Source: an uncultured Elusimicrobium sp.
Lineage (GTDB): Bacteria > Elusimicrobiota > Elusimicrobia > Elusimicrobiales > Elusimicrobiaceae
Assembly (NCBI GenBank): GCA_902797165.1
Contig: CADBRU010000011.1
Location: 1-61,467 of the forward strand
DNA length: 61,467 bases
Direction of reading: 5' to 3'
Shown here: one piece after another, positions 1 through 61,467 of the stretch
Layout: the number at the start of each line of letters is the position of its first letter
Position numbering within the stretch: the stretch's first letter is position 1
Position numbers and translations under genes: made by a program
The notes under the pieces: model-generated
Told to the model about the DNA's origin: nothing
The model's database searches: none
The model's input: only the letters and a program-made list of their open reading frames with translations

Positions 1-71
1 GGGGTAGAGAAGCCTGGTATCTCGCAAGGCCCATAACCTTGAGATCACTGGTTCAAATCCAGTCCCCGCAA
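1..71 (+). tRNA. tRNA-Met (CAT), initiator-like, 5' end cut by the window
   Basis: The cloverleaf folds from position 4 of the tRNA: acceptor GGGG (missing the first three bases) with CCCCGCA at 64-70, D arm GAGA/TCTC, anticodon stem CAAGG/CCTTG around loop CCCATAA, and T arm ACTGG/CCAGT with loop TTCAAAT. The anticodon is CAT. The D loop, TTCAAAT T loop and an unpaired-type A at position 72 resemble bacterial initiator tRNA rather than elongator Met or Ile2. Two oddities are visible: position 33 is C, not the near-universal U, and the anticodon stem has only two G-C pairs next to the loop instead of the usual three. Base 1 lies outside the window, so the 1:72 mismatch cannot be confirmed. 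Confidence 0.88.
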
Positions 72-81
72 TAGATTTTAT

Positions 82-108
82 AACCGCCTTAAAACAAGGC
101 GGTTTTTT
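82..108 (+). terminator. Rho-independent terminator after tRNA-Met
   Basis: A perfect 9-bp stem, AACCGCCTT/AAGGCGGTT, with a 5-base loop runs into six T residues. It ends the tRNA transcript before the glycosyltransferase gene at 153. Confidence 0.9.
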
Positions 109-152
109 ACAGTTAAGTACGATTTATATATAAAGCGACAAGAGGAAAGGAA

Positions 153-1151
153 ATGAAAGAAATAATATTTGTAGAAAACACTAAAAACTTCAATGCATTG
201 CGCTTGGGGTTGCGTTTGGCACAGTATTTGCAAAGTGAGGGGCACGAGGTGGTGTTAGCCGGACGCAAAGGAAAACTGCCGTTACACGCCGGGGTGCGCG
301 TGTGTGAATTTGCACCGACCGCCAAAACCAGCACATTGGCCACGGCTTTTAGCAAAGAAAAAGCCAACCGTGTGATTTCGTTTGTATGCTTGCAGGCTTG
401 TGAAGCGGCCGCTACAGCCAATTTGCCGTATGTATATGTAGAGCCGGAAAATTATAAGGAAGAAAAAGCAGTCAAAAATAAAGCCACGATACTCAAAAAT
501 GCCAAAAAAGTAATCGTAATCGGCAATAGTGAAAAAGCGCTAGATAAAAAACGCTATGGCAAAAATGCAGTTCGCGTTAAAAATCCGGCAGTATGTGTGG
601 AACATAATGCTTGGAATAAACCGGTTTGCTTTAAGAAAGATAATAATATTGTTGCCAGCGGTAAATTTGCCAAAAACGGCGGCGTGGATAAATTGTTATC
701 CGTTTGGGCCAAATTAGCCCCGGCGCATACCAGTTGGCATCTGACCATTTGGGGGGAAGGCCCCAGCAAAGGTGCTTTGCGCAAATTTATTGCCAAGCAT
801 AATTTGCAAAACAGCACGGAAATCGTCGGTACGGATACGGAACTGAGTTCTTTACTACGTGCGGCCGATGTGTATGTACATCCCGCTTTGCAAGCCGATG
901 ATTTGGACACTGTCCTTGATGCTATGGCCAGCCGCTTGCCGGTGTTAGCCTCTGATATACCGGCCATGCAAAATTATATTACCCAAGGCTTAAATGGACA
1001 ATTAACGCCCGCCGGCAAAGAAGATGCTTTCTGCGAAGCCTTAGACGGTTTACTCGTAGATTGGGGCAAACGGGTTGGTTTAGCCGTAGAAGCGGAAAAG
1101 ATGAAAAATCGTTTCCCGTTTGAAATTTTTGCCTCTTTCTTAGAAGACTAA
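153..1151 (+). CDS. GT4-type glycosyltransferase
   Basis: This 332-residue protein has the two-Rossmann layout of a GT-B enzyme. The N-terminal half has a sequence-start strand (KEIIFVENTKNF) and an 'EGHEVVLAGRKG' turn typical of group 1 transferases. The C-terminal half has 'GEGPSKGALRKF', 'VGTDTELSSLLRAADVYVHPAL' and 'DAMASRLPVLASDIPA', the usual nucleotide-sugar-binding region of GT4, though the E-x7-E motif is degenerate. It probably adds a sugar to an envelope glycan or lipid on the cytoplasmic face. The start has a GAGGAAAGG ribosome site, and the next gene begins 2 bases after the stop, so the pair is one operon. Donor and acceptor cannot be read from the sequence. Confidence 0.75.
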   Translation: MKEIIFVENTKNFNALRLGLRLAQYLQSEGHEVVLAGRKGKLPLHAGVRVCEFAPTAKTSTLATAFSKEKANRVISFVCLQACEAAATANLPYVYVEPENYKEEKAVKNKATILKNAKKVIVIGNSEKALDKKRYGKNAVRVKNPAVCVEHNAWNKPVCFKKDNNIVASGKFAKNGGVDKLLSVWAKLAPAHTSWHLTIWGEGPSKGALRKFIAKHNLQNSTEIVGTDTELSSLLRAADVYVHPALQADDLDTVLDAMASRLPVLASDIPAMQNYITQGLNGQLTPAGKEDAFCEALDGLLVDWGKRVGLAVEAEKMKNRFPFEIFASFLED

Positions 1152-1153
1152 GA

Positions 1154-2356
1154 ATGATTGATTTTGAAAGTGACCAAGCCCAAGTTGAACTGCAGGAATT
1201 GCAAACGTTTGCGCAATTGCACGGACGAGATTGCCGCGTAGTTCGTTGGGCTTTTGCATACCGCCGCTTACGTAATAAGATTTGGTGGCAAGGGCGGCGG
1301 TGGTTGCTTTCTAAGTTTCACAAAGGTCCCGCCAAAGATAATCGTTTGCATGTTTATTGGCATTTCTGCGGCGGAATCGGTGATTGTGCCGCCCATCGTG
1401 TGTGCGTGCAAGCGTGGCGTAAAAAATTGCCGAATGCAGTTTTCTATTATGACAGTCAAATAGCAGATGCCACCAAAATGCTTTTTGTGCAAGATGACAA
1501 AAATATCGTATTACCCGGTGGAAAAGACCCGCTTTGGTATAAATACGATTTATGTTTTGAGTTGTGTCTCTCCTTTTATACCGCACACGTAAATCAAAAA
1601 CGCGTACAACAAATCGCACCGGAAATTATGCCCGTTGTGCAAGAAGGTCTGCGCCGCCAAGCCCGTTTGAAATTCTTTGTGGAAGATCACTATATGTGTG
1701 ATGATATGCTGGGAAGATTTATTTATCATCATCGCGGACATCAACTAGAGGCGCTGCGCTATTTAAGCGCCGTAGATTTTGATGTATATGAAACGGGGCT
1801 GCTGCACTTATCTTTGCGGAATCCGAAAGTGCTTGATAAATTCGGCCTATCCGGTAAAAAATATATTACGATTCATAGCGGTATCGGCATTAATTTGCCC
1901 GGTGGATATCCGCTTAAGTGTTGGCCGGAAGGAAAGTGGAAAGAATTTGTCCGCTTATTCAAAGCCGTTTATCCGGATATTTTGGTAGTACAACTGGGCG
2001 GTCCGCGCAGTCCGAAATTTGATTTTGCAGATATTTGTTTGGTTGGGCAAACTCGATTGACAGACATTGCCGCTTTGATAGATAATGCACTGCTGCATGT
2101 AGACGGAGAAAGCGGATTTGTGCAACTAACGCGTTGGTTAACCACCAAGGCGGTTGTTATCTTTTCCAACACCTCACCTGATTTTTATGCAATGCCTAAA
2201 AATAAAGCACTGGTCAACACAGTATGCGAATATTGTATGTGGGTGGGCGGCCCGGCATGGCATACGGTATGCCCTTGCGGACACAAAACCTGCAAGAATT
2301 TAGATGCTATTACTCCTCAACAAGTCCTTGACGCGGTAAAAGAAGAATTACATTAA
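1154..2356 (+). CDS. GT9-like (heptosyltransferase-superfamily) glycosyltransferase
   Basis: The 400-residue protein carries GT9-type signatures: 'HFCGGIGDCAAHRVCVQAWRK' near residue 70 (glycine-rich start of the N-domain), 'YITIHSGIG...CWPEGKWKEFVRLF' near 235 and 'LIDNALLHVDGESGFVQLTRWL' near 310, the C-domain segment that binds the activated sugar. A Cys-rich tail (CEYCMWVGG...CPCGHKTCKNL) may bind metal or form disulfides and also occurs in other GT9-like proteins. It is co-transcribed with the GT4 gene. The role is probably LPS core or another surface glycan. Its last 9 bases overlap the 3' end of the convergent flippase gene. Confidence 0.72.
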   Translation: MIDFESDQAQVELQELQTFAQLHGRDCRVVRWAFAYRRLRNKIWWQGRRWLLSKFHKGPAKDNRLHVYWHFCGGIGDCAAHRVCVQAWRKKLPNAVFYYDSQIADATKMLFVQDDKNIVLPGGKDPLWYKYDLCFELCLSFYTAHVNQKRVQQIAPEIMPVVQEGLRRQARLKFFVEDHYMCDDMLGRFIYHHRGHQLEALRYLSAVDFDVYETGLLHLSLRNPKVLDKFGLSGKKYITIHSGIGINLPGGYPLKCWPEGKWKEFVRLFKAVYPDILVVQLGGPRSPKFDFADICLVGQTRLTDIAALIDNALLHVDGESGFVQLTRWLTTKAVVIFSNTSPDFYAMPKNKALVNTVCEYCMWVGGPAWHTVCPCGHKTCKNLDAITPQQVLDAVKEELH

Positions 2357-3880
2357 GTTTTTAACGATTTTAGAGATTTGCGTGGTATTTAGAAACAATT
2401 GCAAGTCTCTGCTTTTATAAGAGATCAGCAGTAAAATCGTCATAAATACAGATCCGCAACACAAAATACTTAAGAAATGTGTGTTCTCTGCAAAGAAGAT
2501 GCGTAGTACAGCGGCCGGCACCAGTGCGGTAACATTAATAGCCAGCAAACGTATCAATTCCCAAAACGAACGGAAATAATTTACAAACGGAAAATATTTC
2601 TTAAATAGGAAATAATTTAAGATAAATCCGAAAATTAATCCGCCCAATTTTAAGTAAGGATAACAAAACGGTCCCCATTTAGGAAGACAAAAACAAGTCG
2701 CCGCGATAAATACCAAACCGGAGGTGAGTGCATAAGGCAGATTTTCTTTGACTTTAAGCCAAGCGGCCACGGTGTTATTTTGTAAGCCCGCCGGCACCAA
2801 TAAAACTACCATAAAGATTAACGGCCGCAAAAAAGATACCGTATCGGCGGCATTAAGAGCATTGAAATGCCCGTGCTGAAAGAAAAGCCCCACAATATCG
2901 GCCGCAAAATAAGATGTAAAAACCGCCAGCGGCGTTAAGACAAATAAAAGCAAATGATGCATGGACAAATAGTTTTTGTTAAACACATTGATTTGTCCGC
3001 GGGCGGCATTTTCGGTCAGTTCGATTTTGGAAACATTTACGACCCGATTGGTTATAATTTCGGTGGGAGAATCTGTCAGTTGGTGGCAATAGTTCAGCGC
3101 GCTGACAATTCCCGCTCCCATGCCGGACAGTAAATACATAGGTAAAAGACCGTTTACAATGCCCAAAATCCCCGTTATTTGTCCGCCGAGTAAATTATTT
3201 TTTACGCGTGCATGCAGCGGGTAAGATTGCGGTACAAAATCCCAATTGGCGTGTTTAATGAGCAGATACACCAGAACAATCAGTTGCAAAATATTGGCGG
3301 CCAAAAAACCATACACCATGGCCAAAATGCCGATATATTTGCCGAAAAGCAGTAGCGCAATGAGCGGACAAATGGCATTAAGCGGACCTAATAGGGCTAC
3401 GGCAAAAAATTTGTACATTTCCGCTACGGACGTCAAATAATATACCAGTAAATTGGTGGCAAAGAGGAAAAAAGCCGCCATGAGCATTTGTTGTTCTTGT
3501 TGCAGTAAAACCGGTTCAAACCGAGAAAACAAAGTAATGATATTTACCGGAAATAACAGGCCCAGTACTGTCAGTATTAATGCCATCAGCAAGTACACAT
3601 AAAAGCCAAACGTGAGAAAGCGGCGGCTTGCCAAAGGATCTTTTTCGGCTAAAAACATGGCCTCGGGAATTAGCACGGTGGCATTGAGCCCTTGCAGAAA
3701 AACAATCCCAAAGCCAATCAGCATAATGAGGTAAAAATACACATCTGTGCGTGCTCCGGCTCCGAAGTAAGTGGCCAGTAAAATACCGTTGGCAAAGGAA
3801 ATGAATTTCCACACTGCCGTGGCACTGACTGCCAAAGCCGCACCTTTTTGATAGGAAGTTGTTTTAAAAAGGGATAACAT
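2348..3880 (-). CDS. murJ: MurJ/MviN-type lipid flippase
   Basis: This 510-residue polytopic membrane protein starts with 'KTTSYQKGAALAVSATAVWKFISFANGILLATYFGAGARTDVYFY', the pattern of the MVF/MurJ family. About 14 hydrophobic segments follow to the end, the length expected of MurJ. The family flips undecaprenyl-linked precursors (lipid II in MurJ) across the inner membrane. Lying next to two glycosyltransferases, it could instead flip another glycolipid, so the lipid II role is not certain. A TATAAT lies 7 nt before the ATG, which predicts a leaderless transcript. It shares a 9-base tail-to-tail overlap with the GT9 gene. Confidence 0.7.
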   Translation of the reverse strand: MLSLFKTTSYQKGAALAVSATAVWKFISFANGILLATYFGAGARTDVYFYLIMLIGFGIVFLQGLNATVLIPEAMFLAEKDPLASRRFLTFGFYVYLLMALILTVLGLLFPVNIITLFSRFEPVLLQQEQQMLMAAFFLFATNLLVYYLTSVAEMYKFFAVALLGPLNAICPLIALLLFGKYIGILAMVYGFLAANILQLIVLVYLLIKHANWDFVPQSYPLHARVKNNLLGGQITGILGIVNGLLPMYLLSGMGAGIVSALNYCHQLTDSPTEIITNRVVNVSKIELTENAARGQINVFNKNYLSMHHLLLFVLTPLAVFTSYFAADIVGLFFQHGHFNALNAADTVSFLRPLIFMVVLLVPAGLQNNTVAAWLKVKENLPYALTSGLVFIAATCFCLPKWGPFCYPYLKLGGLIFGFILNYFLFKKYFPFVNYFRSFWELIRLLAINVTALVPAAVLRIFFAENTHFLSILCCGSVFMTILLLISYKSRDLQLFLNTTQISKIVKNLM

Positions 3881-3887
3881 ATTTGAT

Positions 3888-3893
3888 ATTATA
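3888..3893 (-). promoter_or_regulatory. -10 box (TATAAT) of the flippase gene, 7 nt before ATG
   Basis: A perfect TATAAT on the minus strand is separated from the ATG at 3880 by 7 nt. Transcription would therefore begin at or within a base or two of the start codon. No Shine-Dalgarno sequence fits in the gap. Confidence 0.55.
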
Positions 3894-3914
3894 GTATTTT
3901 AGGAGAGTAAATAA

Positions 3915-5360
3915 ATGGCAACTCAATTTGAACCCGTTATCGGTCTTGAAATACACGTACAACTGGCAAGCAAAACCAAAATGTTCTGCACTTGCCCCAA
4001 CGGAATGGATGAAAGTTCCGGTCCGAATACAGAAATTTGTCCGCGCTGCAGCGGCCAGCCGGGTACTTTGCCCGTAATGAACGAAGGCGCAGTGCGCTTA
4101 GGCGTACGCGCGGGGCTAGCATTGGGCTGCAAAACCAATGAAGTGTCCTCTTTTGAGCGCAAGCACTATTTTTATCCGGACTTGCCGAAGGGATATCAAA
4201 TTACGCAAAATGCTCATCCGGTCAACGGGCGCGGGGAAATTGAAATTACTTTCGGCCCCAAAACCAATTTGCAAAAAAAGAAAATCGGCATTCATCACGC
4301 GCATTTGGAAGAAGATGCCGCCAAATCTTCGCACGAAGCACAATATTCTCTAGTAGATTTTAATCGCGCGGGTTGCCCGCTGCTTGAAATTGTATCCATG
4401 CCGGATATGCGCTCTGCCGACGAAGCGTACGCTTATTTGACCGAAATTAAGCGGCTGATGAAATGGGTGGACGCGTCTAACTGCGATATGGAAAAAGGCG
4501 AACTGCGTGTGGATGTGAACGTATCTTTGCGCCCGGTCGGACAGGAGAAATTCGGCACGCGTACGGAAATTAAAAATTTAAACTCCTTTAAGGCGGTGCG
4601 CGACGCTATTAATTATGAAATTGCGCGCCAAACCGAAGTATTAAATAAGGGTGAAAAAGTAGTTCAGCAAACCTTGCTTTGGGATAAAGAGCAAAATATA
4701 ACTAAACCCATGCGCTCTAAAGAAGACGCACTTGATTACCGCTATTTCCCGGAGCCGGATTTGCCGCCTTTAATTTTACGCAAAGACCGCTTGGAAAAAA
4801 TCAAAGCCGACATGCCGGAATTGCCGGCTGCCAAAGAAGCCAAATTTGTGGGGCTTGGTTTATCTGCCTATGATGCGGGCGTTTTGACCATTACCCGCGC
4901 GGTGGCGGAGTATTTTGAAGCGGTGCTAAAGGCGGGGGCTCCTGCCAAAGCAGCAGCGAACTGGATTACGACTGATTTGCTCGGTGCTTTGCACGCGGAA
5001 AATAAAGAGATAGAAGATAGCCCGATTGCCGCTGAAAATTTGGCGGAACTCATTGGACTGGTGGAAAGCGGCAAAATTTCCCGCACGCAAGCCAAAACCG
5101 TTTTTGAAAAGATGTATCAAACCGGTGAAAAAGCCGCCGCACTGGTGGAAAAATTAGGGCTTTCTCAAGTGAGTGATGAAGGGCAACTTTTTGCGTGGGC
5201 ACAAGAAGCCATTAATGAAGCCCCCAAAGCGGTAGCGGACTTTAAGAAAGGCAACCGCGCCGCAGTGGGTGCGCTAGTGGGTGCGGTTATGCGCAAGAGC
5301 AAAGGCAAAGCCAACCCTAAGCGCATGAATGAAATTTTGGTGGAACTGTTAAGTAAATAA
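3915..5360 (+). CDS. gatB: Aspartyl/glutamyl-tRNA amidotransferase subunit B
   Basis: The 481-residue protein is full length for GatB. It has 'PVIGLEIHVQL' at the N-terminus, a zinc-type cysteine set (CTCPN...CPRC), 'FERKHYFYPDLPKGYQITQ', 'HLEEDAAKS' and 'DFNRAGCPLLEIVS'. It ends in a helical GatB/YqeY tail that contacts tRNA. GatCAB converts Glu-tRNA(Gln) or Asp-tRNA(Asn) to the amide form, and GatB is the kinase/transamidase subunit. gatA and gatC are not in the window. The ATG is preceded by an AGGAGAG ribosome site. Confidence 0.97.
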   Translation: MATQFEPVIGLEIHVQLASKTKMFCTCPNGMDESSGPNTEICPRCSGQPGTLPVMNEGAVRLGVRAGLALGCKTNEVSSFERKHYFYPDLPKGYQITQNAHPVNGRGEIEITFGPKTNLQKKKIGIHHAHLEEDAAKSSHEAQYSLVDFNRAGCPLLEIVSMPDMRSADEAYAYLTEIKRLMKWVDASNCDMEKGELRVDVNVSLRPVGQEKFGTRTEIKNLNSFKAVRDAINYEIARQTEVLNKGEKVVQQTLLWDKEQNITKPMRSKEDALDYRYFPEPDLPPLILRKDRLEKIKADMPELPAAKEAKFVGLGLSAYDAGVLTITRAVAEYFEAVLKAGAPAKAAANWITTDLLGALHAENKEIEDSPIAAENLAELIGLVESGKISRTQAKTVFEKMYQTGEKAAALVEKLGLSQVSDEGQLFAWAQEAINEAPKAVADFKKGNRAAVGALVGAVMRKSKGKANPKRMNEILVELLSK

Positions 5361-5363
5361 AAT

Positions 5364-5389
5364 AAACCCCCGCTTTTCAGCGGGGGTTT
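5364..5389. terminator. Bidirectional terminator between gatB and a pilin gene
   Basis: An 11-bp stem, AAACCCCCGCT/AGCGGGGGTTT, is flanked by T runs on both strands. It serves gatB (plus) and the pilin at 5400 (minus). Confidence 0.88.
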
Positions 5390-5399
5390 AAAGTGTAGT

Positions 5400-5891
5400 T
5401 TAATCAGCCCATTCGCAAGGAGAGGCAGGCTCACTGGCGGATGGTAGATTGCTTGCTTTACATAATGATTGCGCTTCCGTATCACCACTTTTATACCCAC
5501 AACGCAATTGTTTAGAAGCATAGTCCACGTAAAGACATAGAGCATGTTGATTTTTGGTACGTTTGTACCAAGCATACGGAAAGGGATGATCTCCGTCAGC
5601 CACGTAAATAAAGTTTTGTGTTTCCCGTTGAGAAGATGAATCGGTGGGGGTGCCGGGGATGTCTAAACTTGTTTCATTGAAATTTAGGTGGCAACCATAG
5701 GTACTGAGATCTTTTCCGGATTCCAAAGCAAGTATCTCACATGCGTTCCACATGGTGCGTACGATAGAATATCCTTCTGCCATGCGGGACTTATGTACCG
5801 CCTTTGTGTATTGCGGCAATGCTATTGCCGACAAGATACCGATAATTAAAACTACTACCAGTAGTTCAATTAATGTAAAACCTTTTTTCAT
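5400..5891 (-). CDS. Type IV pilin-like protein (PilE/GspG family)
   Basis: The 163-residue prepilin has a 4-residue leader, MKKG, cut before FTLIE, with Glu5 present. A hydrophobic helix of about 22 residues follows, then 'ALPQYTKAVHKSRMAEG'. The globular part has five cysteines and no recognised domain. PilD-type peptidase would cleave and N-methylate it before assembly into a pilus or pseudopilus. AGGAGG lies 9 bases before the ATG. The gene stands alone, back-to-back with the gatB terminator. It is one of ten such genes in the window. Confidence 0.9.
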   Translation of the reverse strand: MKKGFTLIELLVVVLIIGILSAIALPQYTKAVHKSRMAEGYSIVRTMWNACEILALESGKDLSTYGCHLNFNETSLDIPGTPTDSSSQRETQNFIYVADGDHPFPYAWYKRTKNQHALCLYVDYASKQLRCGYKSGDTEAQSLCKASNLPSASEPASPCEWAD

Positions 5892-5955
5892 ATTTACAAC
5901 CTCCTAAACATAGTTTGTATTGATAAACAAATTATAACTCTTTTACTAACAATTT

Positions 5956-6693
5956 TTACAAATGTTTAATACGGCCAGCATATTTGGCTACAAGCACCTT
6001 ATTGTGCTCGTCCCCGCCGGGGGCATTGCCGCTTTTGTAAACGGGCGGCGGCACGCCTTGCGCGGCTAAAATTTGCGCGGCCTGAAATAAAATCTGATGT
6101 AAAATAGCCGCAAAAGAAACGGTGGAAATCGGCCCCAGTTCCAAATCACCCAGCGTCAAACACGTTTCATTTTTGTTGGCACAATTATCAATATATAAAT
6201 CTGCTACATCTTTAAGTAACTTGCCGGAAGAGTGGCGGCTTTGGCTTTTGGCGTGCGCGGTGGCAGCCATAAAAGCAATGGTATAAACGCCTTTTTGCTT
6301 GGCGGTTAAAATAGCATCAATGCCCGCTGGATTGCGCCCGGAATTGGAAAACACCAAAAGTACATCTCCCGCGCGTAAATCGTGCGTGGCAAGCAGTTTG
6401 GGGGTGTATCCTTCCTGCCGCTCGAGCATAGTGCCGGCATGCGCCCCGTGCTGAAACATCAGTTCGGGGTCTAAAATGGCGTCCACCGCCACAAAACAAC
6501 CGCTTCGGTCAAACGCTTCTACCGCCGCATTTCCGCTGTGTCCGCACCCAAAGGTATGAATAATACCGTCATTTTTTAGACACTCGGCAATTTTCTGCGC
6601 GGCTTTGTCCATGGCGGCCTGTTGCGTTTGCTCGAGGCGCTGAAGCAGTTTATAAATTTCTTCAAAGTATGCGTTTTTAAATGTAGTTTTCAT
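5956..6693 (-). CDS. SIS-domain sugar-phosphate-binding protein (UPF0309-like)
   Basis: The 245-residue protein has one SIS domain: 'IIHTFGCGHSGNAAVEAF' (residues ~41-58) and 'GDVLLVFSNSGRNPAGIDAI' form the two phosphosugar-binding loops. The family (related to MurQ and GmhA) isomerises or etherifies phosphorylated amino sugars. 'HGAHAGTMLERQEGY' resembles the UPF0309 subgroup of unknown substrate. The start at 6693 is chosen because TATAAT lies 6 nt upstream; a longer reading would place the promoter inside the gene. It may act on sugars imported by the neighbouring PTS permease; that is inference. Confidence 0.75.
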   Translation of the reverse strand: MKTTFKNAYFEEIYKLLQRLEQTQQAAMDKAAQKIAECLKNDGIIHTFGCGHSGNAAVEAFDRSGCFVAVDAILDPELMFQHGAHAGTMLERQEGYTPKLLATHDLRAGDVLLVFSNSGRNPAGIDAILTAKQKGVYTIAFMAATAHAKSQSRHSSGKLLKDVADLYIDNCANKNETCLTLGDLELGPISTVSFAAILHQILFQAAQILAAQGVPPPVYKSGNAPGGDEHNKVLVAKYAGRIKHL

Positions 6694-6699
6694 ATTTGT

Positions 6700-6705
6700 A
6701 TTATA
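6700..6705 (-). promoter_or_regulatory. -10 box (TATAAT) of the SIS-domain gene, 6 nt before ATG
   Basis: Consensus TATAAT on the minus strand lies 6 nt before the ATG at 6693, so the mRNA is predicted to be leaderless. There is no ribosome site. Confidence 0.6.
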
Positions 6706-6728
6706 GCAAAATGCAAAAGCAGGACTAT

Positions 6729-6757
6729 TTGCACGGTGCACATAAAAAAGATAAGAT
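6729..6757 (+). promoter_or_regulatory. Promoter of PTS permease gene 1
   Basis: TTGCAC at 6729-6734 and TAAGAT at 6752-6757 are separated by 17 bp. The segment around the -10, TAAAAAAGATAAGATAG, is almost repeated before the paralogous PTS gene at 24841, where TTGAAT and TAACAT also have 17-bp spacing. This supports a shared promoter and regulation. Confidence 0.6.
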
Positions 6758-6800
6758 AGGCAGTAGGACGTATGTTGTGCTAAATTACTGAGGAGTTTCT

Positions 6801-8477
6801 ATGTCAACCCCCAAAAAACACCAAGTCTTAACCGTTGTACAAACCATAGGCCGTTCTTTTTTCTTGCCGATTTCCATTTTGCCCGTTGCGGGGTTACTGT
6901 TGGGGATCGGTGCTTCTTTTTCTAACCCGGACACGATTGCCCAATACGGTTTGCAAGCGTGGATGGGCGAAGGGACACTGCTCAATCACGTGTTTATGCT
7001 CATGAGCACCGTAGGCAGTGCGGTATTTGATAACTTGCCTTTACTGTTTGCATTGGCAGTTGCACTCGGTATGGCTAAAGAGGAAAAAGCCGTGGCGGTT
7101 TTATCCTCCGGGCTTGCGTTTATTGTCATGCACAAAACGATTTCCGAACTGTTAACTTTTGCCGGACAAATTTTGCCTAACGGTGAACTGGCCGAAAATG
7201 TAGTCTCCGGTACGATTACCACGGTGTTGGGTATGCAGACACTGGAAATGGGGGTGTTTGGCGGTATTATTGTGGGGCTCATGGTGGCTATTTTGCACAA
7301 CCGTTTCTACCGCATTGAACTGCCGGCAGTGTTTTCCTTTTTCGGCGGGGTGCGCTTTGTACCGATTATCAGCACCCTGTGCGCCATTGTATTAGGCGTG
7401 GTATGTTATTTTGCATGGCCGCCGGTGCAGAAACTGATTTTACTGAGCGGTCATTTGGTGGTTAAATCAGGTTATGTGGGAACCTTTATATTCGGTTTTA
7501 TTGAACGTGCTTTGATTCCGTTTGGGTTGCACCATGTGTTTTATATGCCGTTCTGGCAGTCCGCTATCGGCGGGGTGATGAATATTGACGGTACGATGTA
7601 TTACGGCGCGCAAAATATTTTCTTTGCGCAACTCGCATCTCCGAGTACCAAACATTTTGCTATCGAAACCGCGCGCTTTTTATCCGGTGAATATCCGATT
7701 ATGCTGGGCGGTTTATTAGGTGCGGCGCTGGCTATGTATCATACCGCCAAGACCAGCAAACGCAAAATTGTAGGCGGCTTGTTATTCTCTGCCGCGCTGA
7801 CTTGTTTTATCACCGGTATTACCGAGCCGATTGAATTTACATTCTTGTTTGTGGCCCCGCTTTTGTATGTGGCACATTGTTTCTTTGCGGGGATCGGTTT
7901 TGTGCTGATGCATTTGTTTAAAATTACCATTGGCACGACGTTCTCTTGCGGACTTATTGACTATATTTTGTACGGTGTAATGCCCGGTCAAGCCAAAACA
8001 AACTGGATGTATTTTATTCCGATAGCCATTGTGTTTTTTGCGGTGTACTATTACTTATTTAAATGGGCCATTTTGAAATGGGACTTGCAAACTCCGGGCC
8101 GCGAAGAAGACGAACAGGAAACCAAACTTTACACAAAAGCCGACGTAAAAGCCAAGCACGCTAAAGAGCAAGCCGAACAACAAGCCGCGGCGGAAAAAAT
8201 GGCGGAAGGTTTTGAAGTTAATGAGCAAATGGAAACCATTATTGCGGGGCTGGGCGGACTGGATAATATGGAAAACCCGGAATGCTGCGCAACCCGCTTG
8301 CGCCTTAACGTGCAAGACAGCAGTAAAGTAGATAAGGCACTACTTAAAAAGGCGGGTGCGGTCGGTACGATTATTAACGGGCAAGCCATTCAAGTTATTT
8401 TCGGCCCCGTGGTAAGCACCATTAAACCCAAACTGCAAGCGTATATGGATAAAAAACGCGCCGCTCTAAAGAAATAA
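6801..8477 (+). CDS. PTS glucose-family permease, fused EIIC-EIIB
   Basis: The 558-residue protein has an N-terminal EIIC membrane domain (about residues 10-430; 'FFLPISILPVAGLLLGIGA', 'LIPFGLHHVFYMPFW' and the substrate motif GITEPIEFTF). A charged linker follows, then a C-terminal EIIB domain with 'NPECCATRLRLNV', whose cysteine takes the phosphate from EIIA. Members import and phosphorylate glucose, maltose or N-acetylglucosamine. No EIIA is fused, so a separate EIIA is needed. It is highly similar to the permease at 24841. The ribosome site is GAGGAG. The exact sugar is not readable. Confidence 0.92.
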   Translation: MSTPKKHQVLTVVQTIGRSFFLPISILPVAGLLLGIGASFSNPDTIAQYGLQAWMGEGTLLNHVFMLMSTVGSAVFDNLPLLFALAVALGMAKEEKAVAVLSSGLAFIVMHKTISELLTFAGQILPNGELAENVVSGTITTVLGMQTLEMGVFGGIIVGLMVAILHNRFYRIELPAVFSFFGGVRFVPIISTLCAIVLGVVCYFAWPPVQKLILLSGHLVVKSGYVGTFIFGFIERALIPFGLHHVFYMPFWQSAIGGVMNIDGTMYYGAQNIFFAQLASPSTKHFAIETARFLSGEYPIMLGGLLGAALAMYHTAKTSKRKIVGGLLFSAALTCFITGITEPIEFTFLFVAPLLYVAHCFFAGIGFVLMHLFKITIGTTFSCGLIDYILYGVMPGQAKTNWMYFIPIAIVFFAVYYYLFKWAILKWDLQTPGREEDEQETKLYTKADVKAKHAKEQAEQQAAAEKMAEGFEVNEQMETIIAGLGGLDNMENPECCATRLRLNVQDSSKVDKALLKKAGAVGTIINGQAIQVIFGPVVSTIKPKLQAYMDKKRAALKK

Positions 8478-8492
8478 ACTTAATTGCATAAT

Positions 8493-8519
8493 AAAACCCC
8501 CGCCAAAAGCGGGGGTTTT
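8493..8519. terminator. Bidirectional terminator between PTS gene 1 and a pilin gene
   Basis: The 11-bp stem AAAACCCCCGC/GCGGGGGTTTT has a 5-base loop and T runs on both strands. Confidence 0.88.
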
Positions 8520-8530
8520 ATTATGAGTTT

Positions 8531-9016
8531 TTATCTATAATCAGTTAAATGAAAATTTTGTCCTTCCAGTCCTTTGCAGATTTTGTAACCTGTGTCCGTA
8601 TATGCAGAACAATATTTATTCCCATTGGGCCCGGAGAATAAAGATTCAAATGTAATCTCATATTCTTTGGAAGATATATTATTACAAGTCGCATTAGGTA
8701 TGCCGCGTTGGGCCCATGGAGATGTAATATCATCAAAACAATACCAAAATTTATTTGTACAGTAACAATATCCGTCCGCACTCCATGTTCCGCCGCTGAG
8801 TTCTATTACGTCTTTGGGGATATAATTATCGGTGTTGCTCCCATTTTGCAAGTAAAATAGATCTATTGCTTCTTTAGCATATTTTAAATTAACGAGTGCT
8901 TCGGCGGAACGGCTTTTTTCTACTGCTGCCGTGTATTGCGGCAATGCCACTGCAGACAAAATACCGATAATTAAAACTACGACGAGCAGTTCAATTAAAG
9001 TAAAACCTTTTTTCAT
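8531..9016 (-). CDS. Type IV pilin-like protein, subfamily A
   Basis: This 161-residue prepilin starts MKKG|FTLIE with Glu5 and the shared hydrophobic helix. The start at 9016 is chosen because GGGAGG lies 8 bases upstream; a start 15 bases earlier would lengthen the leader. The globular domain has 'ELSGGTWSADG' and ends in 'AYTDTGYKICKGLEGQNF', a C-terminal signature shared with the pilins at 24218, 42393 and 60087. Several cysteines suggest disulfides. It is a stand-alone gene against the PTS terminator. Confidence 0.9.
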   Translation of the reverse strand: MKKGFTLIELLVVVLIIGILSAVALPQYTAAVEKSRSAEALVNLKYAKEAIDLFYLQNGSNTDNYIPKDVIELSGGTWSADGYCYCTNKFWYCFDDITSPWAQRGIPNATCNNISSKEYEITFESLFSGPNGNKYCSAYTDTGYKICKGLEGQNFHLTDYR

Positions 9017-9077
9017 ATAAAAACCTCCCAAATAACTTTACTTAAAGACAGTGTACTAAATAAAGACTTAAAATAAA

Positions 9078-9104
9078 ATCTCCGACAAAATTTATATCGG
9101 AGAT
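9078..9104 (-). terminator. Terminator of tRNA-His
   Basis: ATCTCCGA/TCGGAGAT forms an 8-bp stem. On the minus strand it is followed by TTTTATTTT, which suits the tRNA-His transcript. Confidence 0.75.
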
Positions 9105-9112
9105 TAAAATGG

Positions 9113-9187
9113 GGTGGATGACGAGATTTGAACCCGCGACCTCCGGTTCCACAGACCGGCGCTCTAACCAGCTGAGCTACATCCACC
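9113..9187 (-). tRNA. tRNA-His (GTG)
   Basis: A full cloverleaf is seen on the minus strand: acceptor GTGGATG/CATCCAC, an extra 5' G (G-1) opposite discriminator C73 as expected for tRNA-His, D arm GCTC/GAGC, anticodon stem CCGGT/ACCGG with loop CTGTGGA, and T loop TTCAAAT. A possible -10 (TATAGT) lies at 9198-9203. CCA is not encoded. Confidence 0.95.
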
Positions 9188-9237
9188 ATAAATTGATACT
9201 ATATTTTAGCAATTTTTCGGCGGGCTTAGCAAACGCG

Positions 9238-10467
9238 CTAGCGGTTTTTATTTCCTTTGTGCAAGATCTTTTCTTTGAAAAATCGCGCCAAACCACCGCG
9301 TGAAGTTTCACGGTAGGCCTGATTCATATCTTTGCCGGTTTGCATCATGGTAGCCAGTACGTCATCGTAGGAAATGCGGTTTTGTCCGTCGGACATCAGC
9401 GCGTATGTAGCGCAATCTAATGCGCGCGAGGCCGCCAGCGCATTACGCTCAATGCACGGAATTTGCACCAGCCCGTCCACCGGATCACACGTTAAACCCA
9501 AGTGATGTTCCAGTCCCATTTCGGCGGCATATTCAATGCGTTTATTGTCTCCGCCTTCCAGTTGACAGGCCGCGGCCGCCGCCATGGCGCAGGCCACGCC
9601 GACTTCACCTTGGCAACCCACTTCCGCGCCTGAAATAGAAGCATTTGCTTTGGCCATATTGCCAAATAAACTGGCGGTAGCCAAGGCGCGGATAATGGTG
9701 CTGTCTTCGAATTCGCAGACTTCTTGAATTAGGCGGCATACCGCCGGTACAACCCCGCACGAACCACAAGTGGGTGCAGTTACCACCACCCCGCCGGAAG
9801 CATTTTCTTCCGAACAGGCCAGCGCATATGAAAATAAATTATTAATGCGGCGCAAATAACGGGGGGAATTTTCCGCTTTGTATAAATACCGCCGCGCTTT
9901 GCGCTCTAAATTTAAGGACCCCGGCAAGACACCGCGTTTATCTAAGCCGCGTTTCATAGTCTCTTGCATTTTGGCCCATACCATGGCTAAATACTCCCAA
10001 ATTTCCGGCCCTTCGAATTCTTCCACATACTCCCACAAAAGCATTTTCTTTTCGGAAGTGTATTGCAAAATTTCATCCATGGATTTGTGCGGATAAATAT
10101 TGTTGATTTGCTGCCCAAAGTCCGCATCGGTGCGAATATCCCCGCCGCCGACACTGTAAAAAGTTTGCTCGGCTATTACATGATCGGCTTGGTCCAAGGC
10201 TTGCAAAGTAAGCGCGTTTGGGTGTTTGGATATAACTGTTTGATTATCAAAAATTACTTCCAGCGGCTTAGGATAAAAGGCTTCGTTTAAGGTGTAATCG
10301 GTCAGGTGGCCTTTGCCGGTGGCGGCCAAAGAGCCGTATAAAGTAACGCGAAAAGATGAGGCTTGCGGATATTGCTTGTTAAACGCGTCCGCGGCTTTGC
10401 GCGGACCCATGGTGTGGCTGCTGGAAGGGCCGCATCCAATTTTGTAAAGTTCTTTGAGCGATTCCAT
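9238..10467 (-). CDS. sdaA: L-serine dehydratase (iron-sulfur L-serine ammonia-lyase)
   Basis: The 409-residue single-chain enzyme contains the beta-domain start 'CGPSSSHTMGPRKAADAF' and the alpha-domain motifs 'APTCGSCGVVPAVCRLIQE', 'GCQGEVGVACAMAAA' and 'VDGLVQIPCIERNALAASRALDC'. The cysteines ligate the oxygen-sensitive [4Fe-4S] cluster that deaminates L-serine to pyruvate and ammonia. It is shorter than the E. coli enzyme, mostly in the N-terminal domain. The start at 10467 follows AAAGGGGA; an in-frame start at 10500 would overlap the divergent promoter. The role is amino-acid fermentation. Confidence 0.92.
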   Translation of the reverse strand: MESLKELYKIGCGPSSSHTMGPRKAADAFNKQYPQASSFRVTLYGSLAATGKGHLTDYTLNEAFYPKPLEVIFDNQTVISKHPNALTLQALDQADHVIAEQTFYSVGGGDIRTDADFGQQINNIYPHKSMDEILQYTSEKKMLLWEYVEEFEGPEIWEYLAMVWAKMQETMKRGLDKRGVLPGSLNLERKARRYLYKAENSPRYLRRINNLFSYALACSEENASGGVVVTAPTCGSCGVVPAVCRLIQEVCEFEDSTIIRALATASLFGNMAKANASISGAEVGCQGEVGVACAMAAAAACQLEGGDNKRIEYAAEMGLEHHLGLTCDPVDGLVQIPCIERNALAASRALDCATYALMSDGQNRISYDDVLATMMQTGKDMNQAYRETSRGGLARFFKEKILHKGNKNR

Positions 10468-10494
10468 AGTCTTTTTATCCCCTTTAGGAAATGG

Positions 10495-10500
10495 TATCAT
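10495..10500 (+). promoter_or_regulatory. -10 box (TATCAT) of mntP-like gene, 6 nt before ATG
   Basis: TATCAT ends 6 nt before the ATG at 10507. It lies in the short divergent gap with sdaA and predicts a leaderless mRNA. Confidence 0.45.
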
Positions 10501-10506
10501 AATTGT

Positions 10507-11073
10507 ATGAATATTGCATCTGCTTTAGCAATTGCGCTTGGACTATGCATGGATAATTTTGCGGTAACGGTGGCATCGGGTTGCGGCCACCGCGGGGCCT
10601 TGCCGGTCGGCCGTCTTTTACTGGTGGGGACTTGTTTTATGCTGGCGCATATCATCATGCTTAGTTTGGGGTGGTTTGGCGGATGGGAACTGGGGCAGTG
10701 GATGAATCGTTGGGATCATTGGATTGCTTTTGCACTGCTTGTCTTTGTAGGTATTAAAATGATTAAAGAATCTTTGGAAAATGAACCCGCCGCAGATTTC
10801 AGCAAGGTCTTGCCGTGGCGTATATTATTGTTTCTATCTTTGGCTACCAGTTTGGATGCGTTGGGGGTAGGTGTGGCTTTATCTTTGGAGAATGCTCCGT
10901 TCTTGATTACGCTTGTATTTATGGCGGTATGTGTGTTTGTCACCAGTTATGCGGGATTTGTGCTAGGCCGCCTGTTGGGCAAGCGTTTTGGGAAGGTAAT
11001 GGAAGTATTGGGCGGCCTTGTATTAGTGGGGTTGGGAACAAAAATTCTGCTCAGCGGTCTTGGAATTTGGTAA
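10507..11073 (+). CDS. mntP: MntP-family manganese efflux pump
   Basis: The 188-residue protein has six predicted membrane segments in two repeats. Each repeat carries the acidic family motif: 'MDNFAVTVASG' near residue 14 and 'SLDALGVGVALS' near 120. MntP proteins export Mn2+. The start at 10507 is preferred because TATCAT sits 6 nt upstream; the much longer upstream extension in this frame is antisense to sdaA. No yybP-ykoY riboswitch fits in the short gap. It is followed 32 bases later by a divergent paralogue. Confidence 0.82.
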   Translation: MNIASALAIALGLCMDNFAVTVASGCGHRGALPVGRLLLVGTCFMLAHIIMLSLGWFGGWELGQWMNRWDHWIAFALLVFVGIKMIKESLENEPAADFSKVLPWRILLFLSLATSLDALGVGVALSLENAPFLITLVFMAVCVFVTSYAGFVLGRLLGKRFGKVMEVLGGLVLVGLGTKILLSGLGIW

Positions 11074-11105
11074 TATAAAAGCATATAGGCAGTAAAGGAG
11101 AACGT

Positions 11106-11663
11106 ATGGGAATTATTGCAATGATTATTATTTTTATTTGTTTATGCACGGATAATATGGTTACGGCCAACATGTCCGGCATGAATTTAGACCCGAAAAC
11201 AAAAAGTGTATTTTCCATTAAAGCGGGTTTGTTTTTTGCCTTGCTAAATGGTTTGTTTTTTACGGTGGGCTATATTTTCTCTATCATCTTTTTCCGCGGT
11301 TACTTTGTTAAAGCGGCACATTGGGTGGCATTTGCTTTCCTGTTACTCTTAGGTATTAAATACATGATGGAAGCCATTGAAAAATCACCCAGTTTCCAAG
11401 AGAAAGATATTACAGATGGTGCCAAAATGTGGAAGATTGCCATTACTACCGGCTCTCAATTTTTCTTTGTGGGATATCCGTTGGAACTGATGGGTAAAAG
11501 TTGGTTCCCGCAAATTTTGTTCTTACTGATTATTACATTCTTGATGACTATTTTGGGCTTTCATATCGGCACCAAAACTTCCAAGAGTATTTTCAGTAAA
11601 AAATTGGAATTTGTGGGTGGATTGATTTTAATTATTTTGGCCATTCGCCTAATCATTTTGTAA
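11106..11663 (+). CDS. MntP-like membrane protein, divergent paralogue
   Basis: This 185-residue six-helix protein has the same size and layout as its upstream neighbour. The first half keeps 'CTDNMVTANMSGM' where MntP has 'MDNFAVTVASG'. The second half has 'TTGSQFFFVGYPLE' where the second acidic motif (SLDALGVG) should be, so one of the two metal-binding half sites appears lost. It may transport another ion or have a regulatory role. The ribosome site is AAAGGAG. It is probably co-transcribed with mntP and ended by the hairpin at 11680. Confidence 0.65.
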   Translation: MGIIAMIIIFICLCTDNMVTANMSGMNLDPKTKSVFSIKAGLFFALLNGLFFTVGYIFSIIFFRGYFVKAAHWVAFAFLLLLGIKYMMEAIEKSPSFQEKDITDGAKMWKIAITTGSQFFFVGYPLELMGKSWFPQILFLLIITFLMTILGFHIGTKTSKSIFSKKLEFVGGLILIILAIRLIIL

Positions 11664-11679
11664 GACTTGACACATGAAG

Positions 11680-11705
11680 CGCCGCACTTAGGTGCGGCGT
11701 TTTTT
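11680..11705 (+). terminator. Terminator of the mntP pair
   Basis: The stem CGCCGCAC/GTGCGGCG has a 4-base loop and is followed by six T residues. Confidence 0.9.
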
Positions 11706-11744
11706 ACATCTGGTTAAAAATTTCTAAAAAACTTAATAAAGTAA

Positions 11745-11831
11745 TTTTTTAGAATAGTAGTTATAAGAGTCGTCATCCTCGGGGCTGCAAAGCAGCAACC
11801 GGGGATCCATAAATTATAAGGAAAAACAACT
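11745..11831 (+). repeat. Partial copy of a dispersed palindromic element
   Basis: About 85 bases match 24064-24152 closely: a TTTTTTAGAATAGTA lead-in, CGTCATCC, then GGGGCTGC-AGCAGCAACCGGGGATCC and AAAACAAC. The central CCxxGGGGCTGC/GCAGCAACCGGGG part can form a hairpin. The right end (GGGATGAC) found at 24 kb is absent. The remaining 11832-11914 holds no gene that can be supported; a faint 'GAGAAAATATG' may be a decayed pilin start. Confidence 0.65.
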
Positions 11832-11914
11832 CTGGGTGAGAAAATATGTAAAGGCTTAGCAGCGCAAGGCAATGGTTTCTTTGCTTGTGAAGATTGTTAA
11901 TTAGTTTATTAAAT

Positions 11915-11945
11915 AAAAACCCCGCTCAAAGGAGCGGGGTTTTTT
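11915..11945. terminator. Bidirectional terminator downstream of the coiled-coil gene
   Basis: The stem AAAAACCCCGCTC/GAGCGGGGTTTTT has T runs on both strands and lies 14 bases after the end of the minus-strand gene at 11959. Confidence 0.85.
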
Positions 11946-11958
11946 ATAAGTAAATTAC

Positions 11959-12612
11959 TTATTTTACTAAAGCCTTCCAAGCATCTAATTCCGCTTTGGC
12001 ATTTTTCTCGGTGGTTTTTACCATCTCTTTGGTTTCTGCCTTTTTGGCCTTCAAGGCTTCTTTGGCTTCTTCGAGTCTGGATTGAGCGGCAGCCTTTTCT
12101 TCTTCATTGGCCGCATTTTTGACGGCGGCTTTGGCTTTGGCTACTTTAGCCTCGGCGGCTTCCACTTTGGCTTTGGCGTTGGCTTTAGCCACTTCTACTT
12201 TTTCTTTAGCCAATTCTTTTTTGGCTTTCAAAGCAGCCTTTTGATCTTCCGCCGCTTGTTTGGCTTCTTCTTTTTTAGCAACGGCTACTTCATGCAAGGC
12301 TTCTTTTTCGGCTTTGGCGGCTTCTTTTACTTCTTGTTTGGCAATGGCCAATTCTTCTTTGGCCGCTTCTTCATTGGCTTTATTAAAGGCTTTGACTTCT
12401 TCTTTTTGTGCTTTTAAAGCCTCTTTGGTACTTTTGCTGGCTTTGGCGCCTTTACCGGCTTTGGCTGCTACGTTTTCACGTGCGGCGGCTACTTTGGTTT
12501 GCACACATTCAATCAAACAAACCGCATCTCCGTCTTGACAGGCGCAAGATTCGGCGGCAAAACCGGCAGTAGCAACGGCCAGTACGCCTAAGGTTACAAA
12601 TACTTTTTTCAT
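11959..12612 (-). CDS. Exported Lys/Ala/Glu-rich coiled-coil protein
   Basis: The 217-residue protein begins with a signal peptide (MKKVFVTLGVLAVATAGFAA). A short cysteine segment, 'ESCACQDGDAVCLIECVQ', has four Cys. About 170 residues of AK/AE/EEAKAA-type sequence follow and predict one long helix or coiled coil. I recognise no family; composition resembles periplasmic spacer, histone-like or TolA-type helical proteins. The start at 12612 is chosen because GGAGGAAGGAAC precedes it and the signal peptide begins there. A periplasmic structural role is possible. Confidence 0.7.
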   Translation of the reverse strand: MKKVFVTLGVLAVATAGFAAESCACQDGDAVCLIECVQTKVAAARENVAAKAGKGAKASKSTKEALKAQKEEVKAFNKANEEAAKEELAIAKQEVKEAAKAEKEALHEVAVAKKEEAKQAAEDQKAALKAKKELAKEKVEVAKANAKAKVEAAEAKVAKAKAAVKNAANEEEKAAAQSRLEEAKEALKAKKAETKEMVKTTEKNAKAELDAWKALVK

Positions 12613-12698
12613 GTTCCTTCCTCCCAAAAATCAATACATCTGCTTATATTTTACAAAATAGTCATAAATTTTTCACAAGAACCCGATGTGCTTTTTTG

Positions 12699-12704
12699 TA
12701 AAAT
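12699..12704 (+). promoter_or_regulatory. -10 box (TAAAAT) of the permease gene, 6 nt before ATG
   Basis: TAAAAT ends 6 nt before the ATG at 12711. An overlapping TATAAT lies closer to the start codon. No ribosome site is present. Confidence 0.4.
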
Positions 12705-12710
12705 ATAATT

Positions 12711-13760
12711 ATGGAAATCTCTCTGCTGACAAAAATATTATTGGGCATTTTGGTAATTAATTTGCTGGTATGGCCCTTGGTTTCTAAATGGGTGGAAAAC
12801 CATTTGGAAATATTTTTGTTACTGGTGGGTGTGGTAGCCGTAACCATCACGGGGGGATGGAGCATAAATTTCATTTATCAAACCTTTAATGCTCCGGTTA
12901 ATGTGGCCTTTATCGTGCTGGTGGTCAGCGTTATTTTTAACTATTATTCCCGTTATATTTTCCGCGTACTGTTTATTTTATTTCGTTATTTTGAGCCGCA
13001 ATACAGTTTTGCGATTTTGGTTTTCTTACTCGGAATCACGAGCAGTATTTTCAGCGTTACGGTGGCTGCCTTGCTGCTGGCCGAAGTGCTGCAAGTGGTC
13101 AATTTAGAGCACAGTCAAACCGTCAAAGTAACGGTTTATGCATGTTACGCTATTGGGCTGGGGGCGTTTTTATTACCGCTGGCCGAACCGATGGGATTGA
13201 TTATTTATAATCAATTGGCTTCTGGTCCGCACAAAGCCGATTTCTTTTTTATGTTGCGGCATTTCTTTTGGTGGATTGCGCCGGGCATCGGAGTACTGGC
13301 CTTGGCGGCCGGGTATGCGGTGCGCAATACCAATACACAAATTCAACTACATATCCGTGAAGATAAAGAAGATTACAAATCTATGCTGCGCCGCACATGG
13401 CATATTTATTTGTTCGTGGCGGCACTGCATTTAATCAGTACGGGGCTGCGTCCGTTTGCGCAAAGCACCGTAGCCCACTTAAGCGGAAAAATTTTGTTTT
13501 GGGCCAATTCAGCCTCGGTGATTATTGATAATGCTACCCTAGCCGCTATTGAAGTTACACCAACGGTAACTATGGCCAATCTGACGTTTATGGTGATGGG
13601 ACTGGTGGCTTTTGGAAGTATGCTGGTGCAAGGCAATTTGCCCAATATCGTAGCGGCCGAAAAATTAGGCATTAAAAGCCGCGAATGGGCACGGGTAGCC
13701 GTGCCGGTGGGCATTGTATTGACCGTGGTATATTTTGTCGGACTGTGGATTAAACTGTAA
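12711..13760 (+). CDS. Ion-transporter-superfamily permease (DUF1646-like)
   Basis: The 349-residue protein has about ten membrane segments. The segment 'ILFWANSASVIIDNATLAAIEVTPTV' near residue 262 is the conserved pore motif of the DUF1646/ArsB-NhaD group, and 'GAFLLPLAEPMGLI' is the matching element of the first half. Members are thought to move anions or Na+/H+, but no substrate is known for this branch. It is followed after 17 bases by the small pilin-like gene. The family call is from motif memory. Confidence 0.55.
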   Translation: MEISLLTKILLGILVINLLVWPLVSKWVENHLEIFLLLVGVVAVTITGGWSINFIYQTFNAPVNVAFIVLVVSVIFNYYSRYIFRVLFILFRYFEPQYSFAILVFLLGITSSIFSVTVAALLLAEVLQVVNLEHSQTVKVTVYACYAIGLGAFLLPLAEPMGLIIYNQLASGPHKADFFFMLRHFFWWIAPGIGVLALAAGYAVRNTNTQIQLHIREDKEDYKSMLRRTWHIYLFVAALHLISTGLRPFAQSTVAHLSGKILFWANSASVIIDNATLAAIEVTPTVTMANLTFMVMGLVAFGSMLVQGNLPNIVAAEKLGIKSREWARVAVPVGIVLTVVYFVGLWIKL

Positions 13761-13777
13761 ATCGGTAAGGAGAAAAA

Positions 13778-14203
13778 ATGACTTTACATAGAATGATGTT
13801 AATTGTAATTTTGATAGCGGGTTTCGGTTTGGGACTGGGACTGCCGGTGGTGCGCCGCCACTTAGATGAGCAACATGCCAAAGATGCTTTGCAAATCGGC
13901 CGCGAAGTGGCCAAAGCCGAACAAGAATTTTTTGCCCAGCAAGGATTTTATACGGCAGATTTCAGCGCTTTACTTCCCATGACGCCGTGTGAAACAAATA
14001 TTAAAGACGGCAATAGTGTTTGGATGTGCAAAAATTATACTTTTAGTTTAGAAGATGCTCAACTGTTGCAAATTCACAGTGATAAATATCCGCAATGGTT
14101 TACGGTATCCTTGGAAACGGGTAGTGTAACTTGCCAGCATGAAGAAGGTTCTATAGTAGGAGAGAAACTTTGCACTGCCGCACACGTACCAAATTATATA
14201 TAA
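13778..14203 (+). CDS. Small exported protein with pilin-like layout but no prepilin motif
   Basis: The 141-residue protein has one N-terminal hydrophobic helix (MMLIVILIAGFGLGLGLPVV). A charged helix with 'ALQIGREVAKAEQEFFAQQGFYTADFSALLP' and a small Cys-containing domain follow. Helix, 'AEQEFFxxxGFYTxDFSxL' and the paired cysteines resemble the pilins in this window. The G|FTLIE cleavage site and Glu5 are missing, so it should stay membrane anchored. It may be a diverged pseudopilin. GGTAAGGAG precedes the ATG. It is probably co-transcribed with the permease at 12711. Confidence 0.6.
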   Translation: MTLHRMMLIVILIAGFGLGLGLPVVRRHLDEQHAKDALQIGREVAKAEQEFFAQQGFYTADFSALLPMTPCETNIKDGNSVWMCKNYTFSLEDAQLLQIHSDKYPQWFTVSLETGSVTCQHEEGSIVGEKLCTAAHVPNYI

Positions 14204-14289
14204 TGTAAGTAGGAAAAGTTCTTATTTCCTATCTGCCCTCATTGCAGACAGATGTGAAATGTTTTTGTAATTATTTTAAGGAGACTCCC

Positions 14290-14775
14290 ATGACAGAAAA
14301 ATTTGCCCCTACGGACAAAATATTGGAAGCGCATGGCTATGATGCGGCCAAGCTCATTCCTATCTTGCAGCAAGTGCAAGAAGTATATCGTTATTTACCG
14401 GAAGATGTGATGCGTCATATTGCCGACAAACTCAATATTTCTCCGGCTAAAGTATTCGGTGTGGCTACTTTCTTTGCCCATTTTGCCATTACCCCGAAAG
14501 GAAAACATGTTATTAAGGTGTGTAACGGTACGGCTTGCCACGTAAAAGGTTCGGCCAACTTAATCAGTGCCGTAAAAACCAAACTCAAATTAACCGGGAA
14601 CAAAGAAACCACCGACGACGGTATGTTTACGTTGGAATGTGTATCTTGTTTGGGAGCGTGCGGACTGGCGCCTGTAATGGTAATTGACGAAACCGTACAT
14701 GGACAATGCACTCCGGAACTAGTTTCTAAATATATCGACGAAGTAATTGCCGCGGAGGCCAAAAATGCCAAATAA
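14290..14775 (+). CDS. hydC: [FeFe]-hydrogenase NuoE-like subunit (HydC/HndA)
   Basis: The 161-residue protein has a helical N-terminus and a thioredoxin-like [2Fe-2S] domain with 'CNGTACHVKG' near residue 78 and 'CVSCLGACG' near 118, which supply the four cysteines. It is the small subunit of bifurcating hydrogenases and equals NuoE of complex I. The start at 14290 follows AAGGAGACTCCC. Its end overlaps the start of hydB by 11 bases, so the two are translationally coupled. Confidence 0.93.
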   Translation: MTEKFAPTDKILEAHGYDAAKLIPILQQVQEVYRYLPEDVMRHIADKLNISPAKVFGVATFFAHFAITPKGKHVIKVCNGTACHVKGSANLISAVKTKLKLTGNKETTDDGMFTLECVSCLGACGLAPVMVIDETVHGQCTPELVSKYIDEVIAAEAKNAK

Positions 14776-16642
14776 AAAAATTGAAGAAATTAAGAAAGAT
14801 TACAAGGAAGCCTATAAAAATATAACCGGCCGCGTCACCATTTGCGGTGGTACCGGTTGTATGGCCGGCGGCAGTATGAAAGTATATGATGCTTTCGAAG
14901 CCGAATTTAAAAAACGCAAAATCGGTTACTGTTTGAACATTACCAAAGGATGCCATGAAAATTATTTAAGCATCAGCGGATGCCGCGGTTTTTGTGCCGC
15001 CGGTCCTTTGGTGAGCGTAAATGATATTTTTTATACCCATGTAAAACCGGAAGACGTGGCCGAAATCGTAGAAAAAACGATCCTAAAAGGGGAAGTAGTA
15101 GACCGCTTGTTATATACAGATCCCGCCTCCAAAGCACATTATAAAACGACTGCTGAAATTCCATTCTATTCCAAACAAGAACGCATTTTGCTCGCAGACT
15201 GCGGTCGTATCAATCCGGAGGATATTAATGAATATATTGCTCACGGCGGTTATGCCCAAGCCAAACGCGCTTATTTGGAAATGACGGACGAACAAGTCTG
15301 CCAAGAAATGATTAAATCCGGTTTGCGCGGTCGTGGCGGCGGCGGTTTCCCGACCGGTAAAAAATGGGATTTTACCCGCATTGAAAAAGGTCCGAAAAAA
15401 TATGTTATCTGCAATGCCGACGAAGGGGACCCGGGTGCTTTCATGGACCGCAGTGTAATGGAAGGAAACCCCAATGCCGTTATTGAAGGTATGATGATTG
15501 CCGCACGTGCCATCGGCGCCGATGAAGGATATGTCTATGTACGTATGGAATATCCGCTTGCCGTGGTCCGTATGCGCAAAGCCATTAAGCAAGCCGAAGA
15601 ACTGGGCCTTTTAGGTGAAAATATTTTCGGCTCCGGCAAGAATTTCAAAATTAACGTCATGGAAGGTGCCGGTGCTTTCGTGTGCGGTGAAGAAACTGCC
15701 TTGATTGCTTCTGTAGAAGGAAAACGCGGTATGCCTAAAGTTAAACCGCCTTTCCCGAGCCAAAGCGGTCTATTCGGTAAACCGACCGTTATCAATAACG
15801 TAGAAACCTTGGCTACGGTGGCTAAAGTGCTCGAAATGGGTGCTGAAAAATTTGCCGCCATCGGTCCGAAAACCAGCCCGGGAACAAAAACCTTTGCCGT
15901 GACGGGTCGCGTGGCCAATACCGGGCTCGTGGAAGTGCCGATGGGTACCACTTTGCGTCAAGTAATTGACGATGTGGCCGGCGGCACAACCGAAAACGAC
16001 GGCACGGTAAACAAAGCCGCTTTCAAAGCCGCCCAAATCGGTGGACCTTCCGGCGGTTGTTTAACCAAAGAACACTTAGATGTTCCGCTTGATTTTGACT
16101 CCTTAAAAACAGTAGGGGCTATGATCGGTTCAGGCGGTCTAGTGGTCATGAACCAAAATACCTGTATGGTAAATATTGCTCGTTTCTTCTTGGAATTTAC
16201 CAAACGCGAATCTTGCGGTAAATGTGTTCCTTGCCGCGAAGGTACGGACCAAATGCTTGCCCTACTGACGGATATTACCGAAGGTCGCGGTACGATGAAA
16301 ACCTTGGAAACCTTGGAAGAACTTGCCAAATCGGTACAAAAATCTTCCTTGTGTGCCTTGGGTAAAACCGCTCCGAACCCGGTACTTTCTACCTTAAAAT
16401 ATTTCCGCGACGAATATTTAGCACACATACAAAAGAAAGAATGCCCCGCGGGTGTTTGTAAGGCTTTATCCAAATACCGCATTGAAGCAGCCAAATGCAA
16501 AGGTTGCGGTATGTGCAAACGCGCTTGCCCGGTGCAAGCCATTTCGGGTGAAGTGGGCAAACCCCATCAAATCGACCCCAAAAAATGTATCAAATGCGGT
16601 GCCTGTGCACGCACTTGCAAATTCGGTGCGGTGACACGGTAG
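14765..16642 (+). CDS. hydB: [FeFe]-hydrogenase NADH/FMN subunit (HydB, NuoF-like)
   Basis: The 625-residue protein has, in order: a thioredoxin-like [2Fe-2S] domain (ICGGTGC...SGCRGFCAAGP); the FMN/NADH domain with 'RGRGGGGFPTGKKW' and 'CNADEGDPGAFMDR'; an SLBB region; the NuoF-type [4Fe-4S] site 'ESCGKCVPCREGT'; and a C-terminal two-[4Fe-4S] ferredoxin (CKGCGMCKRACP and CIKCGACARTC). This is the HydB plan of NADH-plus-ferredoxin hydrogenases rather than plain NuoF. It oxidises NADH and passes electrons to HydA. The start at 14765 is set by GGAGG 8 bases upstream. Confidence 0.94.
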   Translation: MPNKKIEEIKKDYKEAYKNITGRVTICGGTGCMAGGSMKVYDAFEAEFKKRKIGYCLNITKGCHENYLSISGCRGFCAAGPLVSVNDIFYTHVKPEDVAEIVEKTILKGEVVDRLLYTDPASKAHYKTTAEIPFYSKQERILLADCGRINPEDINEYIAHGGYAQAKRAYLEMTDEQVCQEMIKSGLRGRGGGGFPTGKKWDFTRIEKGPKKYVICNADEGDPGAFMDRSVMEGNPNAVIEGMMIAARAIGADEGYVYVRMEYPLAVVRMRKAIKQAEELGLLGENIFGSGKNFKINVMEGAGAFVCGEETALIASVEGKRGMPKVKPPFPSQSGLFGKPTVINNVETLATVAKVLEMGAEKFAAIGPKTSPGTKTFAVTGRVANTGLVEVPMGTTLRQVIDDVAGGTTENDGTVNKAAFKAAQIGGPSGGCLTKEHLDVPLDFDSLKTVGAMIGSGGLVVMNQNTCMVNIARFFLEFTKRESCGKCVPCREGTDQMLALLTDITEGRGTMKTLETLEELAKSVQKSSLCALGKTAPNPVLSTLKYFRDEYLAHIQKKECPAGVCKALSKYRIEAAKCKGCGMCKRACPVQAISGEVGKPHQIDPKKCIKCGACARTCKFGAVTR

Positions 16643-16651
16643 GAGACGACT

Positions 16652-18385
16652 ATGGAAAAGAAAGAATTAGGATTTGTAACCATTGAAGGTAAAAAAGTAG
16701 CCATTGAAGGGGAACGCAATTTATTAGAACTAGTGCGCAAAGCCGGTTTTAATATGGTAACGTTCTGCTATCAACCGGAACTGGAAATTTTCGGTGCGTG
16801 CCGCTTGTGCTTGGCCGAAGTAGAAGGCATGGGCATTTTGGCCACCTGTACCGTAAAACCCAAAGACGGTATGGTTGTACATATCAACACCGATGAAGTG
16901 CGCAAACTGCGCCGCATGAATTTGGAACTCTTGCTGGCTTCCGGTAACCACGAATGTACTTTGTGCGGAAAATCAGGCAACTGCAAACTCCAAAAACTTG
17001 CCAAAGATATGGGTATTACCGATATCCGCTTCAAACGCAAAGTAACCACTTCTCATTTAGACAGCACGTCCGCCGCTTTAGTGCGCGATAGCAGCAAATG
17101 TATTTTGTGCGGCAACTGCGTACGCACTTGCAACGAAGTACAAGGTATCGGCGCGATTGATTTTGCATTTCGCGGCTACAAAGCCAAAATTACAACCGCC
17201 TTTAATAAAGACATGGGCGAAAGTAAAGAATGCGTATCCTGCGGTCAATGTGCCCGTGTTTGCCCGGTTGGTGCTTTGATGCCCAATCACCAAGAAATCG
17301 AACTGGTGCAAAAAGCCATCAATAATCCGGACAAAAAAGTAGCCGTACATATTGCTCCGGCGGTGCGCGTAGGTTTGGGTGAAATTTTCGGTATTAAACC
17401 GGGTATTCCCGTAGACGGCAAAATTGCCGCGGCCTTGCGTATGCTCGGCTTTGACTATGTGTACGATACTTCTTTTGCGGCTGACTTAACCATCGTGGAA
17501 GAAGCGAGCGAATTTATCCGCCGCTTTACCGAAAAAGATCACTTGCCGCAACTGACCAGCTGCTGCCCGGCTTGGGTCAATTACGTAGAAAAATTTGTGC
17601 CGGAATTTATTCCGAATTTATCTTCTGCTCGCTCTCCGATGCAGATGATGGGCCCCGTGCTCAAAGCGGACTTTGAACAAAAAGGCGGCAAACGCGAAGA
17701 CTTAGTAGTCGTTGCCATTATGCCTTGCACCGCCAAGAAAATGGAAGCCAAATTGGATAAATTCTACGTCGATCAAAACCCGGATACGGACCATGTGGTC
17801 ACGACTACCGGACTAGCCAACATGATTAAAGCCGCGGGTATTGATTTTGCCAACTTGCCCGACGAAGAATTTGATGCTCCGTTCGGTACCAAAACCGGCG
17901 GCGGTGTTATCTTCGGTGCTTCGGGCGGTGTAATGGAAGCGGCTTTGCGCTTTGCGGCGGCCGCACTTAACCCCAAAGCCAAAGACGGCGTGATTTTTGA
18001 ATCGTTGCGCGAAACCAAAGAATTCCGCGAAGCCGAACTGAAAGTGGGTGACATTAAAGTTCGCGTAGCGGTAACGAGCGGACTGCGCAATGCACGCAAA
18101 CTACTCGAAGATGTAAAAGCGGGCAAAGCACACTATGACTTTATTGAAGTCATGTCTTGCCCGGGTGGTTGTGTAGCCGGCGCCGGCCAACCGCAATATG
18201 AAGGTTGGAAAATCCGCAAAGAACGCGCCAAAGGTTTGTATGCAGAGGATGCTAAACTGGATTATAAATCTCAAGACAACAAAGACGTAATGGCCTTATA
18301 CGGTAAGGTGCTTGATAAGATTGGTGGTCCGGTGGCGCATAAACTCTTGCACACGCACTACAAATCACAGAAAGAGCAGAATTAA
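16652..18385 (+). CDS. hydA: [FeFe]-hydrogenase catalytic subunit (HydA)
   Basis: The 577-residue protein has an N-terminal [2Fe-2S] domain (CYQPELEIFGACRLC...C), a His-Cys [4Fe-4S] site (HECTLCGKSGNC), a double [4Fe-4S] domain (CILCGNCVRTC, CVSCGQCARVCP) and the H-cluster motifs 'TSCCPAW', 'MPCTAKKMEA' and 'EVMSCPGGCVAGAGQP'. All catalytic cysteines are present. In HydABC it makes H2 from NADH and reduced ferredoxin together. The maturases HydE, F and G are not in the window. The operon ends at the strong hairpin at 18405. Confidence 0.97.
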   Translation: MEKKELGFVTIEGKKVAIEGERNLLELVRKAGFNMVTFCYQPELEIFGACRLCLAEVEGMGILATCTVKPKDGMVVHINTDEVRKLRRMNLELLLASGNHECTLCGKSGNCKLQKLAKDMGITDIRFKRKVTTSHLDSTSAALVRDSSKCILCGNCVRTCNEVQGIGAIDFAFRGYKAKITTAFNKDMGESKECVSCGQCARVCPVGALMPNHQEIELVQKAINNPDKKVAVHIAPAVRVGLGEIFGIKPGIPVDGKIAAALRMLGFDYVYDTSFAADLTIVEEASEFIRRFTEKDHLPQLTSCCPAWVNYVEKFVPEFIPNLSSARSPMQMMGPVLKADFEQKGGKREDLVVVAIMPCTAKKMEAKLDKFYVDQNPDTDHVVTTTGLANMIKAAGIDFANLPDEEFDAPFGTKTGGGVIFGASGGVMEAALRFAAAALNPKAKDGVIFESLRETKEFREAELKVGDIKVRVAVTSGLRNARKLLEDVKAGKAHYDFIEVMSCPGGCVAGAGQPQYEGWKIRKERAKGLYAEDAKLDYKSQDNKDVMALYGKVLDKIGGPVAHKLLHTHYKSQKEQN

Positions 18386-18404
18386 AAATTGCAGTAATTT
18401 GATA

Positions 18405-18437
18405 AAAAAGGCGGAGAAAGTTTTTCTCCGCCTTTTT
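18405..18437. terminator. Bidirectional terminator between hydA and a pilin gene
   Basis: A 15-bp perfect stem (AAAAAGGCGGAGAAA and its complement) has a 3-base loop and T or A runs on both sides. It is one of the strongest hairpins in the window. Confidence 0.92.
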
Positions 18438-18446
18438 GTTTAAGAT

Positions 18447-18989
18447 TTATTCAATATATTTACAGGTACCGCGGTTCCAAATGTCAGGGGCCGTACCACT
18501 TCCCAAACTTTCACATAGATATTTCTGCATTTTGGCGTTTGTACCAGTACCGCCTCCATAACAACAAATTAGTTTATTTGCTAAATCATTATCTGTATTA
18601 TTAAACATCATAAAAAGATAGGGAAACATTTGTGCTTTGCTAGAAGAGCCCCAAAAATATATTCCTTTTCTTGTAGTAGTAAATGCGACATTGATAAACC
18701 AACAGCCTCCGTTATAACAAAAAGAACTGCGGGTGTGGGGGCCACCGATTGTGACTGCAGTATCATTAGGGACTAGATCTATATCTAGAGCCGCATAATC
18801 ACTAGAGAATTCATTATTAGCTAAATAATAAATATTTTGGGCTTTTGCCAAAGTTCGCGTACGGATCAAAATATCTGTAAACTTAGCTTTTGTTACCGCC
18901 TTTTGATATTGTGGCAGGGCAATAGCAGACAAAATGCCGATAATTAAAACTACTACCAACAGTTCAATTAAAGTAAAACCTTTTTTCAT
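18447..18989 (-). CDS. Type IV pilin-like protein
   Basis: This 180-residue prepilin, MKKG|FTLIE, has Glu5 and 'ALPQYQKAVTKAKFTDILIRTRTLAKAQNIYYLANNEF'. The globular part is rich in Cys, Gly and Thr and differs from subfamily A. The ATG at 18989 is chosen; a GTG nine bases upstream lies inside the near-perfect ribosome site AGGAGGTGAT. Candidate promoter elements are TTGATA (19045-19050) and TATAAA (19024-19029), spaced 15 bp. It is a stand-alone gene facing hydA. Confidence 0.88.
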   Translation of the reverse strand: MKKGFTLIELLVVVLIIGILSAIALPQYQKAVTKAKFTDILIRTRTLAKAQNIYYLANNEFSSDYAALDIDLVPNDTAVTIGGPHTRSSFCYNGGCWFINVAFTTTRKGIYFWGSSSKAQMFPYLFMMFNNTDNDLANKLICCYGGGTGTNAKMQKYLCESLGSGTAPDIWNRGTCKYIE

Positions 18990-19117
18990 AATAATCACCT
19001 CCTAAAATTACTGTCCCTAATAGTTTATACCTTTTTTAGTAAATTATCAAGTCTTTAAAAATTTTGAGTAAAGTGCAATAAAACGTAAAAAAATGTGTTT
19101 TTAATAGGTGGGTTTAG

Positions 19118-19123
19118 TACAAT
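19118..19123 (+). promoter_or_regulatory. -10 box of the lipoprotein operon
   Basis: TACAAT is followed by a leader of about 55 nt that contains a small CCCCC/GGGG hairpin (19142-19157) and AAGGAAGGAG before the ATG at 19182. Unlike many genes here, this operon has a normal leader. Confidence 0.4.
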
Positions 19124-19181
19124 ATAAGGGTAGAAAATCAGGCCCCCGCGCTAGGGGAAATTTAAAAGGAAGGAGAAGCGT

Positions 19182-19772
19182 ATGAAGAAACTATTAGTCA
19201 GCCTGCTGATTGTGCCGTTTTTGTTTGCGTGTGCAACCAAAGTAAACCGCATTAACAGCGGCGAAGTAAAAGACGTCAGCGGCCGTTGGAATGATACTGA
19301 TTCTCAACTCGTTGCCGAAGAAATGATTAACGATTGTCTAAACTCCGGCTGGTATGCCAAATCGGTGGCCAAACTGGGTAAAGAGCCCACCGTTATTGTC
19401 GGTACGGTAAAAAATGAAAGTATGGAACATATAAATACCGCTACTTTCATTGAAGAAATGCAACGTGCCTTAATTAATTCCGGCAAAGTAGATTTTGTAG
19501 CCAGCAGTAATGAACGCGGTGAAATCCGCCAAGAGCGCTTGGAACAAGATGAATTTGCCTCGGAAGAAACGCGTAAAGCCTTCGGACGCGAAGTCGGTGC
19601 AGATTATATGCTATCGGGCGTTTTGAATTCTATTGTAGATTCTCAAAGTGCCAAAGCCGTTGTATATTATCAAGTTAATTTGAAATTAATTAACATTGAA
19701 ACCAACAAAATTGTTTGGAACGGCGAAAAGAAAATTAAAAAGTACGTAAAGCATAGCAAAACGACTTGGTAA
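19182..19772 (+). CDS. lpoB: LpoB-like penicillin-binding protein activator lipoprotein
   Basis: The 196-residue lipoprotein has signal peptide MKKLLVSLLIVPFLFA and lipobox LFAC. The mature part has 'DVSGRWNDTDSQLVAEEMINDCLNSGW', 'VIVGTVKNESMEHINTATFIEEMQRALINSGKVDFVAS' and 'VGADYMLSGVLNSIV', the LpoB fold (PF13036-like). In enterobacteria LpoB stimulates PBP1B from the outer membrane. Here the bifunctional PBP at 54658 is the only partner candidate in view. It is the first gene of a lipoprotein operon, with the next ATG 5 bases after the stop. Confidence 0.82.
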   Translation: MKKLLVSLLIVPFLFACATKVNRINSGEVKDVSGRWNDTDSQLVAEEMINDCLNSGWYAKSVAKLGKEPTVIVGTVKNESMEHINTATFIEEMQRALINSGKVDFVASSNERGEIRQERLEQDEFASEETRKAFGREVGADYMLSGVLNSIVDSQSAKAVVYYQVNLKLINIETNKIVWNGEKKIKKYVKHSKTTW

Positions 19773-19777
19773 TTTCT

Positions 19778-21079
19778 ATGAAACAGGCGCGCCTTTGTAT
19801 ATGGCTTGTGGCGGTCTTGTTGTGCTGCTCAGCATGCGGCGCGCCTTCTTTACGCTATAAAAAAGATGTTAATAGATTGATTGCTTCCGGAGATTTTGGG
19901 GCAGCACAAGAGCAGTTGGAGCATGCTAAAAATAAAGGATACAGTTCGCGGGACCGTTTATTGTATCAACTAGACAGCGGAGCGGTATTGCATGATGGGG
20001 GGCAATATCAGGAAAGTGATAAAAGATTGGCCGCTGCGCAAGATAGAATTGATGAATTGTTTACGCAAAGCGTGTCGGCCCATGTCGGACGGTACCTTAT
20101 TAACGATATGACGGTGCCGTATCAGCCGGCAGTTTATGAAAGAGCCTTAACGTACTATTACCGGGCCATGAATTTTTTATCTTTAGGGGACGTGGAAGGA
20201 GCGGCAGTGGAGGCCAGTCGGGCCGTTTTCTTTTTAGACCATTTATCCGGCAGCGAGGCCAAAGAGTGGCAAAACGATACGTTTATACAGTATTTTATGA
20301 GCCTTGTATTTGAAACCGCCGGACGACTTGATGATGCACGTATTGCGCGTTACCGGGCGGGGCAAAATAATTCAACGGATGTGCAAGCCTTGCGTTTGGG
20401 GCCGATTCCGGATGGGTACGGAGAAGTGGTTGTGGTACATGCTAACGGTGTGGCACCCTTGAAAAAAAGTGCTACATTTCAAGTTGCTTGGCGGGATGTG
20501 CGGTTGTGGCTGCTGGAATCAACGGAAGGAAATAGAAATGTGGATCCTGCCGTACAAAACGCCATTTCGGCTGGGATACTGGGCAATGCTATCACGGTGG
20601 CTTATCCGGTACTGGAGAAACAGCCTTTTATGATTAAATCATCAGAGGTGCTAACGGATCAGGGGGGCACATATCCTACGCGGCTATTGGGTAATGTAGA
20701 AGAGGCTGCCCAAACGGATTTGGAAGATAAACAAGCCGCTACTTTGTTTCGCATGGCTTTACGGGCGGCAACAAAACGAGTGGCCGCGGTGCAAGCCAAA
20801 CAAGCCGCTGGCAAAGCGTCTAACAATGAAAATGTGGAACAATTGACGGAAATGTTATTTAATCTATTAGGCGCCGTAACGGAAAAAGCAGATACGCGCC
20901 AATGGTTTACCTTACCGGCTCAATGGCGTTTAACGCGGTTTTATGTGCCGGCCGGGACGCAGGATATCACCCTGCGGTTTAAAGACGGATTTGGTAATAT
21001 AATAGGAGCCTATGCGTTCCGAAATATACAAGTAAAAGCGGGAGAGCGGGTGTATTTGCATCACCGTACCGCTAAGTGA
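19778..21079 (+). CDS. TPR-like lipoprotein (COG3014-type)
   Basis: This 433-residue lipoprotein has lipobox SAC in 'LLCCSACGAPS'. Helical repeat pairs occupy residues 20-210 ('LTYYYRAMNFLSLGDVEGAAVEASRAVFFLD'), followed by a beta-rich half. Its place directly after lpoB and before an LPP20-like gene matches a cluster seen in other Gram-negatives under COG3014; function is unknown. The start at 19778 is chosen over 19766 because it begins the signal peptide and lies outside the previous gene. Confidence 0.7.
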   Translation: MKQARLCIWLVAVLLCCSACGAPSLRYKKDVNRLIASGDFGAAQEQLEHAKNKGYSSRDRLLYQLDSGAVLHDGGQYQESDKRLAAAQDRIDELFTQSVSAHVGRYLINDMTVPYQPAVYERALTYYYRAMNFLSLGDVEGAAVEASRAVFFLDHLSGSEAKEWQNDTFIQYFMSLVFETAGRLDDARIARYRAGQNNSTDVQALRLGPIPDGYGEVVVVHANGVAPLKKSATFQVAWRDVRLWLLESTEGNRNVDPAVQNAISAGILGNAITVAYPVLEKQPFMIKSSEVLTDQGGTYPTRLLGNVEEAAQTDLEDKQAATLFRMALRAATKRVAAVQAKQAAGKASNNENVEQLTEMLFNLLGAVTEKADTRQWFTLPAQWRLTRFYVPAGTQDITLRFKDGFGNIIGAYAFRNIQVKAGERVYLHHRTAK

Positions 21080-21086
21080 GGTAATT

Positions 21087-22034
21087 ATGAAAAAGTGGTT
21101 AGTTTTAGTAAGCGTAGCCGGACTGTTAAGTGCTTGCTCCGGCATGAATAAAAATACGGTCAGTTACCAAATGAGTAAGTATGACCAGCAAGTTTATTAT
21201 GTAGTCGCGGGAGAGGGGGCCGATAAAGAAGCCGCCGTTAAAGACGCACTTACCAATATGCGCAAAAACATCGTGGAAAATGTGCCCAATGTGTTGCAAG
21301 AAGTTCCCGCGCCTGTTAATGATGTCTTGGCAAATGCCAAAACCGGTAAAGTGTGGCGCGATAAGAGCGTAAAAAACCCGAAAAAATATTATGCTTTAGC
21401 CGTATTAAAACGCCAAACTGCCGAAAAGATTTTGCAAGCACCCGCCAATGAATTGGATGCGCAATTAGGTGCTTTTGCCACTCAATTGCAAGCCAATAAT
21501 GATAAATTCTCCGGTATGCGCAATGCTTTTGCCATGCAACCGCTACTGGTTAAACGCAATGTACTACAAGATTTATATATTTTCCTCAGTGAAGATCATA
21601 ACGGATATGAAGCAGCCCGTTTTGACGGATACAAGAAAATATATCAAGACCGTTTAGCGGCTATTAAAGTAATGACCGTGGTGCGCGGTGAAGAAAAGAT
21701 TACTTTGCTTACCCGTATTACGGACGCCATTAACCAAATGGGACTGAGCGCCGCCGAACCGGAAGATGCGCAGGCTGTATTATCCGTAGAAGTAGATGCT
21801 AAAGTGGATGGTTACGGCTCGGAACGGGTGAAAGGTTTGCACTGGGCTGCCACCAGCGCAGCAGTAAGTATGCGCGATTTGCAAAACGGTACCACGTTTG
21901 CCCGCTTTAACGTCAACGACCGCGCCGGTACTAATCGTCAAGCCGATTCCGTACGCAAGAGTATGGAAGGTATAGGAGATAAAGCATCGGTAGAAATTGT
22001 GAATCGTTTGACCAATTATTTGAAAACGAAATAA
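21087..22034 (+). CDS. LPP20-family-like lipoprotein
   Basis: The 315-residue lipoprotein has lipobox SAC in 'GLLSACSGMN'. The region 'YYVVAGEGADKEAAVKDALTNMRKNIVENV' followed by 'KKYYALAVLKRQTAEKIL' resembles the LPP20/DUF400-type domain, in which a short strand-helix-strand is followed by an 'Y.LAVL.R..A' stretch. It begins 7 bases after the TPR lipoprotein. It probably acts with its two upstream partners in the outer membrane or periplasm. No catalytic site is visible. Confidence 0.6.
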   Translation: MKKWLVLVSVAGLLSACSGMNKNTVSYQMSKYDQQVYYVVAGEGADKEAAVKDALTNMRKNIVENVPNVLQEVPAPVNDVLANAKTGKVWRDKSVKNPKKYYALAVLKRQTAEKILQAPANELDAQLGAFATQLQANNDKFSGMRNAFAMQPLLVKRNVLQDLYIFLSEDHNGYEAARFDGYKKIYQDRLAAIKVMTVVRGEEKITLLTRITDAINQMGLSAAEPEDAQAVLSVEVDAKVDGYGSERVKGLHWAATSAAVSMRDLQNGTTFARFNVNDRAGTNRQADSVRKSMEGIGDKASVEIVNRLTNYLKTK

Positions 22035-22044
22035 GGAGAAAAAA

Positions 22045-22752
22045 ATGAAAAAAGTATTTTTATTGTCTTTACTGGTAGCCTTGTGTATGCCGGCTTGCGC
22101 GCAGCAATCTGCCGAAGATGCTGCTACACAAGACAAACAAACTGTTCAAGATCCGGCTGAGCGCAATAAGATGTTATATTCACTCGGGTTTTTATTAGGA
22201 GATAATTTGAAGCATCAATTGGTCCTTGATAATGAAGATGATTATAAGGCCGTTTCTCAAGGAATGCGTGATAGTTTGCTCAATAAATCTTCCCAAACGG
22301 ATTTGGAAAAATATAAACCGCAAATTATTGAAAAATATCAACAAGATGCCAAAATTATCAATGAACGGCACATGGCGGAGCAAAAAGAATTTTTGGAAAA
22401 TTTTGCCAAAGAGAAAAATGTGAAGGTGCTTGAAAACGGGGCCATGATTAAATTGTCTAAAAAAGGTAAAGGCCGCACCCCCAGTGCCTCTAGCAAAGTA
22501 AAAGTGCACTACGAAGGGAAACTGATAGATGGTACCAAGTTCGACAGTTCGTATGACCGCAATGCGCCTTTTACCACGGTATTAACCAATGTGATTTCTT
22601 GTTGGACCAAAGGCGTACAACAAATGCGACCGGGTGCTAAGGCCACTTTGGTATGCCCGGCCGAAACCGCATACGGCAATCGTCCGGCCGGTATTATCCC
22701 GCCTAATTCTGCTTTAATATTTGAAGTGGAATTATTAGAAGTAGAAGACTGA
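22045..22752 (+). CDS. FKBP-type peptidyl-prolyl isomerase (FkpA/Mip-like), exported
   Basis: The 235-residue protein has a signal peptide ending in a possible lipobox (MPACAQ), a helical dimerisation region (residues 35-130) and a C-terminal FKBP domain: 'VKVHYEGKLIDGTKFDSSYDRNAPFT', 'GVQQMRPGAKATLVCPAETAYGNRPAGIIPPNSALIFEVELLEV'. This is the Mip/FkpA plan, a periplasmic folding catalyst. An extra cysteine pair (SCW, VCP) lies in the FKBP domain. Ribosome site AAGGAGA. It sits within the lipoprotein operon. Confidence 0.88.
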   Translation: MKKVFLLSLLVALCMPACAQQSAEDAATQDKQTVQDPAERNKMLYSLGFLLGDNLKHQLVLDNEDDYKAVSQGMRDSLLNKSSQTDLEKYKPQIIEKYQQDAKIINERHMAEQKEFLENFAKEKNVKVLENGAMIKLSKKGKGRTPSASSKVKVHYEGKLIDGTKFDSSYDRNAPFTTVLTNVISCWTKGVQQMRPGAKATLVCPAETAYGNRPAGIIPPNSALIFEVELLEVED

Positions 22753-22753
22753 T

Positions 22754-23326
22754 ATGTCTAAATTAGGGCGCATTTCATTAGTTATTATGATACTCGGGCT
22801 AGCATTTATTGCTAGCCTGCGCCTTTATCGTTCCTATGAAGAGCAGGTAAAAGCAGATCAAGAAAATATGGGTGCCGCCATGACATTTAATCAGGTGGCT
22901 GTGCATCATGAGCCTGCGGAAGTGGAAACGCCTGTTTATCAGCGCTTGCCTATAGATGATAGATTAATCAAAGATATTTTTCTGGAAGATCCGGCCTTGC
23001 CTGCAGAACAAGCCCAAGAACAGGCGCGTGCCACCATTAATTCTATTTTGGAAGATTATCGCGAAAATCCGCAATTGCGGGAGTTTTATAAAGAAGTGAA
23101 AGAAACTACCGGGCAAAAGATTGATTTGTCTGCTATGAGCCAAGGCAATATGGGGGAATTACTCAAGCAATATCCCCAATTACAGGAAATTATCAATCGT
23201 CATACGCAAGATCCGCAATTTGCCGCTACAATACAAGAGATTTTTTCAAATCCGGAGTTTGTACGCAGTGTGATTATTTTGCAACAGAGTGCCAATCAAA
23301 CAAAGGAAACCGTGCCGAATGAGTAA
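22754..23326 (+). CDS. Membrane-anchored protein of unknown function
   Basis: The 190-residue protein has one N-terminal membrane helix (ISLVIMILGLAFIASLRLY) and a mostly helical, acidic periplasmic part with 'ATINSILEDYRENPQLREFYKEVKETTGQKIDL' and 'LKQYPQLQEIINRHTQDPQFAATIQEIFSNPEF'. The repeated 'xxNPxxxxF/Y' helices look like a small tandem repeat. No family is recognised. It begins 1 base after the FKBP gene stop, so it belongs to the envelope operon. Confidence 0.62.
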   Translation: MSKLGRISLVIMILGLAFIASLRLYRSYEEQVKADQENMGAAMTFNQVAVHHEPAEVETPVYQRLPIDDRLIKDIFLEDPALPAEQAQEQARATINSILEDYRENPQLREFYKEVKETTGQKIDLSAMSQGNMGELLKQYPQLQEIINRHTQDPQFAATIQEIFSNPEFVRSVIILQQSANQTKETVPNE

Positions 23327-23370
23327 AAAAATGCTATCCTGTATAAGAAGAATACTAGAGGAGGAGTTTT

Positions 23371-23925
23371 GTGTTAAAAATTTTAGCAAAAGCAGCCGTT
23401 TTGATTTTAATTGTACTGAGTGTCTATTTTATTGTACACCCACAAGCCTGTTCGAATATGCTTGCCGGTCGGCAAACACGACAGGGGGCCCCATCCAATG
23501 ACAATGAATTAACTCATCCCATGTCAGAGCCTCAGCCCAGTATTACGGATAAGTCTCAACAGGGAATCTTGGATCGGGACGAATTGTTTAATAAACCGGC
23601 AGAGCAAGAGCCCACTCAACCGAGCACTACAACATCCGCCCAACCGGTACAACCTTCTTTCTCTCAAGAAGACATTGATTATGCCGTGGCAAGCCGCTAT
23701 GTGGAATTGGAGCGGGAATATACCCGCACCAAACCGCTTACACAAGAGGCCTCTTCCGAATTATCCTATATGGTGATGGATGATTTCGGTATGTCTCCGG
23801 CAGAATGGCAAAGTTTTATGGCGCGCGCAACGGCCAGTGGACTCTTTGAGAAAGCCCGCCGTGATTTGCCTCCGGATACAAATATAAATACCTTTGCCAG
23901 ACCCGAAGCATCACCTACCAAATAG
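23371..23925 (+). CDS. Membrane-anchored protein of unknown function, Pro/Gln-rich linker
   Basis: The 184-residue protein starts with GTG after GAGGAGG. It has an N-terminal membrane helix (residues 5-22), a low-complexity Pro/Gln/Thr/Ser linker (~50-95) and a helical C-terminal part with 'ELSYMVMDDFGMSPAEWQSFMARATASGLFEKARRD'. It is the last gene of the envelope operon and is followed by a terminator. Size and layout match its upstream neighbour, so the two may interact. No family is recognised. Confidence 0.58.
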   Translation: MLKILAKAAVLILIVLSVYFIVHPQACSNMLAGRQTRQGAPSNDNELTHPMSEPQPSITDKSQQGILDRDELFNKPAEQEPTQPSTTTSAQPVQPSFSQEDIDYAVASRYVELEREYTRTKPLTQEASSELSYMVMDDFGMSPAEWQSFMARATASGLFEKARRDLPPDTNINTFARPEASPTK

Positions 23926-23944
23926 CCTATATGTAAGAATATTT

Positions 23945-23971
23945 ACCCCTGCTTTTCAGCAGGGGTTTTTT
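23945..23971 (+). terminator. Terminator of the lipoprotein operon
   Basis: The stem ACCCCTGCT/AGCAGGGGT, with a 4-base loop, runs into six T residues. Confidence 0.9.
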
Positions 23972-24048
23972 GTGTTTAAAAAACTTATCCTACTTTTATT
24001 ATCTTGTCATATTGGAGAACCTAATTTTAAAAATTGTCCAAAAAAGAC

Positions 24049-24079
24049 TTGACAAACACAGTTTTTTTTAGAATAGTAA
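24049..24079 (+). promoter_or_regulatory. Promoter of the pilin gene at 24218
   Basis: GACTTGACA with TTGACA at 24049-24054 is followed by a T-tract. A weak -10 (TAGTAA at 24074-24079) follows 19 bp later. The GACTTGACAA block also precedes the pilins at 47834 and 60087 on the other strand. Confidence 0.45.
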
Positions 24080-24194
24080 TTGAAGTAAGGTCCGTCATCC
24101 CTGGGGCTGCGTAGCAGCAACCGGGGATCCATAAGTTATAAAGAAAAACAACCTTTATAAAAAACTGGATCCCGGGTCCACGCCCGGGATGACA
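24064..24194 (+). repeat. Palindromic mini-element in a pilin leader
   Basis: The segment runs between promoter and ribosome site. It has ends CGTCATCCC (24093-24101) and GGGATGAC (24187-24194) in inverted orientation, an inner hairpin GGGGCTGC-GTA-GCAGCAACCGGGG, and a second hairpin ATCCCGGG/CCCGGGAT at 24169-24190. Its left part recurs at 11745-11831, and similar ends occur at 60604-60684. No reading frame is carried, so it resembles a MITE or REP-type element. Confidence 0.6.
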
Positions 24195-24217
24195 AATTAA
24201 ATAAAAGGAGAAAATGT

Positions 24218-24703
24218 ATGAAAAAAGGTTTTACACTTATTGAACTACTGGTGGTAGTTCTTATCATCGGCATCTTGTCTGCCATTGCTTTGCCGCAATA
24301 TACCGCAGCCGTGGAAAAAAGTCGTGCCGGTGAAGCACTTGTTATTTTAAAGCATGCCCAACAAGCACGGATGATAGACTATTTGCAAAATCCGAATGCC
24401 CCCTCTACCCCAAAAGATATTATGGAACTAAGCGGCGGTACATGGAGAGCGGACGGAGGAGCGTATTGTACTAAGAATTTCCGCTATGCCTTTGATGATT
24501 GTACGGTAGCGGAAGCATATCGTTGTATTCCAAAAGCCGATTGCAGTGATTGCCAGAATGACACTGAATATGAAATAAATCTATTTAATCCATTTTATGG
24601 AGAAGATTGGGAATCTGAACACTATTGCGCTTATTCCACTGATTTAGGTCATAAGGTTTGTAACGGACTGGCCGGACAAGGTTTTAATATAATTGAGTAT
24701 TAA
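24218..24703 (+). CDS. Type IV pilin-like protein, subfamily A
   Basis: The 161-residue prepilin, MKKG|FTLIE, has Glu5 and 'ALPQYTAAVEKSRAGEALVILKHAQQARMIDYL'. The globular domain has 'IMELSGGTWRADGGAYC', a Cys-rich centre (CIPKADCSDC) and the C-terminal 'STDLGHKVCNGLAGQGF' shared by subfamily A. The leader is about 140 nt long because of the palindromic element. Ribosome site AAAGGAG. A terminator follows at 24727. Confidence 0.9.
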   Translation: MKKGFTLIELLVVVLIIGILSAIALPQYTAAVEKSRAGEALVILKHAQQARMIDYLQNPNAPSTPKDIMELSGGTWRADGGAYCTKNFRYAFDDCTVAEAYRCIPKADCSDCQNDTEYEINLFNPFYGEDWESEHYCAYSTDLGHKVCNGLAGQGFNIIEY

Positions 24704-24726
24704 ACGTTGTTTGCTAGACTGATTTT

Positions 24727-24755
24727 AAAACCCCTCCCGAAAAGCGGGGTTTTTT
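24727..24755 (+). terminator. Terminator of the pilin gene
   Basis: AAAACCCC/GGGGTTTT closes an 11-base loop and is followed by T residues. Confidence 0.75.
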
Positions 24756-24758
24756 ATA

Positions 24759-24787
24759 TTGAATTTTCCGTGTAAAAAAGATAACAT
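24759..24787 (+). promoter_or_regulatory. Promoter of PTS permease gene 2
   Basis: TTGAAT (24759-24764) and TAACAT (24782-24787) are spaced 17 bp. The surrounding TAAAAAAGATAACATAG closely copies the promoter of PTS gene 1. Confidence 0.55.
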
Positions 24788-24840
24788 AGTGGAGTAGGGA
24801 GTTTTCCCCGAGTTGTAGAAATCTTATATGAGGAGTCTGT

Positions 24841-26511
24841 ATGGCGTCGTCTAAAAAACAAAAAGCCTTAACTGTTATTCAAACTATAGGCCGTTCGTTT
24901 TTCCTGCCGATTTCTATTTTGCCCGTAGCCGGGTTACTGCTAGGAATCGGTGCTTCTTTTTCTAATATGGCTACCGTCCAACAATATGGGCTGGAGTCTA
25001 TTATGGGTGCGGGGACCTTGCTCAACCACACCTTTTTATTGATGAGTGCGGTAGGATCTGCCGTATTTGCCAATTTACCGTTATTATTTGCCTTGGCTGT
25101 TGCCTTAGGTATGGCAAAAGAAGAAAAAGCCGTAGCGGTATTATCCGCGGCTTTGTCTTTTATTGTCATGCACAAAACCATTTATGAATTATTGGTATTC
25201 TCCGGGCAAATTTTACCGGACGGTGCACTGGCCAGCAATGTAATTGCTGGAACTATTGGAAGCACACTGGGTATTCAAACACTGGAAATGGGTATTTTCG
25301 GCGGTATCTTGGTGGGCTTAATGGTGGCAATTTTGCACAACCGTTTTTACAAAATTGAACTTCCTGCGGTGTTCTCTTTCTTCGGCGGAGTCCGTTTTGT
25401 ACCTATCATTTGTACGTTGGCTTCCATTGTCTTAGGTGTGGTATGCTACTTTGTGTGGCCGCACATCCAACAATTAATTTTAGCCAGCGGTCATTTAGTG
25501 GTTAAATCAGGTTATATCGGTACGTTTATCTTTGGATTTATGGAACGCGCCTTAATTCCGTTCGGCTTGCACCACGTATTCTATATGCCCTTCTGGCAAT
25601 CTGCCATGGGTGGTGCTATGATGATTGACGGACATATGGTATATGGTGCGCAAAACATTTTCTTTGCGCAACTGGCCTCTCCGGACGTGGTCCACTTTGA
25701 TATTTCCGCAGCCCGCTTTATGACCGGTAAATATGCCATCATGATGGGCGGTTTGATCGGTGCGTCTTTGGCTATGTACACCACCGCCAAAACGACCAAA
25801 CGTAAAGTGGTGGGCGGTTTGTTATTCTCTGCTGCTTTGACTTCTTTCTTAACCGGTATTACGGAGCCGATTGAATTTACATTCTTGTTTGTGGCTCCGC
25901 TGCTCTATATTGTGCACTGTGCCTTTGCCGGTCTTTCCTTTGTGTTGGTGCACTTGTTCAATATTACCATCGGAACTACTTTCTCTTGCGGGTTGATTGA
26001 CTATATTTTATACGGTGTCATGCAAGGTAATGACAAGACTAATTGGGTGCGTCTATTACCGATTTTTGTGATTTATTTCACCGTGTATTATTTCTTGTTC
26101 CGCTGGGTCATCTTGAAATGGGACTTGCAAACCCCGGGCCGCGAAGCCGATGACCAAGAAACCAAACTCTATACCAAAACCGATTACAAAGCCAAAAAGG
26201 AACAAGCCGCTGCCAAAGAAGAAAAAGCAGAAGCCGACGGTGGTTTTGTGGTAGATGAACAAATGGAAACCATCATTGAAGGTTTGGGCGGACTGGACAA
26301 TATGGAAAATCCGGAATGTTGTGCTACACGCCTTCGCTTAAACGTACAAGACAGCAGCAAAGTAAATAAGAATATCTTGAAGAAAGCCGGTGCCGTGGGA
26401 ACTATTATTAACGGCCAAGCCATTCAGGTAATCTTTGGGCCTGTGGTCAGTACGATTAAACCCAAATTACAAGCGTATATGGACAAAAAACGCGCGTCAC
26501 TTGGGAAATAA
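24841..26511 (+). CDS. PTS glucose-family permease, fused EIIC-EIIB, paralogue 2
   Basis: The 556-residue protein has the same order as the permease at 6801: EIIC with 'FFLPISILPVAGLLLGIGA' and GITEPIEFTF, a charged linker, then EIIB with 'NPECCATRLRLNV' and the same C-terminus. Most differences lie in external loops ('MATVQQYGLESIMGAG') and the linker, suggesting a related but not identical sugar or a dosage duplicate. No EIIA is fused. Ribosome site GAGGAG. Confidence 0.92.
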   Translation: MASSKKQKALTVIQTIGRSFFLPISILPVAGLLLGIGASFSNMATVQQYGLESIMGAGTLLNHTFLLMSAVGSAVFANLPLLFALAVALGMAKEEKAVAVLSAALSFIVMHKTIYELLVFSGQILPDGALASNVIAGTIGSTLGIQTLEMGIFGGILVGLMVAILHNRFYKIELPAVFSFFGGVRFVPIICTLASIVLGVVCYFVWPHIQQLILASGHLVVKSGYIGTFIFGFMERALIPFGLHHVFYMPFWQSAMGGAMMIDGHMVYGAQNIFFAQLASPDVVHFDISAARFMTGKYAIMMGGLIGASLAMYTTAKTTKRKVVGGLLFSAALTSFLTGITEPIEFTFLFVAPLLYIVHCAFAGLSFVLVHLFNITIGTTFSCGLIDYILYGVMQGNDKTNWVRLLPIFVIYFTVYYFLFRWVILKWDLQTPGREADDQETKLYTKTDYKAKKEQAAAKEEKAEADGGFVVDEQMETIIEGLGGLDNMENPECCATRLRLNVQDSSKVNKNILKKAGAVGTIINGQAIQVIFGPVVSTIKPKLQAYMDKKRASLGK

Positions 26512-26527
26512 GACTTCTTTACAATCA

Positions 26528-26553
26528 AAACCCCCGCTACTTAGCGGGGGTTT
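26528..26553. terminator. Bidirectional terminator between PTS gene 2 and the AI-2E permease
   Basis: The 11-bp stem AAACCCCCGCT/AGCGGGGGTTT is nearly identical to the hairpin after gatB. Confidence 0.87.
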
Positions 26554-26568
26554 ATTATGTATAAATTC

Positions 26569-27591
26569 TTATTTCGGAAGTCTTCCGGCCAGTATTTCCG
26601 CTATCGGGCGGGTATGTTTAATTTTGCTGAGTACGATTTTTACGGAAGCGGTAATAGGTACCGATAAGAAAGCCCCCGGTATGCCCCATACAAGCCCCCA
26701 AAAGATTAAAGAAGCAATTACGGTCACGGGATGCAAATCCATCCCTTCTCCCATCAGATGCGGTTCAATTAAACTGCCGATAATAAATTGCGCCGCAGTA
26801 AGTAGGGCAATTACCACCCAAAAATGAGGTTCAAATCCGTATTGTAAGAACAGGACAGGTGTGGGCAGTAAAACCGCGATAATAGAGCCGATACTGGGAA
26901 TAAAATTAAGTAAGAAAGTAAACAGGGCAAATAAGAACGCCAATTTGACGCGGAAGAACGCTAAAATCAGCCATACCACTACCGCCGTTACCAAAGAGGT
27001 GCTGATTTTAACCGATAAATATTTGGATACATGGGCCAAAATTTCTTGCACGGTAGCATTGGATGATTGCGCCGGAATCAATTTTTTCTCTCCGATAAAT
27101 AGGAAAATAATGAACAAAATAATTAGCGTGGTGTTGGAAATAACGGAGAAAAGTTGTTTCCCGAAATTTTGGAACCAATTCAGTAGCGGCAATTCGCGGA
27201 TGTAATTAAGAATAGACGCCTGATCTAATTCGATGCCGTGTTGGGCCAGTTTATGCACCAAATCGGCCGTTGTGCTAAGCAAATTATCGCGGTACATTTC
27301 CGCTCCTTTGAGAAATCCGCCCACGGAGTTAATCGTAAAATACACTATGCCCGAAAAACACAAGACAAAACACAGCACGGAAACCGTCAACGCCAGCCAA
27401 GCCGGGAAAGAAAGTTTGCGATGCAACATGGCGGTCATTTGAGCCAAAATGATATAGAAGAATATGGAAATAACAAGCGGAATCATTAAGGCGCGCGTAT
27501 AAATCAATACCGCCGTAATCACTCCCGCCGCGATAATGGACAGACAAATAGCACTCATTTTTTGATAATACCAACTGGTTTTATCTACCAT
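26569..27591 (-). CDS. AI-2E transporter family membrane protein
   Basis: The 340-residue protein has about eight membrane helices. The family pattern is seen in 'FLLNFIPSIGSIIAVLLPTPVLFLQ' near residue 235 and 'LIEPHLMGEGMDLHPVTVIASLIFWGLVWGIPGAFLSVPI' near 280. Family members include TqsA (autoinducer-2 export) and Na+/H+ antiporters, so the substrate is open. It is the last gene of a four-gene minus-strand operon that begins at 29778, with 1 base between it and the previous stop. Confidence 0.85.
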   Translation of the reverse strand: MVDKTSWYYQKMSAICLSIIAAGVITAVLIYTRALMIPLVISIFFYIILAQMTAMLHRKLSFPAWLALTVSVLCFVLCFSGIVYFTINSVGGFLKGAEMYRDNLLSTTADLVHKLAQHGIELDQASILNYIRELPLLNWFQNFGKQLFSVISNTTLIILFIIFLFIGEKKLIPAQSSNATVQEILAHVSKYLSVKISTSLVTAVVVWLILAFFRVKLAFLFALFTFLLNFIPSIGSIIAVLLPTPVLFLQYGFEPHFWVVIALLTAAQFIIGSLIEPHLMGEGMDLHPVTVIASLIFWGLVWGIPGAFLSVPITASVKIVLSKIKHTRPIAEILAGRLPK

Positions 27592-27592
27592 A

Positions 27593-28087
27593 TTAAACTC
27601 CTTTGGTTAGTCCCGCTCGTTTACTGAAAACGCGGGAGAGAAATAAAATTTTACCGGATAGATTATTCATATCCTCGCAACAAGAGGTTAATATCCAAAC
27701 GGGCAATTTTTCCAAAGTATATTTCTTATAAAAAAAGTTAAAACTGTCAAAAGCACTGGTCAATTCATCACTGGCACGTGAAACGGTTTTTGCACGTAAA
27801 GCAAAACTTTTTGCCTGTAGTGAAGTCGGCACTTTGTCCGTTGAGCGTGCTTGTTCGCGCAGCGCCTGCCAATTATCTAATAGCAAATCCGTTTGTTGGC
27901 GTAAATTTTGACAAAATTCGGTAAATTCCGTCTTAAAATTTTTATCGCGGATGGTAATTTTTCGGTGGTCCTGACTCAAAATTCGTTCCATCCGCCGTTT
28001 GAAATCCAGTAAAGTACGCGCTGTGCGAACAGTGGATTGACTCACTTGTTCGGCTTGTTTATTGATTTTGTCAAAAAAGTCTGGCAT
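27593..28087 (-). CDS. Hypothetical helical protein
   Basis: The 164-residue protein has no signal peptide or membrane helix. It is predicted almost wholly helical and basic, with 'ARTLLDFKRRMERIL' and 'FCQNLRQQTDLLLDNWQALREQAR'. No family is recognised. It sits between the histidine kinase (3 bases) and the AI-2E permease (1 base), which points to a regulatory or adaptor role in that operon; this rests on context only. Confidence 0.55.
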   Translation of the reverse strand: MPDFFDKINKQAEQVSQSTVRTARTLLDFKRRMERILSQDHRKITIRDKNFKTEFTEFCQNLRQQTDLLLDNWQALREQARSTDKVPTSLQAKSFALRAKTVSRASDELTSAFDSFNFFYKKYTLEKLPVWILTSCCEDMNNLSGKILFLSRVFSKRAGLTKGV

Positions 28088-28090
28088 AAA

Positions 28091-28870
28091 TTAGGCCGCA
28101 ATAGGGAAACTTAATGTAAAAATAGAGCCCAGTCCGCGGTCGGATACGACGCTAATAGTACCGCCGTGCAATTCCATAATTTTTTTGACGATGGTAAGCC
28201 CTAGTCCCCACCCGTCTACCTGACCGGTAAAATAATCGTCCACTTGGTGGAAACGTTCAAAGATTTTTTCCACATCTTGCGGGCGGATACCGGTTCCGTA
28301 ATCACGTATAGAAATAGAAATACTATCGCCGTGATTGGCACATTGCACTTTGATGATTTTTTCGGTTTTGTTATTAAATTTGATAGCATTAGCCAGTAAT
28401 TCTTGGGTCATGAAAGAAACCAGTTCTTGGTCGGCTTTTAACTCCAAGGTGGAGGAACAATCAATCTCAATAAAAGTACCGCTTTTGGAAATGGTGGAAG
28501 AGGACGGCATGGTAGCCATTTCCTCGTCATGTGTAACGGCATCATTGGCGCAAGTCTTAAGCAGTTCCTTTAAATTAATGGTTTTGTAGGCTAAATCTTT
28601 GTGTGTAAAACTGTTAATTTTATTAAAGAACAAAAGATTATCCACCAGCGCACACAATTTAGTCCCTTGTTTGTGTATTTCTTCCAAGGCTTTAGAAGTA
28701 AAAGGAGAAAAATTTTCTTTAGATGCTTGTGATAAGATAGCCTCCGAATATCCGTTAATGATAGATAGCGGTGTTTTGAGTTTATGAGAAATCAGCGAAA
28801 GCATCCGGTTGTCCGCTTCTTCTCCTTGTAAGGTTTTTAATACTTCATTTTTCTTGGCTTCTTGTTCCAT
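28091..28870 (-). CDS. Soluble sensor histidine kinase
   Basis: The 259-residue protein lacks membrane helices. The HisKA H-box 'LSLISHKLKTPLSIINGYSEAIL' has the phospho-acceptor His near residue 28. The HATPase has N-box 'ELLANAIKFNN', G1 'DYGTGI', F-box 'IFERFHQVD' and G2 'GWGLGLTIVKKI'. No sensor domain is present, so the signal probably comes from a partner. No receiver gene is adjacent; the receiver-GGDEF protein at 31584 is the nearest. It lies 8 bases after the barrel gene in the same operon. Confidence 0.9.
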   Translation of the reverse strand: MEQEAKKNEVLKTLQGEEADNRMLSLISHKLKTPLSIINGYSEAILSQASKENFSPFTSKALEEIHKQGTKLCALVDNLLFFNKINSFTHKDLAYKTINLKELLKTCANDAVTHDEEMATMPSSSTISKSGTFIEIDCSSTLELKADQELVSFMTQELLANAIKFNNKTEKIIKVQCANHGDSISISIRDYGTGIRPQDVEKIFERFHQVDDYFTGQVDGWGLGLTIVKKIMELHGGTISVVSDRGLGSIFTLSFPIAA

Positions 28871-28878
28871 ATTTTCCC

Positions 28879-29778
28879 CTAAAAAGAAACATGCATATTC
28901 ACAAAAAATAAATCGCGTTTATTTCTATCACTGCTATTGGTGCTTTGCAAATGGTTATAGGCCATATCCATATAGATATGCTCTCCGATTCTAAATGTAT
29001 TGCCGATTAAAACGGAGTGTTGCGGATCTGCCGTATAAGATTCGGCATAATGATATCCGATATACAAAGAAGATTGATTGGACGCCCATAAACGGGCCAG
29101 TCTGGTGGAGAGTGCATATTTGCCCAAAGCACGGCTCACATCATAAGATTGCACAAAGGCCAAATCTTTTTGGTCCAAAATTCCGCTAAAGCCGTCTACA
29201 TGGCTGATGCCGTCGGGATATTGATAAGCGGTAGCGGCCACTTGAAAGAGAAAAGAACTGTAAAAGTTTTGACGCACGCCTAAGGTGAAGGCGGCTTGAT
29301 CGTAGTATTGGTTTTCCCATGCGGTGTTATCCAGCACGCTTGCTTTTTGACGGGCATAGGCAAATTCCAAATAACCTTGTGTGTACACTTCGTTGACATC
29401 ATCTTTGAGCAAAGACATCGTTAAACGGGTGTGTACCCCGTACGCGGTTGCATTTTGCTCAACAGGCACATTGGTTTTGTTTTTGAAATAATAAAAAGGC
29501 GTGATATCCAGTTTGGCAATTTCCAAATCAAATTGGAAAGGGATATATAAAGAATAAACCGGATCTTTTTTGGCTCCTTGGGCAATGGGGAATTTGTCCT
29601 CTACGTATTTTACTTCCAGTCCGGCAGCCATATTCAAACCCAGCGGCACGGAGGCCCCGACCCGGGCTTGGTTGAAATCGGATGAATAAATATACGAGGC
29701 AGAAGAATCAAAAGACATCGCTGCCTGTGCGGTAAGTGCGCAAAAACCTATTAAAAGTAAAACAATTAATTTTCTCAT
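28879..29778 (-). CDS. Predicted outer-membrane beta-barrel protein
   Basis: The 299-residue protein has signal peptide MRKLIVLLLIGFCALTAQA. The mature part alternates polar and hydrophobic residues ('MSFDSSASYIYSSDFNQARVGASVPLGLNMAAGLEVKYVED', 'LYIGYHYAESYTADPQHSVLIGNTFRIGEHIYMDMAYNHL') and ends in Phe ('NMHVSF'), the classic C-terminal strand recognised by BAM. No named family is seen. It is the first gene of an operon with a histidine kinase and a permease. A TACATT -10 lies 7 nt before the ATG. Confidence 0.65.
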   Translation of the reverse strand: MRKLIVLLLIGFCALTAQAAMSFDSSASYIYSSDFNQARVGASVPLGLNMAAGLEVKYVEDKFPIAQGAKKDPVYSLYIPFQFDLEIAKLDITPFYYFKNKTNVPVEQNATAYGVHTRLTMSLLKDDVNEVYTQGYLEFAYARQKASVLDNTAWENQYYDQAAFTLGVRQNFYSSFLFQVAATAYQYPDGISHVDGFSGILDQKDLAFVQSYDVSRALGKYALSTRLARLWASNQSSLYIGYHYAESYTADPQHSVLIGNTFRIGEHIYMDMAYNHLQSTNSSDRNKRDLFFVNMHVSF

Positions 29779-29785
29779 ACTTCAT

Positions 29786-29791
29786 AATGTA
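29786..29791 (-). promoter_or_regulatory. -10 box (TACATT) of the barrel-kinase operon, 7 nt before ATG
   Basis: TACATT on the minus strand ends 7 nt before the ATG at 29778. No ribosome site is present. Confidence 0.4.
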
Positions 29792-29865
29792 GCAAATTTG
29801 GAAGTAGGAGCGGGGGAATTTTCTGCCAAACCGGGCCGAGATGTTTATACGGAAATATATTTTGC

Positions 29866-29871
29866 TAAAAT
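29866..29871 (+). promoter_or_regulatory. -10 box (TAAAAT) of the phosphatase-like gene, 7 nt before ATG
   Basis: TAAAAT ends 7 nt before the ATG at 29879, predicting a leaderless mRNA. It faces away from the barrel-operon promoter. Confidence 0.45.
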
Positions 29872-29878
29872 ATACAGT

Positions 29879-31048
29879 ATGAAACGTGTACTAGGTCTGT
29901 TGGTATTATTTTTGACGGGAAATGTTTTTGCGGCACAAGTAGTGCGCGGTCCTTATTTGGAAGACCCTACGCAAACTACGGTGGTGGTGCGTTGGCAAAC
30001 CGACGTCTCTACGCCGGCTTGGTTGGAGTATGGTCCGGCGCCGCGTTGTAATCAAATCATGAAAATCAGCCCGGAAGGAATAGACCATAAGGCCGTTTTA
30101 TATGGCCTGGTGCCTAATCAAGATTTTTGTTACCGCTTGTACGTATATAATCAAGCGCGTAACGGCTTGCAAATTCCGGTGGAGGGTAATTTCCGCACCT
30201 TGTACACGCCGGAGCGCAAAGAAGTGCATTTTGTAGCGTCGGGCAATACCGGCGGAGCAAATCCGGGAGCAAAGGCCTTATTATCCGATCAAATGGCAGA
30301 AACAAAAGCGGATTTTTGGGTACATACCGGCAATCTGACCGCCAGCGGTCTTAATGAAGACGCCAATACGGAATTTTTTATTCCTTATGAAAACACATTA
30401 AGATCCACTCCTTTATTTGTGGCTATCGGTACCAGTGAATATGGGCCGGAGCGGGACAGCCGCGAGAGTAAATCTTTTGTCCGTACCAATTATTCGCGCT
30501 TTCACAATATGACATGGTCCAATGCTACCCCAAAATACTATTCGTTTGACACGGCCAATGCGCGCTTTATTTTCTTAGATGCCAATATCACGCAAGGGGC
30601 CGTTTGGGCGCCGGAAATCGATGAAAAATCTGCCCAATACAAATGGTTGCAAACTACCTTAGCCGGCGCGGCGGAAAAATGGAAAATTGTGGTGTTAAAT
30701 ACACCGCTTTATTCCACCGGTGAAAACGGATCTGTGCCGGAAGCGGCCGCTTTTTTGGTTCCTTTGTTTGAAAGGTATAGAGTGCATTTGGTGCTGCAAG
30801 GGGGAGAGGCAGATTATGAGCGTACTTTCCCGTTGCTGAAAGATCAAAATAGTCCCCGCGGAGTAACTTATGTCACTTTGGGGGGCGGCGGTGCCGCGCC
30901 TACGCGGCGCAAGGGTTCGGAAGCATGGACTGCGCGGTTTCTTTCCGCTTATCATTTCGCAGATATTAAAATTGTAGATCGTAAACTCAGCGTGAAAGTA
31001 TTTAATGAAAAAGGCGAAATGAAAGACCACTTCGATTTGTATTTATAA
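29879..31048 (+). CDS. Purple-acid-phosphatase-like exported protein, probably inactive
   Basis: The 389-residue protein has signal peptide MKRVLGLLVLFLTGNVFA, an N-terminal Fn3-like domain ('VVRGPYLEDPTQTTVVVRWQTD', ~20-108) and a metallophosphoesterase-like fold. Each metal-ligand motif is altered: GDxG is 'SGNTGG' (N123), GDxxY is 'GNLTA' (N152), GNHE is 'GTSE' (185-187), the HxPxYS histidine is N274, and GHxHxYER is 'GGEADYER' (308-315). The fold and surrounding residues are kept. It is likely a pseudoenzyme or binding protein. The start at 29879 is set by the signal peptide and promoter. Confidence 0.75.
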   Translation: MKRVLGLLVLFLTGNVFAAQVVRGPYLEDPTQTTVVVRWQTDVSTPAWLEYGPAPRCNQIMKISPEGIDHKAVLYGLVPNQDFCYRLYVYNQARNGLQIPVEGNFRTLYTPERKEVHFVASGNTGGANPGAKALLSDQMAETKADFWVHTGNLTASGLNEDANTEFFIPYENTLRSTPLFVAIGTSEYGPERDSRESKSFVRTNYSRFHNMTWSNATPKYYSFDTANARFIFLDANITQGAVWAPEIDEKSAQYKWLQTTLAGAAEKWKIVVLNTPLYSTGENGSVPEAAAFLVPLFERYRVHLVLQGGEADYERTFPLLKDQNSPRGVTYVTLGGGGAAPTRRKGSEAWTARFLSAYHFADIKIVDRKLSVKVFNEKGEMKDHFDLYL

Positions 31049-31087
31049 GGTTGTAATAAGCCGTTCCGAAATAAAAAGGAGCAAATT

Positions 31088-31573
31088 ATGCAAAAAGCAT
31101 TTACATTAATTGAACTGCTTGTAGTGGTATTAATTATCGGCATATTGTCTGCCATTGCCTTGCCGCAATATCAAAAAGCAGTTATCAAAACGCGCTATAA
31201 TACGCTAAAAACAATGACGCACAGTATTGTGAACGCAGAAGAAATCTATTATATGGCAAACAATGAATATACCCAAAATTTAGAAAGCTTAGATATTGAT
31301 CCGGGTGGTACGCCGAATACAGAACAACAACGTGATTTTGATTGGGGGTATTGTGCCGTACAGACGACCAGTGATATTTGGTATGCCAGATGCGAAAACA
31401 CTAAAATTAAGATGTTATATCAAGTATATTTCCAACGTTCCGCATCAGCGGCAGGTGTACGTGATTGTGTCTATTTAGGTACGGATGCTGGCGCTGTTCA
31501 AAATGCTGTCTGTAAATCGGAAACCGGAAAGACGCCGAGTTGTGGCAGCAGTGTGTGCGAAGTATATTACTAA
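31088..31573 (+). CDS. Type IV pilin-like protein (leader MQKA)
   Basis: The 161-residue prepilin has leader MQKA before FTLIE, with Ala instead of Gly at -1 and Glu5 kept. The helix is the common one, then 'ALPQYQKAVIKTRYNTLKTMTHSIVNAEEIYYMANNEY'. The C-terminal part has five or more cysteines and ends 'SSVCEVYY'. Ala at -1 is tolerated by some prepilin peptidases but slows cleavage in others. Ribosome site AAAGGAG. It abuts the 3' end of the convergent regulator gene, with no clear terminator between. Confidence 0.87.
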   Translation: MQKAFTLIELLVVVLIIGILSAIALPQYQKAVIKTRYNTLKTMTHSIVNAEEIYYMANNEYTQNLESLDIDPGGTPNTEQQRDFDWGYCAVQTTSDIWYARCENTKIKMLYQVYFQRSASAAGVRDCVYLGTDAGAVQNAVCKSETGKTPSCGSSVCEVYY

Positions 31574-31583
31574 AATTAATCTC

Positions 31584-32513
31584 TTATTTCCCGCGGCGGT
31601 CTAAGGCATAATAACTGCCGTCATGTTGTTTGGCTAAACATTTCAGTTCGGTGCCGATGGTGCTGACTTGTGCATAAGAAGTTAAAGGTCTGATAGAGTT
31701 GTGCACAATGCCAATACCGATAGAGAGTAAATTAAATTTTTCTTGTTGGCCTTTTCGGTTAGTAGACATCATAAAACCTTGGGTGCGGTCCGAGTCATTG
31801 TAGAAAGCGGGAGACAGTTGATTCATTTCATGAACAATTTGTTGGGCTATTTCTTCCGCGCTTTGTAAATTACATACAATAATAAAATCATCCCCGCCGA
31901 TGTGTCCTACAAAAGAATTAACATCTGTTTGCGCGGCGGTAATGAGCATGCGCGCCGTGGCCAGTAACACACGGTCTCCGGCGGCAAAACCGTATTTATC
32001 ATTGTAAGCCTTAAAATTATTCAAGTCACAATATAAAACCGCAAATTTGTGTTGGCGTTCGATTTCTTGTTCAATACGCGCTTGAATGGACGGGTTACCG
32101 GGTAAACGGGTAAGTGGGTTACAATCCATTTTTTGTTTATTGCGTTTTAACAATAGTTTTACACGTGCCACTACTTCTTCCGCATCGGCGGGTTTTGTTA
32201 AATAATCGTCAATATCTAAACCCAAGCCTTTGAGTTTGGTGTCTTTATCGGTAACGGCTGTGAAAATAATAATAGGTGTGTGCAAATACCCCGTATGTCG
32301 ACGGACTTCCTCCACCACTTCAAAGCCCGTTTTATAAGGCATTTCATAATCTAAAATCAGCAAATCGGGATTTTCTTTGTAAATTTTTTCCAACGCATCG
32401 CGTCCGTCTTCGGCGGTAACGACCGCAAATCCGGCATCTGTTAAAATTTCGGATACCAAATCACGAATGGCGGGATTATCGTCGGCTAATAAAATTTTGG
32501 CTTGGGTGTTCAT
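31584..32513 (-). CDS. Response regulator with GGDEF domain (PleD-like)
   Basis: The 309-residue protein has a receiver domain (phospho-acceptor Asp55 in 'LLILDYEMP', Lys107 in 'LTKP') and a GGDEF domain. Asp163 and Asn171-Asp172 of 'CDLNNFKAYND' and Asp180 of 'AGDRVL' are in place for GTP and metal binding. The signature loop reads GGDDF (206-210), with Asp for the usual Glu. An RxxD inhibitory site is not seen. It would make cyclic-di-GMP if active. The kinase at 28091 is a possible partner. Confidence 0.85.
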   Translation of the reverse strand: MNTQAKILLADDNPAIRDLVSEILTDAGFAVVTAEDGRDALEKIYKENPDLLILDYEMPYKTGFEVVEEVRRHTGYLHTPIIIFTAVTDKDTKLKGLGLDIDDYLTKPADAEEVVARVKLLLKRNKQKMDCNPLTRLPGNPSIQARIEQEIERQHKFAVLYCDLNNFKAYNDKYGFAAGDRVLLATARMLITAAQTDVNSFVGHIGGDDFIIVCNLQSAEEIAQQIVHEMNQLSPAFYNDSDRTQGFMMSTNRKGQQEKFNLLSIGIGIVHNSIRPLTSYAQVSTIGTELKCLAKQHDGSYYALDRRGK

Positions 32514-32555
32514 AGGTTCTATTAAATAAAATACACGGCACGGTGTGCAAGTGTT

Positions 32556-33245
32556 TTAAGGTTTATATACAAAAGTTAATAAAGCATCCTTGGTATGATC
32601 CCGTCGAAAGGAAAAGAAATTTTCCGGCTCGCAATAGGTGCAGTGTTTTGAAAATACAATATCCTGCGGGGCTATATTTTCTTGTGTAAGTTGCCGCAAA
32701 ATTTCTTGATTTAAATCAACAAATTTTTTATTTCCGCGCACTTGAACGGCATTTGGAAATTGGTTTGCCACATCGTCTTGCACTTCAAAACAACAGCCTT
32801 GAATATGCGGCCCGACCCAAGCGGATAATTTGCCTTGCGCGCCGCAAGATCGCATTTGGCGAGCGGTTTTGGCCGGCAACTCAGCCGCCACCCCGCGCCA
32901 TCCGCAATGAGAAAGTCCCATTACCTGTGCGCTTTCATCCCATATGATTAGAGGTACGCAATCTGCCGTTAAAATGGCGGCTCCGATTTGGGTACCGCTA
33001 ATGATCCAACCGTCTGCCTCCAAAAGCGGTTGCTTAAGTAAAGTTTGTACCTGTGATAAGCCGGAAACGCAAACGAGGGTGTCGGAATGGATTTGTTTGA
33101 AACGGGCAATGTGACTTTCGGGAATATTTTGTTGCTCAAATAATTTTTGCGTATTTTGGGGTAAACGCATATTTCCCATCACACAAGGGGTAGTGGCGTG
33201 TAAAATGCCCAAAGCCGTTAAACGTGTGTCTGTAAATAAATTCAT
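32556..33245 (-). CDS. pgeF: Laccase-domain / purine nucleoside phosphorylase-like protein (PgeF/YfiH)
   Basis: The 229-residue protein has the family zinc-site motifs 'ILTADCVPLIIWD', 'GLSHCGWRGVAAELPAKT' and 'WVGPHIQGCCFEV'. YfiH/PgeF proteins edit misincorporated L-Ser in UDP-MurNAc-peptide precursors in E. coli, and related enzymes act on purine nucleosides. Its ATG overlaps the murI stop (ATGA), so the pair is translationally coupled; both have links to peptidoglycan precursors. Confidence 0.87.
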   Translation of the reverse strand: MNLFTDTRLTALGILHATTPCVMGNMRLPQNTQKLFEQQNIPESHIARFKQIHSDTLVCVSGLSQVQTLLKQPLLEADGWIISGTQIGAAILTADCVPLIIWDESAQVMGLSHCGWRGVAAELPAKTARQMRSCGAQGKLSAWVGPHIQGCCFEVQDDVANQFPNAVQVRGNKKFVDLNQEILRQLTQENIAPQDIVFSKHCTYCEPENFFSFRRDHTKDALLTFVYKP

Positions 33246-34042
33246 AAGGCTAGTTTTTTTAGGGAAACTTTGCTCAGTTCTCTTCCCAAAATATGTTTGG
33301 CTAAGCGTTTGAAACGGAGGGGATCATCACTGGCATAAATTTTCAAACGGCCATGACCGCGGGTGTTTAGTTGGTTTTGCTCAGTTAATTGCTTTTTGAC
33401 CTCGGCGGCCAATACATCGGCAGAATCCACCAGACGCACTTGTTTGCCCAGTTGTCTGGCAATAAAATGTTTGATGACCGGATAGTGTGTGCAACCTAAA
33501 ATGACCGTATCGCAACCGCTCTTGGCTATTTTTTTCAAATAATTGCCGATAATGAGTTGTCCGGCCGCTTTATGTACCCAGCCTTCTTCAATTAAAGGGG
33601 CTAAAATAGGACAAGCCTGTTGAATAATATGCAGTTTGGGTTGCAAACGCATCAGCGCACGGAGGTAGGCCTTGCTTTGCACGGTAGCCTCGGTAGCAAT
33701 AACGGCTACTTTGCCGTTGCGGGTGGCTTTGGCCGCGGCGCGCGCACCGGGATTAATAACGCCGATAATGGGAACGGAAATCTGTTTTTGCAATTGCGGT
33801 AAGGCTAAAGCCGAAGCAGTATTGCAAGCAATAATAATGAGTTTAACGTGTTGTTGTTCTAAAAATTTGGCAATAGCCAAAGAATAGCGGGTAACCGCTT
33901 TTTTAGATTTTGCGCCATAGGGCATATTGACCGTATCTCCGAAGTAAATTAAATTTTCCTTCGGCAATACGCGGCAGATGGCTTTGAGAATCGTTAAGCC
34001 ACCTAATCCGGAATCAAAAATACCGATTGCGCGTGTATTCAT
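33242..34042 (-). CDS. murI: Glutamate racemase
   Basis: The 266-residue enzyme has 'IGIFDSGLGGLTILKAI' (Asp10-Ser11), 'IYFGDTVNMPYGAKS', catalytic cysteines in 'IIACNTASALALP' and 'GCTHYPVI', and 'LVDSA'. It supplies D-glutamate for peptidoglycan. The start at 34042 is chosen because TATAAT lies 6 nt upstream and the family start motif begins there; the open frame continues 85 codons upstream, through the divergent promoter region, and is not supported. Confidence 0.95.
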   Translation of the reverse strand: MNTRAIGIFDSGLGGLTILKAICRVLPKENLIYFGDTVNMPYGAKSKKAVTRYSLAIAKFLEQQHVKLIIIACNTASALALPQLQKQISVPIIGVINPGARAAAKATRNGKVAVIATEATVQSKAYLRALMRLQPKLHIIQQACPILAPLIEEGWVHKAAGQLIIGNYLKKIAKSGCDTVILGCTHYPVIKHFIARQLGKQVRLVDSADVLAAEVKKQLTEQNQLNTRGHGRLKIYASDDPLRFKRLAKHILGRELSKVSLKKLAL

Positions 34043-34048
34043 AATTTT

Positions 34049-34054
34049 ATTATA
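34049..34054 (-). promoter_or_regulatory. -10 box (TATAAT) of murI-pgeF, 6 nt before ATG
   Basis: Consensus TATAAT on the minus strand ends 6 nt before the ATG at 34042. No ribosome site fits. Confidence 0.6.
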
Positions 34055-34107
34055 TAATTTTACAAGGAGCAGTAGAAGAAACCTATTGCGAATTACTCGG
34101 TTTGTGC

Positions 34108-34113
34108 TACAAT
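34108..34113 (+). promoter_or_regulatory. -10 box (TACAAT) of the Ser/Thr kinase gene, 6 nt before ATG
   Basis: TACAAT ends 6 nt before the ATG at 34120, the start that opens a clean signal peptide. An ATG at 34114 directly abuts the -10 and could not be transcribed from it. Confidence 0.5.
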
Positions 34114-34119
34114 ATGAAT

Positions 34120-35616
34120 ATGCTGAGAAAAATTTTTCTGCTGACAGTATGTCTGCTGCTAAGCGGTCTAATATGGGCGGCCCCTTCTTCTTCCGGTGCC
34201 TCTCCGTTGATTGTAGGGGGAAATTTTTCCAACAGTTTAGATTCCCGCCAAAGCATGATTTTTGATGAACAAGCGCGCAATCAAGAAATTGCAGCACTGG
34301 AACAGCGCTTGAAAAATAAAGATTTTACGGGCACCATTCAGCGTATCAATGATTTAGTTTCCAAAAATTATGTAGATAAACGCTTTTACTTGCTACTGGC
34401 AATTGCATATGACGGTTTGGACCGCTCGCGCGACGTTATTTACTCTGCCGGGCAAGCCATTGCGGTAGCCCCTCAAGATCCGCGTGCGTATGTGCTTCGT
34501 GCACAGGCTTATTTGAAAGAAGGGGACTATGAGCGTTGCCGCCTAGATATTGATAAAGCCTTGTCTCTTAATCCCGATTCTCAAATGGCGCAAGATGTCA
34601 AAAAAGAACTGGAAGCCAAAACAAAATCGGGCAATCCGCGCCCTACCACGCCCATGGAAAAAGAAAGACCTACTCCTATGTGGTTAATTTTATATTTGCT
34701 TGTTGTGTTTTCCGCGATCGGCGTTTTTGTGTATTTGCGCTATGAAGATTACTTTCATCAAGGACGTAAAACCGCTTACAGCCGCAAAGAGGTGGATGTA
34801 AAAGAGCAATACGAATTTATCCGCCAAATCGGAGAAGGCGGTATGGGAAAAGTATACGAGGCTTATGACAAAGTATTAAAACGCAAAGTGGCCATTAAAC
34901 GTGTGCGGCCGGAACTGGTACGCAGCGGTTATGTGCGGGAACAATTTTTAGCCGAAGCGCGGATGGTGGCGTTACTTCGCCATCCTTGCATTGTAGAAAT
35001 TTACACCGTTATCGAGTCGGAAAGCAGTTTGTATTTAGTGTTTGAATATGTGGACGGACAAACCTTAGAAACACGTTTAGATATAGACGGAACGATTCCT
35101 TTTTCGGAGGCAAAGAAGATTTTTGATTATGTGTGCCGCGGTTTACATTATGCGCATTCGCAAGATATTATTCACTGTGATTTGAAACCCGGCAATATTA
35201 TGATTAAGGAAGACGGAAGTGCCAAGGTAATGGACTTTGGGGTAGCCAAAAAATCAGTAGAAGGGCAAACGGGCGCGCGCACCGTGGCGGGTACTCCGGC
35301 TTATATGGCGCCGGAACAACAAAAAGGTTTTATGCGCAAGCAATCCGATGTTTATTCTTTGGCATTGTGTTTGTATGAAGCCTTGGTAGGCCAAGTGCCG
35401 TGGAGCGTAAAAGGATTTGATATTGCCAGCAAAAAGATTTATCCGCCGTCTAAACTGGTTACCAGTGTGCCGCCGGAAGTGGATGGTTTGTTGGAAGATG
35501 CACTGAAAGAAGATCCGAATGAACGTATCCAAAGCATTGAAGAATTTTGGAAACGCTTAGAGCGCATTGAACCGCTTGTCGAAGAAGAACTGGAGCGGAC
35601 GCAGACACATTATTAA
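34120..35616 (+). CDS. Transmembrane Ser/Thr protein kinase with extracytoplasmic TPR domain
   Basis: The 498-residue protein has a signal peptide (1-21), periplasmic TPR-like repeats (~55-165), one membrane helix (~187-207) and a C-terminal Hanks-type kinase. Seen are the glycine loop 'GEGGMGKVYEA' (238-248), Lys260 in VAIK, catalytic 'HCDLKPGN' (352-359), DFG (372-374) and APE (397-399). Most bacterial kinases of this kind have the kinase N-terminal and the sensor C-terminal; here the order is reversed. HCD replaces HRD, so it is a non-RD kinase. Substrates are unknown. Confidence 0.9.
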   Translation: MLRKIFLLTVCLLLSGLIWAAPSSSGASPLIVGGNFSNSLDSRQSMIFDEQARNQEIAALEQRLKNKDFTGTIQRINDLVSKNYVDKRFYLLLAIAYDGLDRSRDVIYSAGQAIAVAPQDPRAYVLRAQAYLKEGDYERCRLDIDKALSLNPDSQMAQDVKKELEAKTKSGNPRPTTPMEKERPTPMWLILYLLVVFSAIGVFVYLRYEDYFHQGRKTAYSRKEVDVKEQYEFIRQIGEGGMGKVYEAYDKVLKRKVAIKRVRPELVRSGYVREQFLAEARMVALLRHPCIVEIYTVIESESSLYLVFEYVDGQTLETRLDIDGTIPFSEAKKIFDYVCRGLHYAHSQDIIHCDLKPGNIMIKEDGSAKVMDFGVAKKSVEGQTGARTVAGTPAYMAPEQQKGFMRKQSDVYSLALCLYEALVGQVPWSVKGFDIASKKIYPPSKLVTSVPPEVDGLLEDALKEDPNERIQSIEEFWKRLERIEPLVEEELERTQTHY

Positions 35617-35632
35617 GATTTAACTTAGTTAC

Positions 35633-35668
35633 AATAGGGCAACGCACTTGTGTTTGCCCTATTTTTTT
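35633..35668 (+). terminator. Terminator of the kinase gene
   Basis: The stem AATAGGGCAA/TTGCCCTATT closes a 10-base loop and is followed by seven T residues. Confidence 0.85.
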
Positions 35669-35692
35669 AGAGTGAAAGTAAGTGGTATTTTC

Positions 35693-35698
35693 TATAAT
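35693..35698 (+). promoter_or_regulatory. -10 box (TATAAT) of ispH, 6 nt before ATG
   Basis: Consensus TATAAT ends 6 nt before the ATG at 35705, giving a leaderless mRNA. Upstream is the kinase terminator, so this is the only transcription source. Confidence 0.65.
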
Positions 35699-35704
35699 AT
35701 AACT

Positions 35705-36586
35705 ATGGATAAAGATTTCGGAGTAACCGTTGCCAAATCGGCCGGGTTATGCCCGGGTGTAAAAGGGGCTATTGAAAAGGTGCTTGAACTGGAAGCATCC
35801 GGCAAAAAACCCATTTACACGCTTGGTCCGCTGATTCATAATAAACAAGTAACCGATATGCTGGCACTCAAACATATTACCTCGGTAGATACCCCGGCGC
35901 AAGCCACGGATAAATCAGGGGTGCTGGTTATTCGTGCCCATGGCATTACTCCGGCTTTTCGTGCAGAAGTCATGCAGAGCGGTATGGAAGTGGTAGATGC
36001 CACTTGCCCGCTGGTTAAACACGCACATGATGTTATTTCAAAATATGCCAGTGAAGGATATGCAACCGTAATTGTCGGCGATAGCGGTCATGCGGAGGTA
36101 CTGGGATTATTAGGCAGTACACAAGGAAAAGGCGTAGTAGTTTCCGGGCCGGAAGAAGCACAAAAATTGCCGCATTTTGATAAGGTAAATGTGGTGTCTC
36201 AAACCACGCAAAAAGAAAGCGTGTTTTTAGAAACGGCGGAAATTATCAAGGCCAAATCTGCCGTTTGCCAAGTTTCAAATACTATTTGCCATCCGACTAA
36301 ACTGCGCCAAAGTGAAACAATGGAACGGGCCAAAAATGCAGATTTGGTGATTGTGGTAGGCGGAAAACATAGTGCCAATACTACCCGTTTGGCCGTATTG
36401 TGCCGGGAACTTGCCCCGCAAGTATTGCATATAGAAACAGAGGCGGAATTAACCGCCCAACAGGTGCTTGCACCAAAACAAATTTTTATTACAGCCGGCG
36501 CTTCCACGCCCAATTGGGTTATTAATCAAGTGGCGGCATGGGTGCGTCAAACGCGTCGGGATCATCATAATCTAAGTGAAAAATAA
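35705..36586 (+). CDS. ispH: 4-hydroxy-3-methylbut-2-enyl diphosphate reductase
   Basis: The 293-residue enzyme has the three [4Fe-4S] ligands: Cys15 in 'GLCPGVKGAIEKV', Cys101 in 'DATCPLVKHAH' and Cys195 in 'SNTICHPTKLRQ'. 'IRAHGITP' and 'GGKHSANTTRL' are also family sites. It carries out the last step of the MEP isoprenoid pathway. CP-G-V-K replaces the more common CxGVxRA. The start at 35705 is set by the TATAAT 6 nt upstream. It is probably co-transcribed with pfk and rlmB. Confidence 0.95.
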   Translation: MDKDFGVTVAKSAGLCPGVKGAIEKVLELEASGKKPIYTLGPLIHNKQVTDMLALKHITSVDTPAQATDKSGVLVIRAHGITPAFRAEVMQSGMEVVDATCPLVKHAHDVISKYASEGYATVIVGDSGHAEVLGLLGSTQGKGVVVSGPEEAQKLPHFDKVNVVSQTTQKESVFLETAEIIKAKSAVCQVSNTICHPTKLRQSETMERAKNADLVIVVGGKHSANTTRLAVLCRELAPQVLHIETEAELTAQQVLAPKQIFITAGASTPNWVINQVAAWVRQTRRDHHNLSEK

Positions 36587-36596
36587 GAGGTTGAAA

Positions 36597-37697
36597 ATGA
36601 ATATAAAAAGAATCGGTATTTTAACGGCAGGGGGAGATTGTCCGGGACTTAATGCAGTGGTGCGGGCTGTGAGTAAAAACGCATTGAAGCATGGGATAGA
36701 GGTGCTGGGTTTCAAAAACGGATTTGACGGACTGGTACGCAATGAATTTATTAAAATTACCGAAGAAACCGTATCGGGTATTATTAACCGCGGCGGTACG
36801 ATTTTAGGGTCAAGCAATATTGCTAACCCGTTCAAATACACCTTAGCCCCTTTCGGCTCACCGGAAAAACCGCGTGATATGTCTTCGGTTGCCATTCATA
36901 ATTTTAAAGATAATCAATTAGACGCATTGATTACGGTGGGGGGAGACGGAACCTTGCACATGTCTCATCAGTTTATTGAAAAGGGACTACCGATCATAGG
37001 CGTTCCCAAAACCATTGATAATGATTTATGTGCTACGGACCAAACTTTTGGTTTTGATTCGGCCTTGTCTATCGTTACGGAAGCCATTGACCGTATTCAT
37101 ACCACCGCGCAAAGCCATCACCGTGTAATGATTATTGAAACGATGGGTCGTTATGCCGGGTGGATTGCTTTACGCTCTGCCATTGCAGGCGGCGGAGATA
37201 TTGTGTTAATTCCGGAAATTGCTTACAGTGATGATGTAATCGTGGAGCAAATTTTAGCGCGCAAAGCCAAAGGCCGCACGTTTAGTATTATTGTGGCGGC
37301 GGAAGGTGCCAAAAATGAAGCGGGTGAACAAAGTGTAAGCCGCACGGTGGCGGGCAGTACGGATGCCATCCGTTTGGGAGGCATTGCCTATAAACTAAGT
37401 GATATGATTGAAGAGCGTACCGGTATTGAATCTCGCGCTTGCGTGCTCGGTCACACACAACGCGGCGGTACACCTACCGCATTTGACCGCTGGCTTTCCA
37501 CTTTATACGGTACCAAAGCATTAGATTTGGTATTAGAAGGGAAATTTGGTTACATGGCGGCCTTGCGCGGCTTTGCCATGACGGAAGTAAAAATTGCCGA
37601 TGCTATTTCCAAACTTAAAATGGTAGATCCCAACGGTGCCGAAGTGCAAGCCGCACTGAAAGCCGGTATGAGTTTCGGTTCGCGCCAAATCGGTTAG
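36597..37697 (+). CDS. 6-phosphofructokinase (PfkA family)
   Basis: The 366-residue protein has 'ILTAGGDCPGLNA', 'INRGGTILGSSN', 'VGGDGTLHMSHQF' and 'GVPKTIDND'. Gly118 in GGDG is the ATP-type residue, while Lys138 in PKT is typical of pyrophosphate-type and group III enzymes. The Gly-Lys pair is known from ATP-dependent actinobacterial enzymes, so ATP is the more likely donor, but PPi cannot be excluded. It makes fructose 1,6-bisphosphate for glycolysis. The start at 36597 follows AGAGGTTG; the frame is open for seven more codons within ispH. Confidence 0.9.
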   Translation: MNIKRIGILTAGGDCPGLNAVVRAVSKNALKHGIEVLGFKNGFDGLVRNEFIKITEETVSGIINRGGTILGSSNIANPFKYTLAPFGSPEKPRDMSSVAIHNFKDNQLDALITVGGDGTLHMSHQFIEKGLPIIGVPKTIDNDLCATDQTFGFDSALSIVTEAIDRIHTTAQSHHRVMIIETMGRYAGWIALRSAIAGGGDIVLIPEIAYSDDVIVEQILARKAKGRTFSIIVAAEGAKNEAGEQSVSRTVAGSTDAIRLGGIAYKLSDMIEERTGIESRACVLGHTQRGGTPTAFDRWLSTLYGTKALDLVLEGKFGYMAALRGFAMTEVKIADAISKLKMVDPNGAEVQAALKAGMSFGSRQIG

Positions 37698-37707
37698 GAG
37701 TGTTTAT

Positions 37708-38463
37708 ATGAACGATAATTTAGATACTTTATACGGCATACATGCGGTCATGGAAGCGTTAAAAAGTAAAAAACGCCATGTATTGCAACTGTACGTGTCA
37801 GATAATAAAGCGGGGCACCGCGCCGTGGAAGAAATTATCCGCATGGCCAAGCGCAGTAATGTAAAAATCGACCGCATGGATTTGAAAATGATGGACCGCT
37901 TAACCAAGGGGGCTAATCACCAAGGGGTGCTTGCCAAAGTGCAACCCGTGCGTGTGATGAAACTTTCTAATGCTATCTACGAGGCGGAAGGTAAAAAGAA
38001 AGAATTGTGGCTGGCCGTAGATGAAATGACCGATCCGCAAAATTTAGGGGCCATTATCCGCAGTGCGGCGTGTTTAGGTTTTTCCACCATTATTTTGCCG
38101 CAACGCCGTACGGTGGGTTTAACTCCGGCGGTGTATAAGGTAGCCAGCGGTGCGGTGGAAAATGTAAATATTGTGGAAGTGGCTAATTTGTCTAATGCTT
38201 TGCTGGATTTGAAAGAAGAAGGTTTTTGGATTTACGGCGCAGATATGGACGGGCAATCTATTGCTAAAACCGATTATGCTTCTCCGGCGGTATTGGTGAT
38301 CGGCTCGGAGGGGACCGGTATTCGCGAAAAAACCGCGGAACATTGCGATCAAATTATTTCTATTCCGCAGGTGCGCCAAGGCAATGTGGACAGCTTAAAT
38401 GCCGCTGCGGCAGCCAGTATCATCATGTATGATATGATGAATAAGGTGCAACTGAAGAAATAA
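37708..38463 (+). CDS. rlmB: 23S rRNA 2'-O-ribose methyltransferase (TrmH/RlmB family)
   Basis: The 251-residue protein has the N-terminal substrate-binding part 'YGIHAVMEALKSKKRHVLQLYV' and the C-terminal SPOUT domain: 'DEMTDPQNLGAIIRSAACLGFSTIILP', 'VLVIGSEGTGIREKTAEHCDQIISIPQ' and 'VDSLNAAAAASIIMYDMM'. RlmB methylates G2251 in the peptidyl-transferase loop; other TrmH members act elsewhere, so the exact base is inferred. Ribosome site GGAG. Confidence 0.88.
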   Translation: MNDNLDTLYGIHAVMEALKSKKRHVLQLYVSDNKAGHRAVEEIIRMAKRSNVKIDRMDLKMMDRLTKGANHQGVLAKVQPVRVMKLSNAIYEAEGKKKELWLAVDEMTDPQNLGAIIRSAACLGFSTIILPQRRTVGLTPAVYKVASGAVENVNIVEVANLSNALLDLKEEGFWIYGADMDGQSIAKTDYASPAVLVIGSEGTGIREKTAEHCDQIISIPQVRQGNVDSLNAAAAASIIMYDMMNKVQLKK

Positions 38464-38538
38464 ATAGTTGATAAATGGGCTTTTGTTTTTTAAAATAGTT
38501 GTTAGAGCGCTTTTGGTTACAATTGGTGAAAGGATACT

Positions 38539-39069
38539 ATGAATAAAGCATTTACTCTAATTGAATTGTTAGTAGTGGTACTGATTATCGGGATTTTGAC
38601 CTCGTTTGCATTGCCGTTATACAAAAATGCAATCGAAGAGTCCCGTGCGACTGAAGCCATGGTGCAGGGCAAAGCCGTAGTATCTGCCATACAAGAAGCC
38701 CAACTCCGCAACCCCAACAGCGCCGTGACTTGGGACCAGTTGTCCATTTCCAAACCGGATAATCATAACTACACAATTGATATGTATGGGGGACCGTTTG
38801 TTGTCTTTTTCAGAAATTACACAGGAAGCGGTACCCCTTCTGCCAAGATAAGTCTTATTAAAAAAATTAAAACCCAAAGAAATCAGGGACTAAAAGATGC
38901 AAAAGATTGTGTGGAGGGGAAAAAACCTTGCACACTTCTTAATGACGATACAATATATACCAAAACCGATCGCGACTATACATTGGTGGTAGGCCCAAAT
39001 GGAATTAGTTGCTTCGAAACATCTGCCAAATATGCCAATTGGTGCCAAGAATTTAACGAAACACGTTAA
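38539..39069 (+). CDS. Type IV pilin-like protein (leader MNKA)
   Basis: The 176-residue prepilin has leader MNKA before FTLIE, with Ala at -1. The helix ends 'ILTSFALPLYKNAIEESRATEAMVQGKAVVSAIQEAQL', diverged from the common 'SAIALPQY'. The C-terminal region has three or four cysteines and ends 'YANWCQEFNETR'. It is followed 83 bases later by another pilin in the same direction, the only tandem pair here. The ribosome site AAAGG is weak. Confidence 0.85.
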   Translation: MNKAFTLIELLVVVLIIGILTSFALPLYKNAIEESRATEAMVQGKAVVSAIQEAQLRNPNSAVTWDQLSISKPDNHNYTIDMYGGPFVVFFRNYTGSGTPSAKISLIKKIKTQRNQGLKDAKDCVEGKKPCTLLNDDTIYTKTDRDYTLVVGPNGISCFETSAKYANWCQEFNETR

Positions 39070-39152
39070 TTGGTAGTACATTTGTAAAACACCCCGGAAA
39101 ATCCATTTGACTAACTCTCTATTTTGGGAAAATAATTTAGGAGGTTGTAACT

Positions 39153-39680
39153 ATGAAAAAAGGTTTTACGCTGATTGAACTGCTGGTAGTAGTTTTAATT
39201 ATCGGTATATTGTCTGCCATAGCACTACCGCAATATACTAAAGCCGTGGAAAAAAGCCGCATGGCACAAGCCTTAACCATTGCAGATACTCTAAAAAAAG
39301 GGATGGATGCTTATATTTTGGCTAACGGCGTTCCGCCTCAACATAATGAGGAAGTTTGGAAATATTTGGATGTGGATCCGGGAGGTACCCCGTGGCCGGA
39401 TTCTCGTAATTTTGGTGCCGCATTTGAGACTAGCACAGAGCAAGTTAGCAGAATTAATAATTTTGCATATACCGCAAACACAGATGAACCTAATGCATAT
39501 GTTTGGGTGGCTAAATTTAAAGAAGGTCCTAGTGATCAGGGACAAGCACATACAGTAGAATATACGATTAAGTATGTTTATAGCCCTACCAACGGATGGA
39601 AAAAATATTATTATCAGCAATCTGCCGCCAAAGCCAATCTTAAACCGGATTTTGCGGCATTGGGTTTCACTACCAATTAA
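39153..39680 (+). CDS. Type IV pilin-like protein
   Basis: The 175-residue prepilin is MKKG|FTLIE with 'ALPQYTKAVEKSRMAQALTIADTLKKGMDAYILANG'. The mature part has no cysteine, unlike the other pilins here. Aromatic and polar residues dominate, ending 'KPDFAALGFTTN'. The leader ATTTTGGGAAAATAATTT plus AGGAGG is nearly identical to those of the pilins at 42393 and 47834. A terminator follows at 39699. Confidence 0.88.
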   Translation: MKKGFTLIELLVVVLIIGILSAIALPQYTKAVEKSRMAQALTIADTLKKGMDAYILANGVPPQHNEEVWKYLDVDPGGTPWPDSRNFGAAFETSTEQVSRINNFAYTANTDEPNAYVWVAKFKEGPSDQGQAHTVEYTIKYVYSPTNGWKKYYYQQSAAKANLKPDFAALGFTTN

Positions 39681-39698
39681 TAAAATTACAAAATATAA

Positions 39699-39726
39699 AA
39701 AGCCGCCTCAACGGGGCGGCTTTTTT
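39699..39726 (+). terminator. Terminator of the pilin gene at 39153
   Basis: The stem AAGCCGCC/GGCGGCTT (7-8 bp) is followed by six T residues. Confidence 0.85.
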
Positions 39727-39738
39727 GTGATATAAAGG

Positions 39739-40491
39739 TTATTTTCCGGTGAGTGTTTTCACTGCACAGTGGAAAACATTTCTCATGGCGGTCACGACGG
39801 GTTTTTCACCAAAATGCGGCTCCCATTTGAGGTTAAAAAGTTCGTCACTAATGGCAAAGGCCGCCGCACCTTTTACTTTGCGTTGCTCGCAAATGGCAAA
39901 GAAAGCAGATGCTTCCATTTCTACGGTCAAAATATTTTTCTTTTGATAGTGAATGACTTCTTCTTTGGTTTCGCGGAAAAGAGCATCGGTCGTCCATGTA
40001 AGGCCGGTGTGAAAATTTAGTTTTTGTTTGGCAAAAGTTTTGGCCAGTTTATCTTGCATGACTTTTGAAGGCAAGGAAATTTCGCGCGGGGTATAATGAG
40101 CAGAAATCCCTTCATCGGCCACCGCTCCTTCGCATACCACAATATCACCCGCCAAAACTTCGGGTTGCAAAGAACCCGCCAACCCAATAAGCAAAAGTTC
40201 CTTCACACCCAGCGCAATAATAATTTCCAAGGCCGAAGCCATAGCCGGTGCGCCAATGCCCGCGCCCGTTACATAGCAATATCCTTTCTGCTCATCTACA
40301 TAAATGTCTGCTTCGCACCAATAATGTTTGAATTTCCCTTGGCTTAGTACGTATTTCATCATAGAGGACAATGGACAAACAATGGCTTTTTTAGGCAGGT
40401 TGATATTACAATGAATATGTTTTAAGTAGGCCTTTGCACCGGATAATTCATGGCAAGATGTTTTGCGTTTTTTGGAAAAAAGAATAGACAT
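39739..40491 (-). CDS. Nucleoside phosphorylase (PNP/UDP family)
   Basis: The 250-residue protein has 'VTGAGIGAPAMASALEIIIALGVKELLLIGLAGSL' and 'VCEGAVADEGISAHY', the phosphate and ribose site. 'LTVEMEASAFFAICEQRKVKGAAAFAISDEL' contains the Met-Glu that holds the ribose and the Asp for purine-type recognition. It cleaves a nucleoside with phosphate to base and ribose 1-phosphate. It resembles uridine or purine phosphorylase (NP-I); the base is not certain. The promoter (TATAGT near 40521) and AAGGAG precede the ATG. Confidence 0.85.
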   Translation of the reverse strand: MSILFSKKRKTSCHELSGAKAYLKHIHCNINLPKKAIVCPLSSMMKYVLSQGKFKHYWCEADIYVDEQKGYCYVTGAGIGAPAMASALEIIIALGVKELLLIGLAGSLQPEVLAGDIVVCEGAVADEGISAHYTPREISLPSKVMQDKLAKTFAKQKLNFHTGLTWTTDALFRETKEEVIHYQKKNILTVEMEASAFFAICEQRKVKGAAAFAISDELFNLKWEPHFGEKPVVTAMRNVFHCAVKTLTGK

Positions 40492-40562
40492 AGATTCTCC
40501 TTAATTAGTATTTTCTATACTATAGCAAATCTGCCGCCACACGCGCGCGAACGCGAAAATGC

Positions 40563-40592
40563 TTTACAAAGTACCCTTAAGGGTGTTATCAT
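40563..40592 (+). promoter_or_regulatory. corA promoter with palindromic operator candidate
   Basis: TTTACA (40563-40568) and TATCAT (40587-40592) are spaced 18 bp. The spacer holds the perfect 12-bp palindrome ACCCTTAAGGGT (40573-40584). A dimeric regulator bound there would block RNA polymerase. The leader to the ATG is about 25 nt. Confidence 0.4.
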
Positions 40593-40622
40593 ATAAAAAA
40601 GAGTTTTTGGGCGGATACAATT

Positions 40623-41537
40623 ATGTTGACTAAGTATAATATTGTAGATAAAAAACTGAGCCAAACGGAAGACGAAAAAGCGCAGATTTATTTGTTTACT
40701 AACCCTACGTTAGAGGAACAACGCTTTTTAGTCAGTGATTTTCAAATTGACGAACACACTTTGGCCTCTGCGCTGGACCCCGATGAACTGCCGCGTCTTG
40801 AGTTTGAGCCGGAGCATATCGTCATGATTTATAAACGCCCGAAAAATTATTCAGGTAAAGATCAATTGGAATTTCGGGTGGCTTCTGTGGGTACCTTCTT
40901 ATTTGAAGATAAACTGGTTATTGTGCTGGCCGAAGATATTCCGTTGTTTACCGGCAAACGCTTTCAAACCGTTACTTCTATTAAAAATGTGTTTTTGAAA
41001 CTGGTGTACAATTCTATTTCGCATTATGTGGAACACTTGCGCATTATTCACTTGATTTCCGAAGAAATCGAAGATAAGATGACCGAATCAATGGACAATA
41101 CGTATTTACTCAATTTAGTAAGTTTGGAAAAAAGTTTGGTGTATTATGCAGAAGCCATTTCCGCTAACGGATTTGTGTTTGACAAAATGCGTAACCTCTC
41201 GGCGCGGTTTGGATTTTCTGACAATGATGAAGAAATGTTAGACGATATCATTGTTGAAAATATGCAATGTAAAGCCCAAGCCGATATTCATGCCAACATT
41301 TTGGCGCAACTGCTGGGCGCGCGTGCCAACATTGTGAGCAATAACTTAAACCTTTTGATTAAAAAATTAAATATTATTACCATTTCTCTAATGGTGCCGA
41401 CGTTAATTGCCAGTATTTACGGTATGAACGTGGCGCTTCCTATGTCGCAGCATCCCGACGCTTTTTGGATGCTGATGGGGCTTGGTTTTATATCGGTGTG
41501 GCTGGTTATGATATACTGGCGCCATAAAAAATGGTAG
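40623..41537 (+). CDS. corA: CorA-family magnesium/divalent-cation channel
   Basis: The 304-residue protein has a soluble N-terminal part, long central helices (~125-240) and two C-terminal membrane helices. The signature GMN lies in 'LIASIYGMNVALP' between them. 'VYNSISHYVEHLRII' and 'NLNLLIKKLNIITISLMVPTL' match the stalk helix. CorA pentamers import Mg2+ (some Co2+ or Ni2+). No clear ribosome site precedes the ATG. The CorA call is sure; the ion is inferred. Confidence 0.92.
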   Translation: MLTKYNIVDKKLSQTEDEKAQIYLFTNPTLEEQRFLVSDFQIDEHTLASALDPDELPRLEFEPEHIVMIYKRPKNYSGKDQLEFRVASVGTFLFEDKLVIVLAEDIPLFTGKRFQTVTSIKNVFLKLVYNSISHYVEHLRIIHLISEEIEDKMTESMDNTYLLNLVSLEKSLVYYAEAISANGFVFDKMRNLSARFGFSDNDEEMLDDIIVENMQCKAQADIHANILAQLLGARANIVSNNLNLLIKKLNIITISLMVPTLIASIYGMNVALPMSQHPDAFWMLMGLGFISVWLVMIYWRHKKW

Positions 41538-41539
41538 AA

Positions 41540-41662
41540 ATTTTACTTCGTCTTTTTAATTGATACTTCGTTCTCGCTCCCTCGGGTACCTCGGGCTACC
41601 GCCCTTTTACAGTACACACTCGGTCGTTGCGGCCTCGTCTGAATTAAAAATACTCGTAAAAT
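41540..41662. repeat. Inverted-repeat element between corA and the ferritin-like gene
   Basis: The arms at 41540-41561 and 41642-41662 are inverted copies: ATTTTAC, a few mismatched bases, then TTTTTAATT. The 80-base centre is rich in TCG (CTCGCTCCCTCGGG, TACCTCGGGCTACCG, CTCGGTCGTTGCGGCCTCG) and does not code. It may be a corA 3' structure or a non-coding mobile repeat. Confidence 0.5.
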
Positions 41663-41690
41663 TATTTTGCGTTATTTTAACTTAATTTCC

Positions 41691-41717
41691 ACTCCCTCGA
41701 AAAAACCGGGGGATTTT
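41691..41717 (+). terminator. Terminator-like hairpin upstream of the ferritin-like gene
   Basis: CTCCCTCG/CCGGGGGA around A residues is imperfect but is followed by TTTTTT. It probably ends corA transcription. Confidence 0.55.
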
Positions 41718-41739
41718 TTATCTAATTAATTTTTGAACT

Positions 41740-41767
41740 TGCCGGGAAATTTCAAATCCGTATAATA
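41740..41767 (+). promoter_or_regulatory. Promoter of the ferritin-like gene
   Basis: TTGCCG (41740-41745) and TATAAT (41762-41767) are spaced 16 bp. The leader is about 40 nt and ends in AAGGGGGG 8 bases before the ATG. Confidence 0.6.
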
Positions 41768-41812
41768 AATTTACGCGGCTTTTACCGCTACGTTAGTAAG
41801 GGGGGATAACTT

Positions 41813-42337
41813 ATGGGAATGAAAGGAAGAGAAATAGTAGAAAAGGCAGGTATTGATGCGGATAAACTAATTGAAATGTTGAATAAGGCCTATTGTGATG
41901 AGTTGCTGGCATTCTATCAGTATTGGATAGGGGCAAAGTTGGCAGTAGGGATTCCGCGCGCGCAGTTAGAAGCTGAAATGGAAGAACATGCTAACGAAGA
42001 ACTAGATCATGCTAACCGCTTGGCTAAGCGTATTATTGAGCTGGGCGGCACACCGGAAATTGATCCAGCCAATTGGAAAAAACGCAGCACTTGCGGATAT
42101 TTACCACCCGATAATCCTACGGTAGAAGATTTGCTAGAGCAAAATATCCAATCGGAGCGTTGTGCAATTTGTGTCTATCAAAAAATCTTAGACTATGTGC
42201 GCGGTAAAGATATGATTACCGGACATATTATCCGGCATATTTTGGAAGAAGAAGTGGAGCACGAACAAGAACTGGAGGATATACGGGAAGACTTAATACA
42301 TTTTCGTCACAGCCATCACCAAAATAGAAAGTCCTGA
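41813..42337 (+). CDS. Ferritin-like (DPSL/bacterioferritin-type) protein
   Basis: The 174-residue four-helix protein has diiron ligands: Glu in 'CDELLAFYQYW', 'HANEELDHANRLAKRI' and 'LEEEVEHEQELEDI'. 'SERCAICVYQKIL' contains a cysteine pair on helix C, a trait of Dps-like (DPSL) proteins. It likely oxidises Fe2+ with peroxide, stores iron and protects an anaerobe from oxidative stress. Its own promoter lies upstream. The split between DPSL and bacterioferritin is uncertain. Confidence 0.8.
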   Translation: MGMKGREIVEKAGIDADKLIEMLNKAYCDELLAFYQYWIGAKLAVGIPRAQLEAEMEEHANEELDHANRLAKRIIELGGTPEIDPANWKKRSTCGYLPPDNPTVEDLLEQNIQSERCAICVYQKILDYVRGKDMITGHIIRHILEEEVEHEQELEDIREDLIHFRHSHHQNRKS

Positions 42338-42360
42338 GACAGCAGGACTTATTCTCCTAT

Positions 42361-42383
42361 CCCCGCCGCGAGTCCCGGCGGGG
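42361..42383. terminator. Hairpin between the ferritin-like gene and a pilin gene
   Basis: The stem CCCCGCC/GGCGGGG, 7-8 bp, is followed by TTTAATATTTTA on the plus strand. It lies between two convergent genes. A smaller stem, GTCCTG/CAGGAC, overlaps the ferritin stop at 42331-42348. Confidence 0.65.
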
Positions 42384-42392
42384 TTTAATATT

Positions 42393-42896
42393 TTATCTTG
42401 CATCTGTAACTTCAAAACCTTGGCCTTCTAGTCCTTTGCAAACTTTATAACCTAAATCAGTATAGGCTGCGCATTCTTGTATTTTGTCCCATGGCTTATC
42501 AGATTCTACATAAGGTTGACCTAAAGAGAGTACATATTGAAGTGTTCCATTTGTACAATTATTATGGGTATTATTTGGAGTGCAACGATTAGCCTGAATA
42601 GGATTGGTATTGTCCGATATATCATAGACAAATTTATCTGTTGCATATATGCTATTTCCTTCAGCCCAATTTCCGCCGGTTAATTCGAGTATGTCTTTAA
42701 AGGAAGTGCCGCCTATTCCTCCGGTTTGCAAGTGATCTACTATAATGATCTGCTGCATATATTTTAGGTTAACAAGTGCCTCACTGGCACGGCTTTTTTC
42801 TACTGCAACGGTATATTGCGGCAGAGCAATTGCGGACAATATACCGATAATTAAAACTACTACCAATAATTCAATGAGCGTAAAACCTTTTTTCAT
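42393..42896 (-). CDS. Type IV pilin-like protein, subfamily A
   Basis: The 167-residue prepilin is MKKG|FTLIE with 'ALPQYTVAVEKSRASEALVNLKYMQQIIIVDHL'. 'DILELTGGNWAEG', 'CTPNNTHNNC' and the C-terminal 'AAYTDLGYKVCKGLEGQGF' place it in subfamily A. The leader GGGTAGAATAGTTTAGGAGG matches the pilin at 47834. A TATACT -10 candidate lies near 42945. It faces the ferritin-like gene. Confidence 0.9.
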   Translation of the reverse strand: MKKGFTLIELLVVVLIIGILSAIALPQYTVAVEKSRASEALVNLKYMQQIIIVDHLQTGGIGGTSFKDILELTGGNWAEGNSIYATDKFVYDISDNTNPIQANRCTPNNTHNNCTNGTLQYVLSLGQPYVESDKPWDKIQECAAYTDLGYKVCKGLEGQGFEVTDAR

Positions 42897-42994
42897 ATTT
42901 ACTACCTCCTAAACTATTCTACCCAAAAATAATAAGTTAAGTAAAGTATAGTTTTTTAAAATTTGCTGAGTTTTTTACAAAAAAATTAAACTGT

Positions 42995-43023
42995 TTGCGC
43001 AAAACATAATAGGTTTATATAAT
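42995..43023 (+). promoter_or_regulatory. hppA promoter
   Basis: TTGCGC (42995-43000) and TATAAT (43018-43023) are spaced 17 bp. AAAGGAGG lies just before the ATG at 43052. Confidence 0.65.
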
Positions 43024-43051
43024 AAAAGAAACATTCTCTAAAGGAGGCCCT

Positions 43052-45421
43052 ATGTGGTATGGAATTGCGTCCCTGCGTCCGTTTGAACAGTATGCATTGT
43101 TTGGCGTACTATTCATTGCGGTGTTGGGGCTTTTGTATGCGTGGTTTTTGCGCAGTCAAGTACTAAGTGAAGATTGCGGCACCCCGGCTATGCTTAATGT
43201 ATGGTCGGCTATTAAGGACGGTGCCAATGCGTATCTTAAACGGCAACTGAAAACTATTTTGCCGCTTATCGGATTACTGACCGTTTGTTTATTCCTGTCC
43301 GTATATATTGTTCCGGTTTCGCATGACGCGGCAGAACGCTTTGCGGGCGTTTCCCCGGAAAATATTAAACTCATTGCCGCCTTTGGGCGTGCGGGAGCAT
43401 TTATTTTAGGTGCGGTGTTTTCCTTGCTGGTGGGTCAACTCGGTATGCGCATTGCGGTAGATGCCAACGTGCGCGTAGCGGCGGCCTCCAAACGCAGTTT
43501 CGGGGATGCACTTAAAATTGCATATCGCGCCGGAACGGTAACGGGTATGCTCACGGACGGACTCGGTTTGTTCGGCGGAACGATTATCTTTATCATTTTT
43601 GGTATTGCCGCGCCGGATGCTTTATTAGGATTTGGTTTCGGCGGTACATTACTGGCGCTCTTTATGCGCGTAGGCGGTGGTATTTATACCAAAGCCGCTG
43701 ACGTAGGCGCAGACCTTGTGGGTAAGGTAGAAGCCGGTATTCCGGAAGACGACCCGCGCAACCCGGCCGTGGTGGCTGATTTGGTGGGGGATAACGTAGG
43801 GGATTGTGCCGGTATGGCGGCCGATATTTTTGAGTCCTATGAGGTAACCATTGTATCTGGCTTAATTTTGGGTATTTCCCTTTGGCGTATTACGGGACAC
43901 CATGAATGGATTGTTTATCCGCTTTTGGTGCGCGGTATTGGGGTGCTCTGCTCTATCATCGGTACCTATGCGGTAAAAGATTCCAACCGTACCGCCGGAA
44001 ACGCCATGAAAGCCATTTTTAAGGGATATAGCATTTCCGCTATTATTTCCGTGGCTATCTTTGGCGCACTTGCTTATACCTATATGAAAGATGTGCCGGG
44101 CGGTTGGTGGCGTCCGTTTGCCGTAACGACGATTGGTATTTTACTGGCAATCGGTATTGACCGTTTGACCGAATACTTTACGGGAACGGAAAATCAACCC
44201 GTACAAGATGTTAAAAAAGCCACTACTACCGGCTCTGCCACGACGATTTTGTCCGGCTTGGCCGTTGGTATGGAATCGGCAGTATGGACCACGGTAGTCA
44301 TTGCTGCGGCCATTTTTGCTTCCGTGTTTATCTTCGGCAGTATTGAAGGTTTAACCGGAGCGGAACGCTTTACCTTTGTATTGTACGGGGTGGCCATGAC
44401 CGGTATTGGTATGCTCACCTTAACCGGTAACAACGTGGCCATGGACTCCTTCGGCCCGATTGCCGATAACGCTAACGGTATTGGTGAAATGGCATGGCAC
44501 GGAGCGGAAGACACCGACACCAAAAAAGCCCGCCAAATTATGGCTGACTTGGACGGTGTGGGTAATACCACCAAAGCCATTACCAAAGGGGTGGCTATCG
44601 GATCAGCCGTTATTGCGGCGGTGTCTTTGTTTGCATCCTATATGGTGGATGTAAGCAATGTACAAGTCCTTTTAAATAATGCCTGGCAAGCCGCAGGTGA
44701 AAGCAAAGCGTTGGAACTTTTGTCCAATGTAGGCATTGTGGTTTCTAACCCGACGGTATTTGTGGGTATGCTTATCGGTGCTGCCTTGCCGTGGTTATTC
44801 TCTTCCTTTGCCATTAACGCCGTCAACCGCGCGGCCGGGCTAATTGTGTTGGAAGTACGCCGCCAATTTAAACTCGGTGTACTGGAAGGCAAAATGAAAC
44901 CTGATTACAAAAACGCGGTCGGTATTTCCACCATTGCCGCGCAAAAGGAACTCATTGTACTGGCTACATTGGGTATAGTCTCTCCGGTGCTGGTAGGACT
45001 TGCCATGGGCGTAGAAGCGCTTGGCGGATTTTTGGCGGGTATTATTGTATCCGGGCAACTGCTGGCGGTGTTTATGTCCAATGCCGGCGGCGCTTGGGAT
45101 AATGCCAAAAAGGTAGTAGAAGATGAACCCTCTGACATTGCCGCTAACACGGGTAAAGGGTCTGAGCGCCACAAAGCCAGCGTAGTGGGCGATACGGTAG
45201 GTGACCCCTTGAAGGATACCGCGGGCCCGGCGTTAAATCCGCTCATTAAAGTAGTTAATATGGTGGCGGTTATCGTCGCACCGATTATTGTGAACTATCA
45301 CAATGATTATACCCCGCTTGGCAAACTGGGCTGGGTGTGTGTGATTGTCATGCTGGCAATTTTGTGTTGGGCAATTTTGAAAAGTAAAGCACCCGCCAAA
45401 GACTTCACACAAGAAAAATAA
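43052..45421 (+). CDS. hppA: Membrane-bound proton-translocating pyrophosphatase
   Basis: The 789-residue protein has about 16 membrane helices. The catalytic loop reads 'DVGADLVGKVEAGIPEDDPRNPAVVADLVGDNVGDCAGMAADIFESYEV', with DxxxxxxxE and DxxxDxxxD acidic sites. 'NTTKAITKG' has Lys508 and Thr511 at the sites that mark K+-independent, H+-pumping enzymes (Ala there in K+-dependent ones). It uses pyrophosphate to pump protons (Na+ less likely) and is an energy saver in fermenters. Its length exceeds the usual ~680-720, with a longer N-terminal segment. Confidence 0.95.
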   Translation: MWYGIASLRPFEQYALFGVLFIAVLGLLYAWFLRSQVLSEDCGTPAMLNVWSAIKDGANAYLKRQLKTILPLIGLLTVCLFLSVYIVPVSHDAAERFAGVSPENIKLIAAFGRAGAFILGAVFSLLVGQLGMRIAVDANVRVAAASKRSFGDALKIAYRAGTVTGMLTDGLGLFGGTIIFIIFGIAAPDALLGFGFGGTLLALFMRVGGGIYTKAADVGADLVGKVEAGIPEDDPRNPAVVADLVGDNVGDCAGMAADIFESYEVTIVSGLILGISLWRITGHHEWIVYPLLVRGIGVLCSIIGTYAVKDSNRTAGNAMKAIFKGYSISAIISVAIFGALAYTYMKDVPGGWWRPFAVTTIGILLAIGIDRLTEYFTGTENQPVQDVKKATTTGSATTILSGLAVGMESAVWTTVVIAAAIFASVFIFGSIEGLTGAERFTFVLYGVAMTGIGMLTLTGNNVAMDSFGPIADNANGIGEMAWHGAEDTDTKKARQIMADLDGVGNTTKAITKGVAIGSAVIAAVSLFASYMVDVSNVQVLLNNAWQAAGESKALELLSNVGIVVSNPTVFVGMLIGAALPWLFSSFAINAVNRAAGLIVLEVRRQFKLGVLEGKMKPDYKNAVGISTIAAQKELIVLATLGIVSPVLVGLAMGVEALGGFLAGIIVSGQLLAVFMSNAGGAWDNAKKVVEDEPSDIAANTGKGSERHKASVVGDTVGDPLKDTAGPALNPLIKVVNMVAVIVAPIIVNYHNDYTPLGKLGWVCVIVMLAILCWAILKSKAPAKDFTQEK

Positions 45422-45436
45422 GTAGTTTAAAAATAT

Positions 45437-45468
45437 AAAACCCCGAGCCAAACGGCTCGGGGTTTTTT
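45437..45468 (+). terminator. hppA terminator
   Basis: The 13-bp stem AAAACCCCGAGCC/GGCTCGGGGTTTT has a 4-base loop and ends in six T residues. Confidence 0.92.
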
Positions 45469-45532
45469 GAAATCTGCGTGCAAGGTGTGTAAATTAATGT
45501 AGAATGAAAGTAGGACGTTTCGGAGGACACAC

Positions 45533-46570
45533 ATGAAAGCACTTTGCAAAACAAAACCCGCCAAAGGCGCAGAATTTATTGACGTAGAAAAACCTACTAT
45601 TAAACGCGACGAATTACTCGTTAAAATTTACCGTACTTCCATTTGCGGAAGTGATATCCCCGTCTATAATTATACAGGCTGGGCGCCGCAACGCATTCCT
45701 ATTCCGTTTATTTTCGGACATGAATTATGCGGCACGGTGGAAGAGATCGGAAGTGATGTAAAGGGATTTAAGAAAGGAGATTTTATTTCTATTGAATCAC
45801 ACGTATGGTGCGGACAATGCTATGAATGCCGCCACAATCACCGCGATGTTTGCGCGCATAATAAAACCATCGGGCTGGACCGCCCGGGCGGTTTTGCGCA
45901 GTACGCGGCCATTCCGGCGCGCTGCGGTTGGAAACACGCAGACGACAGTTTGAAAGACATCGGGTCCATTATGGAGCCTTTAGGTAATGCCGTATATGCC
46001 ACTTTGAAAAATGATATCGTCGGAAGAACGGTTTTGGTCAACGGTATGGGTGCGCAAGGTTTGTTTGCCGCCAATGTGGCCAAAGCGGCAGGTGCTGCCA
46101 AAGTGATTGCCACCGAAACTTCCGCTTTTCGCAAGAAACTGGCCGAACAAATGGGGGCTGATGTAATTATTGACCCCAGTGAAGCCGGTGCCCTTGAAAA
46201 GATTATTAAGGCCTCCGGAGATGAAAAGGGAGTGGATGTGGTCATTGAAATGTCCGGCCACCCGGCGGGGATTGATTTAGCCTTGCATGCCATTAAACCG
46301 GCGGGGCATTTTGTGGCGTTTGGGCTGCCCGGCGGGCCGATTACCATTGATTATGCCAATTTAATTGTTTTCAAAGGCGTGCAAGTACAAGGTTTAACCG
46401 GACGGCAGGTATACGAAAGTTGGTACACGATGGACGCGCTACTTCGCAGCGGAAAAATTAATCCGCGCCCGGTGATTACACATGAATTTGAAATGAAAGA
46501 TTTTGAAAAAGCGTTTGCGGCCATGACGGACCCGGAGCGCAAATGCGGCAAAGTCATTATGATTCCATAA
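45533..46570 (+). CDS. tdh: L-threonine 3-dehydrogenase
   Basis: The 345-residue zinc alcohol dehydrogenase has the catalytic-zinc residues in 'TSICGSDIPVY' and 'FGHELCGTVEEIG', a structural-zinc set 'CGQCYECRHNHRDVC' and the NAD-binding fold 'LVNGMGAQGLFAANVAKAAGA' (variant GxGxxG). It oxidises L-threonine to 2-amino-3-ketobutyrate. kbl follows after 9 bases, giving the classic threonine-to-glycine pathway. Ribosome site CGGAGGA. Confidence 0.93.
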   Translation: MKALCKTKPAKGAEFIDVEKPTIKRDELLVKIYRTSICGSDIPVYNYTGWAPQRIPIPFIFGHELCGTVEEIGSDVKGFKKGDFISIESHVWCGQCYECRHNHRDVCAHNKTIGLDRPGGFAQYAAIPARCGWKHADDSLKDIGSIMEPLGNAVYATLKNDIVGRTVLVNGMGAQGLFAANVAKAAGAAKVIATETSAFRKKLAEQMGADVIIDPSEAGALEKIIKASGDEKGVDVVIEMSGHPAGIDLALHAIKPAGHFVAFGLPGGPITIDYANLIVFKGVQVQGLTGRQVYESWYTMDALLRSGKINPRPVITHEFEMKDFEKAFAAMTDPERKCGKVIMIP

Positions 46571-46579
46571 GGAGAGATT

Positions 46580-47770
46580 ATGAATAAAAAGTTTGATTTT
46601 TTAGACGAAGAAATTGCGCAACTCAAGGCAGAAAACCGCTTTATTAAACTGCATATTTTAGAAGCAGAGCAAGCCCCGGTGACGGTCATTGACGGTAAAA
46701 AAGTAGTCAATTTAACCTCTAACAATTACCTCAACATGACCACTCACCCAAAGGTCAAAAAGGCTGCTATAGAAGCCATTGAAAAATACGGTATCGGTAC
46801 TGCGGCAGTGCGTACGATTATCGGCACGATGACCATGCACGAAGAATTGGAAAAACGCCTTGCCAAATTTAAAGGGGCTGAAGCGGCCATTTTGACGCAA
46901 TCTGGTTTTACCGCTAATACTGCAACTTGCCAATGTTTAATGACCTCTCCGCAAGACGTACTGATTTCAGACGAACTAAACCACGCCTCTATTATTGACG
47001 GCGGACGTTTGGCAAAGGCGCAGAAAAAAGTGTACCGCCACAGTGATATGGCACACTTGAAAGAGATTTTGGAAACTGAAGAAGTTAAACGCGCGCGCCG
47101 CAAATTACTCGTCACGGACGGCGTGTTTAGTATGGATGGAGACATTTGTAATCTGCCCGATATTGTGGAACTGTGTGATAAACATGGAGTACTAACCATG
47201 ATTGATGATGCTCACGCTTCCGGTGTGCTTGGAGAGCACGGACACGGCACAGTAGAGCATTTCCACATGCAAGGCAAAGTAGATATTCAAATCGGCACTT
47301 TGTCTAAAGCGTTTGCGGCCGTGGGCGGATATGTTTGTGGCCCGCAAAAATTGCGCGATTATATGGTATCTACCGCGCGGCCGTTCTTATTCTCCAGTTC
47401 ACAACCGCCCTCTGTAATTGCTACCTGTTTAGCGGGACTTGATGTGATTGAAAATGAGCCGGAGCGTTTGAAAGCCTTGTGGGATAATACGCATTATTTC
47501 AAACAAGCGCTCAAAGATGCCGGTTTTGATACCGGCAATAGTGAAACTCCGGTGACTCCCGTAATGGTGGGGGATAGTGCCAAAGCCAAGGAACTGAGCA
47601 AACGTTTATTTGACGAGGGTGTATTTGCACTGGCTATTGTGTTCCCGACCGTTCCCAAAGGCAAGGAGCGCTTGCGCACTATTGTCACCGCGGGACATAC
47701 ACGTAAAGACCTTGAATTTGCCGCGGCGAAGTTTGCCAAAGTGGGCAAAGAAATGGGAATTATTAAATAA
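46580..47770 (+). CDS. kbl: 2-amino-3-ketobutyrate CoA ligase (glycine C-acetyltransferase)
   Basis: The 396-residue PLP enzyme has 'NLTSNNYLNMTTHPKV', 'TMTMHEELEKRLAKF', 'DELNHASIIDGGRL', 'DDAHASGVLGEHGHGT' and PLP-lysine in 'IGTLSKAFAAVGGYV'. It cleaves 2-amino-3-ketobutyrate with CoA to glycine and acetyl-CoA. It is in an operon with tdh (9-base gap). The terminator lies at 47789. Confidence 0.94.
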   Translation: MNKKFDFLDEEIAQLKAENRFIKLHILEAEQAPVTVIDGKKVVNLTSNNYLNMTTHPKVKKAAIEAIEKYGIGTAAVRTIIGTMTMHEELEKRLAKFKGAEAAILTQSGFTANTATCQCLMTSPQDVLISDELNHASIIDGGRLAKAQKKVYRHSDMAHLKEILETEEVKRARRKLLVTDGVFSMDGDICNLPDIVELCDKHGVLTMIDDAHASGVLGEHGHGTVEHFHMQGKVDIQIGTLSKAFAAVGGYVCGPQKLRDYMVSTARPFLFSSSQPPSVIATCLAGLDVIENEPERLKALWDNTHYFKQALKDAGFDTGNSETPVTPVMVGDSAKAKELSKRLFDEGVFALAIVFPTVPKGKERLRTIVTAGHTRKDLEFAAAKFAKVGKEMGIIK

Positions 47771-47788
47771 AATTTCTTTATAGAAATG

Positions 47789-47821
47789 AAAAGCGCAAGG
47801 TTTAATGCCTTGCGCTTTTTT
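47789..47821. terminator. Bidirectional terminator between kbl and a pilin gene
   Basis: The 12-bp stem AAAAGCGCAAGG/CCTTGCGCTTTT has a 7-base loop and T residues downstream on the plus strand. The minus-strand T-run is weaker. Confidence 0.85.
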
Positions 47822-47833
47822 GTATGTGTTTTA

Positions 47834-48331
47834 CTAAAATTCGTACCAACCTTCAAAACCGCTTACGGCCTTATTAGTAAGGAATTTACAACGGCCTGTC
47901 TTATCCCAATCGAGACAAAGAAGTTTCCCGGCGGGATTATTGGAATCATCTGGTTGTGTTATCATAATTGAAAAATTTTTATCATCTGATTTCCATTTAG
48001 AATCGCAATATACATATCCTGTCAGTTCTTCATTTGGGAAACAGTACCATAAATCATTTTCACATTCCAAAGTGTTATAACAATACCAATCACTTGGCCA
48101 AGAAACGTCTAGTTCCCCATTGACTAATTGTTCATTATCTACTCCGGCATAGGTCCCATGTTCCAGTTTGTATAAAGCCAATGCGTCTGCCCAACGACGC
48201 ATTAGCGGAAGTATGGTGGCCACGCGGGCTTTATCTACCGCCTTTTGATATTGCGGCAAGGCTATTGCAGACAATATACCGATAATTAAAACTACTACCA
48301 GTAGTTCAATTAATGTAAAACCTTTTTTCAT
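47834..48331 (-). CDS. Type IV pilin-like protein
   Basis: The 165-residue prepilin is MKKG|FTLIE with 'ALPQYQKAVDKARVATILPLMRRWADALALYKLEHGTY'. Its globular domain has 'DVSWPSDWYCYNTLECENDLWYC', 'CDSKWKSDDKNFSI' and a C-terminal 'CLDWDKTGRCKFLTNKAVSGFEGW'. It differs from subfamily A. Promoter TTGACA (48403-48408) and TACACT (48379-48384) are spaced 18 bp across an A-tract. AGGAGG precedes the ATG. Confidence 0.89.
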   Translation of the reverse strand: MKKGFTLIELLVVVLIIGILSAIALPQYQKAVDKARVATILPLMRRWADALALYKLEHGTYAGVDNEQLVNGELDVSWPSDWYCYNTLECENDLWYCFPNEELTGYVYCDSKWKSDDKNFSIMITQPDDSNNPAGKLLCLDWDKTGRCKFLTNKAVSGFEGWYEF

Positions 48332-48378
48332 ATTTACAACCTCCTAAATTATTTTACCCAAAATAGCGGGTTAAATAA

Positions 48379-48408
48379 AGTGTAGTTTTTTTTTTTTAGG
48401 CTTGTCAA
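48379..48408 (-). promoter_or_regulatory. A-tract promoter of the pilin gene at 47834
   Basis: GACTTGACAAGCCT, then 11 A residues, then ACTACACT. The spacing is 18 bp. The same GACTTGACAAGCCTAAAAA block occurs before the pilin at 60087. Confidence 0.6.
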
Positions 48409-48426
48409 GTCTTTTTTGGGCCTGTT

Positions 48427-49356
48427 TTAATATAATCTCTTGGCGGCAAATAATATAGCGGATACCATACTGGACGGGTCCGCTTTATTTTGTCCGGCAA
48501 TATCAAAAGCGGTGCCATGTGTGGGGGAAGTGCGCAAAAACTTCAGCCCGGCGGTAATGTGCACAATCGGCTCGCGCGCAGCCAGTTTTAACCCCAGCAA
48601 TGCTTGGTCGTGATACATACATAAAATGCCGTCAAATTGCCCGTGAGCGTGTTTGCTCCACAAACTGTCCACCGGATAGGGCCCCTCGGCCTTTATGCCC
48701 GCTTTGCGCAAAGCCGCAATGGCGGGAGCAATTACTTTATTTTCTTCTATCCCAAATTTACCGTTATCACCGGCGTGCGGATTTAAGGCGCTTACGCCAA
48801 TGCACGGGTTTTTAATACCTAATTTTTTTAAGGCTTGTGCAAAATCTTTCCCGGCACTGATAATGCGTTGTTTGCTTAAAATTTTAGGCAAATCTTTAAC
48901 GGCAAAATGCTCACTGACTAGTCCGCAGCGTAAATTTCCGCTGACAAACATCATAAGTGCGGTGTTGCCGTAATACTTACGTAAAAATTCGGTATGCCCG
49001 GTAAAGGGTACGCCCGCCAAAGCCCAACTTTGCTTAGAAATCGGCGCGGTAACAAGGGCGCGGGCGCGGCCTTGCGCGGTCAGTTTACAGGCCAGTTGTA
49101 AGGCCTTAAAGGAAATTTCTCCGCCCCATGCACTGGGCGCGCGGCGCGTAGGTTGTTTGCGCGTAGATTCTATGGCAATTAAACCAGCTAACTTTTCACT
49201 CCAACCTACTTTACGCAAACTGTTTTTATCACCGATAATAAGAGGCGTACAAGCGGCTTGCACTCGTTTATTGCAAAGTGCTTTTACGGTTACCTCGGGC
49301 CCGATACCTAACGGATCTCCGGCAGTGATTAGCAAAATAGGTTTAGACTTTTTCAT
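48427..49356 (-). CDS. pdxA: 4-hydroxythreonine-4-phosphate dehydrogenase
   Basis: The 309-residue enzyme has 'ITAGDPLGIGPEVTVKAL', metal-binding His in 'FTGHTEFL', 'LNPHAGDNGKFG' and 'CMYHDQALLGLK', and 'TSPTHGTAFDIAG'. It takes part in pyridoxal phosphate synthesis. The start at 49356 is the first with the family N-terminus. The T-run of the upstream terminator includes this ATG, so no leader remains and expression depends on read-through or an unseen promoter. Confidence 0.93.
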   Translation of the reverse strand: MKKSKPILLITAGDPLGIGPEVTVKALCNKRVQAACTPLIIGDKNSLRKVGWSEKLAGLIAIESTRKQPTRRAPSAWGGEISFKALQLACKLTAQGRARALVTAPISKQSWALAGVPFTGHTEFLRKYYGNTALMMFVSGNLRCGLVSEHFAVKDLPKILSKQRIISAGKDFAQALKKLGIKNPCIGVSALNPHAGDNGKFGIEENKVIAPAIAALRKAGIKAEGPYPVDSLWSKHAHGQFDGILCMYHDQALLGLKLAAREPIVHITAGLKFLRTSPTHGTAFDIAGQNKADPSSMVSAILFAAKRLY

Positions 49357-49362
49357 AAAATA

Positions 49363-49387
49363 AAAGGCGGCCGTGTGGGCCGCCTTT
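49363..49387 (-). terminator. Terminator of the foldase pair, abutting pdxA
   Basis: The stem AAAGGCGGCC/GGCCGCCTTT has a 5-base loop and on the minus strand is followed by TATTTTATG. The T-run holds the pdxA start codon. Confidence 0.8.
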
Positions 49388-49401
49388 ACGAGCATAAATA
49401 A

Positions 49402-50607
49402 TTATTTCTTGCCGGCGGGTTTTTCCGTTGTTTTGGTTGCTTTTTCCGCTTCGGCTTTGGCTTCTTGAGCGGCTCTTTCCGCCGCGGCTTTTTCAATTTC
49501 TTTGTCAACTTCAAAAGTCTTGGTTACTTTGATGTCGGCTTTATCGGCCAGTCCGTTGACGTATTCCAACATAGAAATTTGTATTTTTTGTTGGGCCAAA
49601 TATTGACCTAAATCTTGGGCAATATCTTGGAAACCGACTTCTTTTTCGGCACGTTTTTCTTTGATTTTAATAATGTGCCAACCGAGTTCGGTTTTGATCG
49701 GCGCGCTGGTTTTGCCGACGGCTAAACTAAAGGCCACTTTGTCTATTTCTTTAGGAGCAATGCCTTCAATTAAGATCATATCCCCGCCACTGGCTAAAGC
49801 GGCTTTATCTTCGGTATATTTTTGTACCGCGGCAGAAAAGTCCATCCCGCCGTCTAGTTCCTTTTTAATTTGTTTGATTAATTCTTCTTTTTTCTTGGCT
49901 TCCTCGGCGGGCATATCTTTGGTAACGGCCAAATAAATGTGCCCGACGCGCACTTGCGGAGCGGTTAATTGTTTGAGTTTGGCGGCAATGGCTTGCGCTT
50001 CTTGCAAGCGGGCCGGATTTTCTTTTTCTAATTTTTTGAGTGTTTTGGTTTTGTTTTTAAGTACCGCTTCCACATCGTCATATAAAGCCTTGGCATCTGC
50101 TTCTTCTACGGGTTTTACATTGGCTTGGATATAACTTTCGAGTAATTTCTTAACGGCCAATTCTTTTTTAAGTTTTTCTTTATAGGCCTTTAAGGTTAAA
50201 TGTTGCTCTTTAAGGGCTTGATTAAAACGTTTTTCGGCGCCTTTGGGATCTTGTACGCCTTTTTCATTGGTGGCAAAGCGTGTTTTGATTTCGTTTAAGG
50301 CCGCATCCATTTCCGAATCTTTCACTTGAATTTTGGCTTCTTCCGCAGCCTGATATAATAATTCTTCGGAAATTAATTTTTTAATAATTTCTTTTCCGAT
50401 TAAATCAGTGGCATACGGTTGTTCTAAAAATTGCGGAGCAACGGCTTTATATTGTTCTACGGCCGTTTGATAATAATTTTCATAATCGGATGCTAATATG
50501 GGACGTCCGTTGACGGTGGCAACGGAAGATTCCATCACTTTTGCCTGAGCGGTAAAAGCCAGACAGATCCCTATTAAGGGGAGTATGTATTTAGTCATTT
50601 TGTTCAT
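49402..50607 (-). CDS. Parvulin-type periplasmic foldase (SurA/PpiC-like)
   Basis: The 401-residue protein has signal peptide 'KYILPLIGICLAFTAQA', a SurA N-domain ('VNGRPILASDYENYYQTAVEQYKA', 'LIGKEIIKKLISEELLYQAAEEAKI'), a PPIC domain (~215-320: 'VRVGHIYLAV', 'GGMDFSAAVQKYTEDKAALASGGDM', 'TELGWHIIKIKE') and a Lys/Ala/Glu-rich tail. It helps fold or ferry outer-membrane proteins. It overlaps the upstream foldase gene by 17 bases. The start is 50607 or 50598 (MTKYIL). Confidence 0.85.
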   Translation of the reverse strand: MNKMTKYILPLIGICLAFTAQAKVMESSVATVNGRPILASDYENYYQTAVEQYKAVAPQFLEQPYATDLIGKEIIKKLISEELLYQAAEEAKIQVKDSEMDAALNEIKTRFATNEKGVQDPKGAEKRFNQALKEQHLTLKAYKEKLKKELAVKKLLESYIQANVKPVEEADAKALYDDVEAVLKNKTKTLKKLEKENPARLQEAQAIAAKLKQLTAPQVRVGHIYLAVTKDMPAEEAKKKEELIKQIKKELDGGMDFSAAVQKYTEDKAALASGGDMILIEGIAPKEIDKVAFSLAVGKTSAPIKTELGWHIIKIKEKRAEKEVGFQDIAQDLGQYLAQQKIQISMLEYVNGLADKADIKVTKTFEVDKEIEKAAAERAAQEAKAEAEKATKTTEKPAGKK

Positions 50608-51469
50608 AAATAACCACCTTGTGTTTGTTTTGCAATGTTTCTAACAATTCATCCGTTTTCTGATTTTCCAGAATGGTACGGATACGGGGTGCGGCTTCTT
50701 TTAAGGAAAGCCGGCGTTCTCCCGTTTTCATAATTATATGAAATCCTTGAGGGGTTTTGACAAACCCTTGTACGCTTCCCGTCGGGGAATTGGCCGCAAT
50801 TACTTCCAGTTCGGAAATAAATTCACCCGGCATAAAAGAGAAAGTCTGCCCATGGCTATATTGCGGAGCAATGGAATGCTTTTTTTCTAGTTCTTTCCAG
50901 CGGTTCTTATTATACTTCAGTTCCCGCCAAACACTTTCGGCGGTTTGGGCATCTGCCAAAACGATTTGTTTAATCGTCATTTCGTAGGGATATTTTTTGA
51001 AATAGGCTTCAATTTCTTCATCGGTTACCTGCAAATGCTCATTGGCTTGGTTTTGTTCGTCCCACAGGTGCAATAAGAGTTGTTGGGCATAGATATTGTA
51101 AATCTCTTGCAGTTGCTGGCGTTTTTGTTCCAAATCATCTAAATAAAGTTCATTTTTGTCGAGCCCTTTTTCTTTAGCATCCAGTAAGGCTAGTTTTTCA
51201 CGTACTAGGAGTTGCAAAAGGTTGCGTGCGCCGACCGGGGTTTGGACAAATTGGCGGTCTTGCGCGTCCAAGGTGTCCACCACGCGGTCGAATTGAGATT
51301 TAGTGATGATTTCCGTGCCTACTTGCGCCAAAACGGGATCGGATTGCGCTGCGGGAACCGACGTGCCGGCAGATGTTTGCAAGGATAGGTCCTCCGCCGG
51401 TGGTTGCGCGGGCTGATTGCAAGCGGTCAGAAAAGTCAAAATCAAACTGTAAAAAAGTCTCTTTTTCAT
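50591..51469 (-). CDS. PpiC/PrsA-like foldase lipoprotein
   Basis: The 292-residue lipoprotein has lipobox 'LTACNQ', a SurA-like N-domain ('VGTEIITKSQFDRVVDTLDAQDRQF', 'LLQLLVREKLALLDAKEKGL') and a degenerate parvulin domain (~160-270: 'MTIKQIVLADAQTAESV', 'TPQGFHIIMKTGERRLSLKEA'). It forms a two-gene operon with the SurA-like gene and shares its role in envelope protein folding. Its TATAGT -10 overlaps the mfd stop and lies 7 nt before the ATG. Confidence 0.8.
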   Translation of the reverse strand: MKKRLFYSLILTFLTACNQPAQPPAEDLSLQTSAGTSVPAAQSDPVLAQVGTEIITKSQFDRVVDTLDAQDRQFVQTPVGARNLLQLLVREKLALLDAKEKGLDKNELYLDDLEQKRQQLQEIYNIYAQQLLLHLWDEQNQANEHLQVTDEEIEAYFKKYPYEMTIKQIVLADAQTAESVWRELKYNKNRWKELEKKHSIAPQYSHGQTFSFMPGEFISELEVIAANSPTGSVQGFVKTPQGFHIIMKTGERRLSLKEAAPRIRTILENQKTDELLETLQNKHKVVIYEQND

Positions 51470-51476
51470 CTCTTAT

Positions 51477-51482
51477 ACTATA
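51477..51482 (-). promoter_or_regulatory. -10 box (TATAGT) of the foldase pair, 7 nt before ATG
   Basis: TATAGT on the minus strand overlaps the last bases of mfd and ends 7 nt before the ATG at 51469, so the mRNA would be leaderless. Confidence 0.5.
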
Positions 51483-54400
51483 GCATTTTAGATAACATAA
51501 TACGCTCAAAAAAGTAAATTAGTTCCTCTGCCAGTTGCGTCGGTTCTTGCGAGGTTTGTGTTTTGATGCGTATGCCGTCTCCGTGATGAGTTTTGATAAA
51601 TTGCAACCGCGGGCCGTATTGCGTCAGTAGTTGCGGTATAAATTGCGGAGGCATTTGAAATTCGCGCGCAAAAAGTAATTCTACGGCTTGCGTAGTGGCG
51701 TCTATGTGATAAATTTTTAATTTACCTGCCCGGCGGGAAAGTTGCAATACTTGATTTAAATTGGCCACTTCCGGCGGGATTGGGCCGGCCAAATCGGTCA
51801 GTTTGGCTAAGATTTGGGTGGCGCGCGACTGGTCTGCATTCATCAGTTCTTTGTAATATTTCAAGCGGTCGGCCTCATCGGGCAAATAATCCGGCGGAAT
51901 ATAGGCCGCCAAGGGTAAATTTACGGTAGCATGAATATCGCGCTCGACTTTTTCTCCCTTGAGTTTTTTAACTTCCGCGGCCACCAAATCACAATACAAA
52001 CTAAGCCCTACTTCATTGGCGTGGCCGTGTTGTTTAACCCCCAATAATTCGCCGGCGCCGCGTATTTCCATATCGCGCAAGGCCAGTTTAAATCCGCTTC
52101 CCAAATCACTAAATTCCATCAGCGCCTCCAAGCGTTTTTTGGCTTCTTCGGTAGGGTCTTTTTCTTGCGGTGCTTTATAAGGCATGGCCAGTAGTTGTTT
52201 GTAGGAGTCCTCGGCTTGCGGGGTTTTTTTGAATAACCAATCCGGATGAAATAAATAGCAATAGGCCTTAATGTCTCCTCTCCCGATGCGTCCGCGCAAT
52301 TGGTACAACTGAGCCAGCCCAAAATTTTGTGCGTTCTCTACAATTAATGTATTGGCATTGGTGATATCGATACCCGATTCGATAATAGTAGAGGCCAGCA
52401 AAATATCGTATTTGCCATTATTAAAATCCCATAAAGTTTGTTCCAGTTCACTTTCTTTCATTTGCCCGTGTGCGTAACAAATGCGTGCTTCCGGTACCAG
52501 TTGCTTTAAGAATAAGTAGCGGCTTTCCATGCTTTGTACACTGTTATACACGTAATATATTTGTCCGCCGCGGGCCAGTTCTTGGCGGATGGCGGCTCCG
52601 GCCAATTCATTATTCCAAGCGGTAACTACGGTTTTAATGGGGGTGCGCCCGCGCGGGGGAGTATCAATTAAAGAAATATCGCGCAGAGAGGCTAAAGATT
52701 GATTTAAGGTGCGCGGAATAGGAGTAGCACTTAACATTAAAGTATGCACGCCGACGCTTTTGGCTTTGATTTTTTCCTTTTGTTTGACACCGAAACGGTG
52801 TTCTTCATCAATAATCACAAGCCCTAAATTTTTAAACGAAATATCTTTGGATAAAAGGCGGTGTGTACCGATAATAATATCGCAAACTCCGTCCTTGATT
52901 TGTTGTACGATTTCTTTTTGCTCTTTAAGGGTTTGAAAGCGGCATAACATGTGAATATTGACCGGAAACCCCGCCATGCGTTTGGTAAAAGTTTTGTAAT
53001 GTTGATCTGCCAAAATGGTGGTGGGTACCAGCATCATAACTTGTTTGCCGCTCATGACGGTATGCAAAGCCGCGCGCATGGCTACTTCGGTTTTGCCAAA
53101 GCCCACATCTCCCACCAGTACACGGTCCATGGATCGGTTGCGCGATAAATCCTGCAGAACATCCTCAATGGCTTGCTCTTGACCCGGAGTCAATACAAAA
53201 GGGAAAGAATCGGCAAATTCTTTTTCCATGCGCTCATCCCCAGGTAAGGCCTCGGTGCCGGCGGCTTGCCGTTTGGCTTCCAAAAGTAAAATTTCACGAG
53301 CGGTTTTTTGGGCATCTTCTTTGACACGTTGTTTGATATCTTTCCAAGCCGTCCCTCCCAAGGCCGATAGAGCCGGCGTTTTTCCGCCCGCACTGATGTA
53401 TTTTTGCACGCGCTTAAATTCATACATAGGCACATATAATTTGCTGCCGCGGCGGTATTGGATAATTAAACAATCGGTTGGGTTTTCCTCTTTATTCATA
53501 ATTTCAAGACCCAAATATTTACCGATGCCGTGAAATTGATGTACGACGTAATCCCCGGGGCGTAATTCGCGGAAACGTACTTTTTGTGCATTTTCCAAAT
53601 TAAAATTTTTCAAAACGGCCGAAGCCTGATAATGCCGGTTTAGAATTTCTCCCGATGAAATATAGGCCAGTTTGTTTTCCACCTGATAAAATCCATGCGT
53701 TAAAGGAGAAATTTTCAAGGTAATTTGTTTCAAATGCGGATAGTCTTGCATTAAATCGGCCAAACGGTCTAGTTCTCCGCGATTTAAACAGGTAATAATA
53801 GGAGATAAACCTTGGGCTTGCAAAGAAGCCACTTCTTTATCTAACAAATTAAAATCGGCATGAAAAGAAATATTAGATTTGAAACGGCAATCTATACCTT
53901 CTTGGGTCGGCATACGGCTAAAAACTGCCGCGCCGGGATAAGCGGTTATATCCATCTCTGCCGGCGGGTTAGATAAAATAAGTTGCGCGTTGGTCACATA
54001 ATCGGCCAAAGTGGACGGTGTATCTTCAAATTTCAGCGGCAAAATAGTTGCTTGATCTACATGGGACGTTGTATTTTGCGTATCTAAATCAAAACGACTG
54101 ATTGTTTCGATGCGGTTGCCCGCAAAGTAAAGGCGCAACGGGGTGTTTTCTTGCGGGGTAAAAATATCCACCACACTGCCGCGCATAGCATAATGACCGG
54201 GTAGTTCTGTGTAGTCTTCGCGCGTATAACCCAACTGTTCCAAGCGCTCTTGCAGTTCACTGCGGCGCAAGGTATCGGAAGGGTGTATTTGTAACGTGTT
54301 TTTCTGATATTGCTTAGGAGAAGGAAGCGGACTGTTCCACGCGGCATATTGGGCGGCTATAACAAACGGTTTGCGTGCTTGTAATAAAAAGTGCAGCGCG

Positions 54401-54615
54401 GCTAATTGCCCAAGTGTATGTTCGGGAAAAGTAATAATAGGGGTATCTGCCGGAGCAAATTCCCGCACGGCATTTGCAAAATTATCGGGTTCTTCTGCCG
54501 TTAAATAAACGATGTTCTGTTGGTTGGATAAATATTTTCGGACCGCAAAACAGCCTTCCGCTCCTGAGTTTGGCAGACCGTAATAAAAGGAAAAACTACT
54601 TGTTACCTTCTTCAT
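51478..54615 (-). CDS. mfd: Transcription-repair coupling factor
   Basis: The 1045-residue protein has a UvrB-like N-part, the RNA-polymerase-binding 'GDYVVHQFHGIGKYLGLEIM' near 350, the helicase Walker A 'LVGDVGFGKTEVAMRA', the DEEH box 'VIIDEEHRFGVKQKEKIK', 'LMLSATPIPRTL' and 'QLRGRIGRGDIKAYCYL', and the C-terminal TRCF domain. It strips stalled RNA polymerase and recruits UvrA. It is about 100 residues shorter than E. coli Mfd. A TATTGT lies 8 nt before the ATG. Confidence 0.95.
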   Translation of the reverse strand: MKKVTSSFSFYYGLPNSGAEGCFAVRKYLSNQQNIVYLTAEEPDNFANAVREFAPADTPIITFPEHTLGQLAALHFLLQARKPFVIAAQYAAWNSPLPSPKQYQKNTLQIHPSDTLRRSELQERLEQLGYTREDYTELPGHYAMRGSVVDIFTPQENTPLRLYFAGNRIETISRFDLDTQNTTSHVDQATILPLKFEDTPSTLADYVTNAQLILSNPPAEMDITAYPGAAVFSRMPTQEGIDCRFKSNISFHADFNLLDKEVASLQAQGLSPIITCLNRGELDRLADLMQDYPHLKQITLKISPLTHGFYQVENKLAYISSGEILNRHYQASAVLKNFNLENAQKVRFRELRPGDYVVHQFHGIGKYLGLEIMNKEENPTDCLIIQYRRGSKLYVPMYEFKRVQKYISAGGKTPALSALGGTAWKDIKQRVKEDAQKTAREILLLEAKRQAAGTEALPGDERMEKEFADSFPFVLTPGQEQAIEDVLQDLSRNRSMDRVLVGDVGFGKTEVAMRAALHTVMSGKQVMMLVPTTILADQHYKTFTKRMAGFPVNIHMLCRFQTLKEQKEIVQQIKDGVCDIIIGTHRLLSKDISFKNLGLVIIDEEHRFGVKQKEKIKAKSVGVHTLMLSATPIPRTLNQSLASLRDISLIDTPPRGRTPIKTVVTAWNNELAGAAIRQELARGGQIYYVYNSVQSMESRYLFLKQLVPEARICYAHGQMKESELEQTLWDFNNGKYDILLASTIIESGIDITNANTLIVENAQNFGLAQLYQLRGRIGRGDIKAYCYLFHPDWLFKKTPQAEDSYKQLLAMPYKAPQEKDPTEEAKKRLEALMEFSDLGSGFKLALRDMEIRGAGELLGVKQHGHANEVGLSLYCDLVAAEVKKLKGEKVERDIHATVNLPLAAYIPPDYLPDEADRLKYYKELMNADQSRATQILAKLTDLAGPIPPEVANLNQVLQLSRRAGKLKIYHIDATTQAVELLFAREFQMPPQFIPQLLTQYGPRLQFIKTHHGDGIRIKTQTSQEPTQLAEELIYFFERIMLSKML

Positions 54616-54623
54616 AATTTACG

Positions 54624-54629
54624 ACAATA
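54624..54629 (-). promoter_or_regulatory. -10 box (TATTGT) of mfd, 8 nt before ATG
   Basis: TATTGT on the minus strand ends 8 nt before the ATG at 54615. It is a weaker -10 than the others of its kind here. Confidence 0.35.
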
Positions 54630-54657
54630 CAACTCAACTGCTTTTGGCACCGCTCGA

Positions 54658-56787
54658 CTAAAAACTGGTCGGTTCGGTGCCTTTTTTAAAGGCTTCTAAA
54701 AATTTGTTCGGGTCGGTCGGCGTGGCTAATTTGCCGGTATTGGGATTGATATAGGCAAAAGAAATTCCTTCCGGTACCGCAAAATCATCCGTGGGTTCGT
54801 CTTTTAAGATATGTTCCATAATATCGGTCCACCAACGGGTGGTAGTGCTACCGGTCCAGTGATATTTTTCTTGAGAGGTATCATCATCATATCCCATCCA
54901 TGCCGCGGCGGCTGTATAGGGAGTCATGCCCACAAACCACATATCGCGGTGGCTTTGGGTAGTGCCCGTTTTGCCGGCAATCGGACGTTGGAGGCGGTTG
55001 GCCGCGGCGCCGCTGCCGCGTTGGACAACGCCTTTCATCATATTAATCAGCAAATAAGAATCTTGCGGAGAGAACGCCTCTCTTTCCTGTTGCGTATGTT
55101 CTTCTAAAATACGGCCGTTATTATCTTCCACTCTTTCTATATAGTAGTTATCGGTATGAATACCGCCGTTACCAAAAGTAGATAAGGCCGCCAAATGTTC
55201 GTCCATATTGATAACGCTTACCCCTAAGGCTAATGCCGGCACATTGGGTAAAGGTGCTGTCAGGCCGGCTTTGCGGGCCACGTCAATAACACTTTTGGGG
55301 GTAATGGCGTCGATTAAATTAACGGATACTAAATTTTTAGATTTTTCCAAGGCCTTACGCAAGGTGATCCACCCGTCATTTTTCCCGCCGTAATTTTGCG
55401 GAACCCATACATTAAAAGCCTTGCTGGCAATAAAGGATTGAGCGGCTAAGTCCAGTGAATATAAATCTGCATTTTCATCAAATGTATGCCAATTGCGTCC
55501 GTCGAAATAAAACATGGTGGGTAAATCTTTAACTAGCGTAGCCGGCGTGTAGCCTTTTTGTAAAGCCGCCATCCATACATAAGGTTTGAAGGAAGAGCCG
55601 GGTTGGCGGCGGGCTTGGGTGGCACGGTTAAATTTACTGTCGGAAAAACTGCGTCCGCCTACCATGACACGCACCGCACCTGTTTTAACATCACGCACCA
55701 AAAACGCACCCTGCAAACGCGGATAAGTTTCACGCGGAGTGGTCTCGGCATTTTCGTCTTCTTCGGTGTTGCGGGCATCTGCTTCGGTATCGTTGGGATC
55801 GATTTCAATGCCCATCCCTTTGGCAATTACGGTATCGAGTTCGAAGAGTTTTTCATTCATTAACTTTTCGGCTAAGGCCTGTTGATCAATATCTAATGTA
55901 GTATAGATATTTAAGCCGCCTTTCCAAAGAGTTTCCGTGCCGTATTTTTGCTCTAGCATACGGCGAATATGTTCAATAAAATATAGACCCGGTTTATCTC
56001 CGTCCGGCGCGGCTTCTTTTTCCGGCAGAGGTTCTGCTTTGGCTTTCTCCAAATCTTCTTTGGAAATATAGCCTTGGTCATACATTACTTGTAAGACTAA
56101 GTTGCGGCGTTCTCTGGCACGTTCCGGATTAACGAAAGGATTGTAATTGCCGGGGGAAGGAATTAGCCCGACCAGTAGGGCGGCCTCTCCGGTGGTTATT
56201 TCCGATAATTCTTTGTTAAAGTAGCGTTTGGCGGCGGCTTTTACACCGTAGGCACCGCTTCCCAAATAAATTTCGTTTAAGTAAAGTTGCAAAATTTCGG
56301 GCTTACTGAAACTGTATTCAATTTGTACGGCCAAAATAATTTCACGGATTTTGCGAATAATCTTTTTCTGCTGGGTTAAAAAAACCCCGCGGGAAAGTTG
56401 TTGCGTAAGGGTAGATCCGCCTTGTTTGGCACGTCCGGTAATAAGGTCATTAAACAAGGCACGTAAAATACCGCGCACGGAAAAGCCGGCATGGGTGAAA
56501 AAATCGCGGTCTTCCATGGCCACCACACCGTTTTGTAAATCTACCGGGATTTCCGTCAGAGGCACCATACTGCGTTTTTCAATAGAAAATTCATGTACGA
56601 GTTTACCGTTTCGGTCAAAAACTTTACTGGTGAGTGAAGGAGTGTATTCTTCCATTTCATAGACGGGAGGAATACCGGAAATAATATAACGCATAAAAAT
56701 AGCCCCGCCCAAAATGCCTATTACGAGCATAATGAGCAGTGCAAAGAGAAAGAATTTAGAAAAGACAACTTTGCTTAAACCCTTCAT
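54658..56787 (-). CDS. Bifunctional penicillin-binding protein 1A
   Basis: The 709-residue protein has a short cytoplasmic start and one membrane helix (~10-32). The GT51 glycosyltransferase has 'MEDRDFFTHAGFSVRGILRAL' and 'QGGSTLTQQLSRGVFL'. The transpeptidase has SxxK in 'RRQPGSSFKPYVW' (near 395), SxN in 'LEKSKNLVSVNL' and KTG in 'PIAGKTGTTQ'. An acidic insert (DPNDTEADARNTEEDENAET) lies before the second domain. It polymerises and cross-links peptidoglycan. A TATAAT lies 7 nt before the ATG. Confidence 0.94.
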   Translation of the reverse strand: MKGLSKVVFSKFFLFALLIMLVIGILGGAIFMRYIISGIPPVYEMEEYTPSLTSKVFDRNGKLVHEFSIEKRSMVPLTEIPVDLQNGVVAMEDRDFFTHAGFSVRGILRALFNDLITGRAKQGGSTLTQQLSRGVFLTQQKKIIRKIREIILAVQIEYSFSKPEILQLYLNEIYLGSGAYGVKAAAKRYFNKELSEITTGEAALLVGLIPSPGNYNPFVNPERARERRNLVLQVMYDQGYISKEDLEKAKAEPLPEKEAAPDGDKPGLYFIEHIRRMLEQKYGTETLWKGGLNIYTTLDIDQQALAEKLMNEKLFELDTVIAKGMGIEIDPNDTEADARNTEEDENAETTPRETYPRLQGAFLVRDVKTGAVRVMVGGRSFSDSKFNRATQARRQPGSSFKPYVWMAALQKGYTPATLVKDLPTMFYFDGRNWHTFDENADLYSLDLAAQSFIASKAFNVWVPQNYGGKNDGWITLRKALEKSKNLVSVNLIDAITPKSVIDVARKAGLTAPLPNVPALALGVSVINMDEHLAALSTFGNGGIHTDNYYIERVEDNNGRILEEHTQQEREAFSPQDSYLLINMMKGVVQRGSGAAANRLQRPIAGKTGTTQSHRDMWFVGMTPYTAAAAWMGYDDDTSQEKYHWTGSTTTRWWTDIMEHILKDEPTDDFAVPEGISFAYINPNTGKLATPTDPNKFLEAFKKGTEPTSF

Positions 56788-56794
56788 ATTCTAA

Positions 56795-56800
56795 ATTATA
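56795..56800 (-). promoter_or_regulatory. -10 box (TATAAT) of the PBP gene, 7 nt before ATG
   Basis: Consensus TATAAT on the minus strand ends 7 nt before the ATG at 56787. No ribosome site fits. Confidence 0.6.
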
Positions 56801-56930
56801 GCAAACTTATTTCCGGGTTGTTTTCGGCCGGACTAATTAGTTTTTTAACTTGTGAATTGTTTTTAAAAAAGTATTATGGAAAAAGAAACAAAAAATAGTA
56901 AAATTTAATTATAATTAATTAAAGGTATCT

Positions 56931-58037
56931 ATGAAAGAAACGAGCAAAAAGAAGACTTGTATCTATTCCGCTGCGGCAGACTGCGGGGAGATGTCCCGTT
57001 TTGTTTCTGACCCGCAAGCCCGGTCCTTTATTGGGGAAAACGGGGTAGAGGGGTATGATTTAATCTATATTGCAGATACCCGGCACAAACAAGTTTTTCT
57101 TTTCGGAACGCCTAAAGGCGCTCTCTCTTCGACGGACATAGACCCCACACAGCCGGTCCATGAACGGGCGCACCTAAAAGCGGCCTCGGGGGACGTGGTC
57201 AGTTATGAGTGGAGTACTGAAGATGGAAAAAGCAGTTGTTTTTTCCAATCTACGTTAATTCCTTTGCGTGATAAAGAGGGACAAATAGGTAGTATACTAG
57301 GGTTAGTTAAAAATATTACCCATTGGGCAGAATCTTATTCACATGCACAATTTTTGAAGGAAGTCGGCCGCCGTACTTTTCCGCAAGTGTTACTCATGGC
57401 GCGTGAGGAAGAGCGGCGCAATTTAGCCACGGCCTTACATGACGAAATAGGGTCTTCGGCGGTTATTTTAACGTCTCTGCTGAGTATGGTTGAGGAAAGT
57501 GTCAAAAGCCAAGACAAAGGCCAAGCACTAAAAGATATTGCCGCGCTGGATAAACAAATTAAAAACAGTATTGAGCGTATTAAAAATATCGTAGTCAGCA
57601 TGCGCCCGCCCAATTTGGAAGCCGTGGGCCTTCAAGATGCCTTGCGTGATATGGTGGAAAATGCCGCGCATTACGGTAATTTAGCCCATTCTTTTCAGTG
57701 GGATAAACAAGACGATTTGCCGCTATCGGACGAAGTGAACATTGTTTTATACCGGGTGGTGCAAGAGAGTTTGAATAATATTCTCAAACATGCCGCTGCC
57801 AAACGGGTAGAAGTTACTTTGCGCAGTGATGAAAACAATATTTATTTATCGGTCCGGGATGATGGGAAAGGGTTTACACCCAAACGCCAACATTCTATTG
57901 AGCACATTGGGCTGCTCTCCATGAAAGACAGTGTGGCCTATTTAGGCGGAAAATTTACAATTACAAGTAAGCCGGGTCAAGGAACTTTAATTGAAGTTAC
58001 TTGCCCGAAAATTGTTTATGGGGGGATAAACAAATGA
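56931..58037 (+). CDS. NarX-type sensor histidine kinase with PAS-like sensor
   Basis: The 368-residue soluble kinase has a PAS-like region (~20-130), HisKA_3 with 'ARE..ERRNLATALHDEIGSS' (His170) and HATPase_c ('VVQESLNNILKHAAAKRVEVTL', 'DDGKGF', 'HIGLLSMKDSVAYLGG'). The lack of membrane helices means it senses a cytoplasmic cue, possibly a small ligand or redox state. It overlaps the regulator gene by 4 bases (ATGA). TATAAT lies near 56910, upstream of a GGT-type weak ribosome site. Confidence 0.9.
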   Translation: MKETSKKKTCIYSAAADCGEMSRFVSDPQARSFIGENGVEGYDLIYIADTRHKQVFLFGTPKGALSSTDIDPTQPVHERAHLKAASGDVVSYEWSTEDGKSSCFFQSTLIPLRDKEGQIGSILGLVKNITHWAESYSHAQFLKEVGRRTFPQVLLMAREEERRNLATALHDEIGSSAVILTSLLSMVEESVKSQDKGQALKDIAALDKQIKNSIERIKNIVVSMRPPNLEAVGLQDALRDMVENAAHYGNLAHSFQWDKQDDLPLSDEVNIVLYRVVQESLNNILKHAAAKRVEVTLRSDENNIYLSVRDDGKGFTPKRQHSIEHIGLLSMKDSVAYLGGKFTITSKPGQGTLIEVTCPKIVYGGINK

Positions 58038-58681
58038 GTATAAAAGTAGTATTGGCAGATGATCATGCTATTGTGCGCGACGGTGTATGCGCAGTGCTGG
58101 GCAGAAAAGGCAAAGATATGCAGGTAGTGGCCGAACTGTCCAACGGGAAAGAACTTTTAGATTGGTGTGCCAAAAACACCGCAGATGTCTATGTGGTAGA
58201 TATTTCTATGCCGGTATTAAACGGAATTGAAACCACCGAGCGTTTGCTTAAAATACAACCGGAAGCCAAAGTGGTTATTTTGAGTATGTATGATGACCGT
58301 ATTTCCGTAGAAAAAGCACTCAAAGCCGGTGCCAAGGGATTTATTGTAAAAGTTTCCACCGCCGATGAAATTGTAGATGCTATTCGCGAAGTTTCTAACG
58401 GACGCTTCTACTTATGCAGTAAAGTATCCAAATATATTGTGCAAGGTTTCTTGGGGCGCAGCGGCGGCCGCAAACGCGATATAACGGGCCTGACCCCGAA
58501 GGAAAAAGAAGTTTTGCAACTCATTGCGGAAGGATACAGCAGCAAACAAATTGCGAAAACTTTTAATTTATCTTTAAATACCATTCATGTACACCGCAAT
58601 AATATTATGAAGAAGTTAAATATTCATAAACAAGCGGAATTGGTGCGTTACGCACTCAAAGAAGGTATTGCTCAATTATAA
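58034..58681 (+). CDS. NarL/LuxR-type response regulator
   Basis: The 215-residue protein has a receiver domain ('VVLADDHAIVRDGVCAVL', phospho-Asp in 'VYVVDISMPVLNG', 'KAGAKGFIVKVSTADEI') and a C-terminal LuxR helix-turn-helix ('LTPKEKEVLQLIAEGYSSKQIAKTFNLSLNTIHVHRNNIMKKLNIHKQAELVRYAL'). It is translationally coupled to the kinase. No target sites can be picked from this window. Confidence 0.93.
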   Translation: MSIKVVLADDHAIVRDGVCAVLGRKGKDMQVVAELSNGKELLDWCAKNTADVYVVDISMPVLNGIETTERLLKIQPEAKVVILSMYDDRISVEKALKAGAKGFIVKVSTADEIVDAIREVSNGRFYLCSKVSKYIVQGFLGRSGGRKRDITGLTPKEKEVLQLIAEGYSSKQIAKTFNLSLNTIHVHRNNIMKKLNIHKQAELVRYALKEGIAQL

Positions 58682-58690
58682 GGAAGAACT

Positions 58691-59272
58691 ATGCGTATTA
58701 TTGCTGGGACCGCGCGGGGTCGGCGGATATTTTCCGTATCTAAAAATTTGCCGGTAAAGCCTATTTCGGACCGTATTAAACAATCGGTGTTTGATATTTT
58801 GCGGCCGCGTTTGGCGGGAGCCATGTGGCTGGACTTGTTTGCCGGGACGGGGAATGTGTCACTGGAAGCACTTTCCCGTGGGGCTACGCGTGTAGTCAGC
58901 GTGGACCGTGAACCGGCGTGCATTAAAAACATCCACCGCAATTTAGCGCATTTGGGTTTTGAGGACCGCGCGCGCGTAATTAAAGCCGATGTTTTAAGAC
59001 CGCTTGATTTTCTGTTATCTTACAGTGATAACGAGGGTTACGATATTATTTTTATGGGGCCGCCTTACCGCGATCAAAATAATAAAATGTTGGCCCTTTC
59101 AGAACCGGCTCTGAAAAATGTAGCAGATGCCAAACTGCTGGCACCCAAAGGTATTATCGTTTTGCAAACACATAAAACCGAAGCCTTTGCGGTACCGGAA
59201 ACGTTGGAAATTTACCGACAAGAAAAATACGGGGATACCCTCGTTCATTTTTTACGTCATAAGGCGGCTTAA
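58691..59272 (+). CDS. rsmD: 16S rRNA (guanine966-N2)-methyltransferase-like protein
   Basis: The 193-residue protein has 'MRIIAGTARGRRI', 'PISDRIKQSVFDIL', the SAM site 'WLDLFAGTGNVSLEALSRGA' and 'VSVDREPACI', all RsmD-like. The catalytic motif reads 'FMGPPYRD' (Gly123-Pro124-Pro125-Tyr126), where RsmD has DPPF/Y; the missing Asp normally contacts the target amine. It may be a weak, altered or inactive enzyme. Ribosome site AAGGAAG. The next gene starts immediately after. Confidence 0.85.
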   Translation: MRIIAGTARGRRIFSVSKNLPVKPISDRIKQSVFDILRPRLAGAMWLDLFAGTGNVSLEALSRGATRVVSVDREPACIKNIHRNLAHLGFEDRARVIKADVLRPLDFLLSYSDNEGYDIIFMGPPYRDQNNKMLALSEPALKNVADAKLLAPKGIIVLQTHKTEAFAVPETLEIYRQEKYGDTLVHFLRHKAA

Positions 59273-60037
59273 ATGTATCACGACGTTCACGAACTCAATT
59301 TTTCCAAAATTAAAACTTATCTAGAATGTCCGCTTTTGTATAAGTACAAATATATAGACGGGCGCAAAGAAGGGTTGGTGGCGGCATCCTCTTTAGGCGT
59401 GTCCATTCACCGCACATTAGAAGAATACCACCGTGACAGTAATGATCCGTCCGAACTGCTGACTTATTACGATAATTGTTGGATGGGGGCTGGATATAAA
59501 AGCGCGGCCGAGCAAATGGAATATTACCTCAAAGGTCAAAAACAATTAGAAAAGTATGCCGAGCGGGAATATCAGCGCAAAACAACGGTGGACAGTACCG
59601 AGCGAGAATTTATTTTTACGGAAGGTAAATGGACTTTGCGCGGCAAAATAGACCGTACCGATAAATACCCCGATGGCAGTTGGGAAGTAATTGATTATAA
59701 AACCGGTGACGATATTGATTTAGAAGCACAGATTACGGACTCTTTGCAACTGGGTATTTATGCCATTGGTGCGCAGCGTGCGTGGAATATGAAAAAGGGC
59801 AAAGCCAGTTTTTATTTTACCGCGTTTGATAAAGTTGTCAGTGCGCCGTTTGAAGCGTTTGACGAGCCGAAAATTTTAGGCACTTTTATAGCAGTGGGGG
59901 AGAAAATAGAAGCCGAAAAATTTGAGCCGGACACTTCCCATTGTGCGGCGTGCGCTTTTAGAAACCGCTGTGCCAAATCTATTTGCCCCGACCCGGAACC
60001 CGACGGTCCGGACTTTAGCGGCAACAGCCCCGCGTAG
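59273..60037 (+). CDS. PD-(D/E)XK nuclease-family protein (RecB/AddB C-terminal-like)
   Basis: The 254-residue protein has 'LNFSKIKTYLECPLLYKYKYI' with its Cys and 'GVSIHRTLEEYHR', nuclease motif 'WEVIDYKTGDD' (Asp then Lys; 'GKIDRTD' precedes) and 'DSLQLGIYAIGAQ'. A C-terminal Cys set, 'CAACAFRNRC', together with the N-terminal Cys probably holds an iron-sulfur cluster. This is the RecB-like/Cas4-like core alone, without a helicase. It starts next to the rsmD stop. No CRISPR array or cas gene is near. Confidence 0.85.
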   Translation: MYHDVHELNFSKIKTYLECPLLYKYKYIDGRKEGLVAASSLGVSIHRTLEEYHRDSNDPSELLTYYDNCWMGAGYKSAAEQMEYYLKGQKQLEKYAEREYQRKTTVDSTEREFIFTEGKWTLRGKIDRTDKYPDGSWEVIDYKTGDDIDLEAQITDSLQLGIYAIGAQRAWNMKKGKASFYFTAFDKVVSAPFEAFDEPKILGTFIAVGEKIEAEKFEPDTSHCAACAFRNRCAKSICPDPEPDGPDFSGNSPA

Positions 60038-60047
60038 AATTTCTATT

Positions 60048-60077
60048 AAAAAAGCGGAGTTTCAACTCCGCTTTTTT
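60048..60077. terminator. Bidirectional terminator between the nuclease gene and a pilin gene
   Basis: AAAAAAGCGGAGT/ACTCCGCTTTTTT is a 13-bp stem with a 4-base loop and T runs on both strands. Confidence 0.9.
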
Positions 60078-60086
60078 AGTTATTTG

Positions 60087-60575
60087 TTACCGCTCATCGT
60101 ACGTTTCAAAACCTTGTCCTTCTAATCCTTTGCAAACTTTATATGCAACATCTGTTGTGGCAGCACAGGTCTTGGCGTTCCAATTTTCTCCATTATGCGG
60201 AGTTTCCAAATATATATCATACTCATATCCATTTTTACAGCCGCTACAATCCGCTTTAGGTGTGCAACGATAAGCGTCTAAACAAGTAATATCTTCGAAG
60301 TAATAGAAAAAATGATTAGTGCAATATGTCCCTCCAGTGTCACCCCACTTCCCGCCACTTAATTCCATAATATTTATAGCATCTGAGGCATTGCCAACGC
60401 CATTTTCCATAGCCTCCATAATACGTGCTTGTTGTGCATGTCTTAAATTTATCAGTGCTTCTGTAGCACGGCTTTTTTCCACCGCAGCGGTATATTGCGG
60501 CAGCGCAATGGCAGAGAGTATGCCGATAATTAAAACTACTACCAATAGTTCAATTAACGTAAAACCTTTTTTCAT
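60087..60575 (-). CDS. Type IV pilin-like protein, subfamily A
   Basis: The 162-residue prepilin is MKKG|FTLIE with 'ALPQYTAAVEKSRATEALINLRHAQQARIMEAM'. 'IMELSGGKWGDTGGTYC', 'CTPKADCSGC' and the C-terminal 'ATTDVAYKVCKGLEGQGF' make it subfamily A and close to the pilin at 24218. The start at 60575 follows AAAGGAG; an upstream start would add 12 charged residues to the leader. A palindromic element lies in its leader. Confidence 0.9.
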   Translation of the reverse strand: MKKGFTLIELLVVVLIIGILSAIALPQYTAAVEKSRATEALINLRHAQQARIMEAMENGVGNASDAINIMELSGGKWGDTGGTYCTNHFFYYFEDITCLDAYRCTPKADCSGCKNGYEYDIYLETPHNGENWNAKTCAATTDVAYKVCKGLEGQGFETYDER

Positions 60576-60603
60576 ACTTTTTCTCCTTTTGTATTTTTGT
60601 TTT

Positions 60604-60684
60604 GTCGTCATCCCGCAATGTTTCTGTGCGGGATATAGTGTCGTTTATTTATACCCCGCACTACGACCCTGCGGGGTGACGGAA
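60604..60684 (-). repeat. Palindromic mini-element in a pilin leader
   Basis: Outer ends CGTCATCCCGCA (60606-60617) and TGCGGGGTGACG (60670-60681) are inverted copies. Within lie two hairpins: ATCCCGCA/TGCGGGAT (60610-60634) and ACCCCGCA/TGCGGGGT (60653-60677). It sits between the promoter and ribosome site of the pilin gene, as the 24-kb copy does. No reading frame is carried. Confidence 0.6.
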
Positions 60685-60699
60685 CGATCAATCAGTAAA

Positions 60700-60730
60700 A
60701 TTATAGTTTTTTTTTTTTTAGGCTTGTCAA
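60700..60730 (-). promoter_or_regulatory. A-tract promoter of the pilin gene at 60087
   Basis: GACTTGACAAGCCT, then 13 A residues, then ACTATAAT. TTGACA (60725-60730) and TATAAT (60700-60705) are spaced 19 bp. It shares its upstream half with the promoter at 48379-48408. Confidence 0.6.
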
Positions 60731-60738
60731 GTCTTTTT

Positions 60739-61332
60739 TTAAGATTTTTTAAATTGAATATAAAAAAGCCCACTGCCCAGTATAGCCCCCAGCGTATCCA
60801 TGAGCATATCTTTTTGAGCGTCCCAAATATCTCCTTGAGATCCCAAAAAAGCAAGCCCGGCTTGTCCGCCGTCTATTTCGGCATAGATCCATTCCACCAG
60901 TTCCCAAAAATTAGCCAATGCCATAATGAAGATAATACCGAACAAAGCCGCCCATTTTAGGGAGGGAATAATTTTTTTACGCCACAAAAATTCACTGACC
61001 ACAAAAGAACTGACCCCGATTGTAAAATGGGCAATGCGGTCATAATTATTGCGTCCGGCGCCGAATAAATGCGTAAAATCATTTAAGGGCACGCGCTCAA
61101 ATGTATAGCACGCCCCGATAATTTGTAATACGCACCACGCAAAAAGGATAAAATAAGCGGTTTTGGAAAATTGAAATTTTTTATAAGTCAGCCCGAACAA
61201 TAAAAGGAGTGCCAAAACGCTTGAAAATTCGGTCCACCACACTTGCATATCATACGCACAGGCGTAGGACCAAATGGTTTCCGCCGCCAAAACGGCAAGT
61301 AAAGTAATTACAAATTTAGTGTTTTCTTTCAT
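60739..61332 (-). CDS. YjdF/DUF2238-family membrane protein
   Basis: The 197-residue protein has six predicted membrane helices and the family motifs 'RNNYDRIAHFTIGVSSFVVSE', 'ALANFWELVEWIYAEIDGG' and 'GDIWDAQKDMLMDTLGAILG'. The conserved acidic residues in the last two helices suggest a metal or proton site, but no function is known for the family. It is transcribed toward the pilin promoter region and shares direction with tRNA-Asp upstream. Confidence 0.85.
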   Translation of the reverse strand: MKENTKFVITLLAVLAAETIWSYACAYDMQVWWTEFSSVLALLLLFGLTYKKFQFSKTAYFILFAWCVLQIIGACYTFERVPLNDFTHLFGAGRNNYDRIAHFTIGVSSFVVSEFLWRKKIIPSLKWAALFGIIFIMALANFWELVEWIYAEIDGGQAGLAFLGSQGDIWDAQKDMLMDTLGAILGSGLFYIQFKKS

Positions 61333-61344
61333 ATTTTCCCTGAT

Positions 61345-61371
61345 TTAAAAAAGCCCCACTCGCGTGGGGCT
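61345..61371 (-). terminator. Terminator of tRNA-Asp
   Basis: The 8-bp stem AGCCCCAC/GTGGGGCT has a 4-base loop and, on the minus strand, is followed by TTTTTT. Confidence 0.88.
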
Positions 61372-61382
61372 CTAAATTAGTA

Positions 61383-61458
61383 CGGAGTCGACGGGATTCG
61401 AACCCGCGGTCTCTGCCTTGACAGGGCAGCGTGTTAGACCAGGCTACACCACGACTCC
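61383..61458 (-). tRNA. tRNA-Asp (GTC)
   Basis: A full cloverleaf is seen on the minus strand: acceptor GGAGTCG/CGACTCC with discriminator G73, D arm with the expected GG in its loop, anticodon stem CTGCC/GGCAG with loop CTGTCAA, and T loop TTCGAAT. CCA is not encoded. Confidence 0.95.
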
Positions 61459-61467
61459 AACGACTTA

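Follow-up and report, generated by a model that had tools for sequence, protein, structure and literature searches.

The window analysed here, a contig of 61,467 nucleotides (C11) from the draft genome of an uncultured Elusimicrobium sp. (G000; 1.31 Mb, 33 contigs), raises the question of why a long palindromic element should stand between the promoter of a type IV pilin gene and its ribosome binding site. The element follows a TTGACA/TAGAAT promoter and precedes the AAGGAG of the pilin reading frame 24218-24703, whose sole Pfam match is the N-terminal methylation motif; CGTCATCCC begins it at 24093 and GGGATGAC finishes it at 24193 (Table 1). The sequence-only reading of this locus had described inverted ends and hairpins within the pilin 5′ leader, and these are indeed present as two arms. 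Its span of 24064-24194 does capture the element but starts too early, 24064 taking in the promoter spacer. The RNA fold of the element (-50.3 kcal/mol, z -6.0) was equalled by none of 200 shuffles, and Rfam, searched over the window in gathering and E-value modes, returned tRNAs only, with no credible match at the element. Copies 88% identical to it lie on contigs C26 and C27 of the source genome, and the TTGACA/poly-T/TAGAAT layout of 24049-24074 recurs in other pilin leaders there. As a separate observation, the promoter spacer of the window pilin is short, 14 nt (24055-24068), and the poly-T tract between -35 and -10 has 12 T in 55 of 62 promoters of the element-richest relative (G006, 1.1 Mb) and 7 to 15 T in the nine promoters found in the source genome; the variation in the latter might possibly reflect slipped-strand phase variation.

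Table 1. Features at the three element sites of the window
Feature	Position	Strand	Basis
Predicted pilin promoter: TTGACA, poly-T spacer, TAGAAT	24049..24074	+	called by eye
Whole palindromic element, type I, one long arm, CGTCAT...ATGAC	24093..24193	+	sequence and pattern match
Promoter-side arm, long type, with its own inner hairpin	24094..24131	+	pattern match
AT-rich spacer, partly self-complementary (TTATAAAG / CCTTTATAA)	24132..24165	+	sequence, fold
Pilin-side arm GTCATCCCGGGCGTGGACCCGGGATCCA	24166..24193	-	pattern match
Ribosome binding site AAGGAG	24205..24210	+	read in sequence
Type IV pilin, 161 aa, N-terminal methylation motif	24218..24703	+	PF07963, E 7e-08
Promoter-side half of a type I element	11771..11830	+	87% identical to 24086-24152
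Pilin 3′ remnant joined to the half element (LGEKICKGLAAQGNGFFACEDC, then stop)	11834..11900	+	translation of C-terminus
Second element, type II, in leader of minus-strand pilin	60606..60681	-	fold -38.1 kcal/mol, z -6.8
Pilin downstream of second element, ATG at 60575	60087..60575	-	3′ end from the sequence-only reading's coordinate and the reading-frame length

The same reading had placed a second element with similar ends in the leader of the pilin at 60087 and a half copy near 11745. The former is where it was said to be, its ends as in the first element and its arms different; the half copy exists also, beginning at 11771 and not at the position proposed. This half element continues directly into the last pilin codons, so that the stretch 11771-11900 is the leader of a pilin whose body has been lost through internal deletion. 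A second remnant that joins a leader to a pilin 3′ end occurs on another contig of the source genome (C10:7562, L007). Since the half copy adjoins a pilin C-terminus, all three sites in the window are pilin leaders.

These elements belong to a repeat family. The 9-mer CGTCATCCC by itself is not enriched in the window (nine matches with at most one mismatch, 7.65 expected). The arm pattern GTCATYSC..GSRATCYA, however, matches the source genome 18 times and G006 76 times, its reversed control neither of them, and the whole-element pattern has 206 matches among 66 genomes of the genus compared with 11 for reversed-pattern controls; 23 of the 66 genomes are positive. BLAST with the window element against 41 genomes found close copies only in the source genome (12) and G006 (33), with a single weak match each in G002 and G037. 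By reading the sequences we sorted the elements into types, whose names I to V are our own: type I has GGACATGG/GGGCGTGG arms and CCAG tails, type II has CCGCA..TGCGG arms and ATATA tails, type III has CCCCGA..TCGGGG arms, and types IV and V are looser relatives found in pilin leaders. Type I elements usually have unlike arms, forming a heteromorphic pair. Across 23 type I elements, 98.6% of cells in the two local arm hairpins are paired (columns 4-11/18-25 and 72-79/86-93), and compensatory changes occur at three pairs in eight cells, a cell count reached by none of 500 shuffles. A single long rod is the minimum-energy RNA fold, yet it shows no compensatory pair against the three of the local hairpins, and we reject it as the conserved structure; what has been conserved is therefore each arm by itself, as with REP units. 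All genomes compared are draft assemblies whose contigs frequently break within elements. In the source genome, contigs C6, C7, C10, C14, C15, C26 and C27 start or stop inside one, so the repeats limit assembly and some of its pilin loci cannot be joined.

The family is located at pilin 5′ ends. The pilin N-terminal motif has 133 matches in the source genome (1.31 Mb) and 140 in G006 (1.1 Mb); the genes that carry it are mostly single, each with its own leader. In G006, a PF07963 start follows no more than 400 nt downstream for 36 of 43 type I elements. Five of the remaining seven (C16, C68, C105, C115, C142) are cut by a contig end and show a pilin leader or promoter, and two (C52:3979, C133:4721) are truly elsewhere, so that 41 of the 43 copies are at pilin 5′ ends. 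Judged by crude gene calls in the window, 23% of intergenic bases are upstream of pilins, and 31% of the intergenic bases within 300 nt upstream of any gene are pilin-upstream; at 30% the binomial probability of 41 in 43 is 2e-19. The enrichment at pilin leaders suspected from the window alone is thus real, and a random distribution does not describe the copies. All 12 BLAST matches in the source genome (E<=0.01) are pilin-linked, eight adjoining a pilin or remnant and four cut by a contig end beside a pilin-type promoter. Two single-arm pattern matches there (C17:4837 and C26:1533) lie away from pilin 5′ ends, and we set the latter aside as looking like chance. Among the other genomes of the genus, 37 of 62 examined elements have a pilin core at most 420 nt downstream (p 2e-6 against 31%, the more generous of the two baselines), the share being high in G063 (5/5), G011 (6/7), G048 (4/5) and G058 (4/5) and low in G061 (4/11), G065 (2/5) and G043 (1/6). 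In G025, from another family of the order, one of 14 elements is upstream of a pilin; this genome carries a distinct 77-nt CGTC dimer family (L263-L276) with 32 copies at ordinary intergenic sites. Around 98 pilins of G006 we counted 52 elements in 30,732 nt upstream, none in 45,957 nt of mature coding sequence and five in 22,485 nt downstream, four of these immediately upstream of the next pilin.

Two niches can be distinguished at these 5′ ends. In 49 of 81 element-bearing pilins a Shine-Dalgarno sequence and ATG stand between element and pilin, and the element is therefore part of the 5′ UTR or lies further upstream. The other 32 have no such start after the element, and here the palindrome is read in frame through the prepilin leader: the pilin frame is open through the element in 29 of the 32 (it is closed in L133, L145 and L182), the other two frames in 3 and 5. 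An in-frame upstream Shine-Dalgarno sequence plus ATG precedes 25 of them, as in L028, where MNKKETPNYAVIPDMAPGSSPFTRKNNFYKNLDSVSTPAMTTKTK is joined to AFTLIELL. These 25 leader peptides measure 38 to 80 residues, and a loose similarity threshold groups them into 14 clusters. Removal of the type IV pilin leader by prepilin peptidase is well established, and leaders encoded by the palindromes would presumably be cleaved likewise.

The leaders, moreover, do not follow the pilins that they precede. In G006, elements 96-100% identical stand before pilins with variable regions 22-42% identical (40 best pairs), and over 406 pairs the identity of the elements is unrelated to that of the variable regions (r = 0.07). 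For pairs with elements at least 95% identical among 17 UTR pilins of G006, segment identity is 0.88 in the promoter, 0.84 from promoter to element, 0.97 in the element and 0.75 from element to pilin core; it falls to 0.59 and 0.55 within the pilin body, and beyond 110 nt upstream it is 0.52, the random baseline being 0.51. We take these profiles to demonstrate that leaders move independently of pilin bodies, and we infer that they have been copied between pilin loci, perhaps by recombination, carrying the elements along. A counterpoint is that promoters are also under constraint and that copying is read from identity profiles. Element-less leaders are homogeneous as well (0.84 and 0.80, with the body at 0.56-0.60); homogeneous leaders are therefore the rule, and constraint may account for some of this homogeneity. 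Whole pilin genes, too, come and go at one slot. The slot between the conserved gene at 23371-23925 and the convergent permease at 26569-27591 was scanned via this upstream gene in the 30 best of 66 genomes; of 27 usable loci, counting that of the window, six carry a pilin there and the rest none. The six pilins are all unrelated, those of the other five genomes differing from the window pilin. A base-level empty site sought at the slot via the same gene was not found, the slot pilins being all different. The search for an orthologous empty site via the neighbouring PTS gene met no shared synteny in seven relatives; the named relatives found through that gene belong to the Elusimicrobiaceae or Elusimicrobiales, and several of these assemblies come from the gut of ruminants or other herbivores.

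We propose, as a fairly probable account of these observations, that CGTC-REP-like, REPIN-shaped repeats are tolerated in a product that is later thrown away, and that they spread along with pilin leaders undergoing exchange. The elements are a family of short non-autonomous palindromes of gut Elusimicrobiaceae, built of two inverted CGTC-tagged hairpin arms around an AT-rich spacer, that accumulate at the 5′ ends of the very large pilin family of this genus. They would be transcribed within the pilin mRNA, either before an intact ribosome site or in frame in the leader peptide of the prepilin, a part that prepilin peptidase is expected to cut off. Both sites would then be discarded before the mature pilin, so that insertion might be tolerated there and not in the mature gene, and this tolerance is likely to be the cause of the location. 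Within a genome they might spread mainly by copying or exchange of the promoter-leader block among pilin loci, without the body, while the original insertions would come from a putative mobilising activity. The many non-pilin copies in G043, G061 and G065 count against this explanation, as do the three leader-peptide candidates closed in the pilin frame and the lack of a clear target duplication at ends and flanks.

A rival that we consider improbable is direct transposition to a hot spot, in which a trans-acting transposase would repeatedly target pilin 5′ ends that share a target or an accessible single-stranded state. It would explain why types I, II and IV occur at the same position of the G006 leader and why several distinct sites are used, namely the UTR, the leader peptide and positions upstream of the promoter. 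Y1 transposases, present in 13 of the 66 genus genomes, occur in 8 of 23 element-bearing compared with 5 of 43 element-free genomes (Fisher p 0.048). However, neither the source genome nor G006 has a Y1 match, and in a transposase search that covered Y1, CGTC arms were near none of the 13 fetched loci; we have rejected a RAYT/Y1-mobilised REPIN, given this absence of the same arms and an association that is weak. In L099, L105 and L210 the palindrome is flanked on either side by AFT, a motif of the pilin processing site, possibly as a target duplication, which would favour transposition. The ends and flanks of the elements otherwise show no clear duplication, and the target-site duplications that the sequence-only reading suggested looking for are not consistent, by eye, at the junctions listed. 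At odds with transposition, the left flank is co-inherited with the element (0.84 versus 0.64), and orientation is biased, the CCC arm pointing towards the pilin in 24 of 35 pilin-linked type-I-like elements, copies that are non-independent; both are as copying would predict.

Regulation at the RNA level, suggested from the position of the elements in the leaders, would mean that the 5′ UTR hairpins are retained to control stability or translation of the pilin mRNA. The five elements that were folded are very stable (-38 to -58 kcal/mol, z -6.8 to -8.0), the 49 of 81 cases with an element upstream of an intact ribosome site have the required arrangement, and UTR copies are mostly in one orientation. 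We nevertheless regard this possibility as unlikely. The same promoter serves many element-free pilins, with 22 short against 29 long leaders in G006; the subtypes are interchangeable, different ones occupying the same position; about a third of the copies are inside the leader peptide and not the UTR; the arms are equally well kept in the dispersed copies of another family; and copies with the same ends occupy ordinary intergenic sites in other genomes. Any effect of the elements on pilin expression is one that we infer. Passive hitch-hiking, by which the elements would multiply through duplication of whole pilin genes, accords with 133 and 140 pilin N-termini in genomes of 1.31 and 1.1 Mb and with the gain and loss of pilins at one slot (6 of 27 loci), but we disfavour it as very improbable, given near-identical elements before pilins of 22-42% variable-region identity. 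That the hairpins are chance products of composition, as the unenriched 9-mer might have hinted, is refuted by the reversed-pattern controls for both arm and whole element.

Returning to repeats tolerated in, and spread with, the pilin leader, our findings suggest that this leader is a safe harbour for such repeats and possibly an exchange point for surface-fibre genes. One could go further and suppose, at what we consider a low probability, that the leader is an exchangeable cassette, about 130 dispersed pilins swapping promoter-leader blocks by recombination seeded at the CGTC palindromes. If true, surface variation would here need no silent locus: bodies would be swapped behind promoters, and palindromes lying in frame would do no harm, since the leader peptide is removed. 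Mobile palindromes have usually been described as scattered and as preferring the 3′ ends of genes; what is new here is that they concentrate at the 5′ ends of one family of genes, that a cleavable leader is used in frame, and that leader and body move independently. Palindromes read through in a peptide that is then cut off would be a clear example from nature of repeats in a protected niche. They would also explain the odd N-terminal extensions of 40-80 residues in predicted pilins of these gut bacteria and the breaks of draft assemblies at their pilin leaders.

The resemblance to MITEs or REP-type repeats, noted from the window alone, stands on the inverted REP-like arms, the heteromorphic pair and the high copy number. 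The closest match is with the CGTC-tagged REPs: the present elements share the terminal CGTC (or TGTC) beside the stem, a stem (8-9 bp here) that begins with AT pairs, and head-to-head dimers with spacers, often heterodimers. The unpaired CCA tail of those REPs is found here in type I and is absent in types II and III. Loops, 4-5 nt with exceptions mentioned in the accessible text of Di Nocera et al. (2013, PMC3733652), are 6 nt here in type I and about 9 nt in types II and III. Because of the longer loops and the missing CCA tail in types II and III we call the elements CGTC-REP-like and assign no family number. According to the same portion of that source, CGTC repeats lack a dedicated transposase, in agreement with the Y1 results here, and some REP copies lie in frame in diverse genes, as some of the present elements lie in frame in pilin leaders; the position of REPs is mostly downstream of genes and not, as here, at the 5′ ends of one gene family; Rickettsia RPE-4 and RPE-6 and Neisseria dRS3 are counted as members, and the string Elusimicrobi- does not occur in it. 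In the accessible parts of PMC3733652 and PMC10969869, Rickettsia RPE-1, RPE-4 and RPE-6 are palindromes in frame within functional genes, the trait seen here in the 29 of 32 open leaders; they differ in that they reside in many unrelated genes and are retained in the protein, while here they lie in the cleavable leader of one family. REPINs, as far as the available text of PMC3116915 describes them, are likewise inverted REP doublets with hairpins and a spacer that act as a unit, but they go with RAYT transposases and GTAG-type REPs, a link not seen at the 13 Y1 loci here. Searches of an open-licence library on Elusimicrobia pilin expansions, palindromes in prepilin leaders, REPs upstream of pilins, and CGTC repeats with pili turned up no description of the present arrangement. 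The nearest parallel to the pilin link is offered by Neisseria dRS3 and NIME, CGTC-type repeats by pilin loci: in the accessible part of PMC3898611, meningococcal pilS loci lie within arrays containing dRS3 that are proposed to promote recombination. Those arrays are dense and intergenic, whereas the present elements are single dimers in leaders of pilins with their own promoter, and the dRS3 pattern ATTCCC N8 GGGAAT is not seen here, the interior of the type III arm being longer. With pilS in dRS3 arrays as the parallel, the Elusimicrobiaceae elements point to a testable link between REP-type repeats and the variation of surface fibres.

What the first reader, a model, noticed from the sequence alone, without database searches (positions are those of the whole stretch)
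29879..31048. Purple-acid-phosphatase fold with all visible metal ligands replaced
The five motifs are recognisable but GD-G is GNTGG, GD-xY is GNLTA, GNHE is GTSE, the VxxH histidine is N274 and GHxHxYER is GGEADYER. Losing every ligand while keeping the surrounding residues, fold and signal peptide implies selection for a non-catalytic role, such as binding a phosphorylated ligand or a structural role in the envelope. A single point mutation could not explain this.
Basis: partly seen in the sequence, partly recalled or inferred. Interest (0 to 1): 0.7.

Follow-up and report, generated by a model that had tools for sequence, protein, structure and literature searches.

The report
Family-wide inactive purple-acid-phosphatase-like envelope protein
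A secreted protein of gut Elusimicrobia keeps the complete two-domain shape of a purple acid phosphatase but has lost every residue that holds the catalytic metals; the same kind of loss runs through its whole bacterial family, and the gene is still under strong selection, so it is most likely a repurposed non-enzyme of the cell envelope.

Summary
ORF 29879-31048 (+, 389 aa, signal peptide) belongs to an Elusimicrobiaceae gut MAG and is a full-length plant-type purple acid phosphatase (PAP) fold: AlphaFold pLDDT 92, Z 41 to kidney-bean PAP over 352 residues. All six universal metal ligands, the GDxxY tyrosine and the catalytic His are replaced. It is not one decayed copy. An orthologue is in 61/61 relatives searched. 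None of 62 aligned family members keeps more than 3 of 6 ligands; 36 keep none. Most of the sister family (14 of 24) keeps all six, so the ancestor was probably a competent metallophosphoesterase. Losses look repeated: the family ancestor plus about three sister-family lineages (a single loss has AU p = 0.056: disfavoured, not excluded). Selection stays strong (omega 0.075 in the query's clade, 0.120 in intact relatives). Conservation has shifted towards the N-terminal domain. In 52/56 family loci the gene sits divergently beside a predicted outer-membrane beta-barrel gene, against 0/23 in the sister family. Best reading: a periplasmic or surface pseudoenzyme acting as a binding or scaffold protein, possibly with that barrel. 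No function was measured. It works like VPS29 or GAP50; a new variant of a known kind.

The parts
29879..31048 (+). Pseudo-PAP gene: signal peptide (about residues 1-18), N-terminal beta-sandwich domain (about 20-110) with conserved C57 and C84, metallophosphoesterase domain (about 112-389)
   Evidence: cysteines nearly invariant
30245..30247 (+). N123 in place of motif I Asp (GDxG)
30332..30343 (+). N152 and A155 in place of motif II Asp and Tyr (GDxxY)
30431..30436 (+). T185 and S186 in place of motif III Asn (ligand) and His (catalytic), GNHE
30698..30700 (+). N274 in place of motif IV His; Asn in 30 of 32 aligned genus members
30803..30811 (+). G309 and A311 in place of both His of motif V (GHxH); YERT just after is conserved
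28879..29778 (-). Divergent neighbour: predicted outer-membrane beta-barrel protein (299 aa, ends in Phe); adjacent to the pseudo-PAP in 52 of 56 family loci
28091..28870 (-). Histidine kinase without a recognised sensor domain (HisKA + HATPase), in the conserved divergent block
27593..28087 (-). 164-aa protein without a Pfam match, in the conserved divergent block
26569..27591 (-). AI-2E-type transporter family protein (PF01594), in the conserved divergent block

Best explanation
The gene encodes a secreted pseudoenzyme of purple-acid-phosphatase ancestry. Shown by sequence: the fold is kept, the dinuclear metal site is gone, the same state runs through the whole family Elusimicrobiaceae, and purifying selection is as strong as in relatives with an intact site. 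Inferred: the ancestor was an exported phosphoesterase (intact site in the sister family) with an additional non-catalytic role, binding through its N-terminal domain and pocket face. When phosphate release stopped mattering, ligands drifted away stepwise while the binding role was kept and strengthened. The protein now acts as a periplasmic or surface binding/scaffold protein. The most likely partner is the outer-membrane beta-barrel encoded divergently next to it, with the pocket perhaps still binding an anionic ligand without hydrolysing it.
For: Orthologue in 61/61 relatives and in all listed order members. Ligands kept: 0 of 6 in 36 family members, at most 3 in any; all six in 14 of 24 sister-family members and 20 of 22 outer rows, the other two being partial matches. 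Omega 0.075 in the query clade, 0.113 in the rest of the genus, 0.058 in genus g12, 0.120 in intact relatives. Complete PAP fold: pLDDT 92.3, pTM 0.90; Z 41 over 352 residues to 2qfp and 1xzw. Relative conservation moved to the N-terminal domain (identity 0.763 against 0.676 for the catalytic domain in the genus, 0.655 against 0.659 in intact relatives; permutation p 0.012). Replacements in the pocket are themselves conserved: N at 274 in 30/32, N at 186 in 29/32, E187 in 32/32. Losses appear repeated, as expected if catalysis is dispensable but the protein is not. Divergent barrel gene adjacent in 52/56 family loci against 0/23 in the sister family; its model is a confident all-beta barrel matching porin-like proteins.
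Against: No binding, localisation or activity data. Adjacency to the barrel gene is not a physical interaction, and four degenerate family loci (L116, L117, L135, L136) lack it, so ligand loss does not depend on it. The AlphaFold model was guided by an alignment holding intact homologues. The domain shift is modest. Many alignment rows are from one genus and not independent.
Confidence: 0.72

Rival explanations
1. Cryptic enzyme: the remodelled pocket does different, metal-free or weakly metal-dependent chemistry using the conserved replacement residues (N152, N274, E187, H149, E314, R315).
For: Motifs II to V stay strongly conserved although the ligands changed, and several replacements are conserved across the genus.
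Against: The mechanisms I know for this superfamily need the metals (own knowledge). Replacement residues differ between lineages (motif I N/A/S/D; motif V G/A/N and A/N/P/T/Q), and the motif I loop is hypervariable, which does not look like one new active site. The query itself has S186 where the genus has N.
Confidence: 0.1
2. Only the N-terminal domain matters; the catalytic domain is a decaying passenger.
For: Relative conservation shifted to the N-terminal domain in the genus.
Against: The catalytic domain has omega 0.069 in the query clade, below the 0.114 of intact relatives, and genus identity 0.676 against 0.659. Nearly all copies are open through the domain; the exceptions are one copy with an internal stop (G009/L039) and copies cut by contig ends.
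Confidence: 0.08
3. Relaxed leftover: catalysis lost because gut Elusimicrobia no longer scavenge phosphate, and the gene is simply not yet deleted.
For: In the query's family the PhoU matches listed are in proteins of about 600 aa (one in a 255-aa frame), scoring far below the stand-alone 230-aa PhoU of many class members. Degenerate sister-family genomes are smaller (p 0.003, not corrected for kinship).
Against: Omega near 0.06-0.11 and presence in every relative of these reduced genomes argue against a leftover. Within the sister family, degenerate and intact members do not sort by PhoU.
Confidence: 0.05
4. Same pseudoenzyme, but a single ancestral loss rather than several (a rival only on the history).
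For: The free quick tree groups most degenerate rows (support 80), and the AU test does not reject one degenerate clade (p 0.34; p 0.056 against the sister-family-monophyly tree).
Against: Holding the sister family together gives the better likelihood. L078 falls beside intact members of its own genus. Degenerate and intact sister-family members share the adenine-deaminase neighbourhood (18 of 23).
Confidence: 0.1

Closest known systems
Plant-type purple acid phosphatases (kidney bean 2qfp/1kbp, sweet potato 1xzw, wheat phytase 6git, lupin PPD1 3zk4)
   Same: Two-domain architecture and fold, motif spacing, YER after motif V
   Different: All seven metal ligands of the family and the catalytic His are replaced in the query
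Plasmodium GAP50 (3tgh)
   Same: PAP fold used as a membrane anchor of another machine (Z 28.7; role from PMC8949495)
   Different: Single catalytic domain in a eukaryotic parasite, and acid phosphatase activity has been reported for it (PMC8949495); no relation beyond the fold is shown
VPS29 (retromer)
   Same: Metallophosphoesterase fold turned into a metal-independent scaffold without detected phosphatase activity (PMC3101248)
   Different: Small cytoplasmic eukaryotic protein; it still coordinates metals with low affinity (PMC3101248)
Sister-family Elusimicrobiales metallophosphoesterase (e.g. L077, L084, L075)
   Same: Orthologue by sequence, signal peptide and domains (36-42% identity)
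   Different: All six universal ligands intact; usually next to an adenine deaminase gene instead of the beta-barrel gene

Membership tests
Purple acid phosphatase (as enzyme) | Seven metal ligands D, D, Y, N, H, H, H in five motifs | tested here: not met
   All replaced
Purple acid phosphatase (as enzyme) | Metal-dependent phosphatase activity, purple Fe(III)-Tyr centre | not testable with these tools
   Needs purified protein; the Tyr is absent
PAP / calcineurin-like superfamily (by descent and fold) | Two-domain PAP fold | tested here: met
   pLDDT 92.3; Z 41, rmsd 2.6-2.7, 352 aligned residues
PAP / calcineurin-like superfamily (by descent and fold) | Sequence homology to the family | tested here: met
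   Pfam Metallophos 1.5e-4 over cut-off; profile to PAPs 2.4e-24. The Pur_ac_phosph_N match is under its cut-off
Pseudoenzyme | Catalytic residues lost throughout an orthologous clade | tested here: met
   0 of 62 family rows intact
Pseudoenzyme | Maintained by purifying selection | tested here: met
   Omega 0.058-0.113
Pseudoenzyme | Demonstrated lack of activity and a non-catalytic role | not testable with these tools
   No assay possible

The most novel reading that the evidence does not exclude
A PAP-derived pseudoenzyme lineage in which catalysis was lost several times independently while the protein stayed under strong selection, because the exported PAP already had a second, structural or ligand-binding role; in Elusimicrobiaceae it became a partner of an outer-membrane barrel encoded across a shared divergent promoter region.
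Probability: 0.3. Interest if true: 0.7.

Novelty: new variant of a known kind. Interest (0 to 1): 0.5.

Why it matters
The best-known non-catalytic members of the metallophosphoesterase fold are eukaryotic (VPS29, GAP50). Two searches of the open literature found no paper pairing purple acid phosphatases or metallophosphoesterases with the word pseudoenzyme; this is not proof of absence. Here a bacterial lineage offers intact, half-lost and fully lost orthologues side by side, probably with repeated losses, so the stepwise path from enzyme to pseudoenzyme can be tested. Naming it a phosphatase from the fold alone would mislead about phosphorus metabolism in these gut bacteria.

Tried and rejected
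Single decayed copy or assembly error: rejected, since orthologues in all 61 relatives are degenerate and nearly all open. Mis-set motif register: rejected by the profile alignment to solved PAPs and by structure. Loss tied to the barrel neighbour: not supported, since four degenerate family loci and all degenerate sister-family loci lack it. Loss tied to the Pho system: the query's family shows mostly PhoU-domain proteins of about 600 aa, but in the sister family intact and degenerate genomes do not sort by PhoU. Replacement by an intact paralogue: the genome's five other metallophosphoesterase matches are distant families; four show the usual motifs and L004 lacks a GHxH match. Promoter and terminator scans gave sites near or slightly above chance and were not used. 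Papers on GAP50's structure and the E. minutum genome were not held. NCBIfam gave no family.

Full report
Observation. The reading frame 29879-31048 (+) encodes 389 residues with a signal peptide. Pfam Metallophos matches just over its cut-off and the PAP N-terminal domain under its cut-off; NCBIfam gives nothing. phmmer against solved structures hits purple acid phosphatases at 3.8e-6, and a profile of the family at 2.4e-24, with the motifs in register. GDxG, GDxxY, GNHE, the motif IV His and GHxHxYER correspond to N123, N152/A155, T185/S186, N274 and G309/A311.

Fold. AlphaFold2 with 60 homologues gives pLDDT 92.3 and pTM 0.90. Foldseek ranks plant PAPs first. VIA-align gives Z 41, rmsd 2.6-2.7, over 352 residues to kidney-bean and sweet-potato PAP, and Z 28.7 to GAP50. 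The alignment included intact homologues, so the model shows compatibility with the fold rather than an independent proof.

Who has it. The window's genome is a 1.3-Mb Elusimicrobiaceae MAG; the nearest named relatives are gut Elusimicrobia including Ca. Avelusimicrobium. The orthologue is in 61/61 relatives and all listed members of the order. Of 62 aligned family rows, 36 keep none of the six universal ligands, 17 keep one, 4 two and 5 three; only 2 keep the catalytic His. In the sister family 14 of 24 keep all six and one keeps five. Of 22 outer rows, 20 keep six and the other two are partial matches. The GDxxY Tyr is missing already in the intact sister family, so it was probably lost first. 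Genus g12 keeps D2, H4 and H5a or a subset of these. Locus L110 (a genome in one 1.64-Mb contig, which I take from memory to be E. minutum Pei191) keeps D2 and H4. Most of the query's close relatives keep only D2; the query, L007 and L047 keep none. This is a stepwise path.

Repeated loss. In the free quick tree most degenerate rows group weakly (support 80), but holding the sister family together gives a higher likelihood. In a direct comparison a single degenerate clade is worse by 30 log units with AU p 0.056, so it is disfavoured but not excluded. On the constrained tree the losses are: the Elusimicrobiaceae ancestor, L078 beside intact members of its genus, L079/L087, and L090-L092 with L096-L097. 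The adenine-deaminase neighbourhood shared by intact and degenerate sister-family genes (18 of 23) also argues for vertical descent within that family.

Selection. One-ratio codon models give omega 0.075 for the query's clade, 0.113 for the rest of the genus, 0.058 for genus g12 and 0.120 for intact relatives. By domain in the query clade: 0.050 (N-terminal) and 0.069 (catalytic), against 0.097 and 0.114 in intact relatives. Identity in the genus is 0.763 for the N-terminal and 0.676 for the catalytic domain; intact relatives show 0.655 and 0.659; permutation p for the shift 0.012. The motif I loop (120-139) became variable, with insertions of up to some 30 residues, whereas motifs II to V stay conserved with replaced ligands: N274 in 30/32, N at 186 in 29/32, E187 in 32/32. 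This is a remodelled but constrained pocket.

Neighbourhood. In 52 of 56 family loci (a few are the same genome from two collections) the gene lies divergently beside a gene for a signal-peptide protein predicted as an all-beta barrel ending in Phe, with porin-like matches. Behind it come a histidine kinase, a 164-aa protein and an AI-2E-type transporter gene. In most sister-family genomes the barrel gene has a relative elsewhere, and the adenine deaminase gene is the usual neighbour. The arrangement holds in four genera, across barrel proteins about 25-35% identical to the query's. Four degenerate family loci lack it.

Mechanism. Shown: conserved fold (predicted), lost metal site, family-wide occurrence, purifying selection. 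Inferred: no phosphatase activity, periplasmic or surface location, a binding/scaffold role through the N-terminal domain and pocket face, and partnership with the barrel. The precedent for this kind of change on this superfamily is VPS29 (PMC3101248) and, for a PAP fold as a membrane anchor, GAP50 (PMC8949495).

Verdict. A real, family-wide pseudoenzyme by sequence; new variant of a known kind; function to be determined by assay, structure and pull-down.

Noticed in passing
L110 (G108:C1, contig 1643562 bp): A single-contig Elusimicrobiaceae genome holds a half-way orthologue (2 of 6 ligands) in the same divergent arrangement; by size probably E. minutum Pei191 (from memory), which would be a cultured test organism.
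   Followed up: partly
window 31584-32513 (-) and 28091-28870 (-): A response regulator fused to a GGDEF domain lies just downstream of the pseudo-PAP, and a histidine kinase without a recognised sensor domain lies on the other side; whether they pair was not tested.
   Followed up: no
L077, L075, L083 and other sister-family loci: The sister-family orthologue sits directly downstream of a gene that reads as adenine deaminase in 18 of 23 loci, suggesting a role in nucleotide salvage for the active form; the name rests on sequence recognition, not on a family search.
   Followed up: partly
L005 (G000:C18:95500-95847, -): A very long protein (open frame 1476 aa) contains a 5'-nucleotidase-like metallophosphoesterase domain with intact motifs.
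   Followed up: no
family-wide: PhoU-domain matches in Elusimicrobiaceae are mostly in proteins of about 600 aa, while many other class members have a stand-alone PhoU, hinting at loss of the Pst/Pho system in this family.
   Followed up: partly
window 31088-31573 (+): Type IV pilin-like gene directly downstream; the same pilin family recurs elsewhere in the window near 24.2 kb and 39.1 kb.
   Followed up: no
L012-L018, L024, L040 after motif I: Insertions of up to about 30 residues (some with FGKKEE-like stretches) in the former metal-binding loop I of some genus members.
   Followed up: no
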